Shown piece after piece: positions 1 through 64,000 of a stretch of DNA of 64,000 nt. The stretch comes from Armatimonadota bacterium. Its GTDB lineage: Bacteria; Armatimonadota; Hebobacteria; CAIYQO01. The notes beneath the pieces were generated by a model that was not told the DNA's origin, ran no database searches, and saw nothing but the letters and a program-made list of their open reading frames with translations. Positions within the stretch are counted from its first letter, which is position 1. Every line of letters starts with the position of its first letter. The position numbers and the translations under genes are program-made. The DNA lies in assembly GCA_029553475.1 (NCBI GenBank), contig JAKPKV010000126.1, positions 124,001-188,000 on the forward strand. Direction: 5' to 3'.

Positions 1-16
1 GCACGAGGGATTTTTG

Positions 17-2791
17 ATGCGAAAGCTGTCCCCGCTGTTACTGCTCGTCGTCGCGCTTGCCGCGCACGCCGCCCCCACCGACTTTCCCGGCCTGGCGCTC
101 TGGCTGCGCGCGGACGCCGGGGTGACGCTGGACGAGACGGGCCATGTGTCCGCCTGGCTCGACGCCGACCGCGACAACGGTTTCATCCAGGAGGCCGCGG
201 AGAGCCGTCCCAGCCTCGCCGAGAACGTGGTGAACGGCCACCCGGCGCTCCGCTTCGACGGACCGAACGGTTACATGCGCCTCACGCAGCCCATCAAGGC
301 CAGCGACGGCGCCGTCTTCCTCGTCGCGCGCTGGGACCAAAAGTGCCTCGATGGCTCGGCGCGTTATCTGCTCGGGAATGACACCGGCACCAACGGGTAT
401 CTGATCAGCGATGGCCGCGGAAAGGTGATCGGCAGCGGCGGCGCGCGGCACTACCAGAACGGCGTGCGCGTCTTGCCCGGTCATGTCGGCGCCGACCCGC
501 GCATCTTCCCGCTGGCGAACGCCCCGCTCCACGCGTGCAATATCATCACCATCATCGGCGACACTCGGCCCAACCTGCTGCTCGCGTATCTCGGGCAGAA
601 CGGTCAAAACCGCTCGCGCAGCCCTTTCCTCGGCGACGTGGCGGAGATGCTGGTCTTCACGCAGCCGCTCACCGCCGCGCAGGTGCGCGCGGTCGAGAGC
701 TACCTGGGCGGCAAGTATTTCAACTGGCCGGCGCCGAAAACGGTGGCCATCGCCCACACCGCGGCCGAGATGCGCGCGCTCGCCATGCAGGCCCAGCCGT
801 CGCCCGGTTGGGACGCCGTCTCGCCCGCGCGCGTCCCGCATGGCGTGCTCTGGACGGGTTCCGGCCGGCAGCCGCTGGCGCCGGGCCGCTACCGCCTGCA
901 TGTCAGCCTGACGCTGCCGCGCGGCGTGCCCCACCTGCGCGTGCTGGCGCGGGTGAACAACACCGTGCGCGTCATCTCCCCGCGCGAGCAGGGCGGCGGC
1001 GCCAGCACCGCGTTCACCCTTGACTTCACCCAGGACGCGGCCCGCGCGGCGGAGCTGCCGCTGGTGCGCCTGTCCTGGACCACCGACCCCGACCCGGACG
1101 CCCTCGATCCGGCGCAGCGCGGGGATACGCTCGCCGGCGCCGTGCGCCTGACCCCGCTGCGCGAGATCGCCGCCAATCCCGGCCTGCTCGCGGCCGGCGA
1201 ACCGCGTATCGAGCGCCTCTGCCCCATCGCCATCACCGGCGTGACGGCGGACAAGGTGCGCTACGCGCCCGGCGAGAAAGGCCGGCTGAGCGTGCAGGTG
1301 CTGAACCTGGGGGCCGACGTGACGGGCGAGGTGACCGCGAAACTGCTGCGCAACGTCGCCGACGTGGAGATCATCCTTCCCGCGGCGCCGCTGGCGCTCA
1401 AGGCCGGCGCAGCGCACACGCTGGACGTGCCGTTCACCGCGCGGGGCCGCTGGGGCGCCGGCGCCCGCGTCACGGTGACCGCCGACGGCCTGCGCGAGAG
1501 CGCCGACGAAGCTTTCACCGTCTCCGACAATCCTTTCGAAGCGGGCCTGGGCGTGGACTTCGGCAGCGCGCTGCACACCGGCCTGAAGCGCTATCCCGCT
1601 GCCATCGCCCGCGCGCGCGCCCGCTACGCCACCTGGCTGGACCTTCCCGGATGGTCGCCCGGCGAGTGCGCGCAGTTGGTGCCGGACGCGCCGGCCTGGT
1701 ACAGCGCCGCCAGTAGCGCTCGCCAGGATGACGCCGGTTTGCAGGAGCTGGTGACACTGGCGCACGCCCGCGGCATCGCCGTCGTCGCCGGCGTCTCGCT
1801 CAACCCCGCTGGCCCGCCCGCGCGGGCGCTGGCGACCGCCCATCCGGAGTGGTTCGTCAAAGGGCCGGATGGCGCTCCGCGTCCCCTGGGTCCGTGGGAT
1901 CCCGTCGCCCTCGATGGCTGGAATGATCCCGCCTGGCGCAAGCGCAACGTCCACCCCGGCGCGATGGCGCTGGAAGCGGACTGGACGCGGCACGATCTGG
2001 TCCAGCACGCGGCGCGCCAGCTTGCGGAGAGCAGCCGGCGTTATGGCTGGGATGCCTATCGCTTCACCGACGCGCCGCCGGACCTGCGGGTGCGTGCCCT
2101 GGCGCCCGGGCAGCACGCCATCAGTGCCGGCGCCTCTCCCGCGCGGGCGCTCTCCCCGCTGGACGGCGGCGCCTACGTGCAGGAAGGCCTGCGTTTCTGG
2201 CAGAACGGCGAGGCGCTGTACCGCACCTGGGCCGACTTGCTGGCAAAAGAACGGGACGCCGCCGCGCGCGTGCGCGCCGCCGGCGGGCACTATTATGCCC
2301 GCCTCAATACCGCCTTCCTCCCCCCCGCGCAGGCGTATTACAAGCTCGTCTACGGCCTCATCGCCGGCATCCACCCCGCCGACGAGATTGATGCCCCCGG
2401 CTGCGCGAGCTGGGGCGCCTTCCTCACCCGCTGGTCGGGCATGCTCTGGGACCCGGCACTCATCTCAGCCGACCCCGACAAGCGCGTCAGCGTGGCCGGC
2501 GCGCCGCTCCAGCGCTTCCTCGCCATCCGCGAGGTGTCGCCCACGCAAACCTTCGTCATCCTCCACCTTGTCACCCCGCCGGGCAGCGACGGCATCGGCG
2601 AGACCGTCTTCCCGCCGCGCCCCGGCCCGGTCACCGTCACCTACCGTCCCGTCTCCGGCGCCCGCATCGCCCGCGCGGTCATCGTCCGCCCGGATGTCGC
2701 CCCCTTTGACACGGCGCTCCCGACTGCCTCCACCGTCACTCTCCCCCCGCTCGGTCACTGGGCGGTGGTCATCTGGGAGGTGGTGAGGTGA
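17..2791 (+). CDS. Secreted LamG-like / TIM-barrel glycosidase-like protein
   Basis: A 924-residue exported protein. The ATG at 17 follows GAGGGA at suitable spacing, and the first 19 residues form a Sec signal peptide ending AHA/A. Residues about 22-235 have the LamG/concanavalin-like pattern (LALWLRADAGVT, RPSLAENVVNG, ALRFDG, VESYLGGKY). The middle looks like beta-sandwich modules. Residues about 510-860 resemble a TIM-barrel of amylase-like glycosidases (AHPEWFVKGPDG, YGWDAYRF). The role is probably polysaccharide binding or hydrolysis outside the cytoplasm, but I cannot assign catalytic residues or a substrate. The LacI-type gene downstream fits a sugar locus. Confidence 0.7.
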   Translation: MRKLSPLLLLVVALAAHAAPTDFPGLALWLRADAGVTLDETGHVSAWLDADRDNGFIQEAAESRPSLAENVVNGHPALRFDGPNGYMRLTQPIKASDGAVFLVARWDQKCLDGSARYLLGNDTGTNGYLISDGRGKVIGSGGARHYQNGVRVLPGHVGADPRIFPLANAPLHACNIITIIGDTRPNLLLAYLGQNGQNRSRSPFLGDVAEMLVFTQPLTAAQVRAVESYLGGKYFNWPAPKTVAIAHTAAEMRALAMQAQPSPGWDAVSPARVPHGVLWTGSGRQPLAPGRYRLHVSLTLPRGVPHLRVLARVNNTVRVISPREQGGGASTAFTLDFTQDAARAAELPLVRLSWTTDPDPDALDPAQRGDTLAGAVRLTPLREIAANPGLLAAGEPRIERLCPIAITGVTADKVRYAPGEKGRLSVQVLNLGADVTGEVTAKLLRNVADVEIILPAAPLALKAGAAHTLDVPFTARGRWGAGARVTVTADGLRESADEAFTVSDNPFEAGLGVDFGSALHTGLKRYPAAIARARARYATWLDLPGWSPGECAQLVPDAPAWYSAASSARQDDAGLQELVTLAHARGIAVVAGVSLNPAGPPARALATAHPEWFVKGPDGAPRPLGPWDPVALDGWNDPAWRKRNVHPGAMALEADWTRHDLVQHAARQLAESSRRYGWDAYRFTDAPPDLRVRALAPGQHAISAGASPARALSPLDGGAYVQEGLRFWQNGEALYRTWADLLAKERDAAARVRAAGGHYYARLNTAFLPPAQAYYKLVYGLIAGIHPADEIDAPGCASWGAFLTRWSGMLWDPALISADPDKRVSVAGAPLQRFLAIREVSPTQTFVILHLVTPPGSDGIGETVFPPRPGPVTVTYRPVSGARIARAVIVRPDVAPFDTALPTASTVTLPPLGHWAVVIWEVVR

Positions 2792-2897
2792 AGAGGTGAA
2801 GAGGTGATGGGGTGAAGAGGTGATGGGGTGAAGAAGGCCCGAAGGGCCGGGAGATGCTAGCCACGGGTGCAGCACAGCGGAACCCGTGGGTATTTGT
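2783..2897. repeat. Dispersed GAGGTGA-type repeat, copy 1
   Basis: Right after the stop codon come imperfect tandem units of GAGGTGAAGAGGTGATGGGGT. A segment with AGATGCTAGCCACGGGTG and AGCACAGCGGA follows. The same two-part arrangement recurs at 12061-12195, and the short unit alone recurs at 29299-29346 and 37643-37660. The function is unknown. Confidence 0.7.
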
Positions 2898-2960
2898 GTC
2901 AGTATTCGTGAAGCCCTGAAAGGGCGACAGCACCTCACCACTCCATCACTCCTCCCGTGC

Positions 2961-2989
2961 TGGACGCTTCACCGGAAAATGCGTACAAT
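2961..2989 (+). promoter_or_regulatory. Putative leaderless promoter of the LacI gene
   Basis: TGGACG (2961-2966) and TACAAT (2984-2989) are separated by 17 bp. Transcription would begin around 2996-3000, at or just before the ATG at 3000, which implies a near-leaderless mRNA. Confidence 0.45.
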
Positions 2990-2999
2990 ACCACCTATC

Positions 3000-4130
3000 A
3001 TGTGCGCCATTGCCGCGAAACCACGTGCCCGCGTCACGCTAAAAGATATCGCCGCTCACTGTGGCGTGTCCATCGGCACGGTGTCGTTCGTGCTGCGCGG
3101 CGATCCGCGCTTCAGTCCGGATACCGTCGCCCGCGTGCAGGAGGCGGCCAAGACGCTGGGGTATGATCCCGCCACCAACCACGCCGCCCGCCGGCTGGTG
3201 ATGATGGGCCGCGGCGGCAAAGTGCTCAATCAACTGGCCGCCGTGCTGCTCCCCGCGCACTTCATCCGCGCCAATTACTTCGCCCAGCTCTTTCAAGGCG
3301 TCTCCGAGGCGCTCACCCGCGAGCGCTACGGCATGCTCATGCTGCCGCTGCTCGGCTGGCACGAGTCGCCGGAGGAGCTGCCCTTCCTGCCGCCCACCCT
3401 CACCCGCGGCGAGGTGGACGGCCTCATCGCTTTTGAGGCGCAGCGCGACGCGGCCATCCTGCTGGAGCGCTTGAGCGCGCATTACGATCTCGCCGCCTTC
3501 CCCATCGTCTTCCTGTTGCATGCGGTGCCCGGCGCGGCCTCAGTGCTGGCGGATGACGAGGCCGGCGGCTACGCTGCCGCCGCCCACCTGCTCGATCTCG
3601 GCCACCGCGCGCTGCTGTTCCTGCCGGAGATGACCGGGAACAGCGAGATCAGCCGCCGCCGCCGCGACGGCATGCGACGCGCCTGCCGCGACCGCGGCCT
3701 GGATCCGGCGGCGACGCTGTGCGAGCAGCCCATCGCCTTCGGACTCTCCTTCCCGCCGTATCACCTGGACCCGGCGGACGAGGACGCCGCCCGTCACCCG
3801 CTGGTCGCCTACCTGCGCGCCCACCCCGAGATCACCGGCATCCTCGCCCGCAACGACGCCGCCGCCAGCCGCATCGCCGGCCTCTTCGCCTGCGTCGGCT
3901 GGACCGTGCCCGGCGATTACAGCCTCGTCGGCTATGACGACGTGGACCCCCTCCGCGACGACGCCGGCCGCAACATCCTCACCTCCGTGCGCGTGCCCCT
4001 GGAGGAAATCGGCCAGACCGCCGTGGATCTCCTCACCCGCCTCATCGCCGCCAACACCACCAGCGCCGAACACATCATCCTCCCCACAGAACTCGTCGTC
4101 CGCGCCTCGACGGCTCCCCCGCGCGCGTAG
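3000..4130 (+). CDS. LacI-family transcriptional regulator
   Basis: A 376-residue DNA-binding regulator. The N-terminal helix-turn-helix reads VTLKDIAAHCGVSIGTVSFVLRG, the LacI headpiece, followed by a hinge around NHAARRLV. A periplasmic-binding-protein-like effector domain fills the rest; GYDDVDPL and VRVPLEEIGQTAVDLL are typical of its C-terminal lobe. It probably senses a sugar and controls local carbohydrate genes; no operator was identified. The start at 3000 is preferred over 2979 because the likely transcription start lies after 2979. Confidence 0.88.
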   Translation: MCAIAAKPRARVTLKDIAAHCGVSIGTVSFVLRGDPRFSPDTVARVQEAAKTLGYDPATNHAARRLVMMGRGGKVLNQLAAVLLPAHFIRANYFAQLFQGVSEALTRERYGMLMLPLLGWHESPEELPFLPPTLTRGEVDGLIAFEAQRDAAILLERLSAHYDLAAFPIVFLLHAVPGAASVLADDEAGGYAAAAHLLDLGHRALLFLPEMTGNSEISRRRRDGMRRACRDRGLDPAATLCEQPIAFGLSFPPYHLDPADEDAARHPLVAYLRAHPEITGILARNDAAASRIAGLFACVGWTVPGDYSLVGYDDVDPLRDDAGRNILTSVRVPLEEIGQTAVDLLTRLIAANTTSAEHIILPTELVVRASTAPPRA

Positions 4131-4154
4131 CCCCCAGACCAGGTAATCAAACCA

Positions 4155-4250
4155 TCCCGTTCGTAGGGCACACTGGGGACTGTCCCCCTGAACGCCGTGA
4201 CCCGTTGATCCGCAGGGGCTTCACCGGGACTGTCCCCAGTGTGCCCTGAT
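4155..4250. repeat. MITE-like palindromic repeat, copy A
   Basis: Inverted arms at 4166-4186 and 4226-4246 match over 20 of 21 bases and each contain a GGACTGTCCC core. The left flank CCCGTTCGTAG and the spacer text (CTGAACG-CGTGACC-TGATCC-CAGG) match the element at 22614-22793. No protein is encoded. Confidence 0.7.
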
Positions 4251-4336
4251 GTTGCCGGGTGCGGGGTCGGATGCGCCAAATTCGCGGGGCAGGAGAATGG
4301 GCGCGATGCCGCGAATCTACCCACCAAACCGACGAG

Positions 4337-5452
4337 ATGGAACCTGCAACCATGCAACCTGTCACCGCCCCCCTGTCCGGCCGCGACCGCCTGACCGCGC
4401 TTTTCGCCGGGAAGCCGACCGATCGGCTGGCCTGGACCACGCTGGTAGACGGGGCCACGCTGTCGGCGCTGCCGGAGGGGCTGCGCGGGATGTCCGGGCA
4501 CGACTTCTACCGGCACGTCGGCTGCGACATCTTCTCGCTGGCGGGGTGGGGCACGCCGTGGGGCTTTACCTCGCCGCGGCTGGTGATGCCCGGGGTGGAG
4601 ACGGTGTGCTCTACCGACGACCGGGGCAACCACGTCACCGAGACGCGCTGCGCGCGCGGCACGCTGACCGCGCGCGTGAGCCCCCACGGGCACCCCATCG
4701 CATACCCGCTGAAAGACGCCGCCGACGTGCGCCTGTACCTGGCGCGCTGGGAGGAAGCCTCCTGGGAAGAGGCGGACGACCGGGAGGCGTATGCGCATCT
4801 CGCCGCCGACATCGGCGCGGACGGCGTGGCCACCCAGTTCTTCGGCCCATCGGTGATCCCCTGGCTGCTGGAGAACCTGGCGGGGGTGGAGACCTTCTAC
4901 TACCTGCTGGCGGACGAGCCGGACCTGCTGCACGCGCTCATCACGCTGATGCAGGAGAAGGAGCGGGCGCGTTTCGCCATCGCCGCCCGCCACCCCTGCC
5001 CGTTGGCCACGCTGGTGGAGAACACCAGCACGGCCTACATCAGTCCGGCGGTGTATGCGCGGTATAATATGCCGTCCCAACGCGCCTTCGTCGAGGCGAT
5101 GCATCGGGAAGGGCGCACGGCGCTCATCCACATGTGCGGCCACGTGCGCGGCCTGCTGCCGCTCATCAAGGAGACGGGCCTGGACGGCATCCACACCCTC
5201 ACCCCGCCGCCGCTGGGCGATTGCCCGTGGGAGCTGGCGCTGGACGTCCTCGGCGACGACCTCATCATCCTCGGCTGCTTGCCGCCGCACTGCTGGGTGC
5301 TGCCCGACCCGGCGGAGATCGGCCCGGCCCTCGACCGCCTCATCACCCCGCGCCTGCGTGCCGCGCGCTTCGTGCTCAACCCGATGGCGGACGGCATCGC
5401 CGTGCCGCTGGACCGCTTCCTGGCGGTGGGGGCGTGGGTAGCGGGGCATTGA
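4337..5452 (+). CDS. Uroporphyrinogen decarboxylase (URO-D) superfamily protein
   Basis: A 371-residue cytoplasmic protein with the URO-D fold. Family signs are the opening SGRDRLTALFAGKPTDR, the NLAGVETFYYLLADEPDLLHAL helix, and a Cys/His cluster (HMCGHV, then GCLPPHCW) like the zinc site of MtaA/MtbA-type cobamide methyltransferases. It therefore may be a methyl-transfer or demethylation protein rather than the haem enzyme HemE. An alternative start is the ATG at 4352. It stands alone, so the substrate cannot be inferred. Confidence 0.75.
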   Translation: MEPATMQPVTAPLSGRDRLTALFAGKPTDRLAWTTLVDGATLSALPEGLRGMSGHDFYRHVGCDIFSLAGWGTPWGFTSPRLVMPGVETVCSTDDRGNHVTETRCARGTLTARVSPHGHPIAYPLKDAADVRLYLARWEEASWEEADDREAYAHLAADIGADGVATQFFGPSVIPWLLENLAGVETFYYLLADEPDLLHALITLMQEKERARFAIAARHPCPLATLVENTSTAYISPAVYARYNMPSQRAFVEAMHREGRTALIHMCGHVRGLLPLIKETGLDGIHTLTPPPLGDCPWELALDVLGDDLIILGCLPPHCWVLPDPAEIGPALDRLITPRLRAARFVLNPMADGIAVPLDRFLAVGAWVAGH

Positions 5453-5528
5453 TCCCGAGAACGGAGCTGTGCGGGGTGAACACGAAGATGGGAAGACCGG
5501 GGGGGGAATGGGGTAGGGCACTCGGCTG

Positions 5529-5589
5529 TAGCGATGGTCACCGTCTGGAACAGGGCGGGAGCCCGGCCGCTCCGCGGTGACCATCGCTA
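5529..5589. repeat. 15-bp perfect inverted repeat
   Basis: TAGCGATGGTCACCG (5529-5543) and its exact reverse complement (5575-5589) enclose 31 bp. It lies in the 570-bp gene-free stretch 5453-6023, 76 bp after the URO-D stop. It could be a terminator-like hairpin, although no T-run follows, or a dispersed palindrome. Confidence 0.7.
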
Positions 5590-5608
5590 TCCCGGTGTGC
5601 TTCCGGCG

Positions 5609-5627
5609 CGACGGCGTCTCGCCCGCC
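5609..5627. repeat. CGACGGCGTCTCGCCCGCC repeat
   Basis: A 19-bp motif found again at 46512-46530 and, with one change, at 17331-17349. All copies are intergenic and near hairpins. The function is unknown. Confidence 0.6.
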
Positions 5628-5774
5628 AATTTCCGCTCGATTCCTCACAAGCGTAACCGTTGCTTCGCAGCAACGGCCCTCGTCCCGCGTATAATACGCT
5701 GATGCTGAATGGGGACGGCGGCCGTGCTGTCAAGGGGAGAAATCGCACATTTTCAGATTTTTTCGCGTAAACGC

Positions 5775-5804
5775 TTGACAAACCCGGCAAGGTGTCCGTA
5801 ATAT
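5775..5804 (+). promoter_or_regulatory. Sigma-70-like promoter of the first beta-barrel gene
   Basis: TTGACA (5775-5780) and TAATAT (5799-5804) are 18 bp apart. The implied 5' UTR of about 210 nt before the ATG at 6024 contains several small hairpins (for example CGCCGC/GCGGCG near 5912), which suggests post-transcriptional control. Confidence 0.7.
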
Positions 5805-6023
5805 CTCTTCAGTTAGCAAGGCTCTGCCTTTCCGGCGTGCGCTTGGGAAGCGAGCCGCACCTTTATACAGCGAGCACGCAGACCTATAGCACTGATCGCG
5901 GAGCCCGTCACGCCGCGCAAGCGGCGAATCTATACACCTCCCGGACGGGTGGGAGGTCATCTCATCAGGGGCATCGTGGGAAAACGCAGACACCACGGCG
6001 CCCGGAGAACAAAGGAGAAAGGT

Positions 6024-6683
6024 ATGAAGAAACTGCTCGTGCTCGGGATGGCCGTGGCGCTCGCCAGCGTTGCGTTCGCCTTCCCCACCCAGCTCGGCCC
6101 CACCGGCGGCGTCGTGGTCCCCGACTGCGCGATCGCCGAAGGCCTGTCCGTGACCGTGTTCGATCCGCCGGCGGCCGTTGACATCCCGCAGACGCAGGTG
6201 CTGTTCGGCCTGACGGAAAACCTCGAAGTGGGCTTCGGCTTCTTCGACGCCGGCGGCATTGGCGACACCAGCTGGTCCATCAACGCGAAGTATGCGCTGC
6301 CGATTGACCTCGCCGGCCTCCAGCTCGCTGTTGGCGCCGTCTACTTCGACGCGGCCAACATCAACCCGATGGCCCTCTACCTGAGCGGCTGCTATGCGTT
6401 CTCCGATGATATCAACATCATCGGGACCGTGCTGCATTTCGATCCGGACACCGCGGCTAGCAGCGAAACCTCGCTGGCCGTGGGCATCGAGAAGCTGCTC
6501 GACAACGGCAAGATCGGCGCTGAAGTGGCCCTGGAGGACTACCTCCTGGCCGCCAACACCGCGCTGAACATCTACGCCGACCTGTCGGTCAACGATGCCA
6601 TCACCGCACGCGTGGCCTATGCCGGCATCTTCACCGGGGGCGCTGACCTGACTGTCGCCCTGCAGTACGCGTTCGGTCAGTAA
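6024..6683 (+). CDS. Outer-membrane beta-barrel-like protein, paralogue 1
   Basis: 219 residues. The ATG follows AAAGGAGAAAGGT, a strong ribosome site. A signal peptide (MKKLLVLGMAVALASVAFA) is followed by FPTQLGPTGGVVVPDC and alternating hydrophobic strands, ending AVALQYAFGQ with an aromatic near the C-terminus, as expected of an outer-membrane barrel. The next gene is a diverged paralogue with the same TGPTG opening. A long UTR, a strong promoter and a strong terminator suggest an abundant surface protein. No specific function can be assigned. Confidence 0.65.
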   Translation: MKKLLVLGMAVALASVAFAFPTQLGPTGGVVVPDCAIAEGLSVTVFDPPAAVDIPQTQVLFGLTENLEVGFGFFDAGGIGDTSWSINAKYALPIDLAGLQLAVGAVYFDAANINPMALYLSGCYAFSDDINIIGTVLHFDPDTAASSETSLAVGIEKLLDNGKIGAEVALEDYLLAANTALNIYADLSVNDAITARVAYAGIFTGGADLTVALQYAFGQ

Positions 6684-6719
6684 GCTGACCTGACCTGAAT
6701 ACGGTCACACGTACCGTCG

Positions 6720-6751
6720 TCCCCCCGGGCAACCGGGGGGACGCGCTTTTT
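6720..6751 (+). terminator. Intrinsic terminator after barrel gene 1
   Basis: A 9-bp GC-rich stem TCCCCCCGG/CCGGGGGGA with a GCAA loop is followed by CGCGC and TTTTT. Confidence 0.85.
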
Positions 6752-6928
6752 GGTCCCCTGTGGCTTCCGGCGCCCATTTGTCGGCATCTCCCCACAACGC
6801 CCCCACCCCCTCTCGCGGTACAGTAGAAGCGCCGCATTGGCGGCGCGCCTCTGCTTGCGAGGCGCGAACCTGTCCAAGGCCGACGGCGGGCAACACGGCA
6901 ACCCCGGCGGCCGCGAAAGGGGAAACCG

Positions 6929-7654
6929 ATGAAGATGATGAGACTCCTTGGATTGGCGGTGGCGCTGGCTGGCGCCGCGTTCGCCTATCCCACGCTCACC
7001 GGGCCGACCGGCATGGCCACGCTGCCCACGGCGGAAACGCTGCCCGCCGGCCAGCTCAATCTGGCGGCCGACTACTACAACACCAGCGACGGCCCCATTG
7101 AGAACACCTATCCGGTGCGTCTGAGCTTCGGGATCACCGACAACGTGGAAATCGGCGGCGCCTTCCTCATGCAGGAAGATATGGACATGTGGGTGATCCA
7201 CGCGAAGATCAGCCCGCTGCTGCCGCTGCTCGGCTTCAACTGGGGCGCGGGCGCGCAGTACGCGCAGCAGGAGTTCCCGCTGCTGGGCGACGACACCATC
7301 ACCCAGGTCTACTGGGTCGGCGACATGGTGATGAACGGAGGCGGCGGAGGCCAGCCCACCTTCGATATCACCCTCGGCGTCAACTGGACCGACAGCGACC
7401 TGCTGAACAATGACGCCATCCGCTTCTTCGCCGGCGTGCGCGCGGGCTTCGTCAATGACTTCAGCGTGGGCGCCGAGTATCAGACGAAAGATGACAGCCT
7501 GGACGCCGAAGCGCTCTGGTCCGTTTACGCCCGCCTCGGCCTCACGGATACCATCGGCGTGCAGGCCGGTTGGACGAACGGCCCCTTCTTCGGCACCAAT
7601 GAGCACAACCTGTTCGTCGGCATCAATTTCGGCTGGGGGATGATCGCGGAGTAG
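6929..7654 (+). CDS. Outer-membrane beta-barrel-like protein, paralogue 2
   Basis: 241 residues. Signal peptide MKMMRLLGLAVALAGAAFA, then YPTLTGPTGMATLPTAE, which parallels the start of the upstream protein. The body alternates strands and turns (LSFGITDNVEIGGAF, FFAGVRAGFVNDFSVGAEY) and ends LFVGINFGWGMIAE, consistent with a barrel strand. The LTGPTG...LPTAETL opening is reminiscent of outer-membrane proteins of the YjbH/porin kind, but I cannot place it. It has its own 5' region (6752-6928) and a downstream hairpin, so it is probably a separate transcript. Confidence 0.65.
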   Translation: MKMMRLLGLAVALAGAAFAYPTLTGPTGMATLPTAETLPAGQLNLAADYYNTSDGPIENTYPVRLSFGITDNVEIGGAFLMQEDMDMWVIHAKISPLLPLLGFNWGAGAQYAQQEFPLLGDDTITQVYWVGDMVMNGGGGGQPTFDITLGVNWTDSDLLNNDAIRFFAGVRAGFVNDFSVGAEYQTKDDSLDAEALWSVYARLGLTDTIGVQAGWTNGPFFGTNEHNLFVGINFGWGMIAE

Positions 7655-7679
7655 GCCATTTCCGGCCAACGCGTGACCA

Positions 7680-7710
7680 CCGGCCCGGCATCCGTGCGAT
7701 GCCGGGCCGG
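7680..7710 (+). terminator. Hairpin after barrel gene 2
   Basis: Perfect 12-bp stem CCGGCCCGGCAT/ATGCCGGGCCGG with a 7-nt loop. No T-run follows, so it is either a Rho-aided terminator or a stability hairpin. Confidence 0.55.
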
Positions 7711-7756
7711 TACGCGTCGGCAGGAACGCAGGGATTGAGCGCGAATACCTCATAAC

Positions 7757-9565
7757 ATGCGATACCTGACACTCCTGTTTCTCCTGCTCGCCGGGCTCGC
7801 GTTCGCGCAGGCGCCGGTGATTCCGCCGATTGTCGGACTCGAATACCTGCAAAGTTGGCGGGACGGCGTGGCGGCGGCGGACGCCGGGCGCGACCCGCTG
7901 GTGGTGGCCTGTTTCGGCGATTCCAACACCGAGGCGCCCACCTACACCGTTGCGCTGCGCACGCTGCTGCAGGCGCGCTACGGCGACCACGGCATCGGCT
8001 ACCTGACGTTCATGACCGGCCGCGGGGCGATCCCCGGCGCGCCCAGACTGAAGCGCGAGGGGAAGTGGACCGACTATGATACCTCGCCCGGCCGCGACAC
8101 GCCGCCCCCGGCGCCGTACTGGGCGATGGACGGCTTCTGGACGGTGACCGAGGACGCCGATGCGGCCATCACCGTGACGCACGCCGCCTTCCCCGGCGAC
8201 ATGCACTACCGCAACCGCATCCATTATCAGACCGGGCCGGGGATGGGCGCGTTCTCCATTTTCATCGGCGGCTGGGAAGCGGCGCGGGTGGAGTGCGCGG
8301 CGGAACACGCCGGCTACGGCCTGTCCGCCCCCTTCCTCGCCGGCGGCTTCCGCATCGGGAAGATCACCGGGAAGGTGGCGCTGCTCGGTTTCGACTACGA
8401 CCGGATGAAGATGGTGCGCGGCGTGAACCAACTGCCCGGCGGCACCTTCGTGCACGCGCTGGGCAACGGCTGGGGGCAGTCCACTCACCTCGCGCCCACC
8501 GATGAGGCGGCGTTCAAAGCTTTCTTCGACGCGGTGAAGCCCGACCTCATCACCATCATGCTCGGCACGAACGACATGCACAACGCCGGGGTGTCCACAT
8601 GGTACGGCGACCACATGACGACGATCGTGGGGAAGATGCGGCGCGCCGCCCCCGGCGTGGGCATCCTCCTCATCGCCTGCCCGGAAGCGGGCCAGACGAA
8701 GCCCGGCGCGGCGCTGGAATACGCCACCGTGGCGAAAGAGGTGGCCGCCGCCAATCAGTGCGCCTTCTGGGACTGGCGCCCGCTGATGGGGGCGAACTCC
8801 CGCCGGGCGGAGATGCTGGGCTACTTCGGCGACGGCCTGCACTACAGCGCGCTGGGCGGCAGCGTCTTCGCCAACCTGCTGCTGGCGCAGCTCGGCTTCG
8901 ATCTGAATGACCCGCGACACTGGCCGGCGCTGCGCGCGCTGCCGGAGGAGGACGCGCGCGCCGCCATCACCATCCCCCGCCTGCCCGCGCTGGCGCCCGG
9001 CGGCGTGAAGGCCGCGCTGGCGGGGGAACCGGCGCATACCATCTGGCAGGTGGATCAGCCCGTGGCCGAGCTGCGCTTCGCCGTCGCCGGCGCGGCGCTG
9101 GCGGTGCACGCCGTCGTCCGCGACGGCCGCTGCCTGCCGGCGGAAGCGACCTGGAAGGATTGCAACCTCGATCTCTACGTCTCGAAGATCGGCTCCTGGG
9201 CGGGGGACGAGAACGAAAAGCACCGCGGCTACCACGGCATCGTGCGGCAGCTCGTGCTGAAGCCCACCGGCCCGGCGACGAAAACGTTCACCGCGCATCT
9301 CAGCGGCAAGGATGACACCGTGCCCGACTTCCCCTGGCAGGTGACGCCGCTGGCGCCGGCGGGCTACGAGATGGTCGCCCTCATTCCTATGACCAGCCTG
9401 CTCCTCGACGCGAAGACGGACACTTTTCTGCTGGAAGCCGCCGCCGTCACCGCCCCCGGCCCCGGCGCGCCTCCCGGCTTCAACCGCTGCTTCCTGCGCG
9501 GCGTGGACGGCGGCGCGTTCCGCGACAACACGCGCTTCGCCGAGGTGAGGGTGAAAGAGCAATGA
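7757..9565 (+). CDS. Secreted SGNH/GDSL-family hydrolase
   Basis: 602 residues. A signal peptide ends at about residue 18 (LLAGLAFAQA). SGNH landmarks are VACFGDSNTEA (catalytic Ser56), MLGTNDMHNAG near residue 270, and DGLHYSALG with the catalytic Asp359-His362 pair. The C-terminal half after about residue 400 is an extra beta-rich domain resembling carbohydrate-binding CBM9-like modules. It is probably a carbohydrate esterase or a related envelope hydrolase. Its stop overlaps the next start (ATGA), which indicates translational coupling. Confidence 0.8.
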   Translation: MRYLTLLFLLLAGLAFAQAPVIPPIVGLEYLQSWRDGVAAADAGRDPLVVACFGDSNTEAPTYTVALRTLLQARYGDHGIGYLTFMTGRGAIPGAPRLKREGKWTDYDTSPGRDTPPPAPYWAMDGFWTVTEDADAAITVTHAAFPGDMHYRNRIHYQTGPGMGAFSIFIGGWEAARVECAAEHAGYGLSAPFLAGGFRIGKITGKVALLGFDYDRMKMVRGVNQLPGGTFVHALGNGWGQSTHLAPTDEAAFKAFFDAVKPDLITIMLGTNDMHNAGVSTWYGDHMTTIVGKMRRAAPGVGILLIACPEAGQTKPGAALEYATVAKEVAAANQCAFWDWRPLMGANSRRAEMLGYFGDGLHYSALGGSVFANLLLAQLGFDLNDPRHWPALRALPEEDARAAITIPRLPALAPGGVKAALAGEPAHTIWQVDQPVAELRFAVAGAALAVHAVVRDGRCLPAEATWKDCNLDLYVSKIGSWAGDENEKHRGYHGIVRQLVLKPTGPATKTFTAHLSGKDDTVPDFPWQVTPLAPAGYEMVALIPMTSLLLDAKTDTFLLEAAAVTAPGPGAPPGFNRCFLRGVDGGAFRDNTRFAEVRVKEQ

Positions 9566-10854
9566 TGCGCACGGATTGTACCCCCAGGGTGACGCCGGAC
9601 ATCTTCCCGATTATCGGCTGGGATCCGCTGCCCGCCGCGCTGTCGCGGCCGGAGACGATGGCGCATATCCGCGACTGCGGCATCAACGTGTTCATGACCT
9701 GCCGCGGCCCGCGGGAGGCGATTACCCGGCAGCTGGACCTGGCGGCGGCGGCCGGCATCCAGGCGCTGGTCTGCGATCCCCGCGTGCATACGTCGCGGCG
9801 CGAAGGCTGGCAGGACGCGTTTCGCGCGGCGGTGGCGGAGTACGGCGCGCATCCCGCCGTCTTTGGCTGGGATCTCTTCGATGAGCCGACCTTCAGTGAG
9901 TGGCAGAACCGGCCTACCGTGCCGGACGTGGCGGAGACCGTCGCGCTGGCCCGCGCGTTGGCGCGGGAGAAGGTGGCTTACGTGAACGCGCTGGGCTTCG
10001 GTGGCCGCGGCAAAGACGCGTTCGCCGATTATCTGGAGGGATACGCGCGTATCATCCAGCCGGCGTTCCTCAGCTTCGACTGCTACCCCATCTCGCGCAT
10101 CCCGCCCGCGGGTGAGTGGGCCGCCTGGTATGCCGCCGACTGCGGCTTCGAGGTGCCGGAGTTAGGCGCCTATTATCGCGACTGCTACTGGGAATCCTGG
10201 GAGACCGCGCTGCAGGTGGGGCGCGCGACCGGCCTGCCGTTGTGGGGTTTTGTGCTGGCGGTGCCGCACGAGCACTCCATCTGGTTCTACGGGCCGGTGA
10301 CCGAGGGCACGGTGCGGCTGGAGGTCTTCACCGCGCTGGCCTACGGCGCGAAGGCGATCCAGTATTTCTCCCTGCCCACGCCCGCGCAGTGCGCGCATTA
10401 TGAGGACGCCATCCTTGACGCCGATGGCCGGCCGTCCGCGCGGTATGACATCTTCCGACGCGTCAACCGCCGGCTGGCGCTGCTCGGGCCGCGCATGCGC
10501 GACTTCACCGTGCGCGGGGTCTATCACACCGGCGAGCGCCTGCCCAGCGGCACCCGCCGTTTCCGCGCCGAGCGATATGGCAGCGATTCCTCGCATCGGC
10601 CGGTGGCGCGGATTGAGGGCGATCCGATCATCGCCAGCTTCCAGGCGGATGCCGCCGGCGAGCGCTATCTGCTGCTGGTGAATCGCCACCCCGCCCGCGC
10701 GGCCCGCGTGCAACTCACCCTGGATGACGGCTGGCAGGCGATCCGGATCGGCGCGCATACCGGCGAGCCCGTGCAGACGGCCGGCCCGCGCCTTGCGGTC
10801 AATTTTGAGCCCGGCGACGGCTGGCTCTTCCAGCTCCGCCCGGCCGCGGGGTGA
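9562..10854 (+). CDS. Putative TIM-barrel glycoside hydrolase, coupled to the SGNH gene
   Basis: 430 residues and no signal peptide. FGWDLFDEPTF places Glu108 at the end of beta-4, as in clan GH-A glycosidases. Later VYHTGERLPSG and a beta-sandwich tail (AGERYLLLVNRHPARAARVQLTL) resemble the C-terminal domain of beta-galactosidase-like enzymes. It overlaps the SGNH gene by 4 bp, so the two probably act on the same glycan. The substrate is unknown. It meets pheA convergently 40 bp downstream. Confidence 0.65.
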   Translation: MMRTDCTPRVTPDIFPIIGWDPLPAALSRPETMAHIRDCGINVFMTCRGPREAITRQLDLAAAAGIQALVCDPRVHTSRREGWQDAFRAAVAEYGAHPAVFGWDLFDEPTFSEWQNRPTVPDVAETVALARALAREKVAYVNALGFGGRGKDAFADYLEGYARIIQPAFLSFDCYPISRIPPAGEWAAWYAADCGFEVPELGAYYRDCYWESWETALQVGRATGLPLWGFVLAVPHEHSIWFYGPVTEGTVRLEVFTALAYGAKAIQYFSLPTPAQCAHYEDAILDADGRPSARYDIFRRVNRRLALLGPRMRDFTVRGVYHTGERLPSGTRRFRAERYGSDSSHRPVARIEGDPIIASFQADAAGERYLLLVNRHPARAARVQLTLDDGWQAIRIGAHTGEPVQTAGPRLAVNFEPGDGWLFQLRPAAG

Positions 10855-10894
10855 GCTCAGAAACAGTTTCTCAGGCGCCTCCGGCGTCGCGCTC

Positions 10895-11998
10895 CTATCG
10901 CGCGTCCGCTTCCGGATAGCTGCCGAAGACGCGCAGGAAGAGGCAGTGCTCGCGCATGGCGTCGAGGGCGGCGGTGATCTTCGGGTCGTGGACGTGCCCC
11001 TGGAAATCCACGTAGAAGAGGTATTGCCAGGGCATCTCTTTCGTCGGGCGGCTTTCGATGAGGGTGAGGTTGATGCCGTGCTGCTCCAGCACGGAGAGGG
11101 CGTGGTTCAGCGCGCCCGCCTGGTGCTTCACCGAGAAGACGATGCTCGTCTTGTCGCGCCCGCTGGGCTGGCTCATCGCCTGGCCCACCACGCAGAAGCG
11201 CGTGCGGTTATACGGCGAATCTTCGATGCGGTCGGCGAGGAGCGTCAGGCCGTAGCGTTCGGCGGCCAGCGCCTGGCAGATGGCGGCGGCGTTCGGCGCG
11301 GCGCCGGCCAGCTCGGCGGCGCGGGCGGTGCTGGAGGTGGGCTGCGTCTGCACCCGCGGCAGCGTCCGCGCCAGCCAGTTGCGGCACTGCGCCAGCGCCT
11401 GCGGATGCGAGTAGACGGTGGTCACCGCGTCCAGCGCGCCCGCGCCGTAGAGGCTGTGGCGCACCGGCACGCCCATCTCGTCCGCGATATTCAGCGAGCA
11501 GCGGTAGAGGGCGTCCAGCGTCTCGCGCACCACGCCTTCGGTGGAGTTCTCGATGGGCACCACGCCGTAATGCGCCTTGCCGTGCTCCACCAGGTCAATC
11601 ACCTCGCCCACCGAGTCGGCGGCGGTGAGGATCGCCGTTTCGCCGAAGCGCAGCAGCGCCGCCTGATGGCTGAAGGTGAATTCGGGCCCCAGGTACGCCA
11701 CCGTCACCGGCTGCTCCAGGTTGCGGCAGGAAGCGATGACCTGCAGGAAGATGCCGCGGATGGCGTCGTGGGGCAGCGGGCCGCGGTTGACGGCCAGCGC
11801 GTGATTAATGACCGCGCGCTCGCGCGCCGGCACGAAGGCGATGCCCTCCGGCCCGCCTTTCAGCGCGCCGATGCTCCGCGCCAGCTCGGCGCGGCGGCTG
11901 ATGAGCGCGACAAGCTCCGCATCCACCTGATCAATGGCGTCGCGCAGTTCAGCGATGCGGGCGCGGGCGTCTTCCGGCAGCGACTTCGGCGTGGACAT
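10895..11998 (-). CDS. pheA: Bifunctional chorismate mutase / prephenate dehydratase
   Basis: 367 residues and complete. An AroQ-type chorismate mutase spans about residues 10-90, prephenate dehydratase about 97-275 with the TRF motif at 266-268 (YNRTRF), and an ACT regulatory domain follows with GALNHALS and ESRP (315-318), the Phe-binding motifs. It converts chorismate to phenylpyruvate, with feedback by Phe expected from the ACT motifs. AGGGAGG precedes the ATG. It is monocistronic as far as visible. Confidence 0.95.
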   Translation of the reverse strand: MSTPKSLPEDARARIAELRDAIDQVDAELVALISRRAELARSIGALKGGPEGIAFVPARERAVINHALAVNRGPLPHDAIRGIFLQVIASCRNLEQPVTVAYLGPEFTFSHQAALLRFGETAILTAADSVGEVIDLVEHGKAHYGVVPIENSTEGVVRETLDALYRCSLNIADEMGVPVRHSLYGAGALDAVTTVYSHPQALAQCRNWLARTLPRVQTQPTSSTARAAELAGAAPNAAAICQALAAERYGLTLLADRIEDSPYNRTRFCVVGQAMSQPSGRDKTSIVFSVKHQAGALNHALSVLEQHGINLTLIESRPTKEMPWQYLFYVDFQGHVHDPKITAALDAMREHCLFLRVFGSYPEADAR

Positions 11999-12026
11999 GG
12001 CGGCAGGCCTCCCTTATCGGTTGCTG

Positions 12027-12055
12027 ATTGTCGCACATCGCGCGGGAACGGGCAA
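12027..12055 (-). promoter_or_regulatory. Putative pheA promoter
   Basis: On the minus strand TTGCCC (12055-12050) and GACAAT (12032-12027) are 17 bp apart. The resulting leader is only about 20-25 nt, too short for an attenuator. Confidence 0.5.
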
Positions 12056-12060
12056 GGGAG

Positions 12061-12195
12061 GATGACGAGGTGAAAAGGTGACGAGGTGACGGGGTGACAT
12101 AGGCCGGAAGGGTCGAAAGATGCTGGCCACGGGTGAAGCGAAGTCGAAGCACAGCGGAGATCCCGATGCAATCGGGACGGAATCCGTGGGACAGG
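12061..12195. repeat. Dispersed GAGGTGA-type repeat, copy 2
   Basis: GACGAGGTGAAAAGGTGACGAGGTGACGGGGT-like tandem text is followed by AGATGCTGGCCACGGGTG, AGCACAGCGGA and CCGTGG. This is the same composite order as at 2783-2897. Confidence 0.65.
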
Positions 12196-12310
12196 TTCAC
12201 CCCCACCATGCATCTTTTGGGGCGAGAAATCGTGAGGGAAAGCCCGCCAACCGGATCGCAGGCTTCACCCGACGGGATGGCGGCCTGCCGTTGCCCGACA
12301 GGGCCGACTG

Positions 12311-12339
12311 TTGTCTTTTTCCCCCAAACCTGATAGGAT
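12311..12339 (+). promoter_or_regulatory. Putative accDA promoter
   Basis: TTGTCT (12311-12316) and TAGGAT (12334-12339) are 17 bp apart. Transcription would start near 12345, where an in-frame ATG also lies. Confidence 0.5.
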
Positions 12340-12413
12340 GTGCCATGACTGCGCCCGCGCGACCAGCCCCGGCGGCGGCGCGGTGGAACGCACGAAAACG
12401 AGGTTTCCCGGTC

Positions 12414-13289
12414 ATGACCGACGCCAAGCGCCCTGCGCCATCCGCGGGCGACGCCCGGCCCGCGCCCGCCCAGATGGCCGGCATCCCGAAAGGCCTGTGG
12501 CATAAGTGCCCCAAATGCCGCGCCATGCTCTATCAGAAGGAGCTGGAGCGGAATCTGCGCGTCTGCGGGAGTTGCCAGTACCATTTCCCCCTCTCTACGG
12601 CGGAGCGCATCGCCATGCTGGCGGACGAGGGCGCCTTCGCGGAAATTGACGCCAACCTGCTGCCGGTGAACCCCCTCGGCTTCCCCGATTATGCGGATAA
12701 GCTGGCGCGCGGCCGCGCGAAGGCCGGGCAGAACGAGGCGTTCGTCTACGGCGACGCGGAGATCGCCGGGGCTCCGGTCGTGCTCGGGGTGGCGAATTTC
12801 GGCTTCATGGGCGGCAGCATGGGCTCGGTGGTGGGTGAAAAGGTCGCCCGCGCGCTGGAGCGCGGCGCGGAACTGGGCCGCCCGGTGGTGTTGGTGTGCG
12901 CCTCCGGCGGCGCCCGCATGCAGGAAGGCATGGTCTCCCTCATGCAGATGGCGAAAACCGCCGCCGCCTGCGAGCGGCTGAAGGCCGCCGGCCAACTGTA
13001 TATCACCATTCTCACCGACCCGACCACCGGCGGCGTGTGGGCGAGTTTTGCCTCGTTGGGCGAGATCATCATCGCCGAGCCCGCCGCGCTCATCGGCCTC
13101 ACCGGCCCGCGCGTGCTGGAGCAGAACCTGAAGGTGAAGCTGCCCCCGGGCACGCACACCGCCGAGTTCCAGCTCGCGCACGGGATGGTGGATCTGGTGG
13201 TGCACCGGCGCGAGCTGCGCGGCACCGTCACCCGCCTGCTGACCATGCTCGCGCCCGCCCGCGCCGCAGCCGCGCCGGCCGTCGAGTAA
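12414..13289 (+). CDS. accD: Acetyl-CoA carboxylase carboxyltransferase subunit beta
   Basis: 291 residues. A four-Cys zinc ribbon lies at Cys32, Cys35, Cys51 and Cys54 (HKCPKC, VCGSC), followed by the crotonase-like carboxyltransferase domain (ASGGARMQEGMVSLMQM, LTDPTTGGVWASFA, LTGPRVLEQ). With AccA it transfers the carboxyl from biotin to acetyl-CoA to make malonyl-CoA. The start at 12414 has ACGAGG upstream and gives the usual spacing before the zinc ribbon. An in-frame ATG at 12345, 6 nt after the -10 box, would give a leaderless 23-residue-longer form. Confidence 0.95.
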   Translation: MTDAKRPAPSAGDARPAPAQMAGIPKGLWHKCPKCRAMLYQKELERNLRVCGSCQYHFPLSTAERIAMLADEGAFAEIDANLLPVNPLGFPDYADKLARGRAKAGQNEAFVYGDAEIAGAPVVLGVANFGFMGGSMGSVVGEKVARALERGAELGRPVVLVCASGGARMQEGMVSLMQMAKTAAACERLKAAGQLYITILTDPTTGGVWASFASLGEIIIAEPAALIGLTGPRVLEQNLKVKLPPGTHTAEFQLAHGMVDLVVHRRELRGTVTRLLTMLAPARAAAAPAVE

Positions 13290-13302
13290 GGAGAGGACAA
13301 CC

Positions 13303-14283
13303 ATGATCTCAACGAGCCGCTGGCTGCCCTTTGAAAAGCCGCTGCAGGATATTGACGAGCAGATTCGCCGCCTGGAAGAGTATACCACGACGCACGGCAT
13401 TGACCGTTCCGAGAAAATTCGCGAGCTGCGAGAGGAGCACGATGCCTTGTGTGTACAGATCTTCTCCAACCTGTCCGCGTGGGATAAAACGCTGCTGGCG
13501 CGCCACCCGAACCGGCCGTATACCCTCGACTACATCCGCATGATCTTCGATGATTTCGTGGAGCTGCACGGCGACCGGCGTTTTGGCGACGACCCGGCGA
13601 TGGTGGCCGGCATCGCCAGCCTGCAGGGACAGACGGTGGTGGTGATCGGGCAGCAGAAGGGGCGCGACGTGAAGGAGCGCACCTACCGCAATTTCGGCAG
13701 CGCGAAGCCGGAAGGCTATCGCAAGGCCGAGCGCATGATGGATATCGCCGAGCGCCACGGCGTGCCGCTGGTCTCCTTCATTGACACCCCGGCGGCGGAA
13801 GGCCGGCTGGACGCGGAAGAGCGCGGCATCTCCGAGGCCATCGCCTCCAGTATGGCGCACCTGTCCCGCCTGCGCGCGCCCGTCTTCGCCATCGTCACCG
13901 GCGAGGGCGGCAGCGGCGGCGCCATCGCCATCGGCGTGGCCGATCACGTGGCAATGCTGGAGCACGCCATTTACTCCATCATGCCGCCCGAAGGCTGCGC
14001 GGCCATCCTCGACACCTTCGGGCGCGACGGCAGCCGCGGCTACCAGGCGGCCGAGGCGCTGAAGCTGACCGCGCAGATGAACCTGGAGCTCGGCCTCGTT
14101 GACGAAGTGGTGCCGGAACCCTTCGGCGGCGCGCACCGCGACCCGCTGGAGACGGCGCACCGCATCACGGCGTGCCTGCGGCAGCGCCTGCCCGAGCTGC
14201 AGGCGATCCCGGTGGACGCGTTGGTGGGGCGCCGCTACGCCAAATTCCGCGCGATGGGGCAGTTTACGGCGGAAATGAGCTGA
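13303..14283 (+). CDS. accA: Acetyl-CoA carboxylase carboxyltransferase subunit alpha
   Basis: 326 residues and full length. It has the standard motifs FVELHGDRRFGDDPAMVAG, RNFGSAKPEGYRKAERMM, FIDTPAAEGRLDAEERG and GEGGSGGAIAIG (oxyanion region). It lies 13 bp after accD with AAGGAGAGG before the ATG, so accDA form one operon. The encoded protein is the partner of AccD in the carboxyltransferase tetramer. Confidence 0.96.
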   Translation: MISTSRWLPFEKPLQDIDEQIRRLEEYTTTHGIDRSEKIRELREEHDALCVQIFSNLSAWDKTLLARHPNRPYTLDYIRMIFDDFVELHGDRRFGDDPAMVAGIASLQGQTVVVIGQQKGRDVKERTYRNFGSAKPEGYRKAERMMDIAERHGVPLVSFIDTPAAEGRLDAEERGISEAIASSMAHLSRLRAPVFAIVTGEGGSGGAIAIGVADHVAMLEHAIYSIMPPEGCAAILDTFGRDGSRGYQAAEALKLTAQMNLELGLVDEVVPEPFGGAHRDPLETAHRITACLRQRLPELQAIPVDALVGRRYAKFRAMGQFTAEMS

Positions 14284-14296
14284 TACAGGACCAGCG

Positions 14297-14854
14297 ATGC
14301 CGGACAACACCGCACAATCCGCCCCCCGCTGTTATCGCCACCCGAAGGTGGAGACCTACGTGAGCTGCAGCCGCTGCGGCCGGCCTATCTGCCCGGACTG
14401 CATGCTGGAGGCGCCGGTGGGATTCCTGTGTGCGGAGTGCTACTACCCCACGGGACGCGGCGGCAGCGCGCAGGCTCCGCGCGCGATGGCGCGCGCCGTG
14501 CGCCTCGCCATCGTCATCGCCCTCGGCTGGTCGCTGGTGCTCGCCTTCAGCGGCATCTTCTTCTACACCGGCACCCCGAATCTCCTCATCGCCGGCATCG
14601 CCGGCGGCGTCACCGGCTGGGCGCTGTGGCGGCTGTGCGGGCGGGCGTGGAACACTCGCACCGCGCGCTGGGGGCTGCTCCTCGGCCTCGCCATGCCGCT
14701 GCTCGCCACCCTCCTCATCCTCGTTGGCCGCGCCATCTTTTTCCAGACGCTCGGCCTCGATTCCCTCATCGCCTACAGCCTCCGCGTCCTCCTCGTCATG
14801 GGCGTCAGCGGCCTCTTCGGCTTCCTGGGGGCGTCGCCGCCGGACGGCTGGTGA
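14297..14854 (+). CDS. B-box-type zinc finger membrane protein
   Basis: 185 residues. The N-terminus (CYRHPKVETYVSCSRCGRPICPDCM, then VGFLCAEC) is the B-box-like zinc-binding segment often found before rhomboid or other membrane domains. Four or so hydrophobic helices follow (AIVIALGWSLVLAFSGIFF onward). The rhomboid Ser/His motif is absent. It starts 13 bp after accA and is probably cotranscribed. The function is unknown. Confidence 0.7.
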   Translation: MPDNTAQSAPRCYRHPKVETYVSCSRCGRPICPDCMLEAPVGFLCAECYYPTGRGGSAQAPRAMARAVRLAIVIALGWSLVLAFSGIFFYTGTPNLLIAGIAGGVTGWALWRLCGRAWNTRTARWGLLLGLAMPLLATLLILVGRAIFFQTLGLDSLIAYSLRVLLVMGVSGLFGFLGASPPDGW

Positions 14855-14883
14855 CGGGGGATGTTGGGATTGGCGATGTTGGC

Positions 14884-14961
14884 GTGAGGTTAGTGATCAC
14901 CATGGAGCGCGATGAGCATGGGCAGTACGTTGTGCTCATTGACATTGTTGACTACCATTAA
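14884..14961 (+). pseudogene. C-terminal stump of a HigB/RelE-type toxin
   Basis: The last 25 codons read VRLVITMERDEHGQYVVLI then DIVDYH and stop. HigB-family toxins commonly end in a strand followed by a VDYH or LDYH tail, directly before higA. The N-terminal two thirds are missing, since the upstream bases belong to the zinc-finger gene. The stump ends 13 bp before higA. Confidence 0.6.
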
Positions 14962-14974
14962 GTAGAGGTGTGCC

Positions 14975-15262
14975 ATGCGCATTCATCAAGAATATTCACC
15001 CGCCATCCCGATCCATCCCGGTGAGATTCTCCAGGAGGAACTTGACGCGCGGGGGTGGACGCAGAAGGGGTTTGCCGAGCAGATTGGCAGGCCGCCGCAG
15101 CTCATTAACAATATCGTGAATGGCCGGGCAGGTATCTCGGCGGAGACGGCGCTGGATTTTTCGGATGCGTTCGGCACCTCCGCGCAGTTCTGGATGAACC
15201 TGGACAGCAACTACCGGTTGGCGATGGCGCGCAAAAAACGGACGGAGCGAAAAGCGAGTTGA
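14975..15262 (+). CDS. higA: HigA/VapI-family antitoxin (XRE helix-turn-helix)
   Basis: 95 residues. IPIHPGEILQEELDARGWTQKGFAEQIG and the following helices, with FGTSAQFWMNLDSNYRLA, are diagnostic of the HigA family, which binds DNA and neutralises HigB. It begins TAGAGGTGTGCC-ATG. The toxin upstream is only a stump, so this is an orphan antitoxin that may persist as a regulator or anti-addiction gene. Confidence 0.9.
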   Translation: MRIHQEYSPAIPIHPGEILQEELDARGWTQKGFAEQIGRPPQLINNIVNGRAGISAETALDFSDAFGTSAQFWMNLDSNYRLAMARKKRTERKAS

Positions 15263-15298
15263 CGCGGTACTTCACCATTCCATCAGCTTGACAACCCC

Positions 15299-15327
15299 TT
15301 GACAATTAACAGTTGCGGTGCTACTGT
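15299..15327 (+). promoter_or_regulatory. Promoter of the tyrosine operon
   Basis: A perfect -35 TTGACA (15299-15304), a 17-bp spacer and TACTGT (15322-15327). The start would be near 15334, about 20 nt before the leader ATG. Confidence 0.8.
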
Positions 15328-15354
15328 AAGCCCATTCTGAAGGGGGGTTGAGTG

Positions 15355-15426
15355 ATGTCGAATATGTCTCGCTACTATTACTACGCGTCATCACTGTGCT
15401 TCACCTGCGGATTGAAGGTCGGGTAG
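15355..15426 (+). CDS. Tyrosine-rich leader peptide of tRNA-Tyr-tyrS attenuator
   Basis: A 23-codon ORF with AAGGGGGG before the ATG. It reads MSNMSRYYYYASS and then LCFTCGLKVG. Four consecutive Tyr codons (TAC TAT TAC TAC, 15373-15384) precede a transcription terminator and a tRNA-Tyr-tyrS unit. In ribosome-mediated attenuation a ribosome stalled for lack of Tyr-tRNA changes RNA folding. Here a stall would leave 15404-15410 (CCTGCGG) exposed, whereas a ribosome at the stop codon (15424) would cover it. The peptide itself needs no function. Confidence 0.85.
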   Translation: MSNMSRYYYYASSLCFTCGLKVG

Positions 15427-15482
15427 TCTCTCACGTATATCGGCACGACGAACCGCAGGCGAGCATCCTGCGGTTTTTTTTT
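15404..15482 (+). promoter_or_regulatory. Attenuator: antiterminator arm and intrinsic terminator
   Basis: The terminator is a perfect 9-bp stem AACCGCAGG (15451-15459) / CCTGCGGTT (15467-15475) running into nine T (15474-15482). An upstream copy CCTGCGG (15404-15410), inside the leader ORF, can instead pair with CCGCAGG (15453-15459), extended by TT/AA past one bulged base. The two structures are mutually exclusive. The T-run ends 2 nt before the tRNA, so read-through decides whether tRNA-Tyr and tyrS are made. Confidence 0.85.
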
Positions 15483-15484
15483 GT

Positions 15485-15570
15485 GCTGGGGTACCGAAGT
15501 GGCTAAACGGGGCAGACTGTAAATCTGCTGTCTACGGACTACAAAGGTTCGAATCCTTCCTCCGGCACCA
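15485..15570 (+). tRNA. tRNA-Tyr (anticodon GTA)
   Basis: 86 nt. The acceptor stem GCTGGGG/CTCCGGC includes two wobble pairs. The anticodon stem-loop GCAGA-CTGTAAA-TCTGC has GTA at 15519-15521. It has the long variable arm of bacterial tRNA-Tyr, T-loop TTCGAAT, and an encoded CCA end. It lies 31 bp before tyrS and directly after the attenuator, so tRNA and synthetase are probably cotranscribed. Confidence 0.97.
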
Positions 15571-15601
15571 GAATTATTCTGTTACATGACAGGTGGATCT
15601 C

Positions 15602-16831
15602 ATGAGCAAACTGACGATTGCGGCACAGATGGCGGCGATGCGGCGCGGGGTGGTGGATGTGATCTCGTCCGCGGAGCTGGAGGCGAAGCTGAAGCTGGGG
15701 CGGCCGCTGCGGGTGAAGTTCGGCGCCGACCCGAGTGCGCCGGACCTGCACCTGGGGCATTGCGTGCAGTTGCGCGCCCTGCGCCAGATGCAGGAGCTGG
15801 GGCACCAGGTGGTCTTCATCGTGGGCGACTTCACCGCGATGATCGGCGACCCCAGCGGGCGCTCGGCCACGCGGCCGCAGCTCACGCGCACACAGGTGGA
15901 GGAGAACGCCGCCACCTACGTGGCGCAGGCCGACCGCATCCTCGACATCGCCAAGCTGGAGATCCGCTTCAACAGCGAATTCCTCGGCACGCTCACCTCC
16001 GAGGACATGATTCGCCTCGCCGGGAAATTCACCGTGGCGCAGATGCTGGAGCGCGAAGATTTCGCCAGGCGCTTCGCCGAGCAGTCGCCCATCGGGCTGC
16101 ACGAGCTCTTCTACCCGCTGATGCAGGGGTACGATTCCTACGCCATCGCGGCGGATATCGAGTTCGGCGGCACCGATCAGACCTTCAACCTGCTGGTGGG
16201 GCGCGAGATGCAGCGGCTGCACGGCATGCCCGAGCAGGTGGTGATGACGCGCCCGCTCATCCCCGGCACCGACGGCGAGAAGAAGATGTCGAAAAGCCTG
16301 GGCAATTACATCGCCGTGCTGGACAGCCCGGAGGAGATGTTCGGCAAGCTGATGTCGCTGCCCGACCCGCTCATCCCCATGTACTTTGAGTACCTGACCG
16401 ACGTGCCGATGGCGGAGATTGACGCGCTGGCCGCGGCGATGGGCGCCGGTGCGCTGAATCCGCGCGACGCCAAGGACCAACTGGCGCAGGCGATCATCAC
16501 CGAGCTGCACGGCGCGGCGGCGGCGCGCGCGGCGTCCGCCAGCTTCCGCCGCACCTTCAGCGGCCGCGGGCAGACGCTGGACGATTTTCGCGCGGTGGCC
16601 GAGCCGGCGGCGCTGCCGGCGGCGGCGTTCACGGAGGAGGTGCCGCTGGCGAAGCTGATGCACGACATCGGCATGACCGCGTCCAGCGGAGAAGCGCGGC
16701 GGCTCATTGCGGGCGGCGCGGTGTTCATGGACGAGGACAAAGTGACGGATCCGCAGGCCGTCATCACCCCGCGCGAGGGGGCGGTGCTGCGCGCCGGCAA
16801 GCGGCGGGTGGCGGTGCTGGTGAAGGTGTGA
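15602..16831 (+). CDS. tyrS: Tyrosyl-tRNA synthetase
   Basis: 409 residues and complete. Class I signatures are HLGH (50-53, in DPSAPDLHLGHCVQL) and KMSKS (228-232). A C-terminal S4 RNA-binding domain spans about 345-405. The HLGH form and KMSKS context fit the TyrZ/TyrS2-like bacterial branch. It charges tRNA-Tyr using ATP. The ATG at 15602 has AGGTGG 6 nt upstream and is preferred to the GTG at 15593. It sits with tRNA-Tyr behind the tyrosine-codon attenuator. Confidence 0.96.
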   Translation: MSKLTIAAQMAAMRRGVVDVISSAELEAKLKLGRPLRVKFGADPSAPDLHLGHCVQLRALRQMQELGHQVVFIVGDFTAMIGDPSGRSATRPQLTRTQVEENAATYVAQADRILDIAKLEIRFNSEFLGTLTSEDMIRLAGKFTVAQMLEREDFARRFAEQSPIGLHELFYPLMQGYDSYAIAADIEFGGTDQTFNLLVGREMQRLHGMPEQVVMTRPLIPGTDGEKKMSKSLGNYIAVLDSPEEMFGKLMSLPDPLIPMYFEYLTDVPMAEIDALAAAMGAGALNPRDAKDQLAQAIITELHGAAAARAASASFRRTFSGRGQTLDDFRAVAEPAALPAAAFTEEVPLAKLMHDIGMTASSGEARRLIAGGAVFMDEDKVTDPQAVITPREGAVLRAGKRRVAVLVKV

Positions 16832-16906
16832 TGCGCGGATGCATTCGCCCCCTGTGCACCTTCCGCGACGCCGGCGAAAAAAGTTGGAAAATCCAGATAA
16901 ACCCTC

Positions 16907-16934
16907 TTGACCCGCGGCAAAACTGAGGTATAGT
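16907..16934 (+). promoter_or_regulatory. Promoter of the 17-kb RNA candidate
   Basis: TTGACC (16907-16912), 16 bp, TATAGT (16929-16934), just after tyrS. No protein-coding start follows; a terminator-ended structured segment does. Confidence 0.65.
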
Positions 16935-16940
16935 GAGAGT

Positions 16941-17153
16941 AGGAACGCCGAGTAATCAGCGGAAGAGACCGGGACGGAGTCGTCGAGACGTGAGGCGGCC
17001 CAATCGCCGAAAGAGGCGGGAACCCGCATCAGGGGGAGGTTCTCCCCGCAGGTCCCTTTCGTCCTTCCGCCAGCGGGCGAGGCAGCCCGGCTGGACGATG
17101 GTTACCCGGCATGGAAAGGAGAGGCGGTGTGCAGGCCCCGCCTCTCCTTTTAG
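16941..17153 (+). ncRNA. Candidate structured small RNA of about 213 nt, class unknown
   Basis: It is bounded by the promoter above and a 13-bp terminator stem AAAGGAGAGGCGG (17115-17127) / CCGCCTCTCCTTT (17138-17150) ending in TTTT. Internal pairings visible by eye include GCGGAAG (16959-16965) with CTTCCGC (17064-17070), GGGAC (16971-16975) with GTCCC (17052-17056), and local hairpins such as GGGGAGGTTCTCCCC. I could not match it to tmRNA, RNase P RNA, 6S RNA, SRP RNA or a riboswitch from memory. It is not followed by a gene. Confidence 0.6.
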
Positions 17154-17221
17154 TTGTGCGCGCATTGAGATCGTAACCCCGCTCCCCTCTCCCCGCGGAG
17201 GCGTCACGATAGGGTTCGCGT

Positions 17222-17262
17222 ATCCTTACGTACTCGTACTCATACTCGTGCTCGAAATCAGC
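17222..17262. repeat. CTCGTA hexamer repeats
   Basis: Degenerate tandem units TACTCG/CTCATA/CTCGTG. Similar and inverted copies lie at 32209-32320. Intergenic. Confidence 0.55.
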
Positions 17263-17483
17263 TCCGGGCGGACAGGATGTCCGCGCTCCAATGGGCGCTC
17301 CGATGAGCCGCGCCCTCCAGGGGACCGGCTCGACGGCGTCTCGCCCTCCAGGGGAACGAGCACGATGGGCGACTACGATGACGATGACGATTACGATGAT
17401 GACGCCTATGCCCTCTCCCCGCGGAGCGGGAACTGCAGGAATCCAGGCGCGCATCAAGAGTTGTGTACGTGCCTGACCAAACG

Positions 17484-17511
17484 CCGAAGGGCCGCGTGCG
17501 CGGCCCTTCGG
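17484..17511 (-). terminator. Terminator of the micro-ORF transcript
   Basis: Perfect 12-bp stem CCGAAGGGCCGC/GCGGCCCTTCGG with a 4-nt loop. On the minus strand CGTTT follows, so the T-run is weak. It lies 22 nt after the micro-ORF stop. Confidence 0.6.
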
Positions 17512-17533
17512 GTGAGCTGGGAGGGTGGAAAGC

Positions 17534-17569
17534 TTAGCGCTCGCCACCCCCATGCGTGTGATTACTCAT
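17534..17569 (-). CDS. 11-residue micro-ORF with own promoter and ribosome site
   Basis: The ORF encodes MSNHTHGGGER. On the minus strand AAAGGAGG, a near-perfect Shine-Dalgarno sequence, lies 10 nt before the ATG. TACACT and TTTACA boxes 17 bp apart lie upstream, and a 12-bp hairpin lies 22 nt after the stop. No larger gene follows on this strand, so it does not look like an ordinary leader. The His-Thr-His-Gly composition suggests metal binding, but that is a guess. It could instead be an sRNA whose ribosome site is incidental. Confidence 0.5.
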   Translation of the reverse strand: MSNHTHGGGER

Positions 17570-17597
17570 ATCCACACCACCTCCTTTCACCACATGT

Positions 17598-17626
17598 AGT
17601 GTACCACAGCTCCCTGGCCCTGTAAA
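17598..17626 (-). promoter_or_regulatory. Promoter of the micro-ORF transcript
   Basis: On the minus strand TTTACA (17626-17621), 17 bp, TACACT (17603-17598). Transcription would start near 17591. Confidence 0.65.
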
Positions 17627-17808
17627 TAGCGGGGGCTTGCCTCGCTCAGCTTTCGGCAAAGGAGGAATGCCGGCGCTATTGTCGTATTTCCCCGGTACCG
17701 ACGATGCACCGGGGCGAGCGGCGGGAATGGGCGGGGCGCGCGACAGTGTGCGGCGCGGCGCCGCGGCGGCCGCCGGGGAACGGGCACACTCGCGATGGGG
17801 GCGCCGGG

Positions 17809-19818
17809 ATGACCATGCCGCAGCGACGATATCGAATCGCGCGCCTGTGCGGGGCGGGGGCAATACTCATCGGCCTGACCGGTCTGCTCGGCTGGCTCAC
17901 GGGCAATGCCGTCCTCACCAGCATCGTGCCGGGCTACAAGCCGATCGCCATCACCGTGTCGGTCCTCGTGCTGATGCTCGGCGGCCTGCTCGTGCTGGCG
18001 GCGCGTCCGCCCATGCCGCGCCCCCTCGCCGGCCTCGGGCTGGCCATCACCGCCGCCGTGGCCGTCTTCACGCTGCTGGAGATTCTCCTGCTGCTCACCG
18101 GGATCAACCCGACCATCGAAGATGCCCTCCTCCGGCTCTTCCCCGCGCTGCATCGAAATCCGGAGGTGCAGATTTCGCCGGTGGCCAGCACGTTGCTGTG
18201 CTGCATCGCCGTCGCGTTGCTGCTGTTGTGGCCGCGCGCGCCGGATACGCCGGCGTCCGCCCGGGCGGATACGGCGGGGATGCTCGGCGCGCTGGCCATC
18301 CTCGGCGCGTTCATCTTCTTTCTCAGTTTCGTATTTCGCACGCCGTTGCTGGCCGATACCCGCTACATTCCCATCGCCTGGCTGGCGACGGCGGCGATTA
18401 TGGTACTGGGGGTCGGCGTCATCGCCCTGGCTGGTGAGACGGCCCTGCCGCTGCGCGTCTTCGTCGGGCCATCCACCCGCGCCCGATTGCTGCGGGCATT
18501 TTTACCATTGGTGGCGCTGCTGCTGCTGGCGGCGAATGCCGCGCTCTACTTTTTCTCGCTCTTCATGCGGGTGAATCCCGCGCTGGTCGCCGGCAGCATC
18601 ACCGTGCTGTTTCTGGTGGTGACGACGCTGGTGATCCTGCGGGTGGCGGCGGTGTTGGGCGCGCTGATTGATCGGGCGGAGGCGGATCGGCGCGCGGCCA
18701 CGGCGGCGCTGGCGGCCTCGGAGGAGCTCTTCCGCACGGTCTTCAACAGCGTGCATGACGCCATTATCCTGCACGACGCCGACGGCCGCATCGTGATGGT
18801 GAACGCATCCATGCTGACGCTCTATGCCGTCACCCGCGAGGAGCTCACCGCGCTGACCATCGCCGATCTGTCCGCCGCGGAGATGCCGCTGGCGACGCTG
18901 CCCGCGCGCTGGCGCGACGCGCTGGCGGGGGAGACGGCCTTCTTTCCCTGGCGGGCGCGGCGGCCGCACACCGGCGAGACGTTCGACGTGGAAGTCTTCC
19001 TGCGCAAGCTGACGCTGGAAGGCCGCGATGTCGTGATGGCGAATGTGCGCGACGTGACTGAACGCGAGCGGCTGCTGCACGCACTGCGCGAGTGGGCCGA
19101 CACGCTGGAGTCGCGCGTGGCGGAGCGCACCGCCGCGCTGCAGGCGGCGAATAGGGAATTGGAGGCGTTCAGCTATTCGGTTTCGCATGATCTGCGCGCG
19201 CCGCTGCGCAGCATAGACGGCTTCAGCAAGGTGCTGCTGGAACGCTACGGCGCGCTGCTGGACGCGCGCGGGCGCGATTACCTGCGCCGGGTGCGCGCCG
19301 CCGCGCAGCGCATGGGGCAGCTCATTGATGACTTGCTCGGGCTCTCGCGCATCGGCCGGCGGGAGATGCGGCGCGAGGTGGTGGACTTGAGCGCACTGGC
19401 CGCCGAGATCCTGGCAGAGCTGCGCGAGCGCGAGCCTGCGCGGTCCGTGGAGACGGTCATTGCGCCCGACGTGACCGCGGAAGGCGACCCGGAGCTGCTG
19501 AGCATCGTCGTGACGAACCTCCTGGACAACGCGTGGAAGTTCACGCGTGAGCGCGAAATCGCCCGCATTGAATTCGGTGTGACGGTACGCGACCATCAGC
19601 GGGCCTACTTTATCCGCGATAATGGAGCGGGATTCGACATGGCCTACGTGGATAAATTGTTCAGCCCCTTCCAGCGGCTGCATACGGAGGCGGAGTTTCC
19701 CGGCACCGGCATCGGGCTGGCCATCGTGCAGCGCATCATCCACCGCCATGGCGGGGCCGTGTGGGCGGAGAGCGCCGTGGGGGAAGGGGCGACGTTCACC
19801 TTCACCCTGGGAGCATAG
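17809..19818 (+). CDS. Membrane PAS sensor histidine kinase
   Basis: 669 residues. It has eight or so N-terminal hydrophobic segments (to about residue 300), a PAS domain about 305-430 (SEELFRTVFNSVHDAIILHDADG), a coiled coil, HisKA with SYSVSHDLRAPLRSIDGFSK (phospho-His in SHDLR), and HATPase_c with NLLDNAWKF, DNGAGFD and GTGIGLAIVQRIIHRHGG. It is related to phytochrome-like kinases that pair with Rcp1-type regulators, and exactly such a regulator follows 12 bp downstream. The start MTMPQRR is used because upstream codons are poor coding text. Confidence 0.9.
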   Translation: MTMPQRRYRIARLCGAGAILIGLTGLLGWLTGNAVLTSIVPGYKPIAITVSVLVLMLGGLLVLAARPPMPRPLAGLGLAITAAVAVFTLLEILLLLTGINPTIEDALLRLFPALHRNPEVQISPVASTLLCCIAVALLLLWPRAPDTPASARADTAGMLGALAILGAFIFFLSFVFRTPLLADTRYIPIAWLATAAIMVLGVGVIALAGETALPLRVFVGPSTRARLLRAFLPLVALLLLAANAALYFFSLFMRVNPALVAGSITVLFLVVTTLVILRVAAVLGALIDRAEADRRAATAALAASEELFRTVFNSVHDAIILHDADGRIVMVNASMLTLYAVTREELTALTIADLSAAEMPLATLPARWRDALAGETAFFPWRARRPHTGETFDVEVFLRKLTLEGRDVVMANVRDVTERERLLHALREWADTLESRVAERTAALQAANRELEAFSYSVSHDLRAPLRSIDGFSKVLLERYGALLDARGRDYLRRVRAAAQRMGQLIDDLLGLSRIGRREMRREVVDLSALAAEILAELREREPARSVETVIAPDVTAEGDPELLSIVVTNLLDNAWKFTREREIARIEFGVTVRDHQRAYFIRDNGAGFDMAYVDKLFSPFQRLHTEAEFPGTGIGLAIVQRIIHRHGGAVWAESAVGEGATFTFTLGA

Positions 19819-19830
19819 GAGGGCGACGGC

Positions 19831-20274
19831 ATGGCGGCGCCGGTGATTCTGTTGGTGGAAGACAACCCGGATGACGTGGAACTGACGCGGCTGGCCTTCG
19901 CGGACGGCAACCTCGGCAATGAGCTGGTGGTGGTGGGCGATGGCCAGGCGGCGCTGGACTGGCTGTTCTGCGAAGGCGCATTCGCAGGTCGTGACCCGGT
20001 CTGCAGGGTGCCCAGCATCGTGCTGCTCGACCTGAAGCTGCCGAAAATCAGCGGCCTGGAGGTGCTGGAGCGGATGCGACACGACGCGCGGACGCGCCGC
20101 GTGCCGGTGGTGATCCTCACCTCATCACGCGAGGAACAGGATCTGCTGCGCGGGTACGATCTGGGAGCGAACAGCTACATCCGCAAGCCGGTGGATTACG
20201 CGCAATTCACCCGCGCCGTCAAAGAGCTGGGGGTCTACTGGATGGTGCTGAACGAACCCCCGCCCGATCAGTGA
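19831..20274 (+). CDS. Single-domain response regulator (Rcp1-like)
   Basis: 147 residues, one CheY-like receiver. Acidic pair in LLVEDNPDD, phosphoacceptor Asp in IVLLDLKLPKISG, Thr/Ser in ILTSSREEQD, Lys in YIRKPVD. AGGAGGG lies before the ATG. It is placed between two kinases, so it probably shuttles phosphate from the upstream PAS kinase; there is no output domain. Confidence 0.92.
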   Translation: MAAPVILLVEDNPDDVELTRLAFADGNLGNELVVVGDGQAALDWLFCEGAFAGRDPVCRVPSIVLLDLKLPKISGLEVLERMRHDARTRRVPVVILTSSREEQDLLRGYDLGANSYIRKPVDYAQFTRAVKELGVYWMVLNEPPPDQ

Positions 20275-20291
20275 CCCGAAGGTAACACGGT

Positions 20292-22508
20292 ATGGCGGAC
20301 GCGCTGCGCGTATTATTGATTGAAGATGTCGAAGATGACGCTCTGCTGCTGAGCGCCGCGCTGGTTGCCGGCGGTTTCGCGCCCGCTGTCACGCGCGTAG
20401 AGACCGAAGCGGCGCTGCGCGCCGCGCTGGCGGCGGGCGGCTGGGACGTGGTGATCAGCGATCTGCGCCTGCCGCGTTTTGACGGCATGCGCGCGCCCGC
20501 CATGGTGACGGAGATGGATCCCGACTTGCCGGTCATCCTCGTCTCCGGCAAAACGGGCGAGGAGACGGCGGTAGAGGCGATGCGCGCCGGCGCGGTGGAC
20601 TACCTGCTGAAGGACCACCTGACACGCCTGGCGCCGGTGATCCGCCGGGAGCTGCGCGAGACGGTGATTCGCCAGGAGCGCCGGGAAGCGGAGGCGCGCC
20701 TGCGGGAAAGCGAAGCGCGGTTCCGCAGCCTCTTTGAGGACAACCGCGCCGTCATGCTGCTCATTGATCCGGAGACCGGGAGCATCGTTGACGCCAACCA
20801 TGCCGCCGCCGCGTACTACGGCTACCCACTGGACACGCTCCGGCACATGAACATCGGCGACATGAACACGCTGCCGCCGGCGGCGATTACCGCGGAGATG
20901 GCGCGCGCGAAAGCGGAGGAGCGCCGGCATTTTCTCTTTCGTCACCGGCTGGCCAGCGGCGAGGTGCGCGATGTGGAATCGTATGCCGGGCCGATCGCGG
21001 TGGGCGGGAAGACGCTGCTCTACTCCATCATTTTTGACGTGACGGAGCGCCGGCGGGCGGAAGAGCAACTGCGTCTGTTTCACCGCGCGGTTGAGCAAAG
21101 CCCGGCGACGATCATCATCACCGATACGCAGTCCCGCATTATCTACGCCAATTCGAAGCTGACGGAGATCACCGGCTACACGGTGGACGAAGTGCTGGGC
21201 GCTACCCCCAGCCTGTTCAAGTCGGGCTTGACACCGCCGGAAGTCTACGATCAACTCTGGCGGACGATCCGCGCCGGCGGGGAGTGGCGCGGCATCTTCT
21301 GCAACAAGAAAAAGGACGGCGAGCTCTACTGGGAATCCGCCTCCATCTCGGCGATTCGTGATGCCGCGGGCACGATCACGCACTACCTGGCGGTGAAAGA
21401 GGACATCACCGCGCAACGGCGCGCCGCCGAAGAACGCGAGCGGCTGCTGGCCGAGCTGGAGGCGACCATCGAGGCCATCCCCGATGGCTATATCGTCTAC
21501 GCGCCGGATGGCAGCGTCCGGCGCATTAACGACTTCGCCCGGCACGTGCTTGGATTTGCGGGCGATGAAGCGCACTTCCCCTACGCACAGCGCATGGCCC
21601 TGCTGCACCTGAAGACGCTCGACGGTCGGGCCTTCCCGCTGGAAGACTTGCCCTCGTATCGCGCGCTGCGCGGCGAGACGGTGCGCGGCGTGGTGATGGC
21701 GGCGCATCGTCTCGAGCAGACGTATTGGCTCTCCGTCAGCGCGTCGCCCATCCTGGCCTCCGACGGCGCGATGCTCGGCGCGGTGATGGAGTTCACCGAC
21801 ATCACGCGCCTGCACGAGTTGCAGGAACAGCGCGACGTCTACGTGCACACTATCTCCCATGATCTGCGCGCGCCGCTCACCATCGTGCAGGGCCACGCGC
21901 AACTGCTGCGCGAGTACGTGCTGGAGGAGCACGGCGACGGCGAGCTGCTGGAGAGCACGGAGGCGGTCTTGCGCGCGGCGCGGCGCATGAACGTGATGAT
22001 TCAGGACCTGGTGGACGTGGCCCGGCTGGAAGGCGGGCAACTGCGGCTGCGCCGCGCGGCGATTGACCTGGCGGCGTACCTGGCCGAGCTGCTGCGCCGC
22101 TCGGCGGCGGTGATGGCGGTGGCGCGCGTGCGCGCGCAGCTGTCCCCGCAGCTCCCGCCGGTCTGGGCCGACGCCGACCGGCTCGAGCGCATCTTCACCA
22201 ATCTCCTCTCGAACGCGCTGAAATATTCCACGCCCGATACTCCCATCACCATCACCGGTGAGCCCCGGAACGGCTTGGTCAGCATCTCCGTCACCAACCA
22301 GGGGCCAGGCATCCCCGCGGATGCGCTTCCCCGCCTCTTCGAGCGCTTCTATCGCGTTCCCGGCAGCCGCCACGCGGAAGGTCTCGGCCTTGGTCTCTAC
22401 ATCACCCGCATGCTGGTGGAAGCCCACGGCGGCGCCATTTTCGCCGACAGCGAGGAAGGCGGCGAGACCACCTTCACCTTCACGCTGCCGGTCGCGTCGG
22501 GGAGGTGA
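20292..22508 (+). CDS. Hybrid receiver-PAS-histidine kinase
   Basis: 738 residues. An N-terminal receiver (about 1-125; VLLIEDVEDDALLL, VVISDLRLPRFDG, YLLKDHLTR) is followed by three PAS-like units (about 140-255, 262-385, 390-515), HisKA at HTISHDLRAPLTIVQGHAQLL, and HATPase_c (NLLSNALKYS, GLGLGLYITRMLVEAHGG). It is soluble. It starts 17 bp after the small regulator, giving a three-gene phosphorelay operon; the signal and output are not in view. Confidence 0.9.
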   Translation: MADALRVLLIEDVEDDALLLSAALVAGGFAPAVTRVETEAALRAALAAGGWDVVISDLRLPRFDGMRAPAMVTEMDPDLPVILVSGKTGEETAVEAMRAGAVDYLLKDHLTRLAPVIRRELRETVIRQERREAEARLRESEARFRSLFEDNRAVMLLIDPETGSIVDANHAAAAYYGYPLDTLRHMNIGDMNTLPPAAITAEMARAKAEERRHFLFRHRLASGEVRDVESYAGPIAVGGKTLLYSIIFDVTERRRAEEQLRLFHRAVEQSPATIIITDTQSRIIYANSKLTEITGYTVDEVLGATPSLFKSGLTPPEVYDQLWRTIRAGGEWRGIFCNKKKDGELYWESASISAIRDAAGTITHYLAVKEDITAQRRAAEERERLLAELEATIEAIPDGYIVYAPDGSVRRINDFARHVLGFAGDEAHFPYAQRMALLHLKTLDGRAFPLEDLPSYRALRGETVRGVVMAAHRLEQTYWLSVSASPILASDGAMLGAVMEFTDITRLHELQEQRDVYVHTISHDLRAPLTIVQGHAQLLREYVLEEHGDGELLESTEAVLRAARRMNVMIQDLVDVARLEGGQLRLRRAAIDLAAYLAELLRRSAAVMAVARVRAQLSPQLPPVWADADRLERIFTNLLSNALKYSTPDTPITITGEPRNGLVSISVTNQGPGIPADALPRLFERFYRVPGSRHAEGLGLGLYITRMLVEAHGGAIFADSEEGGETTFTFTLPVASGR

Positions 22509-22613
22509 CGGGGAGGCGCGCACAGATGGGGACTGGGGCAGGCCTCTTCTGGTTGAGTCGCGCGAGCACGCGTACGATTTGCTGACGATCCTCCAATTTG
22601 GTGACCAAACTAT

Positions 22614-22793
22614 CCCGTTCGTAGTGAGGCACGCAGCGGCGCGGAGTGCCGTCACCAGGGGGACTGTCCCCCTGAACGACGTGACCAGATGATCCACAGG
22701 CCGTTCACTGGGACTGTCCCCATGGTGCGTGGACGCAACCGGCGGCAGACTCGGACGGCACTCCGCGCCGCTGCGTGCCTCACTACGAACGGG
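22614..22793. repeat. MITE-like element with perfect 38-bp inverted ends
   Basis: The arm at 22614-22651 and its exact reverse complement at 22756-22793 (GTTCGTAGTGAGGCACGCAG at one end) flank a 104-bp core with two GGACTGTCCC palindromes. The core matches the repeat at 4155-4250. It lies in a 464-bp gene-free stretch (22509-22972). Confidence 0.85.
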
Positions 22794-22818
22794 CTCTGAT
22801 GTTACCGAGGTGCAAATG

Positions 22819-22858
22819 CGGACGCGCCTTGCTGAGGCTGCGGCGCTACTACGAACGA
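22819..22858. repeat. 40-bp dispersed repeat
   Basis: Positions 22819-22858 and 37757-37796 match at 38 of 40 bases (core GCTGCGGCGCTACTACGAAC). Both copies are intergenic. Confidence 0.8.
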
Positions 22859-22972
22859 GTTCTGGTGGTGCCGGAGCAAGGGCGACGGCGCCCCACCGGC
22901 AGGAAGGTGGCGGGGGAGGGGGAATATCGGTAGGAGATCATTCCGCGACGGAGCTGGCGAAAGGAGCACGGG

Positions 22973-25402
22973 ATGTCTTGCTATCATTCTGCGCCGGAGC
23001 GCCTGGTGTTGCTGATCGGCTGTCTCCTCTGCCTGTTGGTGGGGGCGCGGGCGGCGGAGTCGAAAGACCCGCGACTGACGGCGCTCAGCCAGCGGCTTGG
23101 CGCGATCTTGCTGGAGGGCAGGCTGACCGGCGTGGCCCTCACCCCCGCGCAGCGGGCGGCGCTGGCGCATCCGCGCTACGGCGTTCGCGCGGATTACGCG
23201 GCGTGGATCGGCTACTTGCGCCAGTACCGGCGCGATCTGGAGACCTTCCAGGCGTACCGCGACCTGCCGGTGGTGGCCGCGATGTGCGATGACCCCATCA
23301 CCGTGCCGTGGCGTTTCGACGGCTGGGCCGGGGCATTGTGCGACGGCAAACCGGGCGTGGAGACGGGCCTGCGCGAAGCCGCGCGCGCCTGGGCGGCCAT
23401 CGCCGGGCCGGCCGCGGCCCCCGCTCCGCCTCGCGCCCCACGTCCTACCCTGGTGCGCGTGGGCGATGCCCTCGCCGCCGCCGCGGCCCTGATTGACCGG
23501 GAGGCGCTGGGCGCGGTGACGGCGGAGCAGCGCCAACTCCTCCAGTTCGTCATCCCGTGGATATGCCGCGGCGGCGGGCAATTCGTGAACAGGTCAAAAG
23601 GCGCGCCCTATTACGGCATGGAGATGATGTTCGCGCCGAACGACCCCTTCACCGCCGGCGATACCCATACCGCGCTCACCAAGACGCCCGTGCCGGCGGC
23701 GCTCCACAGCGTGACCGGATTGAACCGGTATCTCCACGCGCTGGCAAACCAGCCGGCGCCGGAGGAGATGCTCCTCCAGCGCGAGACCGGCGCGCACCCG
23801 GCCTTCACCTGCCGGGTGGACGCGCGGGCGATGGGCAAGGCGCTGGCGCTGCTGCGGAGCACGCTGGCGGGCCCCCAGCTTGATCGGCTGCGCGCCGACC
23901 TGCTGAACCTGGACCCGCATCAGGCGGATGTAGTGCCGCCGCCCGGCGTCACCGGCGCCCTCGTCGCCGTCCATGACACCCCCTACGGGAAGATCATCGT
24001 CGGGGGCACGGGACCGAACAGCTATACCGACGTGGACGCGCTGGCGATCTTCGACCTGGGGGGCGATGACACGTACACGTACACGCGGCCCGAGGCGCAC
24101 ATCGGCGTCCGCGGGCTGCAGGTGCTGGTGGATTACGCCGGCGATGACCTCTATCAGACGCGGGGCGTCGGCGGACCGGGGGCGGGGCTCCTCGGCATCG
24201 GCATACTCATTGATCGCGCGGGGAACGACCGCTACTGCCAGGGGCTGTCTCCGCTGCTGCAGCCGCGCGGGCAATCGCGCGCCACCCTGGTCATCCCCGA
24301 TCCGGAAGGCGTCAATACGAACCTCGTGCCGTATGCCGTCCTGTACGGCAATCCGGGGCAACCGGAGGAGCCGGGCGTGGCGCTGGACGCCGGTTTCGCC
24401 TTCGGCGCGGGGTTTTTGGGCATCGGCGTGCTGGTGGACGAAGCGGGCGATGATCTGTACCTGGGGCAAAAGTACGCCTTCGGCTGCGGTTTCTGGCATG
24501 GCGCCGGCGTGCTGCACGACGCGGCGGGGCAGGACGTCTACGCCGCCGGGCTGGCGGCCCTCGGCGCGGGCATCAACGGCGCCGTCGGTCTGCTCGACGA
24601 CCGCGCGGGCGACGACCATTACCAGTGCCTGGGCACTTTTGAAAGCGCCTATAGCGCCGGGCAGGAGTGGGACAACGGCTACATGGGGGCGGGCATCGGC
24701 TTCGGCGCCAGTTGGCGCGCGGAGAAGCGCGGGGACGCGCCGAAGCGCGCGCCCACGCTGGGCGGCGGCGTCGGCCTCGTGCGCGACGGCGCGGGGAACG
24801 ACAGCTACATCGGCTCGTCCTTCGGGGTGGCGGCGGCCTATGCGGGAGGCATCGGCGCGATTCTCGACGAAAGCGGCGATGACACCTACTTCGTGAAGCG
24901 CGGGCCGAACGGCGACAACCGCTCCGGCTGGTCGGGCAACCACGCGCTGGGCAACGGCTGTCACCGCGGCATCGGCTATCTCCTTGATCGCGCCGGCAAC
25001 GATCGCTACAGCGCCTCCGGCCTGGGCGGCGGCACCGCCTGGGATATCGCCTCCGGCTTCCTCCTCGACCTCGGCGGCGACGACGCGATGACCGATCTGC
25101 ACGGCAAGGATCTGCGCGGCAACACCGGGTGGGGCGCCGCCAAGGGGCTCGCCGTGAGCTACCACGTGGGCGGCGCCGACCGCTACGAGCGCGGCACCTT
25201 CGGCGACGCCGCCAGCATCGGCGACGGCTACCCCGGCGTCGGCGGCAATTTCTCCTTCTTCTTCGACGTAGGCCCGGATGCCGACCGCTATCCCGCGCCG
25301 CGGGCGGACAACACCGGCGTCTTGAGCGGCGTCAGCCAGTGCAAGGAGGCCGATGGGGAGGAATACCCGCAGGGCATCGGGCTGTTTTACGACGGCTTAT
25401 GA
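22973..25402 (+). CDS. Secreted repeat protein with DxxGxDxY motifs
   Basis: 809 residues. AAAGGAG lies before the ATG. The signal peptide is hydrophobic (LVLLIGCLLCLLVGARAA). After a helical N-terminal part, residues about 340-800 carry some twelve units centred on D-x-x-G-(N/D)-D-x-Y (DLGGDDTYTY, DYAGDDLYQ, DRAGNDRYCQ, DESGDDTYFV), each preceded by G-x-G-x-L-(L/V)-D. This suggests a repetitive beta-helix or RTX-like calcium-binding surface protein. It overlaps the convergent SDR gene by 6 bp. Confidence 0.7.
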   Translation: MSCYHSAPERLVLLIGCLLCLLVGARAAESKDPRLTALSQRLGAILLEGRLTGVALTPAQRAALAHPRYGVRADYAAWIGYLRQYRRDLETFQAYRDLPVVAAMCDDPITVPWRFDGWAGALCDGKPGVETGLREAARAWAAIAGPAAAPAPPRAPRPTLVRVGDALAAAAALIDREALGAVTAEQRQLLQFVIPWICRGGGQFVNRSKGAPYYGMEMMFAPNDPFTAGDTHTALTKTPVPAALHSVTGLNRYLHALANQPAPEEMLLQRETGAHPAFTCRVDARAMGKALALLRSTLAGPQLDRLRADLLNLDPHQADVVPPPGVTGALVAVHDTPYGKIIVGGTGPNSYTDVDALAIFDLGGDDTYTYTRPEAHIGVRGLQVLVDYAGDDLYQTRGVGGPGAGLLGIGILIDRAGNDRYCQGLSPLLQPRGQSRATLVIPDPEGVNTNLVPYAVLYGNPGQPEEPGVALDAGFAFGAGFLGIGVLVDEAGDDLYLGQKYAFGCGFWHGAGVLHDAAGQDVYAAGLAALGAGINGAVGLLDDRAGDDHYQCLGTFESAYSAGQEWDNGYMGAGIGFGASWRAEKRGDAPKRAPTLGGGVGLVRDGAGNDSYIGSSFGVAAAYAGGIGAILDESGDDTYFVKRGPNGDNRSGWSGNHALGNGCHRGIGYLLDRAGNDRYSASGLGGGTAWDIASGFLLDLGGDDAMTDLHGKDLRGNTGWGAAKGLAVSYHVGGADRYERGTFGDAASIGDGYPGVGGNFSFFFDVGPDADRYPAPRADNTGVLSGVSQCKEADGEEYPQGIGLFYDGL

Positions 25403-26302
25403 TCGGCGCAGCAGGGCCTCGACGTGCCGGCGCAGGCCGTCAGTGATGGGCGTCGCCGGGACGGCGAGGCCGCACGCGCGCAGCGCCCGCAGGTCGTAGA
25501 TGCGGTGGCAGAGGAAGGGCGCGGCCTCCGGGTGCTCGCGGCGGTAGTCCGCCACCGGCACCTCTTCAATGGTCAACGGCACGCCGAGCGCCTCCGCGAT
25601 GATCCGGTAATAGTGCCGCGATTCAATGATGTCCGGGCCGGCGACGTTGACGATGGCGCGCGCGGCGCGGGGGCTGGCGGCGACGCTGAGGATCGTCCGC
25701 GCGAGGTCGTCCGCGCAGACCGGCTGCTGCAGGAAATAGCCGCCGCCCACCAGGCGCAATGCTTCGCCGGCGCGCAGCCGCGCGATCAGTTGGGGATCGC
25801 GGCCATGCATCGGCAGGCAGCCGAGCTCGGAAGTCGGGCCGTAGATGTGGCAGGGGCGCACGATGGTCCAGGCCATCGCGCCGGCGTCGCCATCGAGCAA
25901 CGCCAGCTCACAGCGGCGCTTGTCGCGGCCATACGCCTGGGCCGTCTCGTAGCCCTCCGCCGCTTCCGGCTGGGGGAAGCGGCGGAGGGCGGGATCGTAG
26001 ACGAAGTCCGTCGAGATGAAGACGAAATGGGCGGCGCGATGGCGCAGCAGGCGGAGATCCTGCCGCACATCTTCGGCGTTGAAGCCGATGCAGTCCACCG
26101 CCAGGTCCCAGTGCCCGCCGGCGGCTTCCAGCGCCGCCGTCATCGCCGCGTCGTCATGGCGTTCGGCGATCAGCGGCCGCGCGCCCTCCGGCAGGGGACG
26201 CCGGCCGCGGGTGATCGCCCAGACCTCGTGGGCGGCGTCTACCGCCGCCCGCGCCACGGCTCCGCTGACGTGTCCGCTGCCGCCGATGAGCAGGATTCGC
26301 AT
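25397..26302 (-). CDS. NAD-dependent epimerase/dehydratase (extended SDR)
   Basis: 301 residues. A Rossmann start MRILLIGGSGHVSGAVAR, ISTDFVYDP (Thr/Ser region) and YGRDKRRCE (Tyr-x-x-x-Lys) define the extended SDR family. The closest resemblance is to NAD-dependent epimerases acting on nucleotide sugars or similar. It is divergent from the kinase-FGE gene. The substrate is unknown. Confidence 0.85.
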   Translation of the reverse strand: MRILLIGGSGHVSGAVARAAVDAAHEVWAITRGRRPLPEGARPLIAERHDDAAMTAALEAAGGHWDLAVDCIGFNAEDVRQDLRLLRHRAAHFVFISTDFVYDPALRRFPQPEAAEGYETAQAYGRDKRRCELALLDGDAGAMAWTIVRPCHIYGPTSELGCLPMHGRDPQLIARLRAGEALRLVGGGYFLQQPVCADDLARTILSVAASPRAARAIVNVAGPDIIESRHYYRIIAEALGVPLTIEEVPVADYRREHPEAAPFLCHRIYDLRALRACGLAVPATPITDGLRRHVEALLRRS

Positions 26303-26433
26303 GTACGGCTCGCTTTCTACTACTATCGTCTGGCCAACAAGGCTGGTGAGGCGTGCCTATTGTGGCAAGGAGGGGGGTGGGCGTCAATGGGGGTGCGGGA
26401 TTGGGGCCGGGAAGATGTCTCCCCGTGCCCTCC

Positions 26434-26462
26434 TTGCCCTGCCGGCAGATCGGGGCTATACT
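26434..26462 (+). promoter_or_regulatory. Putative promoter of the kinase-FGE gene
   Basis: TTGCCC (26434-26439), 17 bp, TATACT (26457-26462), 40 bp before the ATG at 26503. Confidence 0.5.
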
Positions 26463-26502
26463 GGCGTATATTACAGCAGCCCCTCACACGGAGTCACCGA
26501 CG

Positions 26503-28101
26503 ATGCGCTGCCTGAAATGCCCGGCGGACGGCCTCCCCGCCGACACGGTGGTCTGCCCGCGCTGCGGCGTACATTTGCCCAGCCTGCTGCGTGACACGCT
26601 GCCGATGGGCACGCTGCTGGACGGCGGGCGATATCGCATTGATTATCCCCTCGGCCAGGGGGGATTCGGCATCACCTACCGCGCCATGCACGTGGCGCTG
26701 GAGCAGCCCGTCGCCATCAAGGAATACTACCCCGACGAACTCGTCTACCGGGAGACAAAATCGCATCGGGAGACGGAATCGCACTGGGTGGGCGTGCCGC
26801 CGTCCAATCAGGAAGCTTTCCAAAAAGGGTTAGACCGCTTCACCCGCGAGGGGCAACGGCTCGCGCGGCTCAACCACCCCGGCATCGTGCGCGTGCTCAA
26901 CCATTTTGAGGAGCACGGCACCGCTTACCTGGTGATGGAATTGGTGCGCGGGCGCTCGCTACGCGACGAATTGGACGAAGCGCCCGGCGGCTGCCTGCCT
27001 GAAGCCCGCGTACGCGCCATCATGGCCGGGCTGGTGGAGGCGTTGGCCGCCGTCCACGCCGCCGACCTCCTCCACCTCGACATCAAGCCGGAGAACATCC
27101 TCCTCACCCCCGACGGCCAGCCGATTTTGGTAGATTTCGGCGCCGCCCGGCGGAGCGTTCCCACCGCCAGCAGCTCGTCCGCCCGCGCCTTCACCGCGTC
27201 GTATGCGCCCATCGAGCTGATAAATGGCGAGACCCTCGGCCCCGGCAGCGACCTGTTCGAAGTCGCCATGCTGCTGCACAAATTATTAACCGGCACGCTG
27301 CCGCCGGCCTCCTGGGACCGGTTGCTCAAGCGGCTGGACCCCTGGACGCCGGACCTTCCCGCCCCGTGGCAGGGCTTGATCGCGGCGGCGCTGCCGCTGG
27401 AACTTGACAAGCGGCCGGGGGACGTGCGGCGGTGGTGGGAGGCGGCAATGGCGCCGGCCTCGCTGCGCGACCGGTTGCTGGCGAGCATGGAATGGGTGAC
27501 GATTCCGGCCGGTGCGTTTCTGTATGGGGAGGAGAAAGAACGGCGATATTTGGAGACTTATCGGATAATGAAGTACCCCGTCACCGTGGCGCAGTACCGC
27601 CTCTTCTGCAAGGCTACCGGACGTGCGATGCCTGATCCTCCCGAATGGGGCTGGATAGATGATCACCCGATGGTCAATGTCAGTTGGCATGACGCGGCCG
27701 CCTTCGCGAAGTGGGCGGGCCTAGCGCTGCCCACTGAAGAGGAGTGGGAGAAAGCCGCCCGCGGCACCGATGGCCGGTTGTATCCTTGGGGGAATGACTG
27801 GGATGCGGCGAAATGCCACTGTTCGAAAAAAGACTGGGGAGACGCAAAGCAAACCGCGCCGGTAGGCAGCTACCCGGCGGGCGCCAGCCCTTACGGGGTG
27901 CTGGATATGGCGGGCAACGTGTGGGAGTGGTGCAATAGCTGGTATGATGATCGTAAAAGCGGCCGTGTGCTGCGGGGCGGCTCGTGGTACAACGACTTCT
28001 TCGAGAACAACTGCCGCGGCGCGATCCGCAACGACTTCTACCCGGACGACAACTGGTACAACGGCGGGTTCCGTTGTGTTGCTCTCTCGCCAGGACCGTA
28101 A
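26503..28101 (+). CDS. Ser/Thr protein kinase fused to FGE-sulfatase domain
   Basis: 532 residues. A zinc ribbon (Cys3, Cys6, Cys18, Cys21) precedes a PknB-like kinase: G-loop GQGGFG (51-56), Lys73, HLDIKPEN with catalytic Asp193, DFG 211-213. Residues about 335-528 form a formylglycine-generating-enzyme-like (C-type lectin fold) domain: MKYPVTVAQYRLF, LPTEEEWEKAARG, GNVWEWC, RGGSW. The kinase is followed directly by the FGE domain without a membrane segment. In such fusions the FGE-like domain usually serves as a sensor or ligand-binding head. Its C-terminus resembles variable regions of diversity-generating retroelements. Confidence 0.88.
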   Translation: MRCLKCPADGLPADTVVCPRCGVHLPSLLRDTLPMGTLLDGGRYRIDYPLGQGGFGITYRAMHVALEQPVAIKEYYPDELVYRETKSHRETESHWVGVPPSNQEAFQKGLDRFTREGQRLARLNHPGIVRVLNHFEEHGTAYLVMELVRGRSLRDELDEAPGGCLPEARVRAIMAGLVEALAAVHAADLLHLDIKPENILLTPDGQPILVDFGAARRSVPTASSSSARAFTASYAPIELINGETLGPGSDLFEVAMLLHKLLTGTLPPASWDRLLKRLDPWTPDLPAPWQGLIAAALPLELDKRPGDVRRWWEAAMAPASLRDRLLASMEWVTIPAGAFLYGEEKERRYLETYRIMKYPVTVAQYRLFCKATGRAMPDPPEWGWIDDHPMVNVSWHDAAAFAKWAGLALPTEEEWEKAARGTDGRLYPWGNDWDAAKCHCSKKDWGDAKQTAPVGSYPAGASPYGVLDMAGNVWEWCNSWYDDRKSGRVLRGGSWYNDFFENNCRGAIRNDFYPDDNWYNGGFRCVALSPGP

Positions 28102-28298
28102 ATTTCCCCTTATACCTTGGCGCCTTTTCCCCTTTACCCAGGCGCGGGGATGCGCCTGGATGCTGCCATGGATGGCAGCGCGGATCACTGATCGCCTCAG
28201 TTCCCGCGCCCCATTCGCGCCCCCTCCCATCCTGTGGTATGATGACAGGCGGCGCGCCGCCACATGAATGCGCGATTGCCGAGGGAAGGATTGCACCC

Positions 28299-29306
28299 AT
28301 GACGCTACGGACCAGCATCACCCCCGTGCGGTGGGAGGACGACGGCCTGCGGATTCTCGATCAGCGGCGGCTGCCGCGGGATGAGTATTATCTCGCCTGC
28401 CGGCGCCCCGACGCGGTGGCGGAGGCGATCCGCACGTTGGCGGTGCGCGGCGCCCCGCTCATCGGCATCACCGCCGCCTACGGCATGGCGCTGGCGGCGC
28501 GGGAGGCGGAGTCGCGCGAGCGCCTGCTGGCCTGCGCGGAGCTGCTGGCCGCCACGCGCCCCACGGCGGTGAACCTCTTCTGGGCGCTGGATCGCCAGCG
28601 CGCCGTGGTCGCCGCGCACCCGGATGCCGCGCCTGGGGCGCTGGCCCCGCTGCTCCTTGAGGAGGCGCGCGCCATTCACGCCGAGGATGCCGCCGCCTGC
28701 CTGGCGATGGCGGCGGCCGGCGCCGCGCTGTGCCCCGCCGGGGCGCGGGTGCTCACCCACTGCAATACCGGCGCGCTGGCCACCGGCGGCATCGGCACCG
28801 CGCTGGGCGTCATCCGCGCCGCGCGCGCCGCGGGCCGCCTCGGCATGGTGTGGGTGGATGAGACGCGGCCGCTGCTGCAGGGCGCGCGGCTCACCGCCTG
28901 GGAGTTCGCCCGCGACGACATCCCCCACCGCCTGCTGTGCGACAACATGGCCGCCGCGCTGATGGCCGCCGGCGAGGTGGACCTGGTGATGGTCGGCGCC
29001 GACCGCATCACCCGCGCCGGCGATTTCGCCAATAAAATCGGCACCTACGGGCTGGCGGTGCTGGCCCACGCGCACCAGATCCCATTTTACGTCGCCGCCC
29101 CGTGGTCCACGGTGGACCTGGCGCTGGCCGACGGCCGCGCCATTCCCGTGGAGTCTCGCGGGGAGGAGGAGGTGACGCACTGCGGCCACCAGCTCCTCGC
29201 CCCCGCCGGGACGCGCGCCTGGAACCCCGCCTTCGACGTGACCCCCGCCGCGCTGGTGACGGGCTTTATTACCGAGCGCGGGGTGGTGAAGGCGCCGGTG
29301 GGGTGA
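28299..29306 (+). CDS. mtnA: Methylthioribose-1-phosphate isomerase
   Basis: 335 residues. Family motifs are RGAPLIGITAAYG (50-62), THCNTGALATGG with catalytic Cys155, and VGADRITRAGDFANKIGTY with the catalytic Asp. It isomerises methylthioribose-1-phosphate to methylthioribulose-1-phosphate in methionine salvage. GGAAGGA lies 9 nt before the ATG. No other salvage gene is adjacent. Confidence 0.94.
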   Translation: MTLRTSITPVRWEDDGLRILDQRRLPRDEYYLACRRPDAVAEAIRTLAVRGAPLIGITAAYGMALAAREAESRERLLACAELLAATRPTAVNLFWALDRQRAVVAAHPDAAPGALAPLLLEEARAIHAEDAAACLAMAAAGAALCPAGARVLTHCNTGALATGGIGTALGVIRAARAAGRLGMVWVDETRPLLQGARLTAWEFARDDIPHRLLCDNMAAALMAAGEVDLVMVGADRITRAGDFANKIGTYGLAVLAHAHQIPFYVAAPWSTVDLALADGRAIPVESRGEEEVTHCGHQLLAPAGTRAWNPAFDVTPAALVTGFITERGVVKAPVG

Positions 29307-29346
29307 CGAGGTGAAGAGGTGAAGGGGTGACGAGGTGACGGGGGAG
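29299..29346. repeat. GAGGTGA-type repeat, copy 3
   Basis: Imperfect tandem GACGAGGTGAAGAGGTGAAG directly at the mtnA stop, as seen after other stops at 2791 and 37646. Confidence 0.6.
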
Positions 29347-29448
29347 TGAAAATTGACAATTTTCATTTGTCACTGGAGAGGCGTGTGGATGTGCGGGTGG
29401 TTACGATGACGAGTATGGGCGCCGGCGCTTGCCTCGCCGCCCGCGCTG

Positions 29449-29477
29449 TTGCACCATGACTATCGTTTTGCTATAAT
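29449..29477 (+). promoter_or_regulatory. ilvBN promoter
   Basis: TTGCAC (29449-29454), 17 bp, consensus TATAAT (29472-29477). The leader of about 70 nt holds a small hairpin (CCGAG/CTCGG) just before the ribosome site but no branched-chain leader peptide. Confidence 0.75.
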
Positions 29478-29552
29478 GAGCCACGCTTCGTCGGGCGTAC
29501 CGCTTGCACGCGGGATGCTCGAGCCGAGGAGACATCTCGGAGGAAATCGCAT

Positions 29553-31355
29553 ATGACTTCCACTACCGCACCCCCGCGGGCGGCCGTCCGCATGTCCGGC
29601 GCCCAGGCGCTTGTCGAGGGGCTGCTCCACGAAGGCGTGGAGTTCGTCTTCGGCTATCCCGGCGGCGTCCTGCTTCCCCTGTACGATGTCCTCTACGCGG
29701 CGCCCATTCGCCACATTCTCGTGCGCCACGAGCAGGGCGCGGCCCACGCGGCCGACGGCTACGCGCGCGCCACGGGCAAGGTCGGCGTCTGCATCGCCAC
29801 CTCGGGACCCGGCGCCACGAATCTCGTCACCGGCATCGCGACGGCCTACATGGATTCCATCCCGCTGGTCGCCATCACCGGGCAGGTCACCACCGGCGCC
29901 ATCGGCAAGGACTCTTTCCAGGAGGCGGACATCACCGGCATCACCCTGCCCATCACCAAGCACAACTACCTGGTGAAGGACCCGGCGGAGATCCCGCACG
30001 TCGTGCAGGAAGCCTTTTACATCGCGCGCACCGGCCGGCCCGGCCCCGTGCTCATTGACTTCCCGAAGGACATGGCCACGGCGACGATCGAGGTGGACTG
30101 GGAGGACGTGCAGATTCGCCTGCGCGGCTATCGGCCCACGGTGAAGGGCAACACGAAGATGATTCGCCGCGCGCTGGAGGAGATCCTGCGCGCCCAGCGC
30201 CCGGTGCTCTACGTGGGCGGCGGCATCATCCGCGCCAACGCCGCGCCGGAGCTGACCTACCTGGCGCGGGCGCTGGGCATCCCGGTGACGGCCACGCTGA
30301 TGGGCAAGGGCGCCTTCCCGGAGACGGACGCGCTCTACCTGGGCGTGCCCGGCATGCACGGCACGGCGTATGCGAACTACGCGCTGGACGCCGCCGACCT
30401 GATTATCTGCATCGGCGCGCGCTTCGATGACCGCGTGACCGGCGACGTGAGCCGCTTCGCGCCCAACGCGCGCATCGTGCACGTGGACGTGGACCCGGCG
30501 GAAGTGGGCAAGGTGATGCACGCCGACGTGCCGGTGGTGGGCGACGCCAAGCACGTGCTGGTGGAGCTGCTGGCGGAGTTGGCGGAATCCGGGGAGCGCG
30601 CGCGTGACCTGGCCGCCTGGCACGCGCAGATCGCCGGGTGGAAGGCGGCGCATCCGCTGAAGTGGTCCACCGATTCGCGCAGCGCCTGCGCCAGCCAGTG
30701 CGGCCGCGCCGAGCGCCCCGCGCGCTGCGGCGCCACCGCCTGCACCGGCGGCAAGGGCACGCTGAAGCCGCCCGCGATCATCAGCGCAATCTGGACGGCC
30801 ACCGGGGGGAAGGCCATCGTCGCCACCGACGTGGGCCAGCACCAGATGTGGGCGATGCAGTACTACCTGGTGGATGACCCGCATCACTTCGTCTCCTCCT
30901 CCGGCCTCGGCACCATGGGTTTCGGGCTGCCCGCCGCCATCGGCGCGCAGTTCGGCAACCCGGAGCACGAGGTCTGGTGCATCACCGGCGACGGCAGCAT
31001 CCAGATGAATATCCAGGAGCTGGCCACCGCGGTGATTCACCGGCTGCCGATCAAAATCGCGCTGATGGACAACGGCTTCCTCGGCATGGTGCGCCAGTGG
31101 CAGAAGATGTTTTACGACATGCGCTACTCGCAGGTGGGGCTGAACGTCGGCACCCCCGACTTCGTGAAGCTCGCCGAGGCCTACGGCGCGGTGGGGCTCC
31201 GCGTGCTGGACGACGCCGAGGTGCCCGCCGCCATCGCGGAGGCGCGCCGCGTCACCGACCGTCCGGTGCTCATTGACTTCGTCTGTGAGATGGAGGACGA
31301 CGTGCTGCCGATGATCCCCGCCGGCCAGAGCGTGGCGGACATGATCCTGGAGTAG
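29553..31355 (+). CDS. ilvB: Acetolactate synthase large subunit
   Basis: 600 residues. ThDP-enzyme motifs are FGYPGGVLLPLYD, catalytic Glu60 in RHEQGAAHAADGYARATG, and GDGSIQMNIQELATA with the diphosphate-binding GDG...N segment. It catalyses the first common step of Val/Leu/Ile synthesis. CGGAGGAAA lies before the ATG and ilvN follows 13 bp after. Odd feature: about 28 extra residues near position 375-400 with four Cys (ACASQCGR, ARCGATACTGG) at the boundary before the C-terminal ThDP domain. Confidence 0.95.
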   Translation: MTSTTAPPRAAVRMSGAQALVEGLLHEGVEFVFGYPGGVLLPLYDVLYAAPIRHILVRHEQGAAHAADGYARATGKVGVCIATSGPGATNLVTGIATAYMDSIPLVAITGQVTTGAIGKDSFQEADITGITLPITKHNYLVKDPAEIPHVVQEAFYIARTGRPGPVLIDFPKDMATATIEVDWEDVQIRLRGYRPTVKGNTKMIRRALEEILRAQRPVLYVGGGIIRANAAPELTYLARALGIPVTATLMGKGAFPETDALYLGVPGMHGTAYANYALDAADLIICIGARFDDRVTGDVSRFAPNARIVHVDVDPAEVGKVMHADVPVVGDAKHVLVELLAELAESGERARDLAAWHAQIAGWKAAHPLKWSTDSRSACASQCGRAERPARCGATACTGGKGTLKPPAIISAIWTATGGKAIVATDVGQHQMWAMQYYLVDDPHHFVSSSGLGTMGFGLPAAIGAQFGNPEHEVWCITGDGSIQMNIQELATAVIHRLPIKIALMDNGFLGMVRQWQKMFYDMRYSQVGLNVGTPDFVKLAEAYGAVGLRVLDDAEVPAAIAEARRVTDRPVLIDFVCEMEDDVLPMIPAGQSVADMILE

Positions 31356-31368
31356 GAAGGAGGAGGGC

Positions 31369-31884
31369 ATGGTCACTGAATTGCTGGAGACCCCGATGAA
31401 ACACACCATCTCGGTGTTGGTGGAAAACCGCCCGGGCGTGCTCGCGCGGACCGCCGGGCTCTTCTCCCGGCGCGGGTTCAACATTGACTCGCTGACGGTG
31501 AGCACCACCGAAGATCCGCACACCTCGCGCATGACGATCGTGGTGGACGGCCCGGCGGCGATTCTCGAACAGATCGGCAAGCAGCTCTACAAGCTGGTTG
31601 ACGTGATCAAGGTGATGGACCACACCGAGGACCACATCGTTTCGCGCGAGCTGGCGCTCGTCAAAGTGCATGCCGCCGACTCGGTGAAGCGCGCCGAGCT
31701 GATGCAGATCGTGGATATTTTTCGGGCGAAAATCGTGGACCTGGGGGACAAGACGATCATCATCGAAGCCACCGGCGCCAGCGACAAGATTGACGCGCTG
31801 GAGCGGCTGCTGGAAGGCTACGGCATCAAGGAGATGGTGCGCAGCGGCCGCGTGGTGCTGGTGCGCGGCAGCAGGACGACGTGA
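31369..31884 (+). CDS. ilvN: Acetolactate synthase small (regulatory) subunit
   Basis: 171 residues. An N-terminal ACT domain begins at ISVLVENRPGVLARTAGLFSRRG with the FNIDSLTVSTTED motif, and the C-terminal AHAS small-subunit domain follows. It confers Val feedback control on IlvB. GAAGGAGGAGGG lies before the ATG at 31369; an internal ATG at 31396 is a less likely start. The two genes form an ilvBN operon ended by the hairpin at 31909. Confidence 0.95.
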   Translation: MVTELLETPMKHTISVLVENRPGVLARTAGLFSRRGFNIDSLTVSTTEDPHTSRMTIVVDGPAAILEQIGKQLYKLVDVIKVMDHTEDHIVSRELALVKVHAADSVKRAELMQIVDIFRAKIVDLGDKTIIIEATGASDKIDALERLLEGYGIKEMVRSGRVVLVRGSRTT

Positions 31885-31908
31885 CGTCTCGCGGCAACGA
31901 CACGCATT

Positions 31909-31939
31909 CGAACCCCCGCTCCCGATGGGCGGGGGTTCG
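31909..31939 (+). terminator. Hairpin after ilvN
   Basis: Perfect 11-bp stem CGAACCCCCGC/GCGGGGGTTCG with a 9-nt loop. No long T-run. Confidence 0.65.
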
Positions 31940-32208
31940 TCGTTGGCAAGGTCGGCACGGTTTCGTTGACCGGGGGCGGCGGGCATTGATGCATGGCGCC
32001 GCGCCCGCCGACGGGGTGCACGCAAAAACTGTGAGACCGCACTGCTGCTTTCCCCTGTGGCGCTCCCCTCTCCCCCCGGCCCCCTCCCCGCTCAGGGGAG
32101 GGGGGAACCGGATCGAAACGCCAGCCCGTCTTCGCATGGCCACGCACTCCCCCTCCCCATGGAGGGGAGGGGGTCGGGGGGCATATGCGCCATCATAGCG
32201 TCAGCGCT

Positions 32209-32320
32209 CTTCTCGTACTCCTGCTCGTACTCGTAACTCGCAAACATCGGTGGCGATGTGTGTTGACGATGACGTTCGTCGAGTACGAGTACGAGCACGA
32301 GTACGAGCGCGAGGAAAGCG
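32209..32320. repeat. Inverted CTCGTA / TACGAG hexamer arrays
   Basis: TTCTCGTACTCCTGCTCGTA (from 32210) faces GAGTACGAGTACGAGCACGA (from 32281), so the two arrays can form a long imperfect cruciform. The 616-bp gap 31885-32500 otherwise holds the ilvN hairpin and C-rich or G-rich text (32060-32170) with no coding signal. Confidence 0.6.
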
Positions 32321-32500
32321 TCAGGTATATCGTGGCGCGTATGGGGCCGGGGGGAGCGGGGAGCGCCGGTCGAAAGGAAGCGCACAAGCTGTGCGTTCCC
32401 CCCGCCGACGGACGCGGCAGGGGAGGGGGGACGCAAGTCGAAAGAGACGGTAGTGTGTCAAAGCACAGTGACTCGCATCGAAGCTGTGGGGAGGTCGCGT

Positions 32501-35500
32501 ATGCGTGGCAATCTGCTGGTGATGGGCGTGGTGATGGGCCTGGTGCTGTGTCTGCCGATGCCGGGCCTGGCGGCGACGAAGGCGCAGATCGAAGAGGCGT
32601 CGGCGGGGATGCAGGACGCGGAGCCGGCGAACCGCATCAAGGCGGCGGCGCTGCTGGGCAGCTATAATGACCGGCGCTGCGCGCCGGTCCTCGTCGAGGC
32701 GCTGAAGAAAGACGAGGACGCCGGCGTGCGCGCGGAAGCGGCGAAAGGCCTGCCCGGCACGCGGGAACGCACCGCCGTGCCGCCGCTGATGGACGCGCTG
32801 GTGGGTGACGCCGACGCCGGCGTGCGCGCGGCCTGCGCGAAAGCCCTCGGCCTGTATAAAGACCCGCGCATCGTGGAGGCGCTGGCGAAGGCCATCACCG
32901 ACGACGAAGACGAGACGGTGCGCCTGGAGGCGATCCGCGCGGTGGCCGTCTTCCAGGACGCCCGCTCCATTGACCCCCTGCTTGCCGCGCTGCAGGACGC
33001 CGTGGCCGCCAACCGCCGCGAGGCGATCACCCTGTTGGGCGGCATCAACGACCCCGCCGTGCTGGAGCCGCTGCGCAACGCGCTGAAAGACGAAGACCCG
33101 GAGAATCGCCAGGCCGCCGCGAAGGCGCTGGAAGGCCGCCAGGGCGCGGGCGCTGATGCGGCATCCGTCGAAGAGCTGACGGCCGCGCTGCAGGACGCCG
33201 ATCCCGCCACCCGCCGCCAGGCGCTGCTCGCCTTGACGAGGATCCAAGGGGCCGACGCGCTGGCGATACTGCTGGCGGCGATGGCGGACGAAGACGCGAG
33301 CGTGCGCGCCGCGGCGGCCGCCGGGTTGAAAGGGCTGGACGCGGACGCGGTGAATCCCGCGCTGCTGACGGCGACGAAGGACGCCGATGCCGCGGTGCGC
33401 CGCGAAGCGGTGAGCGCGCTCCTCGCGCGCGGCTCCGCGGAGATCGGCGCGGTGCTGGCGGCGGCGGTGACGGATAAGGACGCCGCGCTGCGCCTGGACG
33501 TCGCGAAGGCGCTGGCGGCGGCGAAACCGGAGCTCGCGGTGGCGCCGCTGGTCGTGCTGCTGGGTGACGCGGAGGCCGGCGTGCGCCGGCAGGCGCTCAC
33601 GGTCGCGCAGACGATCTACGACGCGAAAATGATCCCCCCGCTGACCGCGCTGCTGAAAGAGGAAGACGCCGGGGTGCGGGCGGATGCCGTGAAAGCGCTG
33701 GGTCTCATCAACAAGCCGGCCGTGGTGAAGCCGCTCATCGCCGTGCTGGCCGATACAGAGCCCGCCGTGCGCCGGGAAGCGCTCGCGGCGCTGCGTCGCA
33801 CGAAAAGCTCCGTGGCGATTGAGCCGGTGGCGGCGCTGCTGGAAGACCCGGACGGCACCGTGCGCCTGGACGCCCTGCGCACGCTGGCGGCGATTCCCGA
33901 CAGTCATACCCTGGAAGTGCTGTCGCCGATCTTCAAAGATCCGAACGCCGAGACGCGCAAGGAAGCCGTGCGCCTGCTGGAGGCGAAGGCCGGCCCGCGC
34001 GCCATCTCCGCGCTGGCGGTCGCCATCACGGACAACGATTACTGGGTGCGCTACCCGGCGGTGCAGATCTTGCGAAAAATCCTTGATCCCGCGGCCATTC
34101 CGCCGCTGGTGGAGGCGATGAAGAGCGGCAACGCGGAGATTCGCGCGGAAGCGATGCAGGGGTTGGGCGATATCGCCGACCCGAAGGCGGCGCCGGCGAT
34201 GCTGGCGGCGCTGAAGGACGGGCATCCGGAGGTGCGGCGGTTGGCCTGCCTGGCGCTGGGCGCGGTGAAGAGTAAAGAAGCCGTGGCGCCGCTGCTGGAG
34301 CTGCTGGAGGACAAAGACCGCGGCGTGCGGCGCGATGCCCTGCGCGCGCTGGGGATGATCGGCGATCCCGCCGCGCTGGAGCCGCTGATGGCGCAGGTGG
34401 CGAGCGGCGACGTGGTGGTGGCCTGGGAAGCCTCCACCGCGCTGGCGGCCATCGGCGCCCCCGCCGTGCCGGCGCTGATGCGCGCGCTGCCGACGAGCGA
34501 CGCCGGCGTGCAGATGAAAATCATCAGCGCGCTGGGCGCCATCCGCGACGCCCGCGCCGTGCCGGCGCTCACCTTGGCGCTGGAGAGCCAGGAGGCGGAC
34601 GTGTGTCAGGAGGCGGCAGGCGCGCTGGCGAAGATCGGCAAGCCGGCGATGCCCGTGCTGTTGACGGCAGTGACGCATGCACAGGCCGGGGTGCGCGCGA
34701 AGGCGGCGGAAGGGCTGGGCGGCGTGGACGCCCACGCGGCGATTCCCGCGCTCACCGCGGCGCTGGCGGATGACAACGACGGCGTGCGCGCGGCGGCCAT
34801 CTCCGCCCTCGGCGCCCATGGGAAGACGGCGTTTGACGCGCTGGTCGGCGCGCTGAAGTCCCCCGACGCCGGCGTGCGGCTGCGCGCGGTGCAGGCGCTG
34901 GGCGAGATCGGCGACGCGCGCGCCATCCCCGCGCTGGCGCCGATGATTAACGCCGACGGCGATGGCAACGTGCGCCGGGAGATCTACAAGGCGCTGGTGG
35001 CCATCAACGATCCGGCGGCGACGGACCCGCTCATCGTGGCGGCGACGAAAGACGGCGACGGCTGGCGGCGGGTGGAGGCGATCCGCGCGCTGGCGACCTT
35101 TAAAAGCGACGCGTCGGTGGAGGCGATGCTCGGCGCGATAAAGGACGGTTTTGGCCCGGCGCGCGGGCAGGCGGCGGTCACGCTGGGCGTCTACGGCGCG
35201 GCGAAAGCGGAGGAGCCCATCCTCGCCATGCTCAAGGACGGCGATGCCTACGCGCGCAACGGCGCGGCGCGCGGCGCCGGCGGCTTGAAGAGCGCGACGG
35301 CGGTGGAGCTGCTCATCGCGCAGTTGGATGACCCCACCGATTGGGCGCGTCCCAACGCCGCCTGGGCGCTGGGGCAGATCGGCGACGCGGCGGCCATCGC
35401 GCCGCTCATCGCGGCGCTGGGCAACGACTACCCGCAGCTCCGGCTGGCGGCGGCGCGGGCGCTGGGCGCCTTTGACGATCCGCGCGTCGTGGAGGCGCTG

Positions 35501-35944
35501 ATCACCGCCGTGCTGGAAGGCGACTCGCACGTGCGCGTGGCGGCCGCCGACAACCTGGGCGCGCTGAAGACCCCCGAGGCGACGGACGCGCTGCTCACCG
35601 CGCTTGGCGAGCCGGACGCCGCGCTGCGCGCCGCCGCCGCGAAAGCGCTGGTGGGCGTTGACGATGCGCGCATCCCGGCGGCCTTCGACAACGCGCTGGA
35701 GAGAAACGACCTGGCCGTCCTCGCCGCCGCCGCGCGCTACTTCGTCGCGCGCGGCACCGCCGGCTCCGAGCCGGCGCTCATCGCGGCGCTGGGGCAATAC
35801 GGCGACCGCGACACCGCCCTCCTCTTCTTCTACAGCGGCCACAAGCCGCTCGCCGACGCCGCTGTCGCCTGGGCCGCCGCGCGCAAAGACGCGGCCCCGA
35901 CCCCGCCGGCGAAGCAGACGCCGAAATGGGGGGAGGAGAAGTAA
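32501..35944 (+). CDS. Secreted giant HEAT-repeat protein
   Basis: 1147 residues. GGGAGGT lies 6 nt before the ATG at 32501. A signal peptide ends PGLAA at about residue 25. The rest is roughly 35 consecutive HEAT/PBS-lyase-like repeats of about 31 residues (pattern A-V-x-P-L-x-A-L-x-D-x-D-x-x-V-R-x-x-A-A-x-A-L-G). This forms a long alpha-solenoid, expected to act as an extracytoplasmic scaffold. It has no enzymatic motif and no cotranscribed partner. The opposite strand is also open over its length, but that is a codon-bias shadow. Confidence 0.85.
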   Translation: MRGNLLVMGVVMGLVLCLPMPGLAATKAQIEEASAGMQDAEPANRIKAAALLGSYNDRRCAPVLVEALKKDEDAGVRAEAAKGLPGTRERTAVPPLMDALVGDADAGVRAACAKALGLYKDPRIVEALAKAITDDEDETVRLEAIRAVAVFQDARSIDPLLAALQDAVAANRREAITLLGGINDPAVLEPLRNALKDEDPENRQAAAKALEGRQGAGADAASVEELTAALQDADPATRRQALLALTRIQGADALAILLAAMADEDASVRAAAAAGLKGLDADAVNPALLTATKDADAAVRREAVSALLARGSAEIGAVLAAAVTDKDAALRLDVAKALAAAKPELAVAPLVVLLGDAEAGVRRQALTVAQTIYDAKMIPPLTALLKEEDAGVRADAVKALGLINKPAVVKPLIAVLADTEPAVRREALAALRRTKSSVAIEPVAALLEDPDGTVRLDALRTLAAIPDSHTLEVLSPIFKDPNAETRKEAVRLLEAKAGPRAISALAVAITDNDYWVRYPAVQILRKILDPAAIPPLVEAMKSGNAEIRAEAMQGLGDIADPKAAPAMLAALKDGHPEVRRLACLALGAVKSKEAVAPLLELLEDKDRGVRRDALRALGMIGDPAALEPLMAQVASGDVVVAWEASTALAAIGAPAVPALMRALPTSDAGVQMKIISALGAIRDARAVPALTLALESQEADVCQEAAGALAKIGKPAMPVLLTAVTHAQAGVRAKAAEGLGGVDAHAAIPALTAALADDNDGVRAAAISALGAHGKTAFDALVGALKSPDAGVRLRAVQALGEIGDARAIPALAPMINADGDGNVRREIYKALVAINDPAATDPLIVAATKDGDGWRRVEAIRALATFKSDASVEAMLGAIKDGFGPARGQAAVTLGVYGAAKAEEPILAMLKDGDAYARNGAARGAGGLKSATAVELLIAQLDDPTDWARPNAAWALGQIGDAAAIAPLIAALGNDYPQLRLAAARALGAFDDPRVVEALITAVLEGDSHVRVAAADNLGALKTPEATDALLTALGEPDAALRAAAAKALVGVDDARIPAAFDNALERNDLAVLAAAARYFVARGTAGSEPALIAALGQYGDRDTALLFFYSGHKPLADAAVAWAAARKDAAPTPPAKQTPKWGEEK

Positions 35945-35998
35945 GCTAGGCGGAACCAAGACAGCGGGTATGCAACGGGAGCAGGTAGCGCTGACTGA

Positions 35999-36062
35999 GT
36001 TCGTCGTGAGGCACGCAGCGGAGTGCCGTCACACTGGGGACAGTCCCCATTTCACGACGAAC
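35999..36062. repeat. Short MITE-like palindrome, copy C
   Basis: Ends GTTCGTCGTGAG (35999-36010) and TTCACGACGAAC (36051-36062) are near-perfect inverted repeats around GGCACGCAGCGGAGTGCC and a GGGGACAGTCCCC palindrome, the same modules as in 22614-22793. Confidence 0.7.
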
Positions 36063-36279
36063 CGGATGGATTGGTCGCATGCGCAGATGCGAATGACCGT
36101 ATGTGCGTGAGAGCGTATATACGCGGTCCGAGGGGCGCATGAGGCCCATCTCCGATTCGGTGACCCGCGATGGACGCTGAAGCGGTGCCCACGGCTGTAA
36201 CCCAGCGGCCTCCGCGTTCCCGGGGCTCCGTGCGCTGGCTTTACGCCCCGCGGACAGCGCGGTCGAGCCCGTCGCGTCC

Positions 36280-36384
36280 ATGATGCCGCTGCCGGATATC
36301 TCGCCGGACGGTTCGCGAGTGGTCTATGAGTGGGGCGGGGAAATTTACGTGACGACGCTGCCCGCGCGGCGGGAGATGCTGTGA
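36280..36384 (+). pseudogene. Remnant of a TolB/PD40-type beta-propeller protein
   Basis: 34 codons containing LPDISPDGSRVVYEWGGEIY, the signature of a WD40-like PD40 blade of TolB or Tricorn-type propellers. No other blade is present on either side, so it is a deletion remnant. The rest of 35945-36533 shows only the palindromic repeat and no coding sign. Confidence 0.5.
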
Positions 36385-36520
36385 AGCGGCGATGCGCATC
36401 GCGAACGCATCACGGCGCGACGGAGGTCGGTCTCCCGCCGGGGCTGCCTGCCGGGCCGATGCTTTCCCCCTTCACGCCAAAATCTCCCATCCGCCGTCCC
36501 ACTTCTTCCCCGCTCTGCGG

Positions 36521-36526
36521 TATAAT
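36521..36526 (+). promoter_or_regulatory. -10 box of a leaderless holB transcript
   Basis: Consensus TATAAT ends 7 bp before the GTG at 36534, so transcription should start at the start codon. There is no clear -35 box and no ribosome site. Confidence 0.5.
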
Positions 36527-36533
36527 AGTCCCC

Positions 36534-37646
36534 GTGCCATTCCACCAGATTCTTGCCCAGGATATTGCCGTCGGGATGCTGCAGCGGTCGTTGCGGGATG
36601 AGCAGGTGGCGCACGCCTATCTGTTTTACGGTCCGGAGGGGATCGGGAAGCGGGCGACGGCGTTGGCCTATGCGAAAGCGCTGAACTGCACCGACCCCGA
36701 CGCCCGCGCCCGGGGGGATTGCTGCGGCGCCTGCCGCTCCTGCCGGATGATCGCCGCCGGCACGCATCCGGACGTGCGGCTGCTGACGCCGGAGACGACG
36801 GGCGGGAAGACGGTGATCCCCATTGACGCCATCCGCACCAAAGTGGGGGAGAGCTCGCCGCACCCGCTGCCGCTGCGCGAAGACGCCTACCTGAAGCCGC
36901 TGGAAGGGCGCTACAAGGTCTATATGCTCGACCCGGCGAGCCGGCCCGGCCTGCAGGAGGACGCGGGCAACGCGCTGCTGCTGACGCTGGAGGAGCCGCC
37001 GCCGCACGTGGTCATCATCCTCATCGCCTCGCGGCCCAGCGCCGTGCTGCCTACGCTGGTCTCCCGCTGCCGGCCCATCCGGTTCTCGCTCGCCGCGCGC
37101 GAGGCGATTGTGTCGGCGCTGGCGGCGAGGGGCACGGTCTCGCCGGAGCAGGCGCGGGCCATCGCCGGCATGGCGGCCGGGCGCATCGGCTGGGCGCTGG
37201 CGGCGGCGGAGAACCCGGCGGTGCTGGAGGCGCGCCGCGCGCTGCTGGAGGAAGTGGACCGCCTGCTGCCCGCCGGACGGCCCGCCGCGCTCCGGCTGGC
37301 GGAGGCGTTGCACCGGCTGGCCGCGTCCGCCGACCTCCCCGCCGACGGCGAGGAGGAGGATGGCAAGGGACGGGGCGCCGACCGCGTCGCCCGCCAGCGG
37401 CTCCCCGAACTGCTCGACGTGGTGGCGTCCTGGTGGCGCGACCTCATCGTCGGCGAGTTGGGACAGCCGGCGATGCGCATCAACGTGGATTTCGCCGACG
37501 CGCTGAGCCGCCACGCCGGCCGCCTCAGCCTGGAGGCATTGCGCGCCGGGCTGCATACCATCATGCAGACGAAGCGCCTCATCGAGCGCAACGCGAATAT
37601 TGACCTGGCGCTGGAGCGGATGTGGATCGCGGTGTTGCCGAGGTGA
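36534..37646 (+). CDS. holB: DNA polymerase III delta-prime subunit (HolB/DnaX-like)
   Basis: 370 residues from a GTG start (PFHQILAQDIAVGMLQRSL, HAYLFYGPEG). A Walker A-like GPEGIGKR (33-40), a Cys cluster (CCGACRSC, 63-70), PASRPGLQEDAGNALLLTLEEPP and a sensor-type SRPSAVLPTLVSRCRPIRF follow the AAA+ clamp-loader pattern. The C-terminal collar domain is helical. It is part of the sliding-clamp loader. Confidence 0.85.
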   Translation: MPFHQILAQDIAVGMLQRSLRDEQVAHAYLFYGPEGIGKRATALAYAKALNCTDPDARARGDCCGACRSCRMIAAGTHPDVRLLTPETTGGKTVIPIDAIRTKVGESSPHPLPLREDAYLKPLEGRYKVYMLDPASRPGLQEDAGNALLLTLEEPPPHVVIILIASRPSAVLPTLVSRCRPIRFSLAAREAIVSALAARGTVSPEQARAIAGMAAGRIGWALAAAENPAVLEARRALLEEVDRLLPAGRPAALRLAEALHRLAASADLPADGEEEDGKGRGADRVARQRLPELLDVVASWWRDLIVGELGQPAMRINVDFADALSRHAGRLSLEALRAGLHTIMQTKRLIERNANIDLALERMWIAVLPR

Positions 37647-37660
37647 AGAGGTGAAGCTAC
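37643..37660. repeat. GAGGTGA-type repeat, copy 4, and 40-bp repeat
   Basis: GAGGTGAAGAGGTGAAG abuts the holB stop. The partner of the 40-bp repeat (22819-22858) lies shortly after, at 37757-37796. Confidence 0.6.
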
Positions 37661-37823
37661 GCGCGGGAGGGGGCCGGGGAGAGGGAAGGTTCTCACGCGG
37701 CTTGCTTCGCTGCGCCGCGACTAAGAACTTCATCGAGCGGCCACGGATTGCACACTCGGACGCACCTTGCTAAGGCTGCGGCGCTACTACGAACGAAGGG
37801 GATGCGATACAGGGAGGGGCAGC

Positions 37824-38516
37824 ATGGCGCAGACGATTTTGATCGCCGATGACGAGCAGGGCATTCTCGACGTGCTCCAGTACAACCTGGAGAAGGGCGG
37901 GTACGCGGTGGTCTGCGCCTGCGACGGGCTGGAGGCGATGCGGCTGGCGCATACGCACGCGCCGGACCTGGCGGTGCTGGACATCACCATGCCGGGGATG
38001 GACGGGCTGGAGCTGTGCGGACGGCTGCGGCTGGAGCTGAATATGCCGGTGATCCTGCTCACCGCGCGGGACAGCGAGCTGGACAAGATCGTCGGGCTGG
38101 AGATCGGCGCCGATGACTACGTCACCAAACCCTTCAGCCCGCGCGAGGTGCTGGCACGGGTGAAGGCGGTGCTGCGGCGGGCGAAGACCGGCGGCGAACC
38201 GGCGCAAACCTCGCGGCTGCACAGCGGCCCGCTCTGCCTTGACACGCTGCGCCACGAGGTCTTCCTCAGCGACGCGCGGGTGGCGCTCACCGCCAAAGAG
38301 TTCAGCCTGCTGGAATACCTCATGCGCAACGCGGGCATCGCCCTCACCCGCCACGCCATCCTCGACCACGTGTGGGGCTACGACTTCTACGGCGACGCGC
38401 GCACGGTGGACGTGCACATCCGCCGCCTGCGCGAAAAAGTGGAGCCGGACCCGGCGGCGCCGTCGCTCATCCTGACGGTGCCGGGGATCGGGTACAAGTT
38501 CACGACGGGGAGTTGA
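37824..38516 (+). CDS. OmpR/PhoB-family response regulator
   Basis: 230 residues. A receiver (ILIADDEQGIL; phosphoacceptor Asp in LAVLDITMPGMDG; DDYVTKPFSPREVLARV) is followed by a winged helix (ALTAKEFSLLEYLMRNAG, HVWGYDFYGDARTVDVHIRRLREKVE). GGGAGGGG lies before the ATG. No histidine kinase is adjacent, so it is an orphan here. Targets are unknown; sequence resembles the PhoB/PhoP subgroup. Confidence 0.93.
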   Translation: MAQTILIADDEQGILDVLQYNLEKGGYAVVCACDGLEAMRLAHTHAPDLAVLDITMPGMDGLELCGRLRLELNMPVILLTARDSELDKIVGLEIGADDYVTKPFSPREVLARVKAVLRRAKTGGEPAQTSRLHSGPLCLDTLRHEVFLSDARVALTAKEFSLLEYLMRNAGIALTRHAILDHVWGYDFYGDARTVDVHIRRLREKVEPDPAAPSLILTVPGIGYKFTTGS

Positions 38517-38601
38517 CCGTGTCCCAACCCAAGGGCCTCTCCCGCTCTTTCAGCGAGCGGCGCCGGCAGCACGCCCCCCATCGCTACGCGGGAGCGCGCG
38601 C

Positions 38602-39468
38602 ATGACCTTCTCGCTGCTGCAGCTCGCGGCGCTCGCCGGCGTCGGGGGCGCCATCGGCTATTTTTCCGGCTTGCTGGGCGTGGGCGGCGGCTTCATGCTC
38701 ACCCCGCTGCTCATCTTCCTGTTCCGTATTCCCGAACAGGTGGCCGTGGGCAGCGGGATGGCGCAGATGATCGCCGTGGGATTGGGCGCGACGCGGCGGC
38801 ACATGGCGGCCGGCTTCGTGGATGTCCGCCTCTTCGGCATCAGCGCGCCGGGCGTGGTCGCCGGCACGTTCATGGGGAAATGGCTGCTGGCCTGGCTGGT
38901 CGGCCTGGGCGCGGTGACGTGGTGCGGTCAGACGTTTCGCGTGGCGCACCTGGTGCTGTCCGCGCTGTTTGTGCTGATGCTGGGCTGGATTGCCTGGCGT
39001 TGTTGGGGTGAAGCCGGAGGGGACGAGACCGCCTCGGCCACGGGTCGGCTGTGCTGGGAAGGCGGGCCGCTGCCGGTCGCCCTGCCCGCCAGCGGTCTCG
39101 CGCGCGTGTCGCTCGTCGCGTTGACGGCTTGCGGCCTGCTCATCGGCGTGATGGCCGGGCTGCTGGGGGTCGGCGGCGGCGTGGTGCTGATTCCGCTGCT
39201 GGTTTTCGGCTTCGGGATCCCCCTGCGGCTGGCCATCGGCACCAGTTGCGCCATCGTCATGCTCTCCGCGGTCGTCGTCACCGCCCAATATGCCGCGAGC
39301 AACGCCATCAGCCTGTCGCTGGTCATCGCGCTGATGGTCGGCTCCGCGCTGGGCGTGCAGGTCGGCGCCTGGCACAGCCACCGGCTGGCGGTGGGCCGTT
39401 TGCATCGAGTATTCGCCATCGTCGCCATCGTTGTCGCAGGCATCGTCCTGTTGCGCTTCATCGGATAA
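38602..39468 (+). CDS. TSUP-family membrane transporter (TauE/SafE-like)
   Basis: 288 residues. Eight or so membrane segments form two related halves, each opening with a Gly-rich motif (GYFSGLLGVGGGFMLTPLLIF and GVMAGLLGVGGGVVLIPLLVF), diagnostic of the TSUP family that exports sulfite, sulfonates or related anions. It ends 4 bp before the radical-SAM gene, so the two are cotranscribed. Confidence 0.9.
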   Translation: MTFSLLQLAALAGVGGAIGYFSGLLGVGGGFMLTPLLIFLFRIPEQVAVGSGMAQMIAVGLGATRRHMAAGFVDVRLFGISAPGVVAGTFMGKWLLAWLVGLGAVTWCGQTFRVAHLVLSALFVLMLGWIAWRCWGEAGGDETASATGRLCWEGGPLPVALPASGLARVSLVALTACGLLIGVMAGLLGVGGGVVLIPLLVFGFGIPLRLAIGTSCAIVMLSAVVVTAQYAASNAISLSLVIALMVGSALGVQVGAWHSHRLAVGRLHRVFAIVAIVVAGIVLLRFIG

Positions 39469-39472
39469 CACT

Positions 39473-40651
39473 ATGCCTTCCCGTACCACCCGTCCCTTCC
39501 ATCTGATGATCAAGCCCGCCGGCCCGGCGTGCAACCTGGCCTGTGCATACTGCTTCTACCGCGAAAAGGCCGCGCTGTATCCCGAGGCGCATTTCCGCAT
39601 GACGGCGGAGACGCTGGAGCGCGTCATCGCCGCCGCGCTGGCGGCGCACCCCGACGGCGAGGTGACCTTCGGCTGGCAGGGGGGGGAGCCGACGCTGATG
39701 GGGGTGGCGTTTTTTCGCACGGCGGTGGCGCTGCAGCGGCGCTACGCCCGCCCCGGCCAGCAGGTGAGCAACGCCTTCCAGACGAACGGCATCCTGCTCG
39801 ACGACGCGTGGGGGGAATTCCTGGCGGCGGAGCGTTTCCTCGTCGGCATCAGCATAGACGGCCCCGCCGACGTGCATGACGCCTACCGGCGCGACCTGGG
39901 CGGCGGCCCGTGCCACGCGAAGGTGATGCGGGGGCTGGAGACGCTGCAGCGCCACGGGGTGGCGTATAACGCGCTGGCGACGGTGAACCGCGTGAGCGCC
40001 GCCCACCCGCTGCGCGTCTATCGCTTCCTCACCGACGCCGGCATCGCGCACGTGCAGTTCATCCCCATCGTCGAGCGCGCGGCGCCGGGCGCGCGCACGG
40101 TGACGCCGTTCACCGTGCGCGCGGAGCCGTACGGCGCGTTTCTCTGCGAGATTTTCGACTACTGGGCGCGGCATGACGTGGGGCGGGTGTTCGTGCAGTT
40201 GTTCGAATCGGCGCTCAACGTCTGGCTCGGCGGGCCGGCGTCGCTGTGCGTCTTCGCCGCCACCTGCGGGCTGGGGCTGGCGGTGGAGCACAACGGCGAC
40301 CTGTATGCCTGCGACCACTTCGTCTATCCCGACTACTGCCGCGGCGCCGTCACCGCCGAGAACCTCGCGGCGCTGGTGGACGGCGCCGAGCAACGCGCCT
40401 TCGGCCAGGCGAAGGCCAACCTGCCCGGCGACTGCCGCCGCTGCCCGGTGCGCGCGTTCTGCGGCGGCGACTGCCCGAAACATCGCCTGCAGCCGGGTGA
40501 AGGCGGCCAGCCCATCAGCCATCTGTGCGCGGCCTACCGCCGCTTCTTCACCCACAGCGCGACGATCCTGCGCGCGATGGCGGTGGAGATCCGCGCCGGC
40601 CGTCCGGCCGCCACCGTGATGCACTATCTGCATGAGTTGGAAGGCGGGTAA
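39473..40651 (+). CDS. Radical SAM anaerobic sulfatase-maturase-like enzyme
   Basis: 392 residues. CNLACAYCFY supplies the radical SAM cluster Cys20, Cys24 and Cys27. TFGWQGGEPTLMG and ISIDGPADVHDAYRR are typical of anSME enzymes. A C-terminal SPASM-like Cys set follows (ATCGLG, LYACDHFVYP, CRRCPVRAFCGGDCPKHR), as expected for two auxiliary 4Fe-4S clusters. The family oxidises an active-site Cys or Ser of sulfatases to formylglycine. No sulfatase gene is in the window; the coupled TSUP exporter fits a sulfate-ester role. Confidence 0.88.
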   Translation: MPSRTTRPFHLMIKPAGPACNLACAYCFYREKAALYPEAHFRMTAETLERVIAAALAAHPDGEVTFGWQGGEPTLMGVAFFRTAVALQRRYARPGQQVSNAFQTNGILLDDAWGEFLAAERFLVGISIDGPADVHDAYRRDLGGGPCHAKVMRGLETLQRHGVAYNALATVNRVSAAHPLRVYRFLTDAGIAHVQFIPIVERAAPGARTVTPFTVRAEPYGAFLCEIFDYWARHDVGRVFVQLFESALNVWLGGPASLCVFAATCGLGLAVEHNGDLYACDHFVYPDYCRGAVTAENLAALVDGAEQRAFGQAKANLPGDCRRCPVRAFCGGDCPKHRLQPGEGGQPISHLCAAYRRFFTHSATILRAMAVEIRAGRPAATVMHYLHELEGG

Positions 40652-40722
40652 CGCCCCGCGGCGGATGGATCACGGCATCACGCCAGGCAGACACGGGCAC
40701 GGGGAGATGGGCCGGCGCTGCC

Positions 40723-40751
40723 TTGACGCGGCGAAGCGAGCGTGATACAGT
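40723..40751 (+). promoter_or_regulatory. Promoter of the YtxH-domain gene
   Basis: TTGACG (40723-40728), 17 bp, TACAGT (40746-40751). Confidence 0.65.
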
Positions 40752-40804
40752 GAAATGACCGCGGCGCATCGCTGCCGCGAACGGTGAAGAGGAGGTGCAA
40801 GGCC

Positions 40805-41083
40805 ATGCGAGGACGTGATTTTCTCGGTGGTGTGGTGATCGGCGCGCTCGTGGGCGCGGCCCTTGGACTGCTGTTGGCCCCCAAATCCGGCGAAGAGACC
40901 CGTGAAAGCATCCGCGAAACCGCTGAAGAGATGGGTGCGAAGGTGAAGTCCGAGATGCAGCAGCTGGCGGAGAATCTGGGGTCACTCGTGGACCAGGTGA
41001 AATCGCAGGTGGAATCCGTCGCGAAGCGCGCCGGCGACGCGGTGCGCAAAGCCCCCGACGGCGGCGCCGAGGACAGCGCCTGA
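40805..41083 (+). CDS. YtxH-domain small membrane protein
   Basis: 92 residues. GAGGAGGTG lies before the ATG. One N-terminal glycine-rich membrane helix (FLGGVVIGALVGAALGLLLAPKSGEETRE) is followed by an amphipathic coiled coil, which is the YtxH family pattern. Such proteins are often stress-linked. It is monocistronic, with its own promoter and terminator. Confidence 0.88.
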   Translation: MRGRDFLGGVVIGALVGAALGLLLAPKSGEETRESIRETAEEMGAKVKSEMQQLAENLGSLVDQVKSQVESVAKRAGDAVRKAPDGGAEDSA

Positions 41084-41107
41084 CCGACGCGGACGGTGGA
41101 GTGATTG

Positions 41108-41143
41108 ACGGGGTGGTCTCGCGTAGACCACCCCGTTTCCGTT
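41108..41143 (+). terminator. Intrinsic terminator of the YtxH gene
   Basis: Perfect 12-bp stem ACGGGGTGGTCT/AGACCACCCCGT, 5-nt loop, then TTTCCGTTT. Confidence 0.8.
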
Positions 41144-41341
41144 TGTGCCGTCCCGCGGGTCATCGCTGAACAGCGGCGCGGAAAGAATCTCGCCCGATGT
41201 TCCGCATATCGGACATGGTCTGCGGGGGAAAAACGGTACAATACCGCTACTGGATAACGAATCGCGGATCGCAGGAGCGATTGCGCGCAAACTGTCAGCA
41301 GGATAACCGCACAGTTTGACGTTTCGTTCGACGCACCTATC

Positions 41342-44296
41342 ATGACGCACGTTACGCGGGAACTGGCTCACAATGACCTGCGGCGCAGGCTGGCGTCCCT
41401 GCTCTCCGCCGAGGGCGAGACGCTGGCGGAGCGCTGGGTCGCCCGGCTGGCGTTGGTCTCGGCGGATGATCAGAGCCACGCGTCCGCCTTCCTGGCGCGC
41501 CTCGCGGCGGTGCTCGCGGGGGAAGAGGCGCCGCGCGGCGCGGATGGCGCGTCCGCCGCCGCCCTCGCCGCGCTGCCGGCGCAGCTCGCGCTGGCGCAGG
41601 TGCTCCTGCCGCGCCTTGCCGGGCCGGAGGAGCACGCCGACACGGCCGCCAGACTGCTGGCGCTGCTCGGCGAGGCGCTGACCGCGCTCCCCGGCGCGCC
41701 CGGCACGCTCCCGCTGTTCACGGAACGCTTGGGCCGCTTGAGCCAGCTCTCCTGGACGCTGAACGGCCTGCGCGATCAGGATGCCATCCTGCGCCGGGCG
41801 CTCGAGGAGGCGCCGCGGCTGGTGGATGCCGCCGCCGCCGCGATCTGGCTCTGGGACGCTGATCAGCGGGCGCCGGTGATGCGCATTGATGCCGACGGCC
41901 CGCGCGCCGTGCCCAAGCTGCCGCCCTCGCTGCTCGCGCTGCTGCGTCAGACGGCGGAGACCGCCTGCGCCTACAGCCTCGACGCCGGGGAGAGCGACGC
42001 GCGCTGGCCCGCCGCGCTGCGCGGCAGGCCGGTCGCCCTGCTGCCCTTGCCGGTCCCCCACGGCTGCCTGGGCATCATGAGCGTGCAGCACCGGCCGGCG
42101 GGGCGGTTCACCCACGATGACCTCTTCCTGCTCTCCGCGCTGGGCAGTCACGTCGCCACCGCCATCACCAACGCCCAGTTGCACGATAGCGAGCGCCACC
42201 TCGTCAGCCTGCTGCAGACCTCCATCCGCCAGGTGGTGGCGGCGACCGCGCGCCGGCAGAACGGATCGGCGGAATTCGTCGAATCGCTGGTGCAGGTGGC
42301 GGAAGGCCTCACGCGCGGCGACCTGGTCTTCGCCTGGCTGGAATCCGGCGATCCGCCCCGCCCCATCTCCGCCTGCTCGGGGGCGCGCCGGTGCGCCGAC
42401 GAGGTGCTCGCGCTGCTGGGCACGGCGCTGCTGGACGCCCGCCGGCGGGAGGCCGCGCCGGCGCTGGGCGCGCTGGCCTCGCTCGCCGCGCCCGCCGGCC
42501 GCCTGCCGGACGGCCTCCCCGAGACGTATACGCTGGCGGATATCCGCGTGGGCGACCGGCTCATCGGCGTGCTGGTCGTCTGCGGCGCGGGGACGCTGGA
42601 CGAGGAGCAGCAGGCGTTCCTGCAGACGATGGCCGTGCAGATCGGCGCCGGGGTGGAGAGCATCGAGAAATCCGCCAATATCGAGCGCATGCTGTTTCAG
42701 TTGGCGAATATCAACTACGTCAGCGACGCCATCTCCAGCACGTTCGATCCTCGGCGCATCATGTCCGTCATCAGCATGGCGGCCAGCCAGGCATTGAACA
42801 CGCCCATCGTCTTGTCCGGCTGGCACATGGAGGACGGCACCGTGTGCGTCTTCCCCGAGACGAGCGTGGGCATCAGCGCCGAGCGCCTGGCCGGCATCCA
42901 GCTCACCGATCACAACGCCGTCATCCGCAAGGTGCTCGAGGCGGGGACGCCGGTGACCAGCCGGGAACTGGGGCCGCGCGCGCCGCGCGCCTTCCCCATG
43001 CCGGCGGCGCTCCAGCTCCAGGATTGGGTGTGCGTGCCGATGATGGTGAAAGGCCGCGCGCGCGGGGTGATTCTCGTGGCGGATACCGTGCCCCGGGTGT
43101 TCAGCTCGCGCGATATCGCCCTCGTCGCCACCTACGCCAACCAGGCGGGGCTGGCGATGGAGAACTCCCTGCTGGTGGAGCAGGTCGAGCGGCAGTTGCA
43201 GCAGATGGAGCTGCTCTACCGGCTCAGTCACTCGTTCTTCGCGACGCTGGATGAGCCGGTGATTCACGGCGAGCTGCTGCATGTCGCCCGCGAGGCGCTG
43301 CAGGCGCCGGCGGCCATGCTCTGTACCGTGGACGCCCGCACCGGCGCGCAGCAGCTGGCGCAGGCGCTGGGCGTGACCCCCGCCGACCCCGGCGCGCTGC
43401 GTTGGGAATCCGCGCGCGGCATCGTCGGCGCGGTGTCGAAAGTGCATGCGCCGGTGGTCAGCACCAACCTCGCCAAAGATGGGCGCGACACCCTGCTGCG
43501 CCAGCTCGCCCGCGACCACGATTTCGTCGCCGCGCTGGCGGTGCCGATGCAACTGCACACGGAGCTGTTGGGCACGCTGCTGGTGTTCACCCGCGCGGCG
43601 CGCGAGTTCACCGGCGCCGACCAGCAATTGTTGCAGGCCATCGCCACGGAAGCGGCGGCGGCCATCCGCAACGCCCGCATCCACCGGGACGCGCGGCGCG
43701 CGAGCGATCACCTGCGCGAGGTGATGCATACCCTGTCGCACAGCGCCGGCCAACTCCTCGCCCTCATTACCGACGTGCTGGAAGCCGCCCGCGCCGAAGA
43801 CGCGCCGGAGGAGGCCGCGCCGCGCGCGCGGCGGCGCCTGGCCGTGGTGACGGAGGTGCACGCGCGTCTCTCCGACGAATCTCCCGACATGGTTGATGTA
43901 TGGGAATCGGTCGCCGCGCTGCTCGACGGCCGCGCCTTCACCGTGGAGCCCGACCGGGTCCTCTTCGTGGAGCTGGCCGGGGCGCGGCTGTCGCTGCCGG
44001 TCTACCCCGCCGCGCTGCTCGCGCTCTACATCATCGAGCAGCTTGCCGCGATTGCCGCCGCGCGCGCGGCGGACGCCGCCCCCCTGTCGGTGACCGTCGG
44101 CTTCCACCAATTGGGCAATCGCGAGCTGCTCGTCGAGATTGACGATCCCGGCGCGGCGGCGCGGACTCGCGCGGCGCGGGCCAATCCTGTTATAATCCAG
44201 GCGGTGCGCCAGGAGCTGCACGGCAGCTTCTCAGAGATCGGTGATGGCGGCGCCCATCGCGTCCGCTTCCGCTTCCCGCGTCCCGCGATGCGGTAG
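41342..44296 (+). CDS. Multi-GAF sensor with degenerate histidine-kinase end
   Basis: 984 residues and soluble. After a helical N-terminus, about four GAF domains can be traced (roughly 145-285, 295-450, 470-625, 635-780; for example VALLPLPVPHGCLGIMSVQHRP, DWVCVPMMVKGRARGVILVADT, ALAVPMQLHTELLGTLLVFTRAAREF). The C-terminus has a HisKA_2-like helix pair (REVMHTLSHSAGQLLALITDVLEAA) and a weak ATPase-like region lacking clear N and G boxes. It is probably a signal-integrating sensor. The start has no clear ribosome site. Confidence 0.75.
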   Translation: MTHVTRELAHNDLRRRLASLLSAEGETLAERWVARLALVSADDQSHASAFLARLAAVLAGEEAPRGADGASAAALAALPAQLALAQVLLPRLAGPEEHADTAARLLALLGEALTALPGAPGTLPLFTERLGRLSQLSWTLNGLRDQDAILRRALEEAPRLVDAAAAAIWLWDADQRAPVMRIDADGPRAVPKLPPSLLALLRQTAETACAYSLDAGESDARWPAALRGRPVALLPLPVPHGCLGIMSVQHRPAGRFTHDDLFLLSALGSHVATAITNAQLHDSERHLVSLLQTSIRQVVAATARRQNGSAEFVESLVQVAEGLTRGDLVFAWLESGDPPRPISACSGARRCADEVLALLGTALLDARRREAAPALGALASLAAPAGRLPDGLPETYTLADIRVGDRLIGVLVVCGAGTLDEEQQAFLQTMAVQIGAGVESIEKSANIERMLFQLANINYVSDAISSTFDPRRIMSVISMAASQALNTPIVLSGWHMEDGTVCVFPETSVGISAERLAGIQLTDHNAVIRKVLEAGTPVTSRELGPRAPRAFPMPAALQLQDWVCVPMMVKGRARGVILVADTVPRVFSSRDIALVATYANQAGLAMENSLLVEQVERQLQQMELLYRLSHSFFATLDEPVIHGELLHVAREALQAPAAMLCTVDARTGAQQLAQALGVTPADPGALRWESARGIVGAVSKVHAPVVSTNLAKDGRDTLLRQLARDHDFVAALAVPMQLHTELLGTLLVFTRAAREFTGADQQLLQAIATEAAAAIRNARIHRDARRASDHLREVMHTLSHSAGQLLALITDVLEAARAEDAPEEAAPRARRRLAVVTEVHARLSDESPDMVDVWESVAALLDGRAFTVEPDRVLFVELAGARLSLPVYPAALLALYIIEQLAAIAAARAADAAPLSVTVGFHQLGNRELLVEIDDPGAAARTRAARANPVIIQAVRQELHGSFSEIGDGGAHRVRFRFPRPAMR

Positions 44297-44321
44297 CCGG
44301 GCGCGATCACTGGAGGTGTGC

Positions 44322-45239
44322 ATGCTGCCCGAGCGCTCGAGCGCGCGCGCGCGCTGGCGGGAATTCCTGGCCTTTTCCCGGGACGTGTTGACGCGGTTCA
44401 GCGAGGACCGCGTGCCGCTTGCCGCCGGGGCAATCACCTTCTTCACGCTGCTCTCATTGGTGCCGCTGCTCGTGCTCGCGGTCTCGCTGGCGACCTATTT
44501 CATCTTCCCCGGTCCGGAAGGCGTCGCGCGCGCGCAGGCGTACATCACCAACCTGGCGGTGACCTGGGGACCGGAGATCGCCCGCGTGCTGGGCGACCAG
44601 GTGCGCGCCCTGGTGAGCAATCGCTCGTTGAGCATCGTGCTCGCGCTGCTCGTCGGCTTCTGGACCGGCAGCCAGATCTTCCTCATCCTCGAATCGGCGA
44701 TGAACCTCACCTGGCGCGCGCACCGGCGGCGGCGGTACTGGGCGCGGCGCGGGCTGGCGCTGCTGCTCGTGCTCGTCGTCGGCTCGCTGCTCGGGCTGGC
44801 CATCGGCCTCACCCAGGCCATGCGCGTCCTCGCGCAACTGCCGCTGCCCGCGTGGGTGATTTACGTCCGGGAGCTCTCGCTGCTGACGCATTTTATCATC
44901 AGCTTCCTCATCCCCACGCTGCTGGTGGCGGCGATCTTCGCGGTGATGTATAAGGTGCTGCCCACCCGCCGCGTCACCCTGCGCTCGGTGCTGCCCGGCG
45001 CGCTGGTTGCCGCCGTGCTCTGGGACATCGCGCTGCACCTCTTCGGCTGGTACGTGGTCCACGCCTTCGCCCGCTTCTCCGTCATTTACGGATCGCTCGG
45101 CGGCCTCGTGCTGCTCATGCTCTGGTTTTATTACAGCGCGCAGGTCTACCTGCTCGGCGCGGAAATCTCCGCGGTCTACCACCAGCGGTTGGCGCGTGAA
45201 GGCGACAAAGACGAGCAGGACGCCGATGCCGACGCGTGA
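44322..45239 (+). CDS. YihY/BrkB-family membrane protein
   Basis: 305 residues. Six membrane segments carry the family pattern (VPLAAGAITFFTLLSLVPLLVLAVSLATYF, FSVIYGSLGGLVLLMLWFYYSAQVYLLGAEISA). TGGAGG lies before the ATG. Members were once annotated as RNase BN, but that is not supported for the family; they are thought to be envelope transport or structural proteins. It starts 25 bp after the GAF gene. Confidence 0.88.
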   Translation: MLPERSSARARWREFLAFSRDVLTRFSEDRVPLAAGAITFFTLLSLVPLLVLAVSLATYFIFPGPEGVARAQAYITNLAVTWGPEIARVLGDQVRALVSNRSLSIVLALLVGFWTGSQIFLILESAMNLTWRAHRRRRYWARRGLALLLVLVVGSLLGLAIGLTQAMRVLAQLPLPAWVIYVRELSLLTHFIISFLIPTLLVAAIFAVMYKVLPTRRVTLRSVLPGALVAAVLWDIALHLFGWYVVHAFARFSVIYGSLGGLVLLMLWFYYSAQVYLLGAEISAVYHQRLAREGDKDEQDADADA

Positions 45240-45352
45240 GACTAAACGGGGGAGAGGTTGTCTAATCAGGGAAAGCGGGGGATAATGTCCCTTGTCATGC
45301 CGTTTGACCGCATACACCTCACTCGAACGGGTATACTGTACGACAACGCACC

Positions 45353-46345
45353 ATGCTGACACCACTCACGCGCTTCCGCTATAGCGTTGACTCCTTCCTG
45401 GGCAGGCAGATGCTCTATCTGCTGGCCAGGGTCGTGCCGCATCTCACCCGCGAGACGGCGCTGGAGCTGGGGCGCGCGATGGGCTGGCTGGCGCCGCGCC
45501 TCACGCCGCACCGCCTGTACCGCGTGTATCGGGACATTACCCTGGCGTTCGGGGGCGCGCTGCCGCCGCGCGCGCGCCTGCGGGTGGCGCTGGACGTCTA
45601 TCATCACCTCGGCATCAGCCTCATCGAGTTCCTGCGCCTGCCGGACATGCGCCACGAGGAGATCCGCGCGCTGGTGCGCATTGAGGGCGCCGAGCACCTG
45701 GACGCCGCCCTCGCCGCCGGCCGCGGCGCGGTGCTGCTCACCGGCCATATCGGCAACTGGGAGATGGGGGGCACCGCGCTGGCCGTGCTCGGGTATCCGA
45801 TGACCGCCATTGCCCGCCCCCAGGAAAACTCGACGCTGAATGATCTCTTCCTGCGCATCCGCGAGGCGCACGGCATGACGATCGTGCCGCTGTCCGACGT
45901 GCGCGCCTGCATCACCACGCTGCGCGAGAATCGCTTCCTCGCTATTCTCGGCGATGTGAACGCGAAGAATCCCGGCGCGTTCGTGCAGTTCTTCGGGCGG
46001 CCGGCGGCCACTTACACCGGCGCCGCCTACCTGTCGCTCGCCACCGGCGCCCCGCTCATCCCCCTCTTCGATGAGCGCCTGCCCGATTACACGCATCATA
46101 TCCGCGTGTATCCGCCTATCGCGGTCTCGGAGACGGGCGACCGCCGCCGCGACCTGCTGGCCACCACCATGCGCGCGCAATACGTCATCCAGGAAGAGGT
46201 GCGCCGCCGCCCGCACGAGTGGTTCTGGCAATTGCAGCGCTGGAAAACGCGCCCGGAAGACACGAAACACCCCGAGCGCATCCCCATGCAGCACCGCGAC
46301 CTCACCCCGGAAGAGGCGGACGAGGTGCTATCCTGCGCGAGCTGA
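45353..46345 (+). CDS. LpxL/HtrB-like lipid A acyltransferase
   Basis: 330 residues. An LPLAT domain with the catalytic HxxxxE-type motif HIGNWEMGG, followed by AIARPQENSTLNDLFLRIREAHGMTIVPL and GDVNAKNPGAFVQFFGRPA. This is characteristic of the late acyltransferases that add acyl chains to lipid A or related lipids. It is a clue to a diderm envelope. TATACT lies at 45332-45337, a likely -10 box. Confidence 0.88.
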   Translation: MLTPLTRFRYSVDSFLGRQMLYLLARVVPHLTRETALELGRAMGWLAPRLTPHRLYRVYRDITLAFGGALPPRARLRVALDVYHHLGISLIEFLRLPDMRHEEIRALVRIEGAEHLDAALAAGRGAVLLTGHIGNWEMGGTALAVLGYPMTAIARPQENSTLNDLFLRIREAHGMTIVPLSDVRACITTLRENRFLAILGDVNAKNPGAFVQFFGRPAATYTGAAYLSLATGAPLIPLFDERLPDYTHHIRVYPPIAVSETGDRRRDLLATTMRAQYVIQEEVRRRPHEWFWQLQRWKTRPEDTKHPERIPMQHRDLTPEEADEVLSCAS

Positions 46346-46391
46346 ACGGCTCGCGGCGTCTCGCCCGTCAGGGGGGGCGGCGCTGTCATCG

Positions 46392-46480
46392 AAAAAATGG
46401 TAACAGTCACGCATTATGGGGGGTGGATCACCTGGTAAGGTGAGGAGAGGCGGCATAATGCGTAACGGTCACCATTTTTT
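46392..46480. terminator. Bidirectional terminator between convergent genes
   Basis: The left arm 46392-46418 begins AAAAAATGG and the right arm 46454-46480 ends CCATTTTTT. They pair at 24 of 27 positions around a 35-nt loop. T-runs end the structure in both directions, between the acyltransferase gene (+) and tgt (-). Confidence 0.7.
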
Positions 46481-46511
46481 ACCGGGCGCTTTTTCCCCCA
46501 CGCGCGCGGCG

Positions 46512-46530
46512 CGACGGCGTCTCGCCCGCC
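46512..46530. repeat. CGACGGCGTCTCGCCCGCC repeat, second copy
   Basis: Identical over 19 bp to 5609-5627, just downstream of tgt. Confidence 0.6.
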
Positions 46531-46543
46531 GGACGATCTTCTC

Positions 46544-47647
46544 CTACGCGCGATATCCCGCCAGGAAGCCCTCCGCCCATGCGGTGAACGTGCCGGCGCT
46601 GATCTCCGCGCGCAGGCGCGCCACCAGTTGCTGGTAGAACGAGAGGTTGTGAAAGGTGAGCGAGCGGATGGCGAGAATTTCTCCCGCCTTCAGCTGGTGG
46701 CGCAGGTAGGCGCGGCTGAAGGTACGGCAGACCGCGCACGGGCACGCCGGATCGAGCGGGCCGGCGTCGCGCTCGTACTGCGCGTTGCGCAGATTCAGCC
46801 GCCCCTCCCAGGTGAAGATGGTGCCGTTGCGCCCCATGCGCGTGGGCAGCACGCAATCGAACAGATCCACCCCCAGCGCCACCCCGCGCACCAGATCGGA
46901 CGGCATGCCCACCCCCATCAGGTAGCGCGGGCGATCAACGGGCAGCGCCGGCGTGGTGACGTCGAGCATCGCCCACATCAGCTCTTTGGGCTCGCCGACG
47001 GACAACCCGCCGATGGCATAGCCGGGAAAATCCATCGCCACCAGCGTCTCCGCGCTCTCCCGGCGCAGGTCGGCTGCGAATCCGCCCTGCACGATGCCGA
47101 AGAGCGCCTGCCCGCTCTCCGGGTTCCAGGCGCGCTTGCCGCGCTCCGCCCAGCGGTGCGTGCGCGCGGTGGCGTCCATCGCCTGCGCGCGGGTGGCCCC
47201 CCAGGGCACCGGCTGGTCGAAGGACATGAGGATGTCCGCCCCCAGCCGCTGCTCCACGGCAATCGCCTTCTCTGGCGTCATGAAGTGCTCGGAGCCGTCA
47301 AGGTGCGAGCGGAACGTCAAGCCCTCTTCCGTCACCCTGTGCAGCGGGGAGAGGCTGAAGATCTGATAGCCGCCGCTGTCGGTGAGGATGCCGCCGTCCC
47401 ACGCCTGGAAGCGATGCAGCCCGCCCAGCGCCTCGATCAGCTCCACCCCCGGCCGCAGGTACAGGTGGTACGCGTTGTTCAGGATAAGCTGCGCGCCCGT
47501 CTCGCGCACTTCCGCCGGCGTCAGGCTCTTCACCGTCGCCTGCGTGCCCACCGGCATGAAGGCCGGGGTATCAATCGCCCCCGCCCGCGTCTGTAAGACC
47601 CCGCGCCGCGCGCGCCCGTCCGTCGCCGTGATCGTCAATGCCAACAC
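46544..47647 (-). CDS. tgt: tRNA-guanine (queuine) transglycosylase
   Basis: 367 residues from a GTG start. TDSGGYQIFSL has the catalytic Asp90, with GVDLFDCVLPTRMGRNG (second Asp) and a C-terminal zinc site CPCAVC plus a downstream His (LTFHNLSFY). It exchanges guanine 34 for preQ1 in tRNA-Asp, -Asn, -His and -Tyr. The Tyr substrate tRNA is encoded at 15485. No queA or yajC neighbour. Confidence 0.95.
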   Translation of the reverse strand: MLALTITATDGRARRGVLQTRAGAIDTPAFMPVGTQATVKSLTPAEVRETGAQLILNNAYHLYLRPGVELIEALGGLHRFQAWDGGILTDSGGYQIFSLSPLHRVTEEGLTFRSHLDGSEHFMTPEKAIAVEQRLGADILMSFDQPVPWGATRAQAMDATARTHRWAERGKRAWNPESGQALFGIVQGGFAADLRRESAETLVAMDFPGYAIGGLSVGEPKELMWAMLDVTTPALPVDRPRYLMGVGMPSDLVRGVALGVDLFDCVLPTRMGRNGTIFTWEGRLNLRNAQYERDAGPLDPACPCAVCRTFSRAYLRHQLKAGEILAIRSLTFHNLSFYQQLVARLRAEISAGTFTAWAEGFLAGYRA

Positions 47648-47862
47648 GAAATCTCCCTCGCCGCGTCCGTTTCGTGCATTGTACTTGCTTTCGCGCCCGC
47701 GCGTGAAGCGGGGTCTGCGGCGGCGGCGAATGCGACATCACCGAGGCGCGGGTGAAGGACGCCATCGGCTGGCACGCGACACACGCGCCGCGGCGCGGCC
47801 AGTAGCCCGGACGGCCAACCCTCGCTATAATGGAGTATCCGTGTCGAGCGTGAGGTGTGCCG

Positions 47863-48975
47863 ATGTCCCGCTTCCCTGGCCTGTTGCTCTGCGCGCTGCT
47901 CCTCCTTCCGGCGCTGCCGTGCCGGGCGCAGGAGCCGCCGCCGGCGGCGCCCCCCGTCCTCCTCATCGGCGCGGAACACGCGGTCGCGCTGGAGCCGCTG
48001 GCCGCTTGGCTGGGCGCCGCCTGCGTCTGGACGGCGCGGCACGCCGCGGTGCGCGTCACCCTGGGGGCGCGCGCCGTCACGCTGCAGGCGCAGTCGGTGG
48101 TGGCGCAGAACGCCGCCGGGCGGCCGTTCCGGCTGCCGGCGCCGCCGGTCCGCCGGGACGGCCACCTCTTCGTCCCCACGCGCGCCGTGGTCGAGGCGCT
48201 GGGGGGCGCCTGCGCGCCGCGGGAGGATGGGGGGATGCAGGTGACCCTCCGCGACCGCGCGCTGCTGCTGCCGGCGCCGCCGCCCGGCGATCTCCCCGCC
48301 GATCCCGCCGCCCGCCTCCCCCTGCTCATCGCCGACCCGCGCCTTGCCGTGGAGACGCTCGCCAGGAGCGGGGGCGTCGCCGCGCACATTCGCCCCTACC
48401 TGGCAGGCTTCGTCAAGGTCGCGACGCCGGTGCAGCCGGCGCTCACCGGCATCGCGAACTCGAAAGCCCTGCGCCTGCTCACCCACGTGCCCGTCGTCGG
48501 CGGCCTGGTGAGCATCTGCCAGGACGCTATCGGCGCCATCACCGGCACCATCGGCATCGCGCGGCGACTGGTGGAGATGGATGCCCAGTACCTGGCGCCG
48601 ATTCGCGACGGGTTCCTCGCCGCGCAGGCCGCCGCCGCGACGCCCGACGCGGCGACGATTGCGGCCGCGCGCCCGCGGTGGGCCGCCGCCCTCGCCGCCG
48701 TGGAGAAACAGCGCGCGCTGAACGAGACCGCCGACGCGCACCTGGGCGGGATGCTCGCCGCGCTCACCAGCGTCGAGGCGAAGATGGCGGAGTTCCGCAC
48801 GGCGTACCCGCGCAGCGAGCACGTGCTCTCGCTCGGCCCGCTGCAGCGCGCCGCCGAGGACCTGCGGGTGATGGTCGGCGCGCATCACTGGCAGCTGACG
48901 ACGATGCAGGCGTATTTCCTCGCGCTCCTCGCCGCGACGGCGCCGGCGGAGGAGGCGGGGGAATTACCAGCATGA
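47863..48975 (+). CDS. Secreted copper-amine-oxidase-N domain protein
   Basis: 370 residues from the ATG at 47863 (GAGGTG upstream; TATAAT at 47826-47831). Signal peptide to about residue 22. Residues about 30-130 match the copper amine oxidase N-terminal-like (stalk) domain (LEPLAAWLGA, HLFVPTRAVVEALGG). The C-terminal half is helical and unrecognised. The oxidase catalytic domain is absent. It overlaps the next gene by 4 bp. Confidence 0.7.
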   Translation: MSRFPGLLLCALLLLPALPCRAQEPPPAAPPVLLIGAEHAVALEPLAAWLGAACVWTARHAAVRVTLGARAVTLQAQSVVAQNAAGRPFRLPAPPVRRDGHLFVPTRAVVEALGGACAPREDGGMQVTLRDRALLLPAPPPGDLPADPAARLPLLIADPRLAVETLARSGGVAAHIRPYLAGFVKVATPVQPALTGIANSKALRLLTHVPVVGGLVSICQDAIGAITGTIGIARRLVEMDAQYLAPIRDGFLAAQAAAATPDAATIAAARPRWAAALAAVEKQRALNETADAHLGGMLAALTSVEAKMAEFRTAYPRSEHVLSLGPLQRAAEDLRVMVGAHHWQLTTMQAYFLALLAATAPAEEAGELPA

Positions 48976-50276
48976 CACGCACGCGATCACGACTCCTGGG
49001 CATCGTCCTGCTGCTCATCGCGGCGGCGTCCTACCTGCACCGGAACTGCGATACCCCGCCGGCGTGGGCGGCGTTGCGCGCGCGGGTGCAGACGGCCCGG
49101 CCGGGCGAATTGCTCACCGGTTACCCCGAGTTGGCGACGCTGGATGGGCGCGCATTGCCGCCGGTACACACGCAGGATGCGGCGATCCCCTTCCTCTTCA
49201 GCGACAGCCCGGAATACCTCTACGCCGACGCGCAGGACACGGGGCTGGCCTACATGCGCGTGACGCGTGACGCGCTCTTTCGTGCGCAACCCGACCGGCG
49301 CCGCTCCTTCGGGGTCGGCCTCTACCACATCAACAAGGTGGCCGACCCGGAGACGCGCCAAGGGAAGCCGGTGGCGATCAGTCTGGTGGTGCGGGCGGTG
49401 TCGGCGGTTGAGGAGGGGGCGCACACCTTCCGCAACACCCATCCGGCCACCGTGCGCCTGCTGAAAGGCGCCGCGGGCGAATCCGACGTGATGCCGATGT
49501 TCGCCGGCAAGGCGTGCGCGCAAGCATGGTTCACCCGGCCGAATATTCCGCCAACGACCATCACCCTGCGCCCCGGCGAGGCGAAGGCCATTTACACGCG
49601 GACGCTGCCGCCGGACGTCTGCCTGAGCGCCATGCTCGACCTGGAGGCGACGAACGCGTATTTCCTCAAGGTCTACGTCGTTTTCGGGACGGTGAAGCAC
49701 TACGACACCATCGCCTTCGCGCCGTACGGACTGACCATCGGCACCAACGCCGGCACCGGACCGTACTGGAAGCGCATCCTGCGTCCCGCTGACGGCACGC
49801 GCCCCTTCGACCCCGCGGACACCCGGCATCGCAATAAGGTGCATCTGCGCTTCGTGAAGATGCCGCCGGAGGTGCAGTACCTGGTGGATGAAACGTGGGA
49901 GCTGCGCCTGGAGAATGAGGGGAAGAAGCTGGTGCGCCGCAAAGGCGGCCAGCGCCGGCCCTTCAAAGGCGACTACAACGTGGACTACACCGTCGTCATC
50001 CCCATCCGCGCCTCCCGCGCCCCCGCCGACTTCGCGCTGGTGGCCGTGCAGCGTTTCGGCCTCTTCGCCGGCGCCATGCGGGCCGCGACGGGGACAATGG
50101 TGGACATCCCCGCCGGCCCGACCGCCCAGCTCCGCACCGGGCCTGAAGGCGTCCTGCTGGAGCGCGTCCGCATCACGACCACCGCCCCCACCGCGTACCG
50201 GTTCCATTGGCTCCTCCCCGGCGGCTCGTACGGCGACCAGGCCTTCCTGCTCATCCCCCTTGGCGCAGCGGAATAA
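48972..50276 (+). CDS. Membrane-anchored protein of unknown function
   Basis: 434 residues. The start ATGA overlaps the upstream stop. An N-terminal anchor (LLGIVLLLIAAASYL) precedes a beta-rich extracytoplasmic region with no family I recognise. Notable segments are the tail FHWLLPGGSYGDQAFLLIPL and basic residues around KKLVRRKGGQRR. It is coupled to the stalk-domain protein, so the two probably act together at the envelope. Confidence 0.6.
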   Translation: MTRTRSRLLGIVLLLIAAASYLHRNCDTPPAWAALRARVQTARPGELLTGYPELATLDGRALPPVHTQDAAIPFLFSDSPEYLYADAQDTGLAYMRVTRDALFRAQPDRRRSFGVGLYHINKVADPETRQGKPVAISLVVRAVSAVEEGAHTFRNTHPATVRLLKGAAGESDVMPMFAGKACAQAWFTRPNIPPTTITLRPGEAKAIYTRTLPPDVCLSAMLDLEATNAYFLKVYVVFGTVKHYDTIAFAPYGLTIGTNAGTGPYWKRILRPADGTRPFDPADTRHRNKVHLRFVKMPPEVQYLVDETWELRLENEGKKLVRRKGGQRRPFKGDYNVDYTVVIPIRASRAPADFALVAVQRFGLFAGAMRAATGTMVDIPAGPTAQLRTGPEGVLLERVRITTTAPTAYRFHWLLPGGSYGDQAFLLIPLGAAE

Positions 50277-50400
50277 ATGGCAGTCCAGTCCGCGGTGCTG
50301 TCCGCTTGGCAGGAAAACTAATGTATGGTATGCTGCCGCCCATACCATGACAACAGGATAACGTGATGGGGACAGTTGGCGCCGGTGAACATGCCCATAC

Positions 50401-50456
50401 TGGGGCCGCGGAGTTGCCCTCCGCATACACCGGGACCGCGGAGTTGCCCTCCGCAG
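50401..50456. repeat. Direct repeat of GCGGAGTTGCCCTCCGC hairpin
   Basis: Two copies of CCGCGGAGTTGCCCTCCGCA, 34 bp apart start to start, each a small palindrome. The 462-bp gap 50277-50738 shows no gene; TATATT at 50727 ends 7 bp before the next ATG. Confidence 0.6.
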
Positions 50457-50738
50457 CGACCGGGCCTGGTTGAGGCACAGCCGGCTCGATGGTCATCCCG
50501 GAATGGCGCCATCGCCGGGAGGGGGAACGGGCATGGGATGATTCTCCCCAGCGGGATGTACCCACGAACGGGCATCACCCGTATGGGGTACCATGCACTG
50601 TTGTGCGGGGTGATGCGCCGGCTGCGACGTTGCGTAAGCTGTGCCGGTGAGGACGCCGGCGCTCCCAGGCGCGCAAATTCGTGCCATATCGCGCAGGAGT
50701 TCACGCCCGCCGGGCGAAGGGTAGAGTATATTATCTCC

Positions 50739-51794
50739 ATGGAGCAACGTATGCGTCTGGAAGTACAGGTTCACGCGCGCGCCGGGCTGCTCGGCAATCC
50801 ATCGGATGGCTACTACGGCAAAACGCTCTCCTGCCTGGTGGGCAATTTCAAAGCCCGGGTGACGCTGGAGGAGCGCGCGTATCTCTCGCTGCAGCCGCAC
50901 CCGCAGTTCGACCCGCTGGAATTCCAAAATATCACCGAGTTGGGAAAGACGTACGGCCAGCAGGGATATTACGGCGGCCTGCGGCTGCTGCAGGCGGCGT
51001 GCAAGAAGTTTTACGACGCGTGCACGCAGCGCGGCATCACCCTCGACGGCCCGAATTTCGCCTTGACGTATGACACCGACATCCCGCGGCAGGTGGGGCT
51101 GTCCGGTTCATCGGCGCTCGTCATCGCCACGCTGCGCGCGCTGCTCTGCTGGTACGGCGTGATGGACCGCTTCACGCAGGCGCAACTCCCCACCATCGCG
51201 CTGGAGACGGAGCAAGAGGAGCTGGGCATCACCGCCGGCATGCAGGACCGGGTGATCCAGACCTACGGCGGCCTGATGTATATGGACTTCGACCGCGCGG
51301 TGATGGCCGCGCGCGGCTACGGCCGGTATGAGCGGCTGGAGACGATCCTGCTGCCGCCGCTGTACCTCGCCTACGTCCTGCATCCCAGCGATTCGGGGAA
51401 GATTCACAGCGATGTGCGGCGGCGCTGGCACGACGGCGACCCGGAGGTGGTGCAGGCGATGCAGACCTTCGCCGGCTTCGCGGATACCGGCCGCGCGGCG
51501 CTGGAGCGCGGCGACGTGGGGGCGTTCAGCACGCTCTTTGACGAAGCCTTTGCCCTGCGGCGGACGATTTTTGGCGATCCGGTGCTGGGGCCGGATAATT
51601 TGCGCATGGTCGAGCTCGCCCGCGCGCACGGCCTGCCGGCCACCACCTGCGGCTCCGGCGGCGCCATCGTCGGCGTGATGGGCGATGAGCCGCAGAATGC
51701 CGCTTTCGCCGACGCGCTGGCCGCGGAAGGCTACCATTTCCTGCGCCTGGCAGTCGGGCCGGCGTATCCCTGGGGCGGTGAGCACTGTCGGTAA
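50739..51794 (+). CDS. GHMP-family kinase, glucuronokinase-like
   Basis: 351 residues. HARAGLLGNPSDGYYGKTLSC opens the domain, GLSGSSA (120-126) is the GHMP phosphate-binding motif, and GSGGAIVGVMG is the C-terminal glycine motif. The opening with NPSDGYYG is closer to glucuronokinase-type sugar kinases than to mevalonate or homoserine kinase. It would make sugar-1-phosphates for nucleotide-sugar synthesis. Leaderless start likely, since a -10-like TATATT ends 7 bp before the ATG. Confidence 0.8.
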   Translation: MEQRMRLEVQVHARAGLLGNPSDGYYGKTLSCLVGNFKARVTLEERAYLSLQPHPQFDPLEFQNITELGKTYGQQGYYGGLRLLQAACKKFYDACTQRGITLDGPNFALTYDTDIPRQVGLSGSSALVIATLRALLCWYGVMDRFTQAQLPTIALETEQEELGITAGMQDRVIQTYGGLMYMDFDRAVMAARGYGRYERLETILLPPLYLAYVLHPSDSGKIHSDVRRRWHDGDPEVVQAMQTFAGFADTGRAALERGDVGAFSTLFDEAFALRRTIFGDPVLGPDNLRMVELARAHGLPATTCGSGGAIVGVMGDEPQNAAFADALAAEGYHFLRLAVGPAYPWGGEHCR

Positions 51795-51955
51795 GAAATT
51801 GTCCGAGCCGTCTCGGTGTGCGGCTGCTGAGGGGATGCCGGCCTGGATCACGGCGGACGTCCGAGGCGCTATCGAGAGAGAGGGTGAGGATGGCCAACGC
51901 GGAGCCTGCGGCAAGCCACCAGTAGGCACGCGCCGAGACGGCTCGGACAGTTTCT
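51794..51955. repeat. 162-bp element with 23-bp inverted ends
   Basis: AGAAATTGTCCGAGCCGTCT... (51794-51816) and its reverse complement (51933-51955) match at 22 of 23 bases. The interior has no coding sign. It lies between the kinase stop and the CBS gene. Confidence 0.8.
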
Positions 51956-51992
51956 AAAAGATGGGTATACCGCAGTTGAAAGGAGGCGCGCG

Positions 51993-52469
51993 ATGGCGGC
52001 GGCAAAGGAGATCATGACCCGCGACGTGGTGACGGTACAGCCGGAGACGCCGGTGGCCGAGGTGGCGGAACTGCTGGCGAGGCGCTGCTTTGGCGCGGTG
52101 CCGGTGGTCGCCGGGGATGGGACGGTGCTCGGCGTCGTCTCGGAGGAGGACCTGGTGGAGCGCGCCTCGCGGGTGCACCTGCCGCACCACGTCTACTTCC
52201 TCGGCGCGGTCGTCTATTTGGAAGACCCGCGCAAATTCGCGGCGGAGGCGGAGAAGATCCTCGCCCTCACCGCCCGGGAGATCATGCACCGCGATTTCGC
52301 CCGCATCGGAGCGGATGAATCCATCGAGACGGTGGCCACCCGCCTGCTGCGCGACGATCTCCGGCGCCTGCTGGTGCTGGATGACCGGGGACGCCTGCAG
52401 GGCCTCATCACCCGCGCCGATATCGTGCGGACGTTCACCACGGAAGGTCGCCTGCCCGACGAGGCGTGA
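51993..52469 (+). CDS. Two-CBS-domain protein
   Basis: 158 residues. AAAGGAGG lies before the ATG. Paired CBS repeats begin AKEIMTRDVVTVQPETPVAEVAELL and REIMHRDFARIGADESIETVATRLL, each ending in the typical strand (VLGVVSEEDL and LQGLITRADIV). CBS pairs bind adenine nucleotides and regulate a partner. No partner domain is fused. Confidence 0.9.
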   Translation: MAAAKEIMTRDVVTVQPETPVAEVAELLARRCFGAVPVVAGDGTVLGVVSEEDLVERASRVHLPHHVYFLGAVVYLEDPRKFAAEAEKILALTAREIMHRDFARIGADESIETVATRLLRDDLRRLLVLDDRGRLQGLITRADIVRTFTTEGRLPDEA

Positions 52470-52477
52470 GGAGCGCC

Positions 52478-53101
52478 GTGGCCGAGATGCCCGCAACGCC
52501 GACGCGCGCGCCCGTGTGGGCGCCGAATCCGGGGGTGCCGCCGGTGGCGCGGGTATTGGCCTACGCCTTCGGCGCGCTGCTGGCGCTCACGGTCTTGCTC
52601 TCGCTGATCATCGAGCGCCCGCCAGACCGGCCCATTCCCCCGGCACGCTGGGCGACCTATACCGCGCCCGACGGATTGACCCTGCGCTATCCCGCCGGCT
52701 GGCGTGTGCGGACCGAGTCACAGGGGCAATCGCGCACCATTCTCTTCACCCAACAGCCGCACAGCCCGGTGATGGTGCAGGCGATGACGGTGACGCTGGC
52801 TCGTGAGATTGACGCCGCCGCCCGCGCCTTCATCGCGACAGCGGTGGAACACAGCCTGCGCGCGGACTACCCGGACTTCACCCCGACCACTTCCGACAGC
52901 GACCTCCATCGCTTCACCTGCGCCGCCCGCGGTGCGAATCCGCTCCCCCTCGCCGGCGGCTGGACCCTGCGCACCGACGGCGCCCGCGCCGTCGTCCTCC
53001 TCGCCCTCACCCCCGCGTCAGGCTGGCCCGCCATGGAGCCGATCCTCGCCACAATGCAAAAAAATCTCACTTTTCCCGCGAATCCTCCCCAGGCACCTTG
53101 A
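52478..53101 (+). CDS. Membrane-anchored PsbP-like protein
   Basis: 207 residues from the GTG at 52478, which has AGGAG 4 nt upstream (a GTG at 52466 overlapping the CBS stop and an ATG at 52487 are alternatives). One membrane helix (AYAFGALLALTVLLSLII) precedes a domain opening YTAPDGLTLRYPAGWRVRTE, the PsbP/DUF1795-like pattern. The role is unknown. The stop overlaps the -35 box of tRNA-fMet. Confidence 0.65.
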   Translation: MAEMPATPTRAPVWAPNPGVPPVARVLAYAFGALLALTVLLSLIIERPPDRPIPPARWATYTAPDGLTLRYPAGWRVRTESQGQSRTILFTQQPHSPVMVQAMTVTLAREIDAAARAFIATAVEHSLRADYPDFTPTTSDSDLHRFTCAARGANPLPLAGGWTLRTDGARAVVLLALTPASGWPAMEPILATMQKNLTFPANPPQAP

Positions 53102-53126
53102 CAAATCCCCCGTGACCTGCGATACT
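53098..53126 (+). promoter_or_regulatory. Promoter of tRNA-fMet
   Basis: TTGACA (53098-53103), 17 bp, GATACT (53121-53126). The start would be 4-5 nt before the tRNA. Confidence 0.75.
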
Positions 53127-53136
53127 AACATGTCAC

Positions 53137-53213
53137 TGCGGGGTGGAGCAGTCTGGCAGCTCGTCGGGCTCATAACCCGAAGGTCGTGGGTTCAAATCCC
53201 ACCCCCGCTACCA
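53137..53213 (+). tRNA. Initiator tRNA-fMet (anticodon CAT)
   Basis: 77 nt. Initiator hallmarks are the unpaired first acceptor position (T1 opposite T72) and three G-C pairs in the anticodon stem (GGGCTCATAACCC). T-arm GTGGG-TTCAAAT-CCCAC and encoded CCA. It is the integration target of the element to its right. Confidence 0.96.
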
Positions 53214-54946
53214 ATTGCAATGACACCCATAGCCGAAAACCGGCTGTGGGTGTTTTTCTTTTTGGGGCGTCGCTCAATCTTCGGCGGGATGGCGTAGGTG
53301 GAGATCGTCAGCACTTCGCTGTCGGGATCGTACTCCATGCTGTGAATGAAGTATCGGATGAACTTCCGCTTCTCTTCCTCCGTTCCCTCACGCATGACCT
53401 TGTGGAAGAGGTGCTGCATGTCCTCGATCTCCTCCTTGGTGATCGTCGGCACGGTCGCGGCGACGGCCTCACACTCTCGCAGTTCGGCTTCCAACTCCTT
53501 CTGGCGCATATCGAGCCGCTGCAATTCTGCCGCAAGCGAGTCGACCATCGGCATGCCCTTCTTAATCGCATCGAGCAGGTTGGCGGTCTCTTTCTGCACT
53601 TTCGCCAACTCACGCTTCGCAGTCTCGAAGCCCCGCGCTTTCTCTTTCTGATGTGCCGTCCACATGCTGAAGATCAATTTGGTCAATCGTGTCTGATCAG
53701 TGAGCATGAACAGGTTAAGGTCGATCTCCTCAGTGACAGCGCGTTCGACGGCTTCCTTCGGGAGTTGGGTCATATTGCCGCACCCTAACCCCTTCCGATA
53801 CCGCTTCGCGCCGCAGACATAATAGTCGTACCCTCGATTGCTGAAACTCGTAATGTGCTCCTCACACCGTGCACAAGTGAACAGCCCGCCGCTTAACAGG
53901 AATCGACTGCCCCGGTTTCGGGTGTTGGCGTTGAATTGCTTCGTATGCTGGCGGTACAGGTTGGCGCGTTCCGCATTCACGGCCATCAGCGCTTCGGCCT
54001 CTTCAATGGTAATGATTGCCGGGTGCGCATTCTCGATGATCTCCCACTTGCTTGCCGGATTCATTTTCTTCCCGCGCCGACAGCGGACGTTCCATAAACC
54101 ATACCCGGCATATTGTAACAGCGCCCACGGCTGGAGCATCGCGCGGACAGTGCTTGTGCCCCAATGTGACTTGCGCGCCGCCGGAATCCCCTGCGCGTTC
54201 AGAAAATTGGCGATGGCATCCAACGAGGCACCATTGAGGCGCATCTCAATCAGGACGTAACGCGTCCACTCCCACAGCGGCTGTCCTGCGACTTCCGTCT
54301 CATCTTTCGTCCACAGGGTCTTCATGCGCGGCTCATTGCGCTTCATCCCTCGCGGTACCTTGTATGCCGTCAACCCCCACGGCGGTGCGCATCCATTCTT
54401 GTAGCAAAAACCTGTTTCGGGGTCGCGTTGCCGAATGTTTTCGTGCATGCCTTTGCGGGTGTGCATCGATACATCGAGGCTGTATGCTTCGTTCTTCGCA
54501 TACATCATATGGGTGATGAACGGCGCATGCGAACTCTCACGGTCGATCTGCGGATCAAGAAGGAACAGTACTTCAATATCATTCTCGCGTAATTTCTCGA
54601 TGAGTTGTTCTGCTTTATACCCCTGCCGATAGAACCGTGACGACTCGTGGGTGACGAAGTGGGTCACACGGGGATCATTCAGCGCGAAGTTGATCGCCTT
54701 CCAAAAGGCGGGGCGATTGTCTTCGCTATCGAACGCGCTGCTGTGATCTTCAAACATGGGATCGTGCAGAACCGCATTGTCGCGTTCCGCTGCCTCGCGA
54801 ATAGCACGTTGTTGAGCCGAGAGAGATTGCCCCGTACTCTGATCTTCGGTCGAGACACGGATGTAGCCAACCCAATACGGGGTTTTGCCTTGGACGGTCT
54901 GTGAATCGACAGACTCTTTACCTTGCAGGATGTCACTCAATCGCAT
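53192..54946 (-). CDS. Large serine recombinase (integrase)
   Basis: 584 residues. The catalytic domain has YIRVSTEDQS (nucleophile Ser32) and THESSRFYRQG. The recombinase domain follows (WEWTRYVLIEMRLNGASLDAIANFLN), then a zinc ribbon (CARCEEH, YYVCGAKRY, GLGC) and a long coiled coil near the C-terminus, the layout of phage-type large serine integrases. The ATG at 54946 has GGAGG upstream. Its last eight codons, including the stop, lie inside tRNA-fMet (53192-53213), so the junction created by integration completes the gene. Confidence 0.92.
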   Translation of the reverse strand: MRLSDILQGKESVDSQTVQGKTPYWVGYIRVSTEDQSTGQSLSAQQRAIREAAERDNAVLHDPMFEDHSSAFDSEDNRPAFWKAINFALNDPRVTHFVTHESSRFYRQGYKAEQLIEKLRENDIEVLFLLDPQIDRESSHAPFITHMMYAKNEAYSLDVSMHTRKGMHENIRQRDPETGFCYKNGCAPPWGLTAYKVPRGMKRNEPRMKTLWTKDETEVAGQPLWEWTRYVLIEMRLNGASLDAIANFLNAQGIPAARKSHWGTSTVRAMLQPWALLQYAGYGLWNVRCRRGKKMNPASKWEIIENAHPAIITIEEAEALMAVNAERANLYRQHTKQFNANTRNRGSRFLLSGGLFTCARCEEHITSFSNRGYDYYVCGAKRYRKGLGCGNMTQLPKEAVERAVTEEIDLNLFMLTDQTRLTKLIFSMWTAHQKEKARGFETAKRELAKVQKETANLLDAIKKGMPMVDSLAAELQRLDMRQKELEAELRECEAVAATVPTITKEEIEDMQHLFHKVMREGTEEEKRKFIRYFIHSMEYDPDSEVLTISTYAIPPKIERRPKKKNTHSRFSAMGVIAIGSGGGI

Positions 54947-55041
54947 ACCAACCTCCAAAACACCACATGGTGGAGTTTTTTCCTCTTAATCATAGCACAG
55001 ACTGGCGGTTGCAGGCGTGGATGTGCACAGGTAGTTTTTAC

Positions 55042-55080
55042 ACTTGGGGTATAGGCCGTCGCCGCTCCCATACCCCAAGT
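55042..55080 (-). other. Strong hairpin after the reverse transcriptase
   Basis: Perfect 11-bp arms ACTTGGGGTAT (55042-55052) / ATACCCCAAGT (55070-55080). It lacks the AGC triad and GNRA-capped shape expected for group II domain V and has no T-run. It may end or protect the RT transcript. Confidence 0.6.
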
Positions 55081-55094
55081 CCTGAGGAGGATCA

Positions 55095-56425
55095 CTACAC
55101 CTTCTCCCCCCGGCGGCTCACCCCGTGGCGATGTTTGCGCTCGTGGGTGATACCGGAGTGGTGTGTGTCCCCCTGTGCGCGACTGGCGTGTGTGCCCCGG
55201 AGGAGGAGGACGCCTACGTTGGTGGGGGCGTTCTCTCTCTTGTGGGCGGGCTTGGCCGTAGAGCCTTGCCCTCCACGCTGTGCCGACCCTCTCCAGTCCT
55301 TGATGTAGTGGAGATGGCGTCGCATCGGCTCATCCGTATCCGTGAGTCTGTAGGCGGCGCGGAGACCTTGGGTGTATTGCCCGAGTCTCTTATCGCGCTC
55401 TGCACGGGTGAGCGAGGCGTTCGTGTTGATGCGATCTACTCGGGTGCGCCAGTTGGCCTGCCGGTCTTTCGAGACGCGGCGCTTGATGTGCCATGCGCCC
55501 GTGTGGTCGCGTTCACGAATGATCGTCCACCCGAGAACCGAGATGCCTTGATTGATGTGCTTCGTATAGCACTTATGTTCTTTGGTCGAGAGCGACAGGC
55601 GCAGTTCGTCGTGTAGGAACTGCCCGATGTGTGTACGGATCGCTCTGCCGTCCTCTGCGGAATGGGTCAGGAACAGCAGGTCATCGGCGTATCGAACATA
55701 GAAGAAGTCGTATTCGGCCTTCAGCACTGTCATGACCATCTCGTCGAGGGCGTGCAGGTAGATGTTGCATAGCAGGGACGATAGAACGCCCCCTTGGGCA
55801 ATGCCCCGCGTTGCACCGTTCCACCGACCGTGCTCATAGATCGGGCACTGTGCCTGCTCCATGATCAGGCGTTCGAATGCCGGATCATCGATACGCCGTT
55901 GTAACGCCGCGTGCAGGATGTCGTAATCGAGCGAGTCGAAGCACTTCTCGACATCGCACTTCGACAGGTACCTGAAGGCATTCGTCTCGATCTCCTGCTC
56001 GATTGCCGAGATAGCCTCAAATGTTGAGCGGTTCGGGCGATACCCGTAACTGCACTCCAATAAGCTGGTCTCGCACAGCGGATCGAGCACCCAATAGATC
56101 GCCCGTTGCATACAACGATCACGCAAGGCGGGAATACCGATGTGACGGTAATCGCCATCTGGTTTCGGCAGGCGCTCACCACGAATGGGACGGGGATGGT
56201 ATCGACCATCAGATCAGGGTACTCCTTCCACATTCGCTTTGTCTCGCCATCAAGGCCGGGAGCTTTCGCACCTTTGCTCTTCAGATATTCATCTGCTGCA
56301 CCGAATAGGTAGTAATAGCAGGCGACGATTTCGCTTCCGCCGGTGAAATGTTCGCGCGGGTGTCGATGTGCCCAAGCTATAAGTAGCTTCCGCAGTAACC
56401 GCTGATCTAACGACTCGATGAGCAT
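55095..56425 (-). pseudogene. Reverse transcriptase with frameshift
   Basis: About 440 codons in two frames. The 5' part (from the ATG at 56425 with TAGGAG upstream) includes SKGAKAPGLDGETKRMW, then the frame changes near 56185. The second frame continues GERLPKPDGDYRHIGIPALRDR, YGYRPNRSTFEAI, GIAQGGVLSSLLCNIYLHALD, YVRYADDLLFL and ISVLGWTI, the RT motifs 0-6. One missing base explains the shift. QGGVLSS is group II-like, not the xGxxxSQ of DGR enzymes. Maturase, endonuclease and domain V are not seen, so the class is unclear. Confidence 0.75.
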
Positions 56426-57034
56426 CTCGATCTCCTACAGAACTCACGGATACGGGGTGTGGGGGTCACGGGTCAGTTGGGACACAGCAACAGCATGCGT
56501 CAACTGAGTACCGTGACTCCCCGACCTCTACCAGTGCCTACCATCCCAAGTTACGCCTTGTGGGCAACCGCTTAGGCGGGCGGCGGACAAACAGCATTCA
56601 TCTCAAGGTGGAATGGTCTCCTTTTCGACCTGACATGTACTGATTGCCGTAGACACTGCCGGTGTCATCATGACTCCCGGAACACGATGGGCGGCACGAA
56701 GGCTCCTGCATCCCGACTCGACCTCCTTCTGTGCTACCGGCTGACCACACGCATCTGCATGTGCGACCTATAAAGGTCGCCACCACCTGACGACTCCATG
56801 TCGCCGCGTCCTTCGCCACGGGTTAGAGCCAGCCATTTCGCGATCCTAATGACCGCTGCATGCCGTAGCGGGCGTTGGGTCAGCGGGTAGTCCAACTTTG
56901 GGCTTCATCGGACTTCCGCCGGTCGTATCGATCAGCATGTTCTGTATCTAGGCGAAGGTATGTTGCAGCTTCACTTTTCAATACAGGAACACGCGGAACA
57001 ATCCACTCGTCGGTGAAAGGCACCGGCACCAAAC
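56426..57034 (-). other. Structured non-coding region upstream of the RT
   Basis: A 609-bp stretch without a clear gene. It has a nested hairpin just before the RT (GTCACGG 56465-56471 with CCGTGAC 56511-56517; CAGTTG 56474-56479 with CAACTG 56501-56506) and GCGACCT/AGGTCGC near 56770. A 37-codon minus-strand ORF at 56598-56711 starts after AAGGAGG but resembles nothing known. The region may be the RNA partner of the RT. Confidence 0.4.
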
Positions 57035-57241
57035 TCACAAACAACTAGGGTTATGCGCTTGGGCAGTCGCTGGCCCAGGCGTAGATGACATCACTCCGTG
57101 CCGCTCCTGCTCCTTCTGCAACGCCCGGACGACCCACGTAGCGAAAAGATGCTCGACCTCCTCGATCTCTTCGATGGTCATCACCTGATCGGCAGATCGA
57201 ATATCAAACCGAAGATAAGTTGTCGGGCGTCCTCTGCGCAT
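57035..57241 (-). CDS. Small acidic/amphipathic protein, unknown
   Basis: 68 residues. AGAGAGG lies before the ATG. TYLRFDIRSADQVMTIEEIEEVEHLFATWVVRALQKEQE-like text predicts a helical protein. It is the first short gene upstream of the RT region on the same strand. No family recognised. Confidence 0.45.
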   Translation of the reverse strand: MRRGRPTTYLRFDIRSADQVMTIEEIEEVEHLFATWVVRALQKEQERHGVMSSTPGPATAQAHNPSCL

Positions 57242-57737
57242 CGCAAACCCTCTCTCATTAGTGCCGTTTCGCCTACAGGTTGTTATACGACGGGCGATAT
57301 GTCACTGTGCAACTTTGTCACCTCGTGGGGTTTAAGCCCCTTTTCACATCCTGTTATTCGATAAAATCGGGGCTGTGTGTCGTCCGTGGCGAAAAATTTC
57401 GCCCACTTTTTTAGTGTGGGGCGATACGAGGTCACTGAAGAGCTTGAATGCCCTACTCCTCTCCCGAGGCTGACTCGTCGCGCTGCGGGGCGTGTGGGCG
57501 GCAAGGATGGCGTCTCGCGCGGGAAGACGTGGCGGAGGGCTGGCCGGGGTTGGTCACGAGGGTGCGGTTGGGGTAAGCGGAAAGCGGAAAGCGGAGAGCG
57601 GAGAGCGGAGAGCGCTACGCCATCAGTGGTGGGGCCGGGTTGTCGGTCTACGTGCAACCTGACTGGTGGGTGTCCAAGGTTCTCGCGACGTATCGGTGCA
57701 CTCGACAACGAGTGCCCGCGCGATGGAGAGAGGGCGT
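57242..57737. other. Gene-free stretch with short repeats
   Basis: No convincing gene. Present are a 16-bp palindrome GGCGAAAAATTTCGCC (57388-57403), a GGGGTTTAAGCCCC hairpin near 57330, and five heptamer units GCGGAAA/GCGGAGA (57577-57614). Confidence 0.5.
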
Positions 57738-58103
57738 CTACGGTCTTTCGAGGTCGTCGGCGTCTTCGCTGGCAAGAACACGAGCGATTTGGATCAAGCG
57801 TCTTCTGTTCGCCGCTGTCATTTCGCCGTAATAGCCGACGAGTTCGGCTTGCCCCTCGACGGCATCGCGTTGGGTCGAGATTTTCCCGGCGTGTCGCAGG
57901 ACTTCCTCTTCGGGAAGATGCAGCGCATGCGCAATCGCGACGAGCGCATTCGTACCCGGCGGGCGCTCACCTGAGAGAATGCGGCTGATGTGGCTGCGTG
58001 TGATGTTACTGCGTCGGGCAAGGTCGGCGTGCGACCACTCGCGCTGCGCGAGTTCACCCGACAACCATACCCTGAACGACTCGTAGGATGCGTATTTGGG
58101 CAT
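57738..58103 (-). CDS. XRE-family repressor
   Basis: 121 residues. The helix-turn-helix is WSHADLARRSNITRSHISRILSGERPPG. The C-terminal part (ALVAIAHALHLPEEEVLRHAG) is a helical oligomerisation tail, with no RecA-cleavage domain. It is divergent from the cargo operon at 58232 and probably represses it through the palindromes between them, as in phage and ICE control regions. Confidence 0.85.
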   Translation of the reverse strand: MPKYASYESFRVWLSGELAQREWSHADLARRSNITRSHISRILSGERPPGTNALVAIAHALHLPEEEVLRHAGKISTQRDAVEGQAELVGYYGEMTAANRRRLIQIARVLASEDADDLERP

Positions 58104-58114
58104 GGCGGTATCGT

Positions 58115-58178
58115 GCCATAAATGGCGGCATCATATGACACCGAATAGTTGTCACACGGTGCCGATTCACGGTATACT
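58115..58178. promoter_or_regulatory. Operator palindromes and promoter of the cargo operon
   Basis: Two palindromes, GCCATAAATGGC (58115-58126) and TGACA-N9-TGTCA (58136-58154), lie just upstream of the XRE ATG. A rightward promoter TTGTCA (58149-58154), 18 bp, TATACT (58173-58178) overlaps the second palindrome, so a bound repressor would block it. Confidence 0.6.
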
Positions 58179-58231
58179 CAAGCCACCTCTCGCAGGCCAT
58201 TCATTCACAAGCAGGGGAACCGGAGGCGGCG

Positions 58232-59185
58232 ATGATATGCACACGATGTGGGCACGAGGCAACAGCGACTGATCGCTTCTGCGCCGGGTGCGGCGAGGCG
58301 TTGCCGTCGGGTGGCGATGTCGCTCCTCCCGACCCCGCACAACTCGTCGCCGCAGACGGTCTCCGACGGCAGGCCCGACCGTGGGTCATCGTCCTCGCCG
58401 TGCTACTCAGCCTCACCTGCTTCGGTCTTCTCATCGGTGTGCCGCTACTGATCACCGAGTTGAAGCCCGTACCGGTCGGCACGCGCCCGCGTAATGTGGG
58501 GTGGTTGATCGCAGGCGGTGTGTATCTGTTGCTCGTCATCGTCTACATGGCGAACATGCCACGGTTGATTCGAGCGCTCCCGCCGGAGCCGGTGGCAACA
58601 GCGCCGTCGCCATCTACAGACACGCCGTCCCCTGCACCTTCGCACACCGCGCCGGTTTTGCCCACGCCGTCACCCACCCCGCGCACGGCAACCGCGCCGG
58701 TTGTCATCCCGAAGCCTGCGCCTCCCTCCGCAGGTGGCAAACATGCCGTGCCGTGGCTGCCGAGTGAGAAGCAATACCTGACCGAGACGACCGGCGTGAC
58801 GGCGGAGATACGCAGGGTGACGTTAAAGCTCGTAGCGCACTACCGCCCGCCGGTCTACACCGAATCGAGTCTGACGGATGAGACATGGCGGAACGATCTC
58901 GCGATGATGCTGGTCATGCTCGACACCGGGGTTGCCCAAGGACTGCGGGCGACCATCGAAGTGCCGTCGACGCGCCTCGAAGACTATAACATTGCGTTCG
59001 AAGCCGCGATGCAAGAAGCAGGGCCGGTGCCCGAGATGATGACACGGGCCATCGATACCCTCGACCCTGCGCTCCAACGACAGGCGTTTGCCCGCCTTCG
59101 CGTCGCGGATACGAAACTCAAGCAGGCGACAGCGCTGCTGGAGACCGCGAAGTACCAACCCGCCGTCCTGATCGATTACGATTAA
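58232..59185 (+). CDS. Zinc-ribbon membrane protein, unknown
   Basis: 317 residues. GGAGG lies before the ATG. N-terminal zinc ribbon CTRCGHEA...CAGCGEAL, two membrane helices (WVIVLAVLLSLTCFGLLIGV; VGWLIAGGVYLLLVIVYMA), a Pro/Thr-rich linker (about 125-165), then a helical domain. It is the first gene of the repressor-controlled unit. The linker suggests the C-terminal domain works away from the membrane. No family recognised. Confidence 0.65.
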   Translation: MICTRCGHEATATDRFCAGCGEALPSGGDVAPPDPAQLVAADGLRRQARPWVIVLAVLLSLTCFGLLIGVPLLITELKPVPVGTRPRNVGWLIAGGVYLLLVIVYMANMPRLIRALPPEPVATAPSPSTDTPSPAPSHTAPVLPTPSPTPRTATAPVVIPKPAPPSAGGKHAVPWLPSEKQYLTETTGVTAEIRRVTLKLVAHYRPPVYTESSLTDETWRNDLAMMLVMLDTGVAQGLRATIEVPSTRLEDYNIAFEAAMQEAGPVPEMMTRAIDTLDPALQRQAFARLRVADTKLKQATALLETAKYQPAVLIDYD

Positions 59186-59229
59186 CGGCATGCGCTGGTC
59201 GCTGTCCCTATCGCAGACAGAGGAGACGA

Positions 59230-60367
59230 TTGATGATTGAGAACGAACAGACGCAGGTGCTTGATGTGCAGCCTCCCCACCGCACCACGTGGATACTGGG
59301 GTTTCGGACGGGCACACCGTGGAAGAAGGGGGTGGCAATTGTCGGATATTTTATATTCGGTATGACGTTACTGTCGTGGTGGCAGGTATACGAAGCGTGG
59401 GATGACCGTCTCTACAACTTGCTGGGCTTCCTTGTGATGGTCGTTCCGACCTTTGCCTATGCTACAAACCTTTGCGGGGTGCGTGATCGCCTCTGTCCGG
59501 TTGGGACAGGACGCATTGTAACGCTCCTTGGGTGGGGTCTGCTCATCATCTTCATCAGCATTATGGTCGGAGCCGGGATCATGTCGATAGATAACGCCAA
59601 CCGGCAAGTGCGACGGGACGCAGTGCTGAAAGCACGTGAAAAGGTAGAGCAACAAGCGAGAGTCGAAAGCTTAGAGGCGGAGAAGGCGCAGCTCGAACAG
59701 GAACGATTTGTCGCCGAGAAGGAAGCGCAAATAGCCCGCGAAGCCGCACGGGTAGCCGCCGCGAAAAATACTGCCCAACAACAGCGCAATATTGTAGAGC
59801 AGCAGGAGGCGAAGCGCCGTGAGGCTGAACAGCGTAAGGCCGAAGCGCTGGAGGCGAAACGCCGTGCCGAGCGAGAACGCGTGGCAGCGCAACGGCGTGC
59901 GGAAGCCGAACGGCAGCGCCAATATCAACGCTATGCCGACCGGGTGGCGAATGCACGATGGAGCCGTGACCTATATACCCCACAGAATGGGAATTTCATG
60001 ACTGCGTCGGATGTGTTCAATGCCATGCGGGACGGCGGCATTACCATCACGCCGCAGCGTATTCCCCCGGCGACCGTCAGGCAGGCTCCGTGGAAGTACT
60101 ACGGCAACCTCATCACGGTGCAGGGGCAATGCTCGGTGTTACAGTGCTTTCCGGCGGGGGATAACGTGTCGGCGCAGCTTGGGGGGTAACGAATATACTG
60201 CTGTCTGCATGACCTGTGATGATGGGACGTATGTGATGGCGTATCTGTTGGGAGCGGTGACCGGGACGCGGGAGGGGGCATGGATAAACGTCACGGGCTT
60301 TCCAGCAGGATTATTCAAAAGCCGACACGGGGAACCGGCTCTTGTACTGATCGGGGATTATCGCTGA
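59230..60367 (+). CDS. Membrane / coiled-coil protein with a frameshift
   Basis: Two or three membrane helices (residues about 35-125), a long Glu/Arg/Ala-rich coiled coil (about 130-240), and an OB-like C-terminal domain (YYGNLITVQGQCSVLQ). The first frame stops at 60189 right after a run of six G (60181-60186). Removing one G lets the frame continue for 60 codons (NEYTAVCMTCDDGTYVMAYL, INVTGFPAG) to 60367, which completes a typical beta-barrel fold. It is therefore either a one-base indel, a sequencing error or a slippage site. Confidence 0.6.
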
Positions 60368-60422
60368 AGCCATCGATGGGGCGAAGATGTTTCACAATGA
60401 GGCGTCAAAGTTTACGATCTCC

Positions 60423-60451
60423 TTTACAACATGAGCATATGGCGATATAAT
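60423..60451 (+). promoter_or_regulatory. Near-consensus promoter of the 60-kb RNA
   Basis: TTTACA (60423-60428), 17 bp, TATAAT (60446-60451). Confidence 0.75.
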
Positions 60452-60457
60452 AAGAGC

Positions 60458-60619
60458 GCATCCTGAACGTCCGGTAGCAGTACCGGACTGGCAACCGACC
60501 CATGAGACGGCACGGTGCCTTGAGCGACATTCGCTCGATGTGCGAGTCATCGACTCGAAACGCGTCTCGACATAGATCGCCGTCTCCAAACGCCACGGGT
60601 GCATACCCCGTGGCGTTTC
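60458..60619 (+). ncRNA. Candidate structured small RNA of about 160 nt
   Basis: Four perfect stems in order: GTCCGGTA/TACCGGAC (60469-60488, GCAG loop). A closing helix GAGACGG (60504-60510)/CCGTCTC (60580-60586) encloses GAGCGA/TCGCTC (60522-60536) and CGAGTC/GACTCG (60543-60557). A terminator-like 12-bp stem AAACGCCACGGG/CCCGTGGCGTTT (60588-60618) follows. There is no ORF. It could be a stand-alone sRNA or the leader of the following operon. The family is not recognised. Confidence 0.65.
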
Positions 60620-60671
60620 CGGCTTGGTGGGTTGCATTAAATGAAAAATTACCGGAAGGGGGTAGTCGGTA

Positions 60672-61139
60672 ATGTCAAAAATGACGCTGCTTGTTGAACT
60701 CGAACAGCAGGTGGAGCATGTCCCAATGGCCGTTACAACACTAGGGGTTCTCGAAGACCGGCTGAACGCTCGTGGTACAGACGGGTGGCGTCTCGAACAG
60801 GCGACACAAATGATCATGCGAAAAGGCGGGAGTTTGTTCAGTCTGCGCAGCGCCTACTATAACGACGATGTGTTGCTTGTGTTCGAGAGAACCAATCGGC
60901 GACAGTACTACAGGTGCCGATTATTAGAGCGAAAGGCGGAACCTGAGGATGACCTTGCACAGATCAACGCTGCGCTCGTTGAGCAGAATGACAAGGGGTT
61001 CCGGTTGATGCAGATGCTGCACTTTTCCAGCATCAGTGATCGGTTAGATCGTCCGACAGTTGGTACGGCAGCGCACCTGCTGATCTTTCTCCGTGCTGGC
61101 AAGCTGCTGCTGCGGGAGGTAGACGATGCAACAACATAA
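60672..61139 (+). CDS. Unknown protein with two DUF4177-like halves
   Basis: 155 residues. Two similar segments, ...EDRLNARGTDGWRLEQATQM and NAALVEQNDKGFRLMQMLHF, resemble the L-N-x-x-G-x-x-G-W-x-L pattern of DUF4177 domains, here duplicated. It overlaps the next gene by 14 bp, so a three-gene overlapping operon begins here. Confidence 0.55.
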   Translation: MSKMTLLVELEQQVEHVPMAVTTLGVLEDRLNARGTDGWRLEQATQMIMRKGGSLFSLRSAYYNDDVLLVFERTNRRQYYRCRLLERKAEPEDDLAQINAALVEQNDKGFRLMQMLHFSSISDRLDRPTVGTAAHLLIFLRAGKLLLREVDDATT

Positions 61140-61626
61140 GCTCACTCCGTTCGTTGACATGCCCGAAGGCATCGAAGTTGAGCGCGCTACACCTGAGATT
61201 GTCATGGCACCAGACAATCCATCGTTTCGCATGAGGGCGTCTGTAGTGCTTCTCACCAACGACTCGTTACTTATGCACGCGGTGGAGAAAATCACCCTGC
61301 AGTATGACATGGACTTGGTGCTGATTACATCGCCGCTGACGCTGGTCGCCTTCCCGCTGGCCGTCGTGCAGGTGGTTGACCCGGCCTGCGGCACACGGGC
61401 CGACTGGCGACTATTTATTAGCGACCTGCGTGCGGTCTACCGGTACGAGGCGGAGAACTTAGCACCCCTGCTGCTGTACGGCGAATATATGAAGGTCGAT
61501 GCCATGCTTCGCAGGATCATCCCGTGGAAGCTGACGAGTGCGGAGGCGTTCCATCGGGAAGTGCTCCCCGCGCTACTGCGCCGGGTCGAGACCCTGTGTC
61601 TGATTCGAAGGGCATGTAATGGATGA
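61126..61626 (+). CDS. Unknown protein, middle gene of overlapping trio
   Basis: 166 residues, no signal peptide or membrane helix. The start overlaps the upstream gene by 14 bp and the end overlaps the next by 8 bp. I recognise no motif. The tight overlaps imply a complex or joint function. Confidence 0.55.
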   Translation: MQQHKLTPFVDMPEGIEVERATPEIVMAPDNPSFRMRASVVLLTNDSLLMHAVEKITLQYDMDLVLITSPLTLVAFPLAVVQVVDPACGTRADWRLFISDLRAVYRYEAENLAPLLLYGEYMKVDAMLRRIIPWKLTSAEAFHREVLPALLRRVETLCLIRRACNG

Positions 61627-61981
61627 GGCGCCGTTTATACCAGACCTGTATGTCCTGACCGAGTATCGTCGTCCGTCTTTCATCACGGGCGCAGCGGTGA
61701 TGGGCGTGCGGCAAAAGCGTGTCGCGCTGCCCGAGGGGATCGATGGTCTACCGCTGTCCGAGCGATATAGAGTAGTCGGGGAGATCATCCGACGGCACTA
61801 CGCTACGTCGCACGGCGAGTGCCCGCTCTTCGGGCGGATCACCGGTTATGCGTATCGGCTGACAACTGACACGGCGACGATGTTTACCGTCGAGGGGCAA
61901 GTGCAAGCCGAGTGCATTGCGTTTCGCGAAGCAGGCGTTGCCGTGGCCCGTATCGGGCGGCACAGCATCAGGTTTGAGTAG
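61619..61981 (+). CDS. Unknown protein, last gene of overlapping trio
   Basis: 120 residues. Contains VRQKRVALPEGIDGLPLSERYRVVGEIIRR and a beta-rich C-terminus. No family recognised. It ends 60 bp before the tyrosine recombinase. Confidence 0.5.
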   Translation: MDEAPFIPDLYVLTEYRRPSFITGAAVMGVRQKRVALPEGIDGLPLSERYRVVGEIIRRHYATSHGECPLFGRITGYAYRLTTDTATMFTVEGQVQAECIAFREAGVAVARIGRHSIRFE

Positions 61982-62041
61982 GCCGGTCTTTAAGGCGGTG
62001 CAATATTAGGCGGGCAAAACACAATATGGGGTGACACAGGT

Positions 62042-63004
62042 ATGACAACAACCGCATTAGTTCCGATACAATCGACAGGCATCGTGCCGGTATTCACCGG
62101 TACCGCGCACGAACTGGTGAAGGCGTTCTTCGACGGGCGCAATCCCCGCACGCTGCAAGCGTATCAGCAAGACTTGGATGCCTTCCGCACGTTCCTTGGG
62201 GTGGAGACCATGAATGACGCCGCCCATCGACTTCTCGTAGGGGGACACGGAGCGGCAAACCACCTCGCGCTGACCTACAAGGCGGCGATGCTGGAGCGCG
62301 GGCTGCAGCCGACCACGATCAACCGGCGCTTGGCTGCACTGCGGTCGCTGGTAAAAATGGCCTGCACGTTGGGATTGGTGCCGTGGGGGTTAGAGGTGGC
62401 GAATATCAGGGCGAAAGCCTACCGCGACACCCGTGGGCCAGGACGGAGCGGCTACCGCAGTCTGCTTCAAGCGGCGGAAGCGCATCGTGACCCGCGCATC
62501 CGGCTGCGGAACGTGGCGATCCTGCACCTGCTGCATGATCTCGCACTGCGCCGGGGTGAAGTAGCTACGCTCGATCTAGCCGATCTCGACCTGCAGACCG
62601 GCGTGGTGGCGGTATTGGGGAAAGGTCGCACCCAACAGGAGTTCCTCACCCTCCCCGAGCCGACCCGTGCCGCACTGCAGGCGTGGATCGAGGTGCGCGG
62701 CACGGATGACGGCCCGCTCTTCACCAACTTCGACCGGGCGGGAAAGGGAAAGCGTCTTACCGGGTCGGGCCTGTATTACATGATCCGCGACTTGGGACAG
62801 CGCGTTGGGGTAAAGACTCGCCCGCACGGACTGCGGCACACCGCGATCACAACCGCAGTCATGGCGGCGCAGGCGAACGGCTTTGGGTTGGAAGAGGTGC
62901 TGGACTTTTCCCGGCACGCGGACGTGAAGACGCTCCTGATTTACCGCGACAGGGAGCGCGACATGCAGGGGCATCTGGCCGCGCTGGTCGCCGGATCGGT
63001 GTAA
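62042..63004 (+). CDS. Tyrosine recombinase (XerC/phage-integrase type)
   Basis: 320 residues. N-terminal SAM-like core-binding domain (about 20-115), then the catalytic domain: Arg170 (DLALRRGE), Lys194 (LGKGRTQQ), His262 and Arg265 (PHGLRHTA), His292 (SRHADVKTLL) and nucleophile Tyr301. All catalytic residues are present, so it is likely active. It is a second recombinase in an element that already has a serine integrase. It may resolve dimers, or mark an element nested in the first. Confidence 0.92.
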   Translation: MTTTALVPIQSTGIVPVFTGTAHELVKAFFDGRNPRTLQAYQQDLDAFRTFLGVETMNDAAHRLLVGGHGAANHLALTYKAAMLERGLQPTTINRRLAALRSLVKMACTLGLVPWGLEVANIRAKAYRDTRGPGRSGYRSLLQAAEAHRDPRIRLRNVAILHLLHDLALRRGEVATLDLADLDLQTGVVAVLGKGRTQQEFLTLPEPTRAALQAWIEVRGTDDGPLFTNFDRAGKGKRLTGSGLYYMIRDLGQRVGVKTRPHGLRHTAITTAVMAAQANGFGLEEVLDFSRHADVKTLLIYRDRERDMQGHLAALVAGSV

Positions 63005-63149
63005 GGTTGACAGAGTAAGGCGGTGATGACGGGGGTAGACCGGGTGTCTGCCCCGTCGCGTTGTTCACGCAAATCCCCATTATCGTGAACATAATAACGA
63101 CGTAGCCCAAACGATCAACCCTGGTTTTATTTCGGGGCGGAATGACCGA

Positions 63150-63893
63150 TCAGCCATCAGTATCTACTCCGGCGGGGATTTTGATGATCGTTGGGTTGGA
63201 TTCACGGAGCACAACGATGGTGGCGATCTGCCAATCGACGATAGCATCGCCGACCCTCATCTTTTGACGTTTGCGTTCGCCAAACACCATATACCCTTGC
63301 TGCTCAAGTTCTTGAAGCAGAGTTCCCATTGTAAAGCCTGCCTGCACTATAGCGGCAGTTCCAAGGTCTTCGAGAATATCAAGGTCTTCGACTTCCTGAA
63401 GGAAGCCCGCGATAAGCGACGTGTCTTCCTCAGTCTCAAGTTCCTCGTGATCGTATTGAAAGGCGTGGCATCCCCGGCACATGGAGACTAGCCGCTTTCC
63501 CGATGTGATGCGCGGGAGTAAGGTTATTCCTTCGCTAGACTTCGGTGATCCGCTCGTTGTACTGCCGATCTCCAACACAGTACGAACCCATTGCTCATGA
63601 GCCTCTTTAAGCGCGATCAGTTTTTCCTCTGCGAAGCGCTCCGGTTGATCGTCTATCTGCTTGTGATGGGTTTTACAGAGCACGATCAGGTTGTCGTAGC
63701 TGTCGGGGTCGATGGAAAGGTCGTCGCGGTACCGGGCGCTGTCGGGTGTCTGTCCGACGATATGGCACTCGTCACCGACAACGGCATCTCGGTCACCCGC
63801 CGCCTCTGACGGCATCACAAGTTCACACCGGCATAATGCACATCGGTTGCCGGATCGCGCCCACAGTATTTTCCTCGTACGGTCTGTGATAGC
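63150..63893 (-). CDS. HNH endonuclease-domain protein
   Basis: 247 residues from MAITDRTRKILWARSGNRC (an upstream ATG at 63935 is possible). An HNH core: CALCRCEL, then DECHIVGQT, then SYDNLIVLCKTHHKQID. The C-terminal 130 residues are acidic and unrecognised. It could be a defence nuclease or an element-encoded endonuclease. It is convergent with the tyrosine recombinase. Nothing else is visible to 64000. Confidence 0.85.
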   Translation of the reverse strand, partial: AITDRTRKILWARSGNRCALCRCELVMPSEAAGDRDAVVGDECHIVGQTPDSARYRDDLSIDPDSYDNLIVLCKTHHKQIDDQPERFAEEKLIALKEAHEQWVRTVLEIGSTTSGSPKSSEGITLLPRITSGKRLVSMCRGCHAFQYDHEELETEEDTSLIAGFLQEVEDLDILEDLGTAAIVQAGFTMGTLLQELEQQGYMVFGERKRQKMRVGDAIVDWQIATIVVLRESNPTIIKIPAGVDTDG

Positions 63894-64000
63894 CATCGAT
63901 AAGCAGTCCGTTATACAAATCCGCGCTGTACCCAACCTTCACCTGAGACTGGTCGCGGCGCTGTCGGCCCCAACTCACGCAAGAAAGAACTCACCATTGC

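What the first reader, a model, noticed from the sequence alone, without database searches (positions are those of the whole stretch)
15299..16831. Tyrosine-codon leader peptide attenuator controlling tRNA-Tyr and tyrS
A sigma-70 promoter is followed by a 23-codon ORF with four Tyr codons in a row. A 9-bp terminator with nine T, a duplicate arm (15404-15410) able to disrupt it, tRNA-Tyr and tyrS come next. A ribosome stalled at 15373-15384 leaves the arm free; a ribosome at the stop covers it. Known tyrS regulation is usually a T-box, and no T-box is seen here. A Tyr leader that co-controls the tRNA and its synthetase gives direct feedback on charged tRNA-Tyr. I know of no described example, but novelty is my inference.
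Basis: partly seen in the sequence, partly recalled or inferred. Interest (0 to 1): 0.93.

Follow-up and report, generated by a model that had tools for sequence, protein, structure and literature searches.

The report
Tyrosine leader attenuator before tRNA-Tyr and tyrS

Summary
A sigma-70-like promoter (15299-15327), a 23-codon ORF with Tyr7-Tyr10 in tandem (15355-15426), a terminator (15450-15476 plus U tract), a tRNA-Tyr(GUA) gene 2 nt after the U tract, and tyrS follow one another. TAYx4 occurs only twice in the 5.27-Mb genome; the other copy lies inside a coding sequence. Folding with a ribosome placed at each codon gives a sharp switch: with codon 12 or earlier in the A site the antiterminator forms (P 0.77-1.0), from codon 15 to 23 it does not. 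All four Tyr codons fall on the read-through side. Best explanation: classical ribosome-mediated (trp/pheST-type) attenuation sensing charged tRNA-Tyr and controlling a second tRNA-Tyr copy together with the only tyrS. No T-box is present. Of 110 Armatimonadota tyrS upstream regions only the window's has a Tyr leader or tRNA-Tyr; the same-genus relative (TyrS 94% identical) lacks them. So there is no covariation support, and the unit is a lineage-specific gain in a variable slot. The mechanism is known; this target pair, the Tyr leader and the phylum were not found in the papers searched. New variant of a known kind; untested experimentally.

The parts
15299..15327 (+). promoter: TTGACA, 17-nt spacer, extended -10 (TG C TACTGT); start of RNA near 15334
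   Evidence: sequence; the consensus scan needs 4/6 in each hexamer and so does not list it
15340..15347 (+). Shine-Dalgarno-like AAGGGGGG, 7 nt before ATG; also on the 5' side of hairpin 1:2
   Evidence: sequence, fold
15355..15426 (+). leader peptide ORF MSNMSRYYYYASSLCFTCGLKVG*
   Evidence: translation
15373..15384 (+). four tandem Tyr codons TAC TAT TAC TAC (control codons)
   Evidence: one of two TAYx4 sites in the genome
15341..15406 (+). hairpin 1:2 (SD/start region with 15389-15406), -19.2 kcal/mol, Tyr codons in and near its loop, takes 3 nt of arm 2
15404..15410 (+). arm 2, CCTGCGG, 5' side of the antiterminator
15404..15459 (+). antiterminator hairpin 2:3, -20.7 kcal/mol
   Evidence: P about 1 with the ribosome stalled on Tyr codons
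15450..15482 (+). intrinsic terminator 3:4 (stem 15450-15476) and U tract 15474-15482
15485..15570 (+). tRNA-Tyr(GUA), CCA encoded, two wobble pairs in the acceptor stem; second copy in the genome
15602..16831 (+). tyrS, the only TyrRS gene found in this genome

Best explanation
A classical ribosome-mediated transcription attenuator. RNA polymerase starts near 15334 and a ribosome translates the 23-codon leader behind it. If charged tRNA-Tyr is plentiful, the ribosome passes Tyr7-Tyr10 and covers arm 2 (15404-15410) and the antiterminator's inner strands while arm 3 is made, so arm 3 pairs with arm 4 and transcription ends at 15474-15482, just before the tRNA gene. If charged tRNA-Tyr is scarce, the ribosome stalls on the Tyr codons. 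It disturbs hairpin 1:2 and leaves arm 2 free to pair with arm 3, so polymerase reads on through tRNA-Tyr and tyrS. The same switch thus raises both the tRNA and its synthetase. Shown: sequence elements, base-pairing, position dependence in folding, genome-wide rarity of the Tyr run. Inferred: promoter use, translation of the leader, stalling, read-through, processing of the tRNA from the joint transcript.
For: Tyr run unique among non-coding sites and placed before the cognate synthetase. Antiterminator probability at nascent end 15460-15468 is 0.99-1.00 for every Tyr codon in the A site, falls between codons 12 and 15, and is 0 for codons 15 to 23, for three footprint sizes; stalls at Phe16 or the Cys codons would give termination, so the response is Tyr-specific. 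Complementary arms. Terminator only 2 nt before the tRNA and no other terminator listed on the + strand before tyrS. No T-box or other Rfam leader. Single-copy tyrS and a separate tuf-linked tRNA-Tyr.
Against: No homologous leader in any relative, so no covariation or codon conservation can be shown. In the full-length leader without a kinetic lock, the terminator wins thermodynamically for several Tyr positions, so the model needs antiterminator formation to be kept co-transcriptionally, as in known attenuators. With the smallest footprint a ribosome sitting at the stop codon gives partial antiterminator formation (0.26-0.54). Total fold energy is ordinary. No expression data.
Confidence: 0.8

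Rival explanations
1. The terminator simply ends transcription from the upstream higA-like gene or a short RNA; the Tyr ORF and the matching arm are chance.
For: Intergenic terminators are common; a 7-nt complement arises in 2% and a 6-nt one in 10% of shuffles; relatives lack the element.
Against: TAYx4 upstream of tyrS by chance is about 6e-5; the ORF has an SD-like site and the switch point lies immediately after the Tyr run; a plain end-of-gene terminator would leave the tRNA 2 nt downstream without a recognisable promoter.
Confidence: 0.1
2. The attenuator works but mainly controls the tRNA-Tyr copy; tyrS has its own promoter inside or after the tRNA gene.
For: tRNAs are cut out of transcripts; tyrS in relatives must be expressed without this unit.
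Against: No sigma-70-like site was listed on the + strand between 15334 and 15602; only 31 nt lie between tRNA and tyrS.
Confidence: 0.15
3. The tRNA-like segment is itself the regulator: TyrRS binds it in its own transcript (as E. coli ThrRS binds a tRNA-like operator, from general knowledge) and represses tyrS.
For: The acceptor stem has two wobble pairs (U-G and G-U) absent from the host's other tRNA-Tyr; a normal tRNA-Tyr exists elsewhere.
Against: Anticodon, A73, G1-C72 and encoded CCA are intact, and ARAGORN and Rfam score it as a normal tRNA, so it should be processed and used.
Confidence: 0.07

Closest known systems
pheM-pheST attenuator of E. coli and relatives (general knowledge; pheST mentioned in PMC1262725)
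   Same: leader peptide with codons of the amino acid that the downstream synthetase charges; terminator/antiterminator choice set by ribosome stalling
   Different: Phe not Tyr; no tRNA gene in the controlled unit; Proteobacteria
trpS and leuS attenuators of Streptomyces (PMC1262725; auxiliary trpS: Vecchione and Sello 2010, cited in PMC4787780)
   Same: classical attenuators on synthetase genes outside Proteobacteria
   Different: Trp/Leu codons, Actinobacteria, no tRNA gene described in the unit in the passages read
His leader peptides before hisS paralogues and his operons in Firmicutes (PMC2965389, PMC9413887)
   Same: independent lineage-specific gains of leader-peptide control, sometimes in place of T-boxes
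   Different: His, Firmicutes
tyrS T-box (RF00230) of Firmicutes
   Same: also raises tyrS when tRNA-Tyr is poorly charged
   Different: senses uncharged tRNA by direct binding; no leader translation; not present here

Membership tests
ribosome-mediated (leader-peptide) transcription attenuator | short ORF with tandem codons of the amino acid linked to the downstream genes | tested here: met
   YYYY before tyrS; only non-coding TAYx4 in the genome; translation itself not shown
ribosome-mediated (leader-peptide) transcription attenuator | intrinsic terminator between leader ORF and genes | tested here: met
   15450-15482
ribosome-mediated (leader-peptide) transcription attenuator | alternative antiterminator whose formation depends on ribosome position at the control codons | tested here: met
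   in silico only
ribosome-mediated (leader-peptide) transcription attenuator | hairpin 1:2 that competes with the antiterminator | tested here: inconclusive
   15341-15406, -19.2 kcal/mol, but it takes only 3 nt of arm 2, and without a ribosome the antiterminator still forms at 15460, so the protector is weak
ribosome-mediated (leader-peptide) transcription attenuator | supporting, not defining: conservation of codons and arms among relatives | tested here: inconclusive
   no relative has the element at all, so conservation cannot be judged
ribosome-mediated (leader-peptide) transcription attenuator | read-through rises when the cognate charged tRNA is limiting | not testable with these tools
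   needs a reporter assay
T-box riboswitch (RF00230) | covariance-model match upstream of tyrS | tested here: not met
   none in the whole genome

The most novel reading that the evidence does not exclude
A self-correcting circuit in which one sensor of charged tRNA-Tyr controls both the tRNA gene and its synthetase, gained recently as a small unit in a lineage that has no detectable T-boxes. Unlike a T-box, it can respond to a shortage of the tRNA itself as well as of the synthetase or of tyrosine.
Probability: 0.6. Interest if true: 0.65.

Novelty: new variant of a known kind. Interest (0 to 1): 0.52.

Why it matters
Leader-peptide attenuators on synthetase genes are described in the papers read for Phe, Trp, Leu and His in Proteobacteria, Actinobacteria and Firmicutes. 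I found no report of a Tyr one, of one covering a tRNA gene with its synthetase, or of one in Armatimonadota (nine searches of an open-access library; a relevant 2010 survey of attenuation of amino-acid and aminoacyl-tRNA operons, doi 10.1134/S0026893310010164, is cited in PMC4833913 but was not read). If true, it is a compact, testable case of a tRNA gene under feedback by its own charging level, and of attenuation arising anew in a lineage without T-boxes.

Tried and rejected
T-box or other known leader at the locus: none. Same element in relatives: 109 other Armatimonadota tyrS upstream regions scanned, no Tyr-run leader before tyrS and no tRNA-Tyr upstream (the one other pattern hit, YCYPYY in L156 more than 360 nt upstream, has no tandem run of three and no terminator); one relative, G060, has tRNA-Tyr just downstream of tyrS. 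Eighty tyrS loci from many phyla: no Tyr-rich leader by the regular expression used. A phage or plasmid source for the unit: only the tRNA matches; the part before it has no plasmid match; a Tyr-run-plus-tRNA pattern has no match in viral contigs. A T4-like phage contig shares 43 consecutive tRNA bases, but the acceptor stem of the unit's tRNA follows the host family type (GCyGGGG...CyCCGGC), so duplication of the host gene with divergence and foreign origin both remain open. Wider use of leaders in this genome: Phe x4 gave seven sites, all in open stretches of 94-753 codons, none a short leader; Trp x3 is too common to use. Class relatives carry T-boxes on ilvD and valS; the family's ilvD and valS upstream regions show no obvious leader peptide in their place.

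Full report
OBSERVATION. The window lies in a 5.27-Mb genome, G000 contig 159, of the phylum Armatimonadota (the contig of same-phylum genome G016 is a named Chthonomonadia MAG contig). The promoter has a perfect -35 and a poor but extended -10. The leader ORF is MSNMSRYYYYASSLCFTCGLKVG. The terminator stem is 15450-15476 and nine T run 15474-15482. tRNA-Tyr (GUA) begins at 15485, two bases after the T run, and tyrS at 15602 (TIGR00234).

IS IT MORE THAN CHANCE. Four tandem Tyr codons occur twice in both strands of the genome; the reversed control pattern occurs 12 times. The other site lies inside a coding sequence. A sense hit within 300 nt upstream of tyrS is expected at about 6e-5. The arm able to displace the terminator is a 7-nt exact complement, seen in 2.1% of shuffles. 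The overall folding energy is ordinary (z -0.42), so the case rests on the specific arrangement, not on stability.

HOW IT WORKS. Three competing hairpins exist: 1:2 (15341-15406, -19.2 kcal/mol), 2:3 (15404-15459, -20.7) and 3:4 (15450-15476, -15.0). I placed a ribosome at every codon with three footprint sizes and folded the nascent RNA at the point where arm 3 has emerged. The antiterminator forms with probability 0.77 to 1.0 for A-site codons 2-12 and 0 for codons 15-23; the change falls at codons 12-14, depending on the footprint. All four Tyr codons give read-through; the later Phe and Cys codons do not. When the full leader is allowed to re-equilibrate, the terminator often wins, so the read-through state must be fixed before arm 4 is made. 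This kinetic step is inferred from known attenuators. Without a ribosome the antiterminator also forms at 15460 (0.998), so there is little silencing of untranslated leaders in this simple model.

WHAT IS CONTROLLED. No other terminator is listed on the + strand between the U tract and tyrS. G000 has one tyrS and a second, ordinary tRNA-Tyr in the usual tRNA-Tyr/tRNA-Thr/tuf cluster. The unit's tRNA is 69/87 identical to that copy and keeps G1-C72, A73, GUA and CCA, with two wobble pairs in the acceptor stem. The unit therefore adds a charging-responsive tRNA-Tyr and makes the only tyrS responsive. A leader reads the supply of charged tRNA, so it can answer a shortage of the tRNA itself, of the synthetase or of tyrosine (inference).

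EVOLUTION. The order accA - zinc-finger membrane protein - (variable) - tyrS is shared with a same-genus and a same-family genome. In the same-genus genome (TyrS 94% identical) another small ORF fills the slot and there is no leader or tRNA; in the same-family genome the slot is empty. Similarity to the same-genus genome stops at about 14860. The slot in G000, 14860-15590, holds an orphan HigA-like gene plus the unit and has GC 51-62% against mostly 63-77% on either side. Among 109 other Armatimonadota tyrS upstream regions none has a Tyr leader of this kind or an upstream tRNA-Tyr, and 100 of those loci scanned with Rfam have no known cis-regulator. T-boxes are widespread in the phylum (151 of 291 genomes) and in the class, on ilvD and valS where read, but none is found in the three genomes of this family.

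KNOWN SYSTEMS. Leader-peptide attenuators on synthetase genes are described for pheST, trpS and leuS (PMC1262725) and hisS paralogues (PMC2965389). The last paper stated in 2010 that none had been shown outside Proteobacteria and Actinobacteria before it, and considered repeated independent origin. Tyrosine-specific RNA control in those papers is by T-box. I found no Tyr leader and no unit joining a tRNA gene and its synthetase under one attenuator. Absence from an open-access library is weak evidence.

VERDICT. A convincing predicted attenuator by a known mechanism, with a new target pair in a new phylum, found in one genome only and untested.

Noticed in passing
window 16905-17158 (+), also L004 and L005 minus strand: Downstream of tyrS: a sigma-70-like promoter (TTGACC ... 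TATAGT) and a highly structured RNA of about 215 nt (z -3.9) ending in a strong hairpin with TTTT, conserved in the same-genus and same-family genomes (73% mean column identity), no Rfam match at gathering score. A long rod with a central open region, possibly a 6S-like RNA.
   Followed up: partly
phylum-wide: T-boxes occur in 151 of 291 Armatimonadota genomes and in all 11 other genomes of the class, but in none of the three held members of the window's family.
   Followed up: partly
window 14975-15262: Orphan HigA-type antitoxin gene (TIGR02607) without a recognisable HigB next to it, in the same low-GC slot as the attenuator unit.
   Followed up: no
L257:566-652 (IMGVR_UViG_3300001683_001820): tRNA cluster (Leu, Tyr, Thr) on a T4-like phage contig; its tRNA-Tyr shares 43 consecutive bases with the unit's tRNA-Tyr.
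   Followed up: partly
G060:C2:140217-141504: tRNA-Tyr lies directly downstream of tyrS on the same strand in another Armatimonadota genome: a second, different pairing of the two genes.
   Followed up: no
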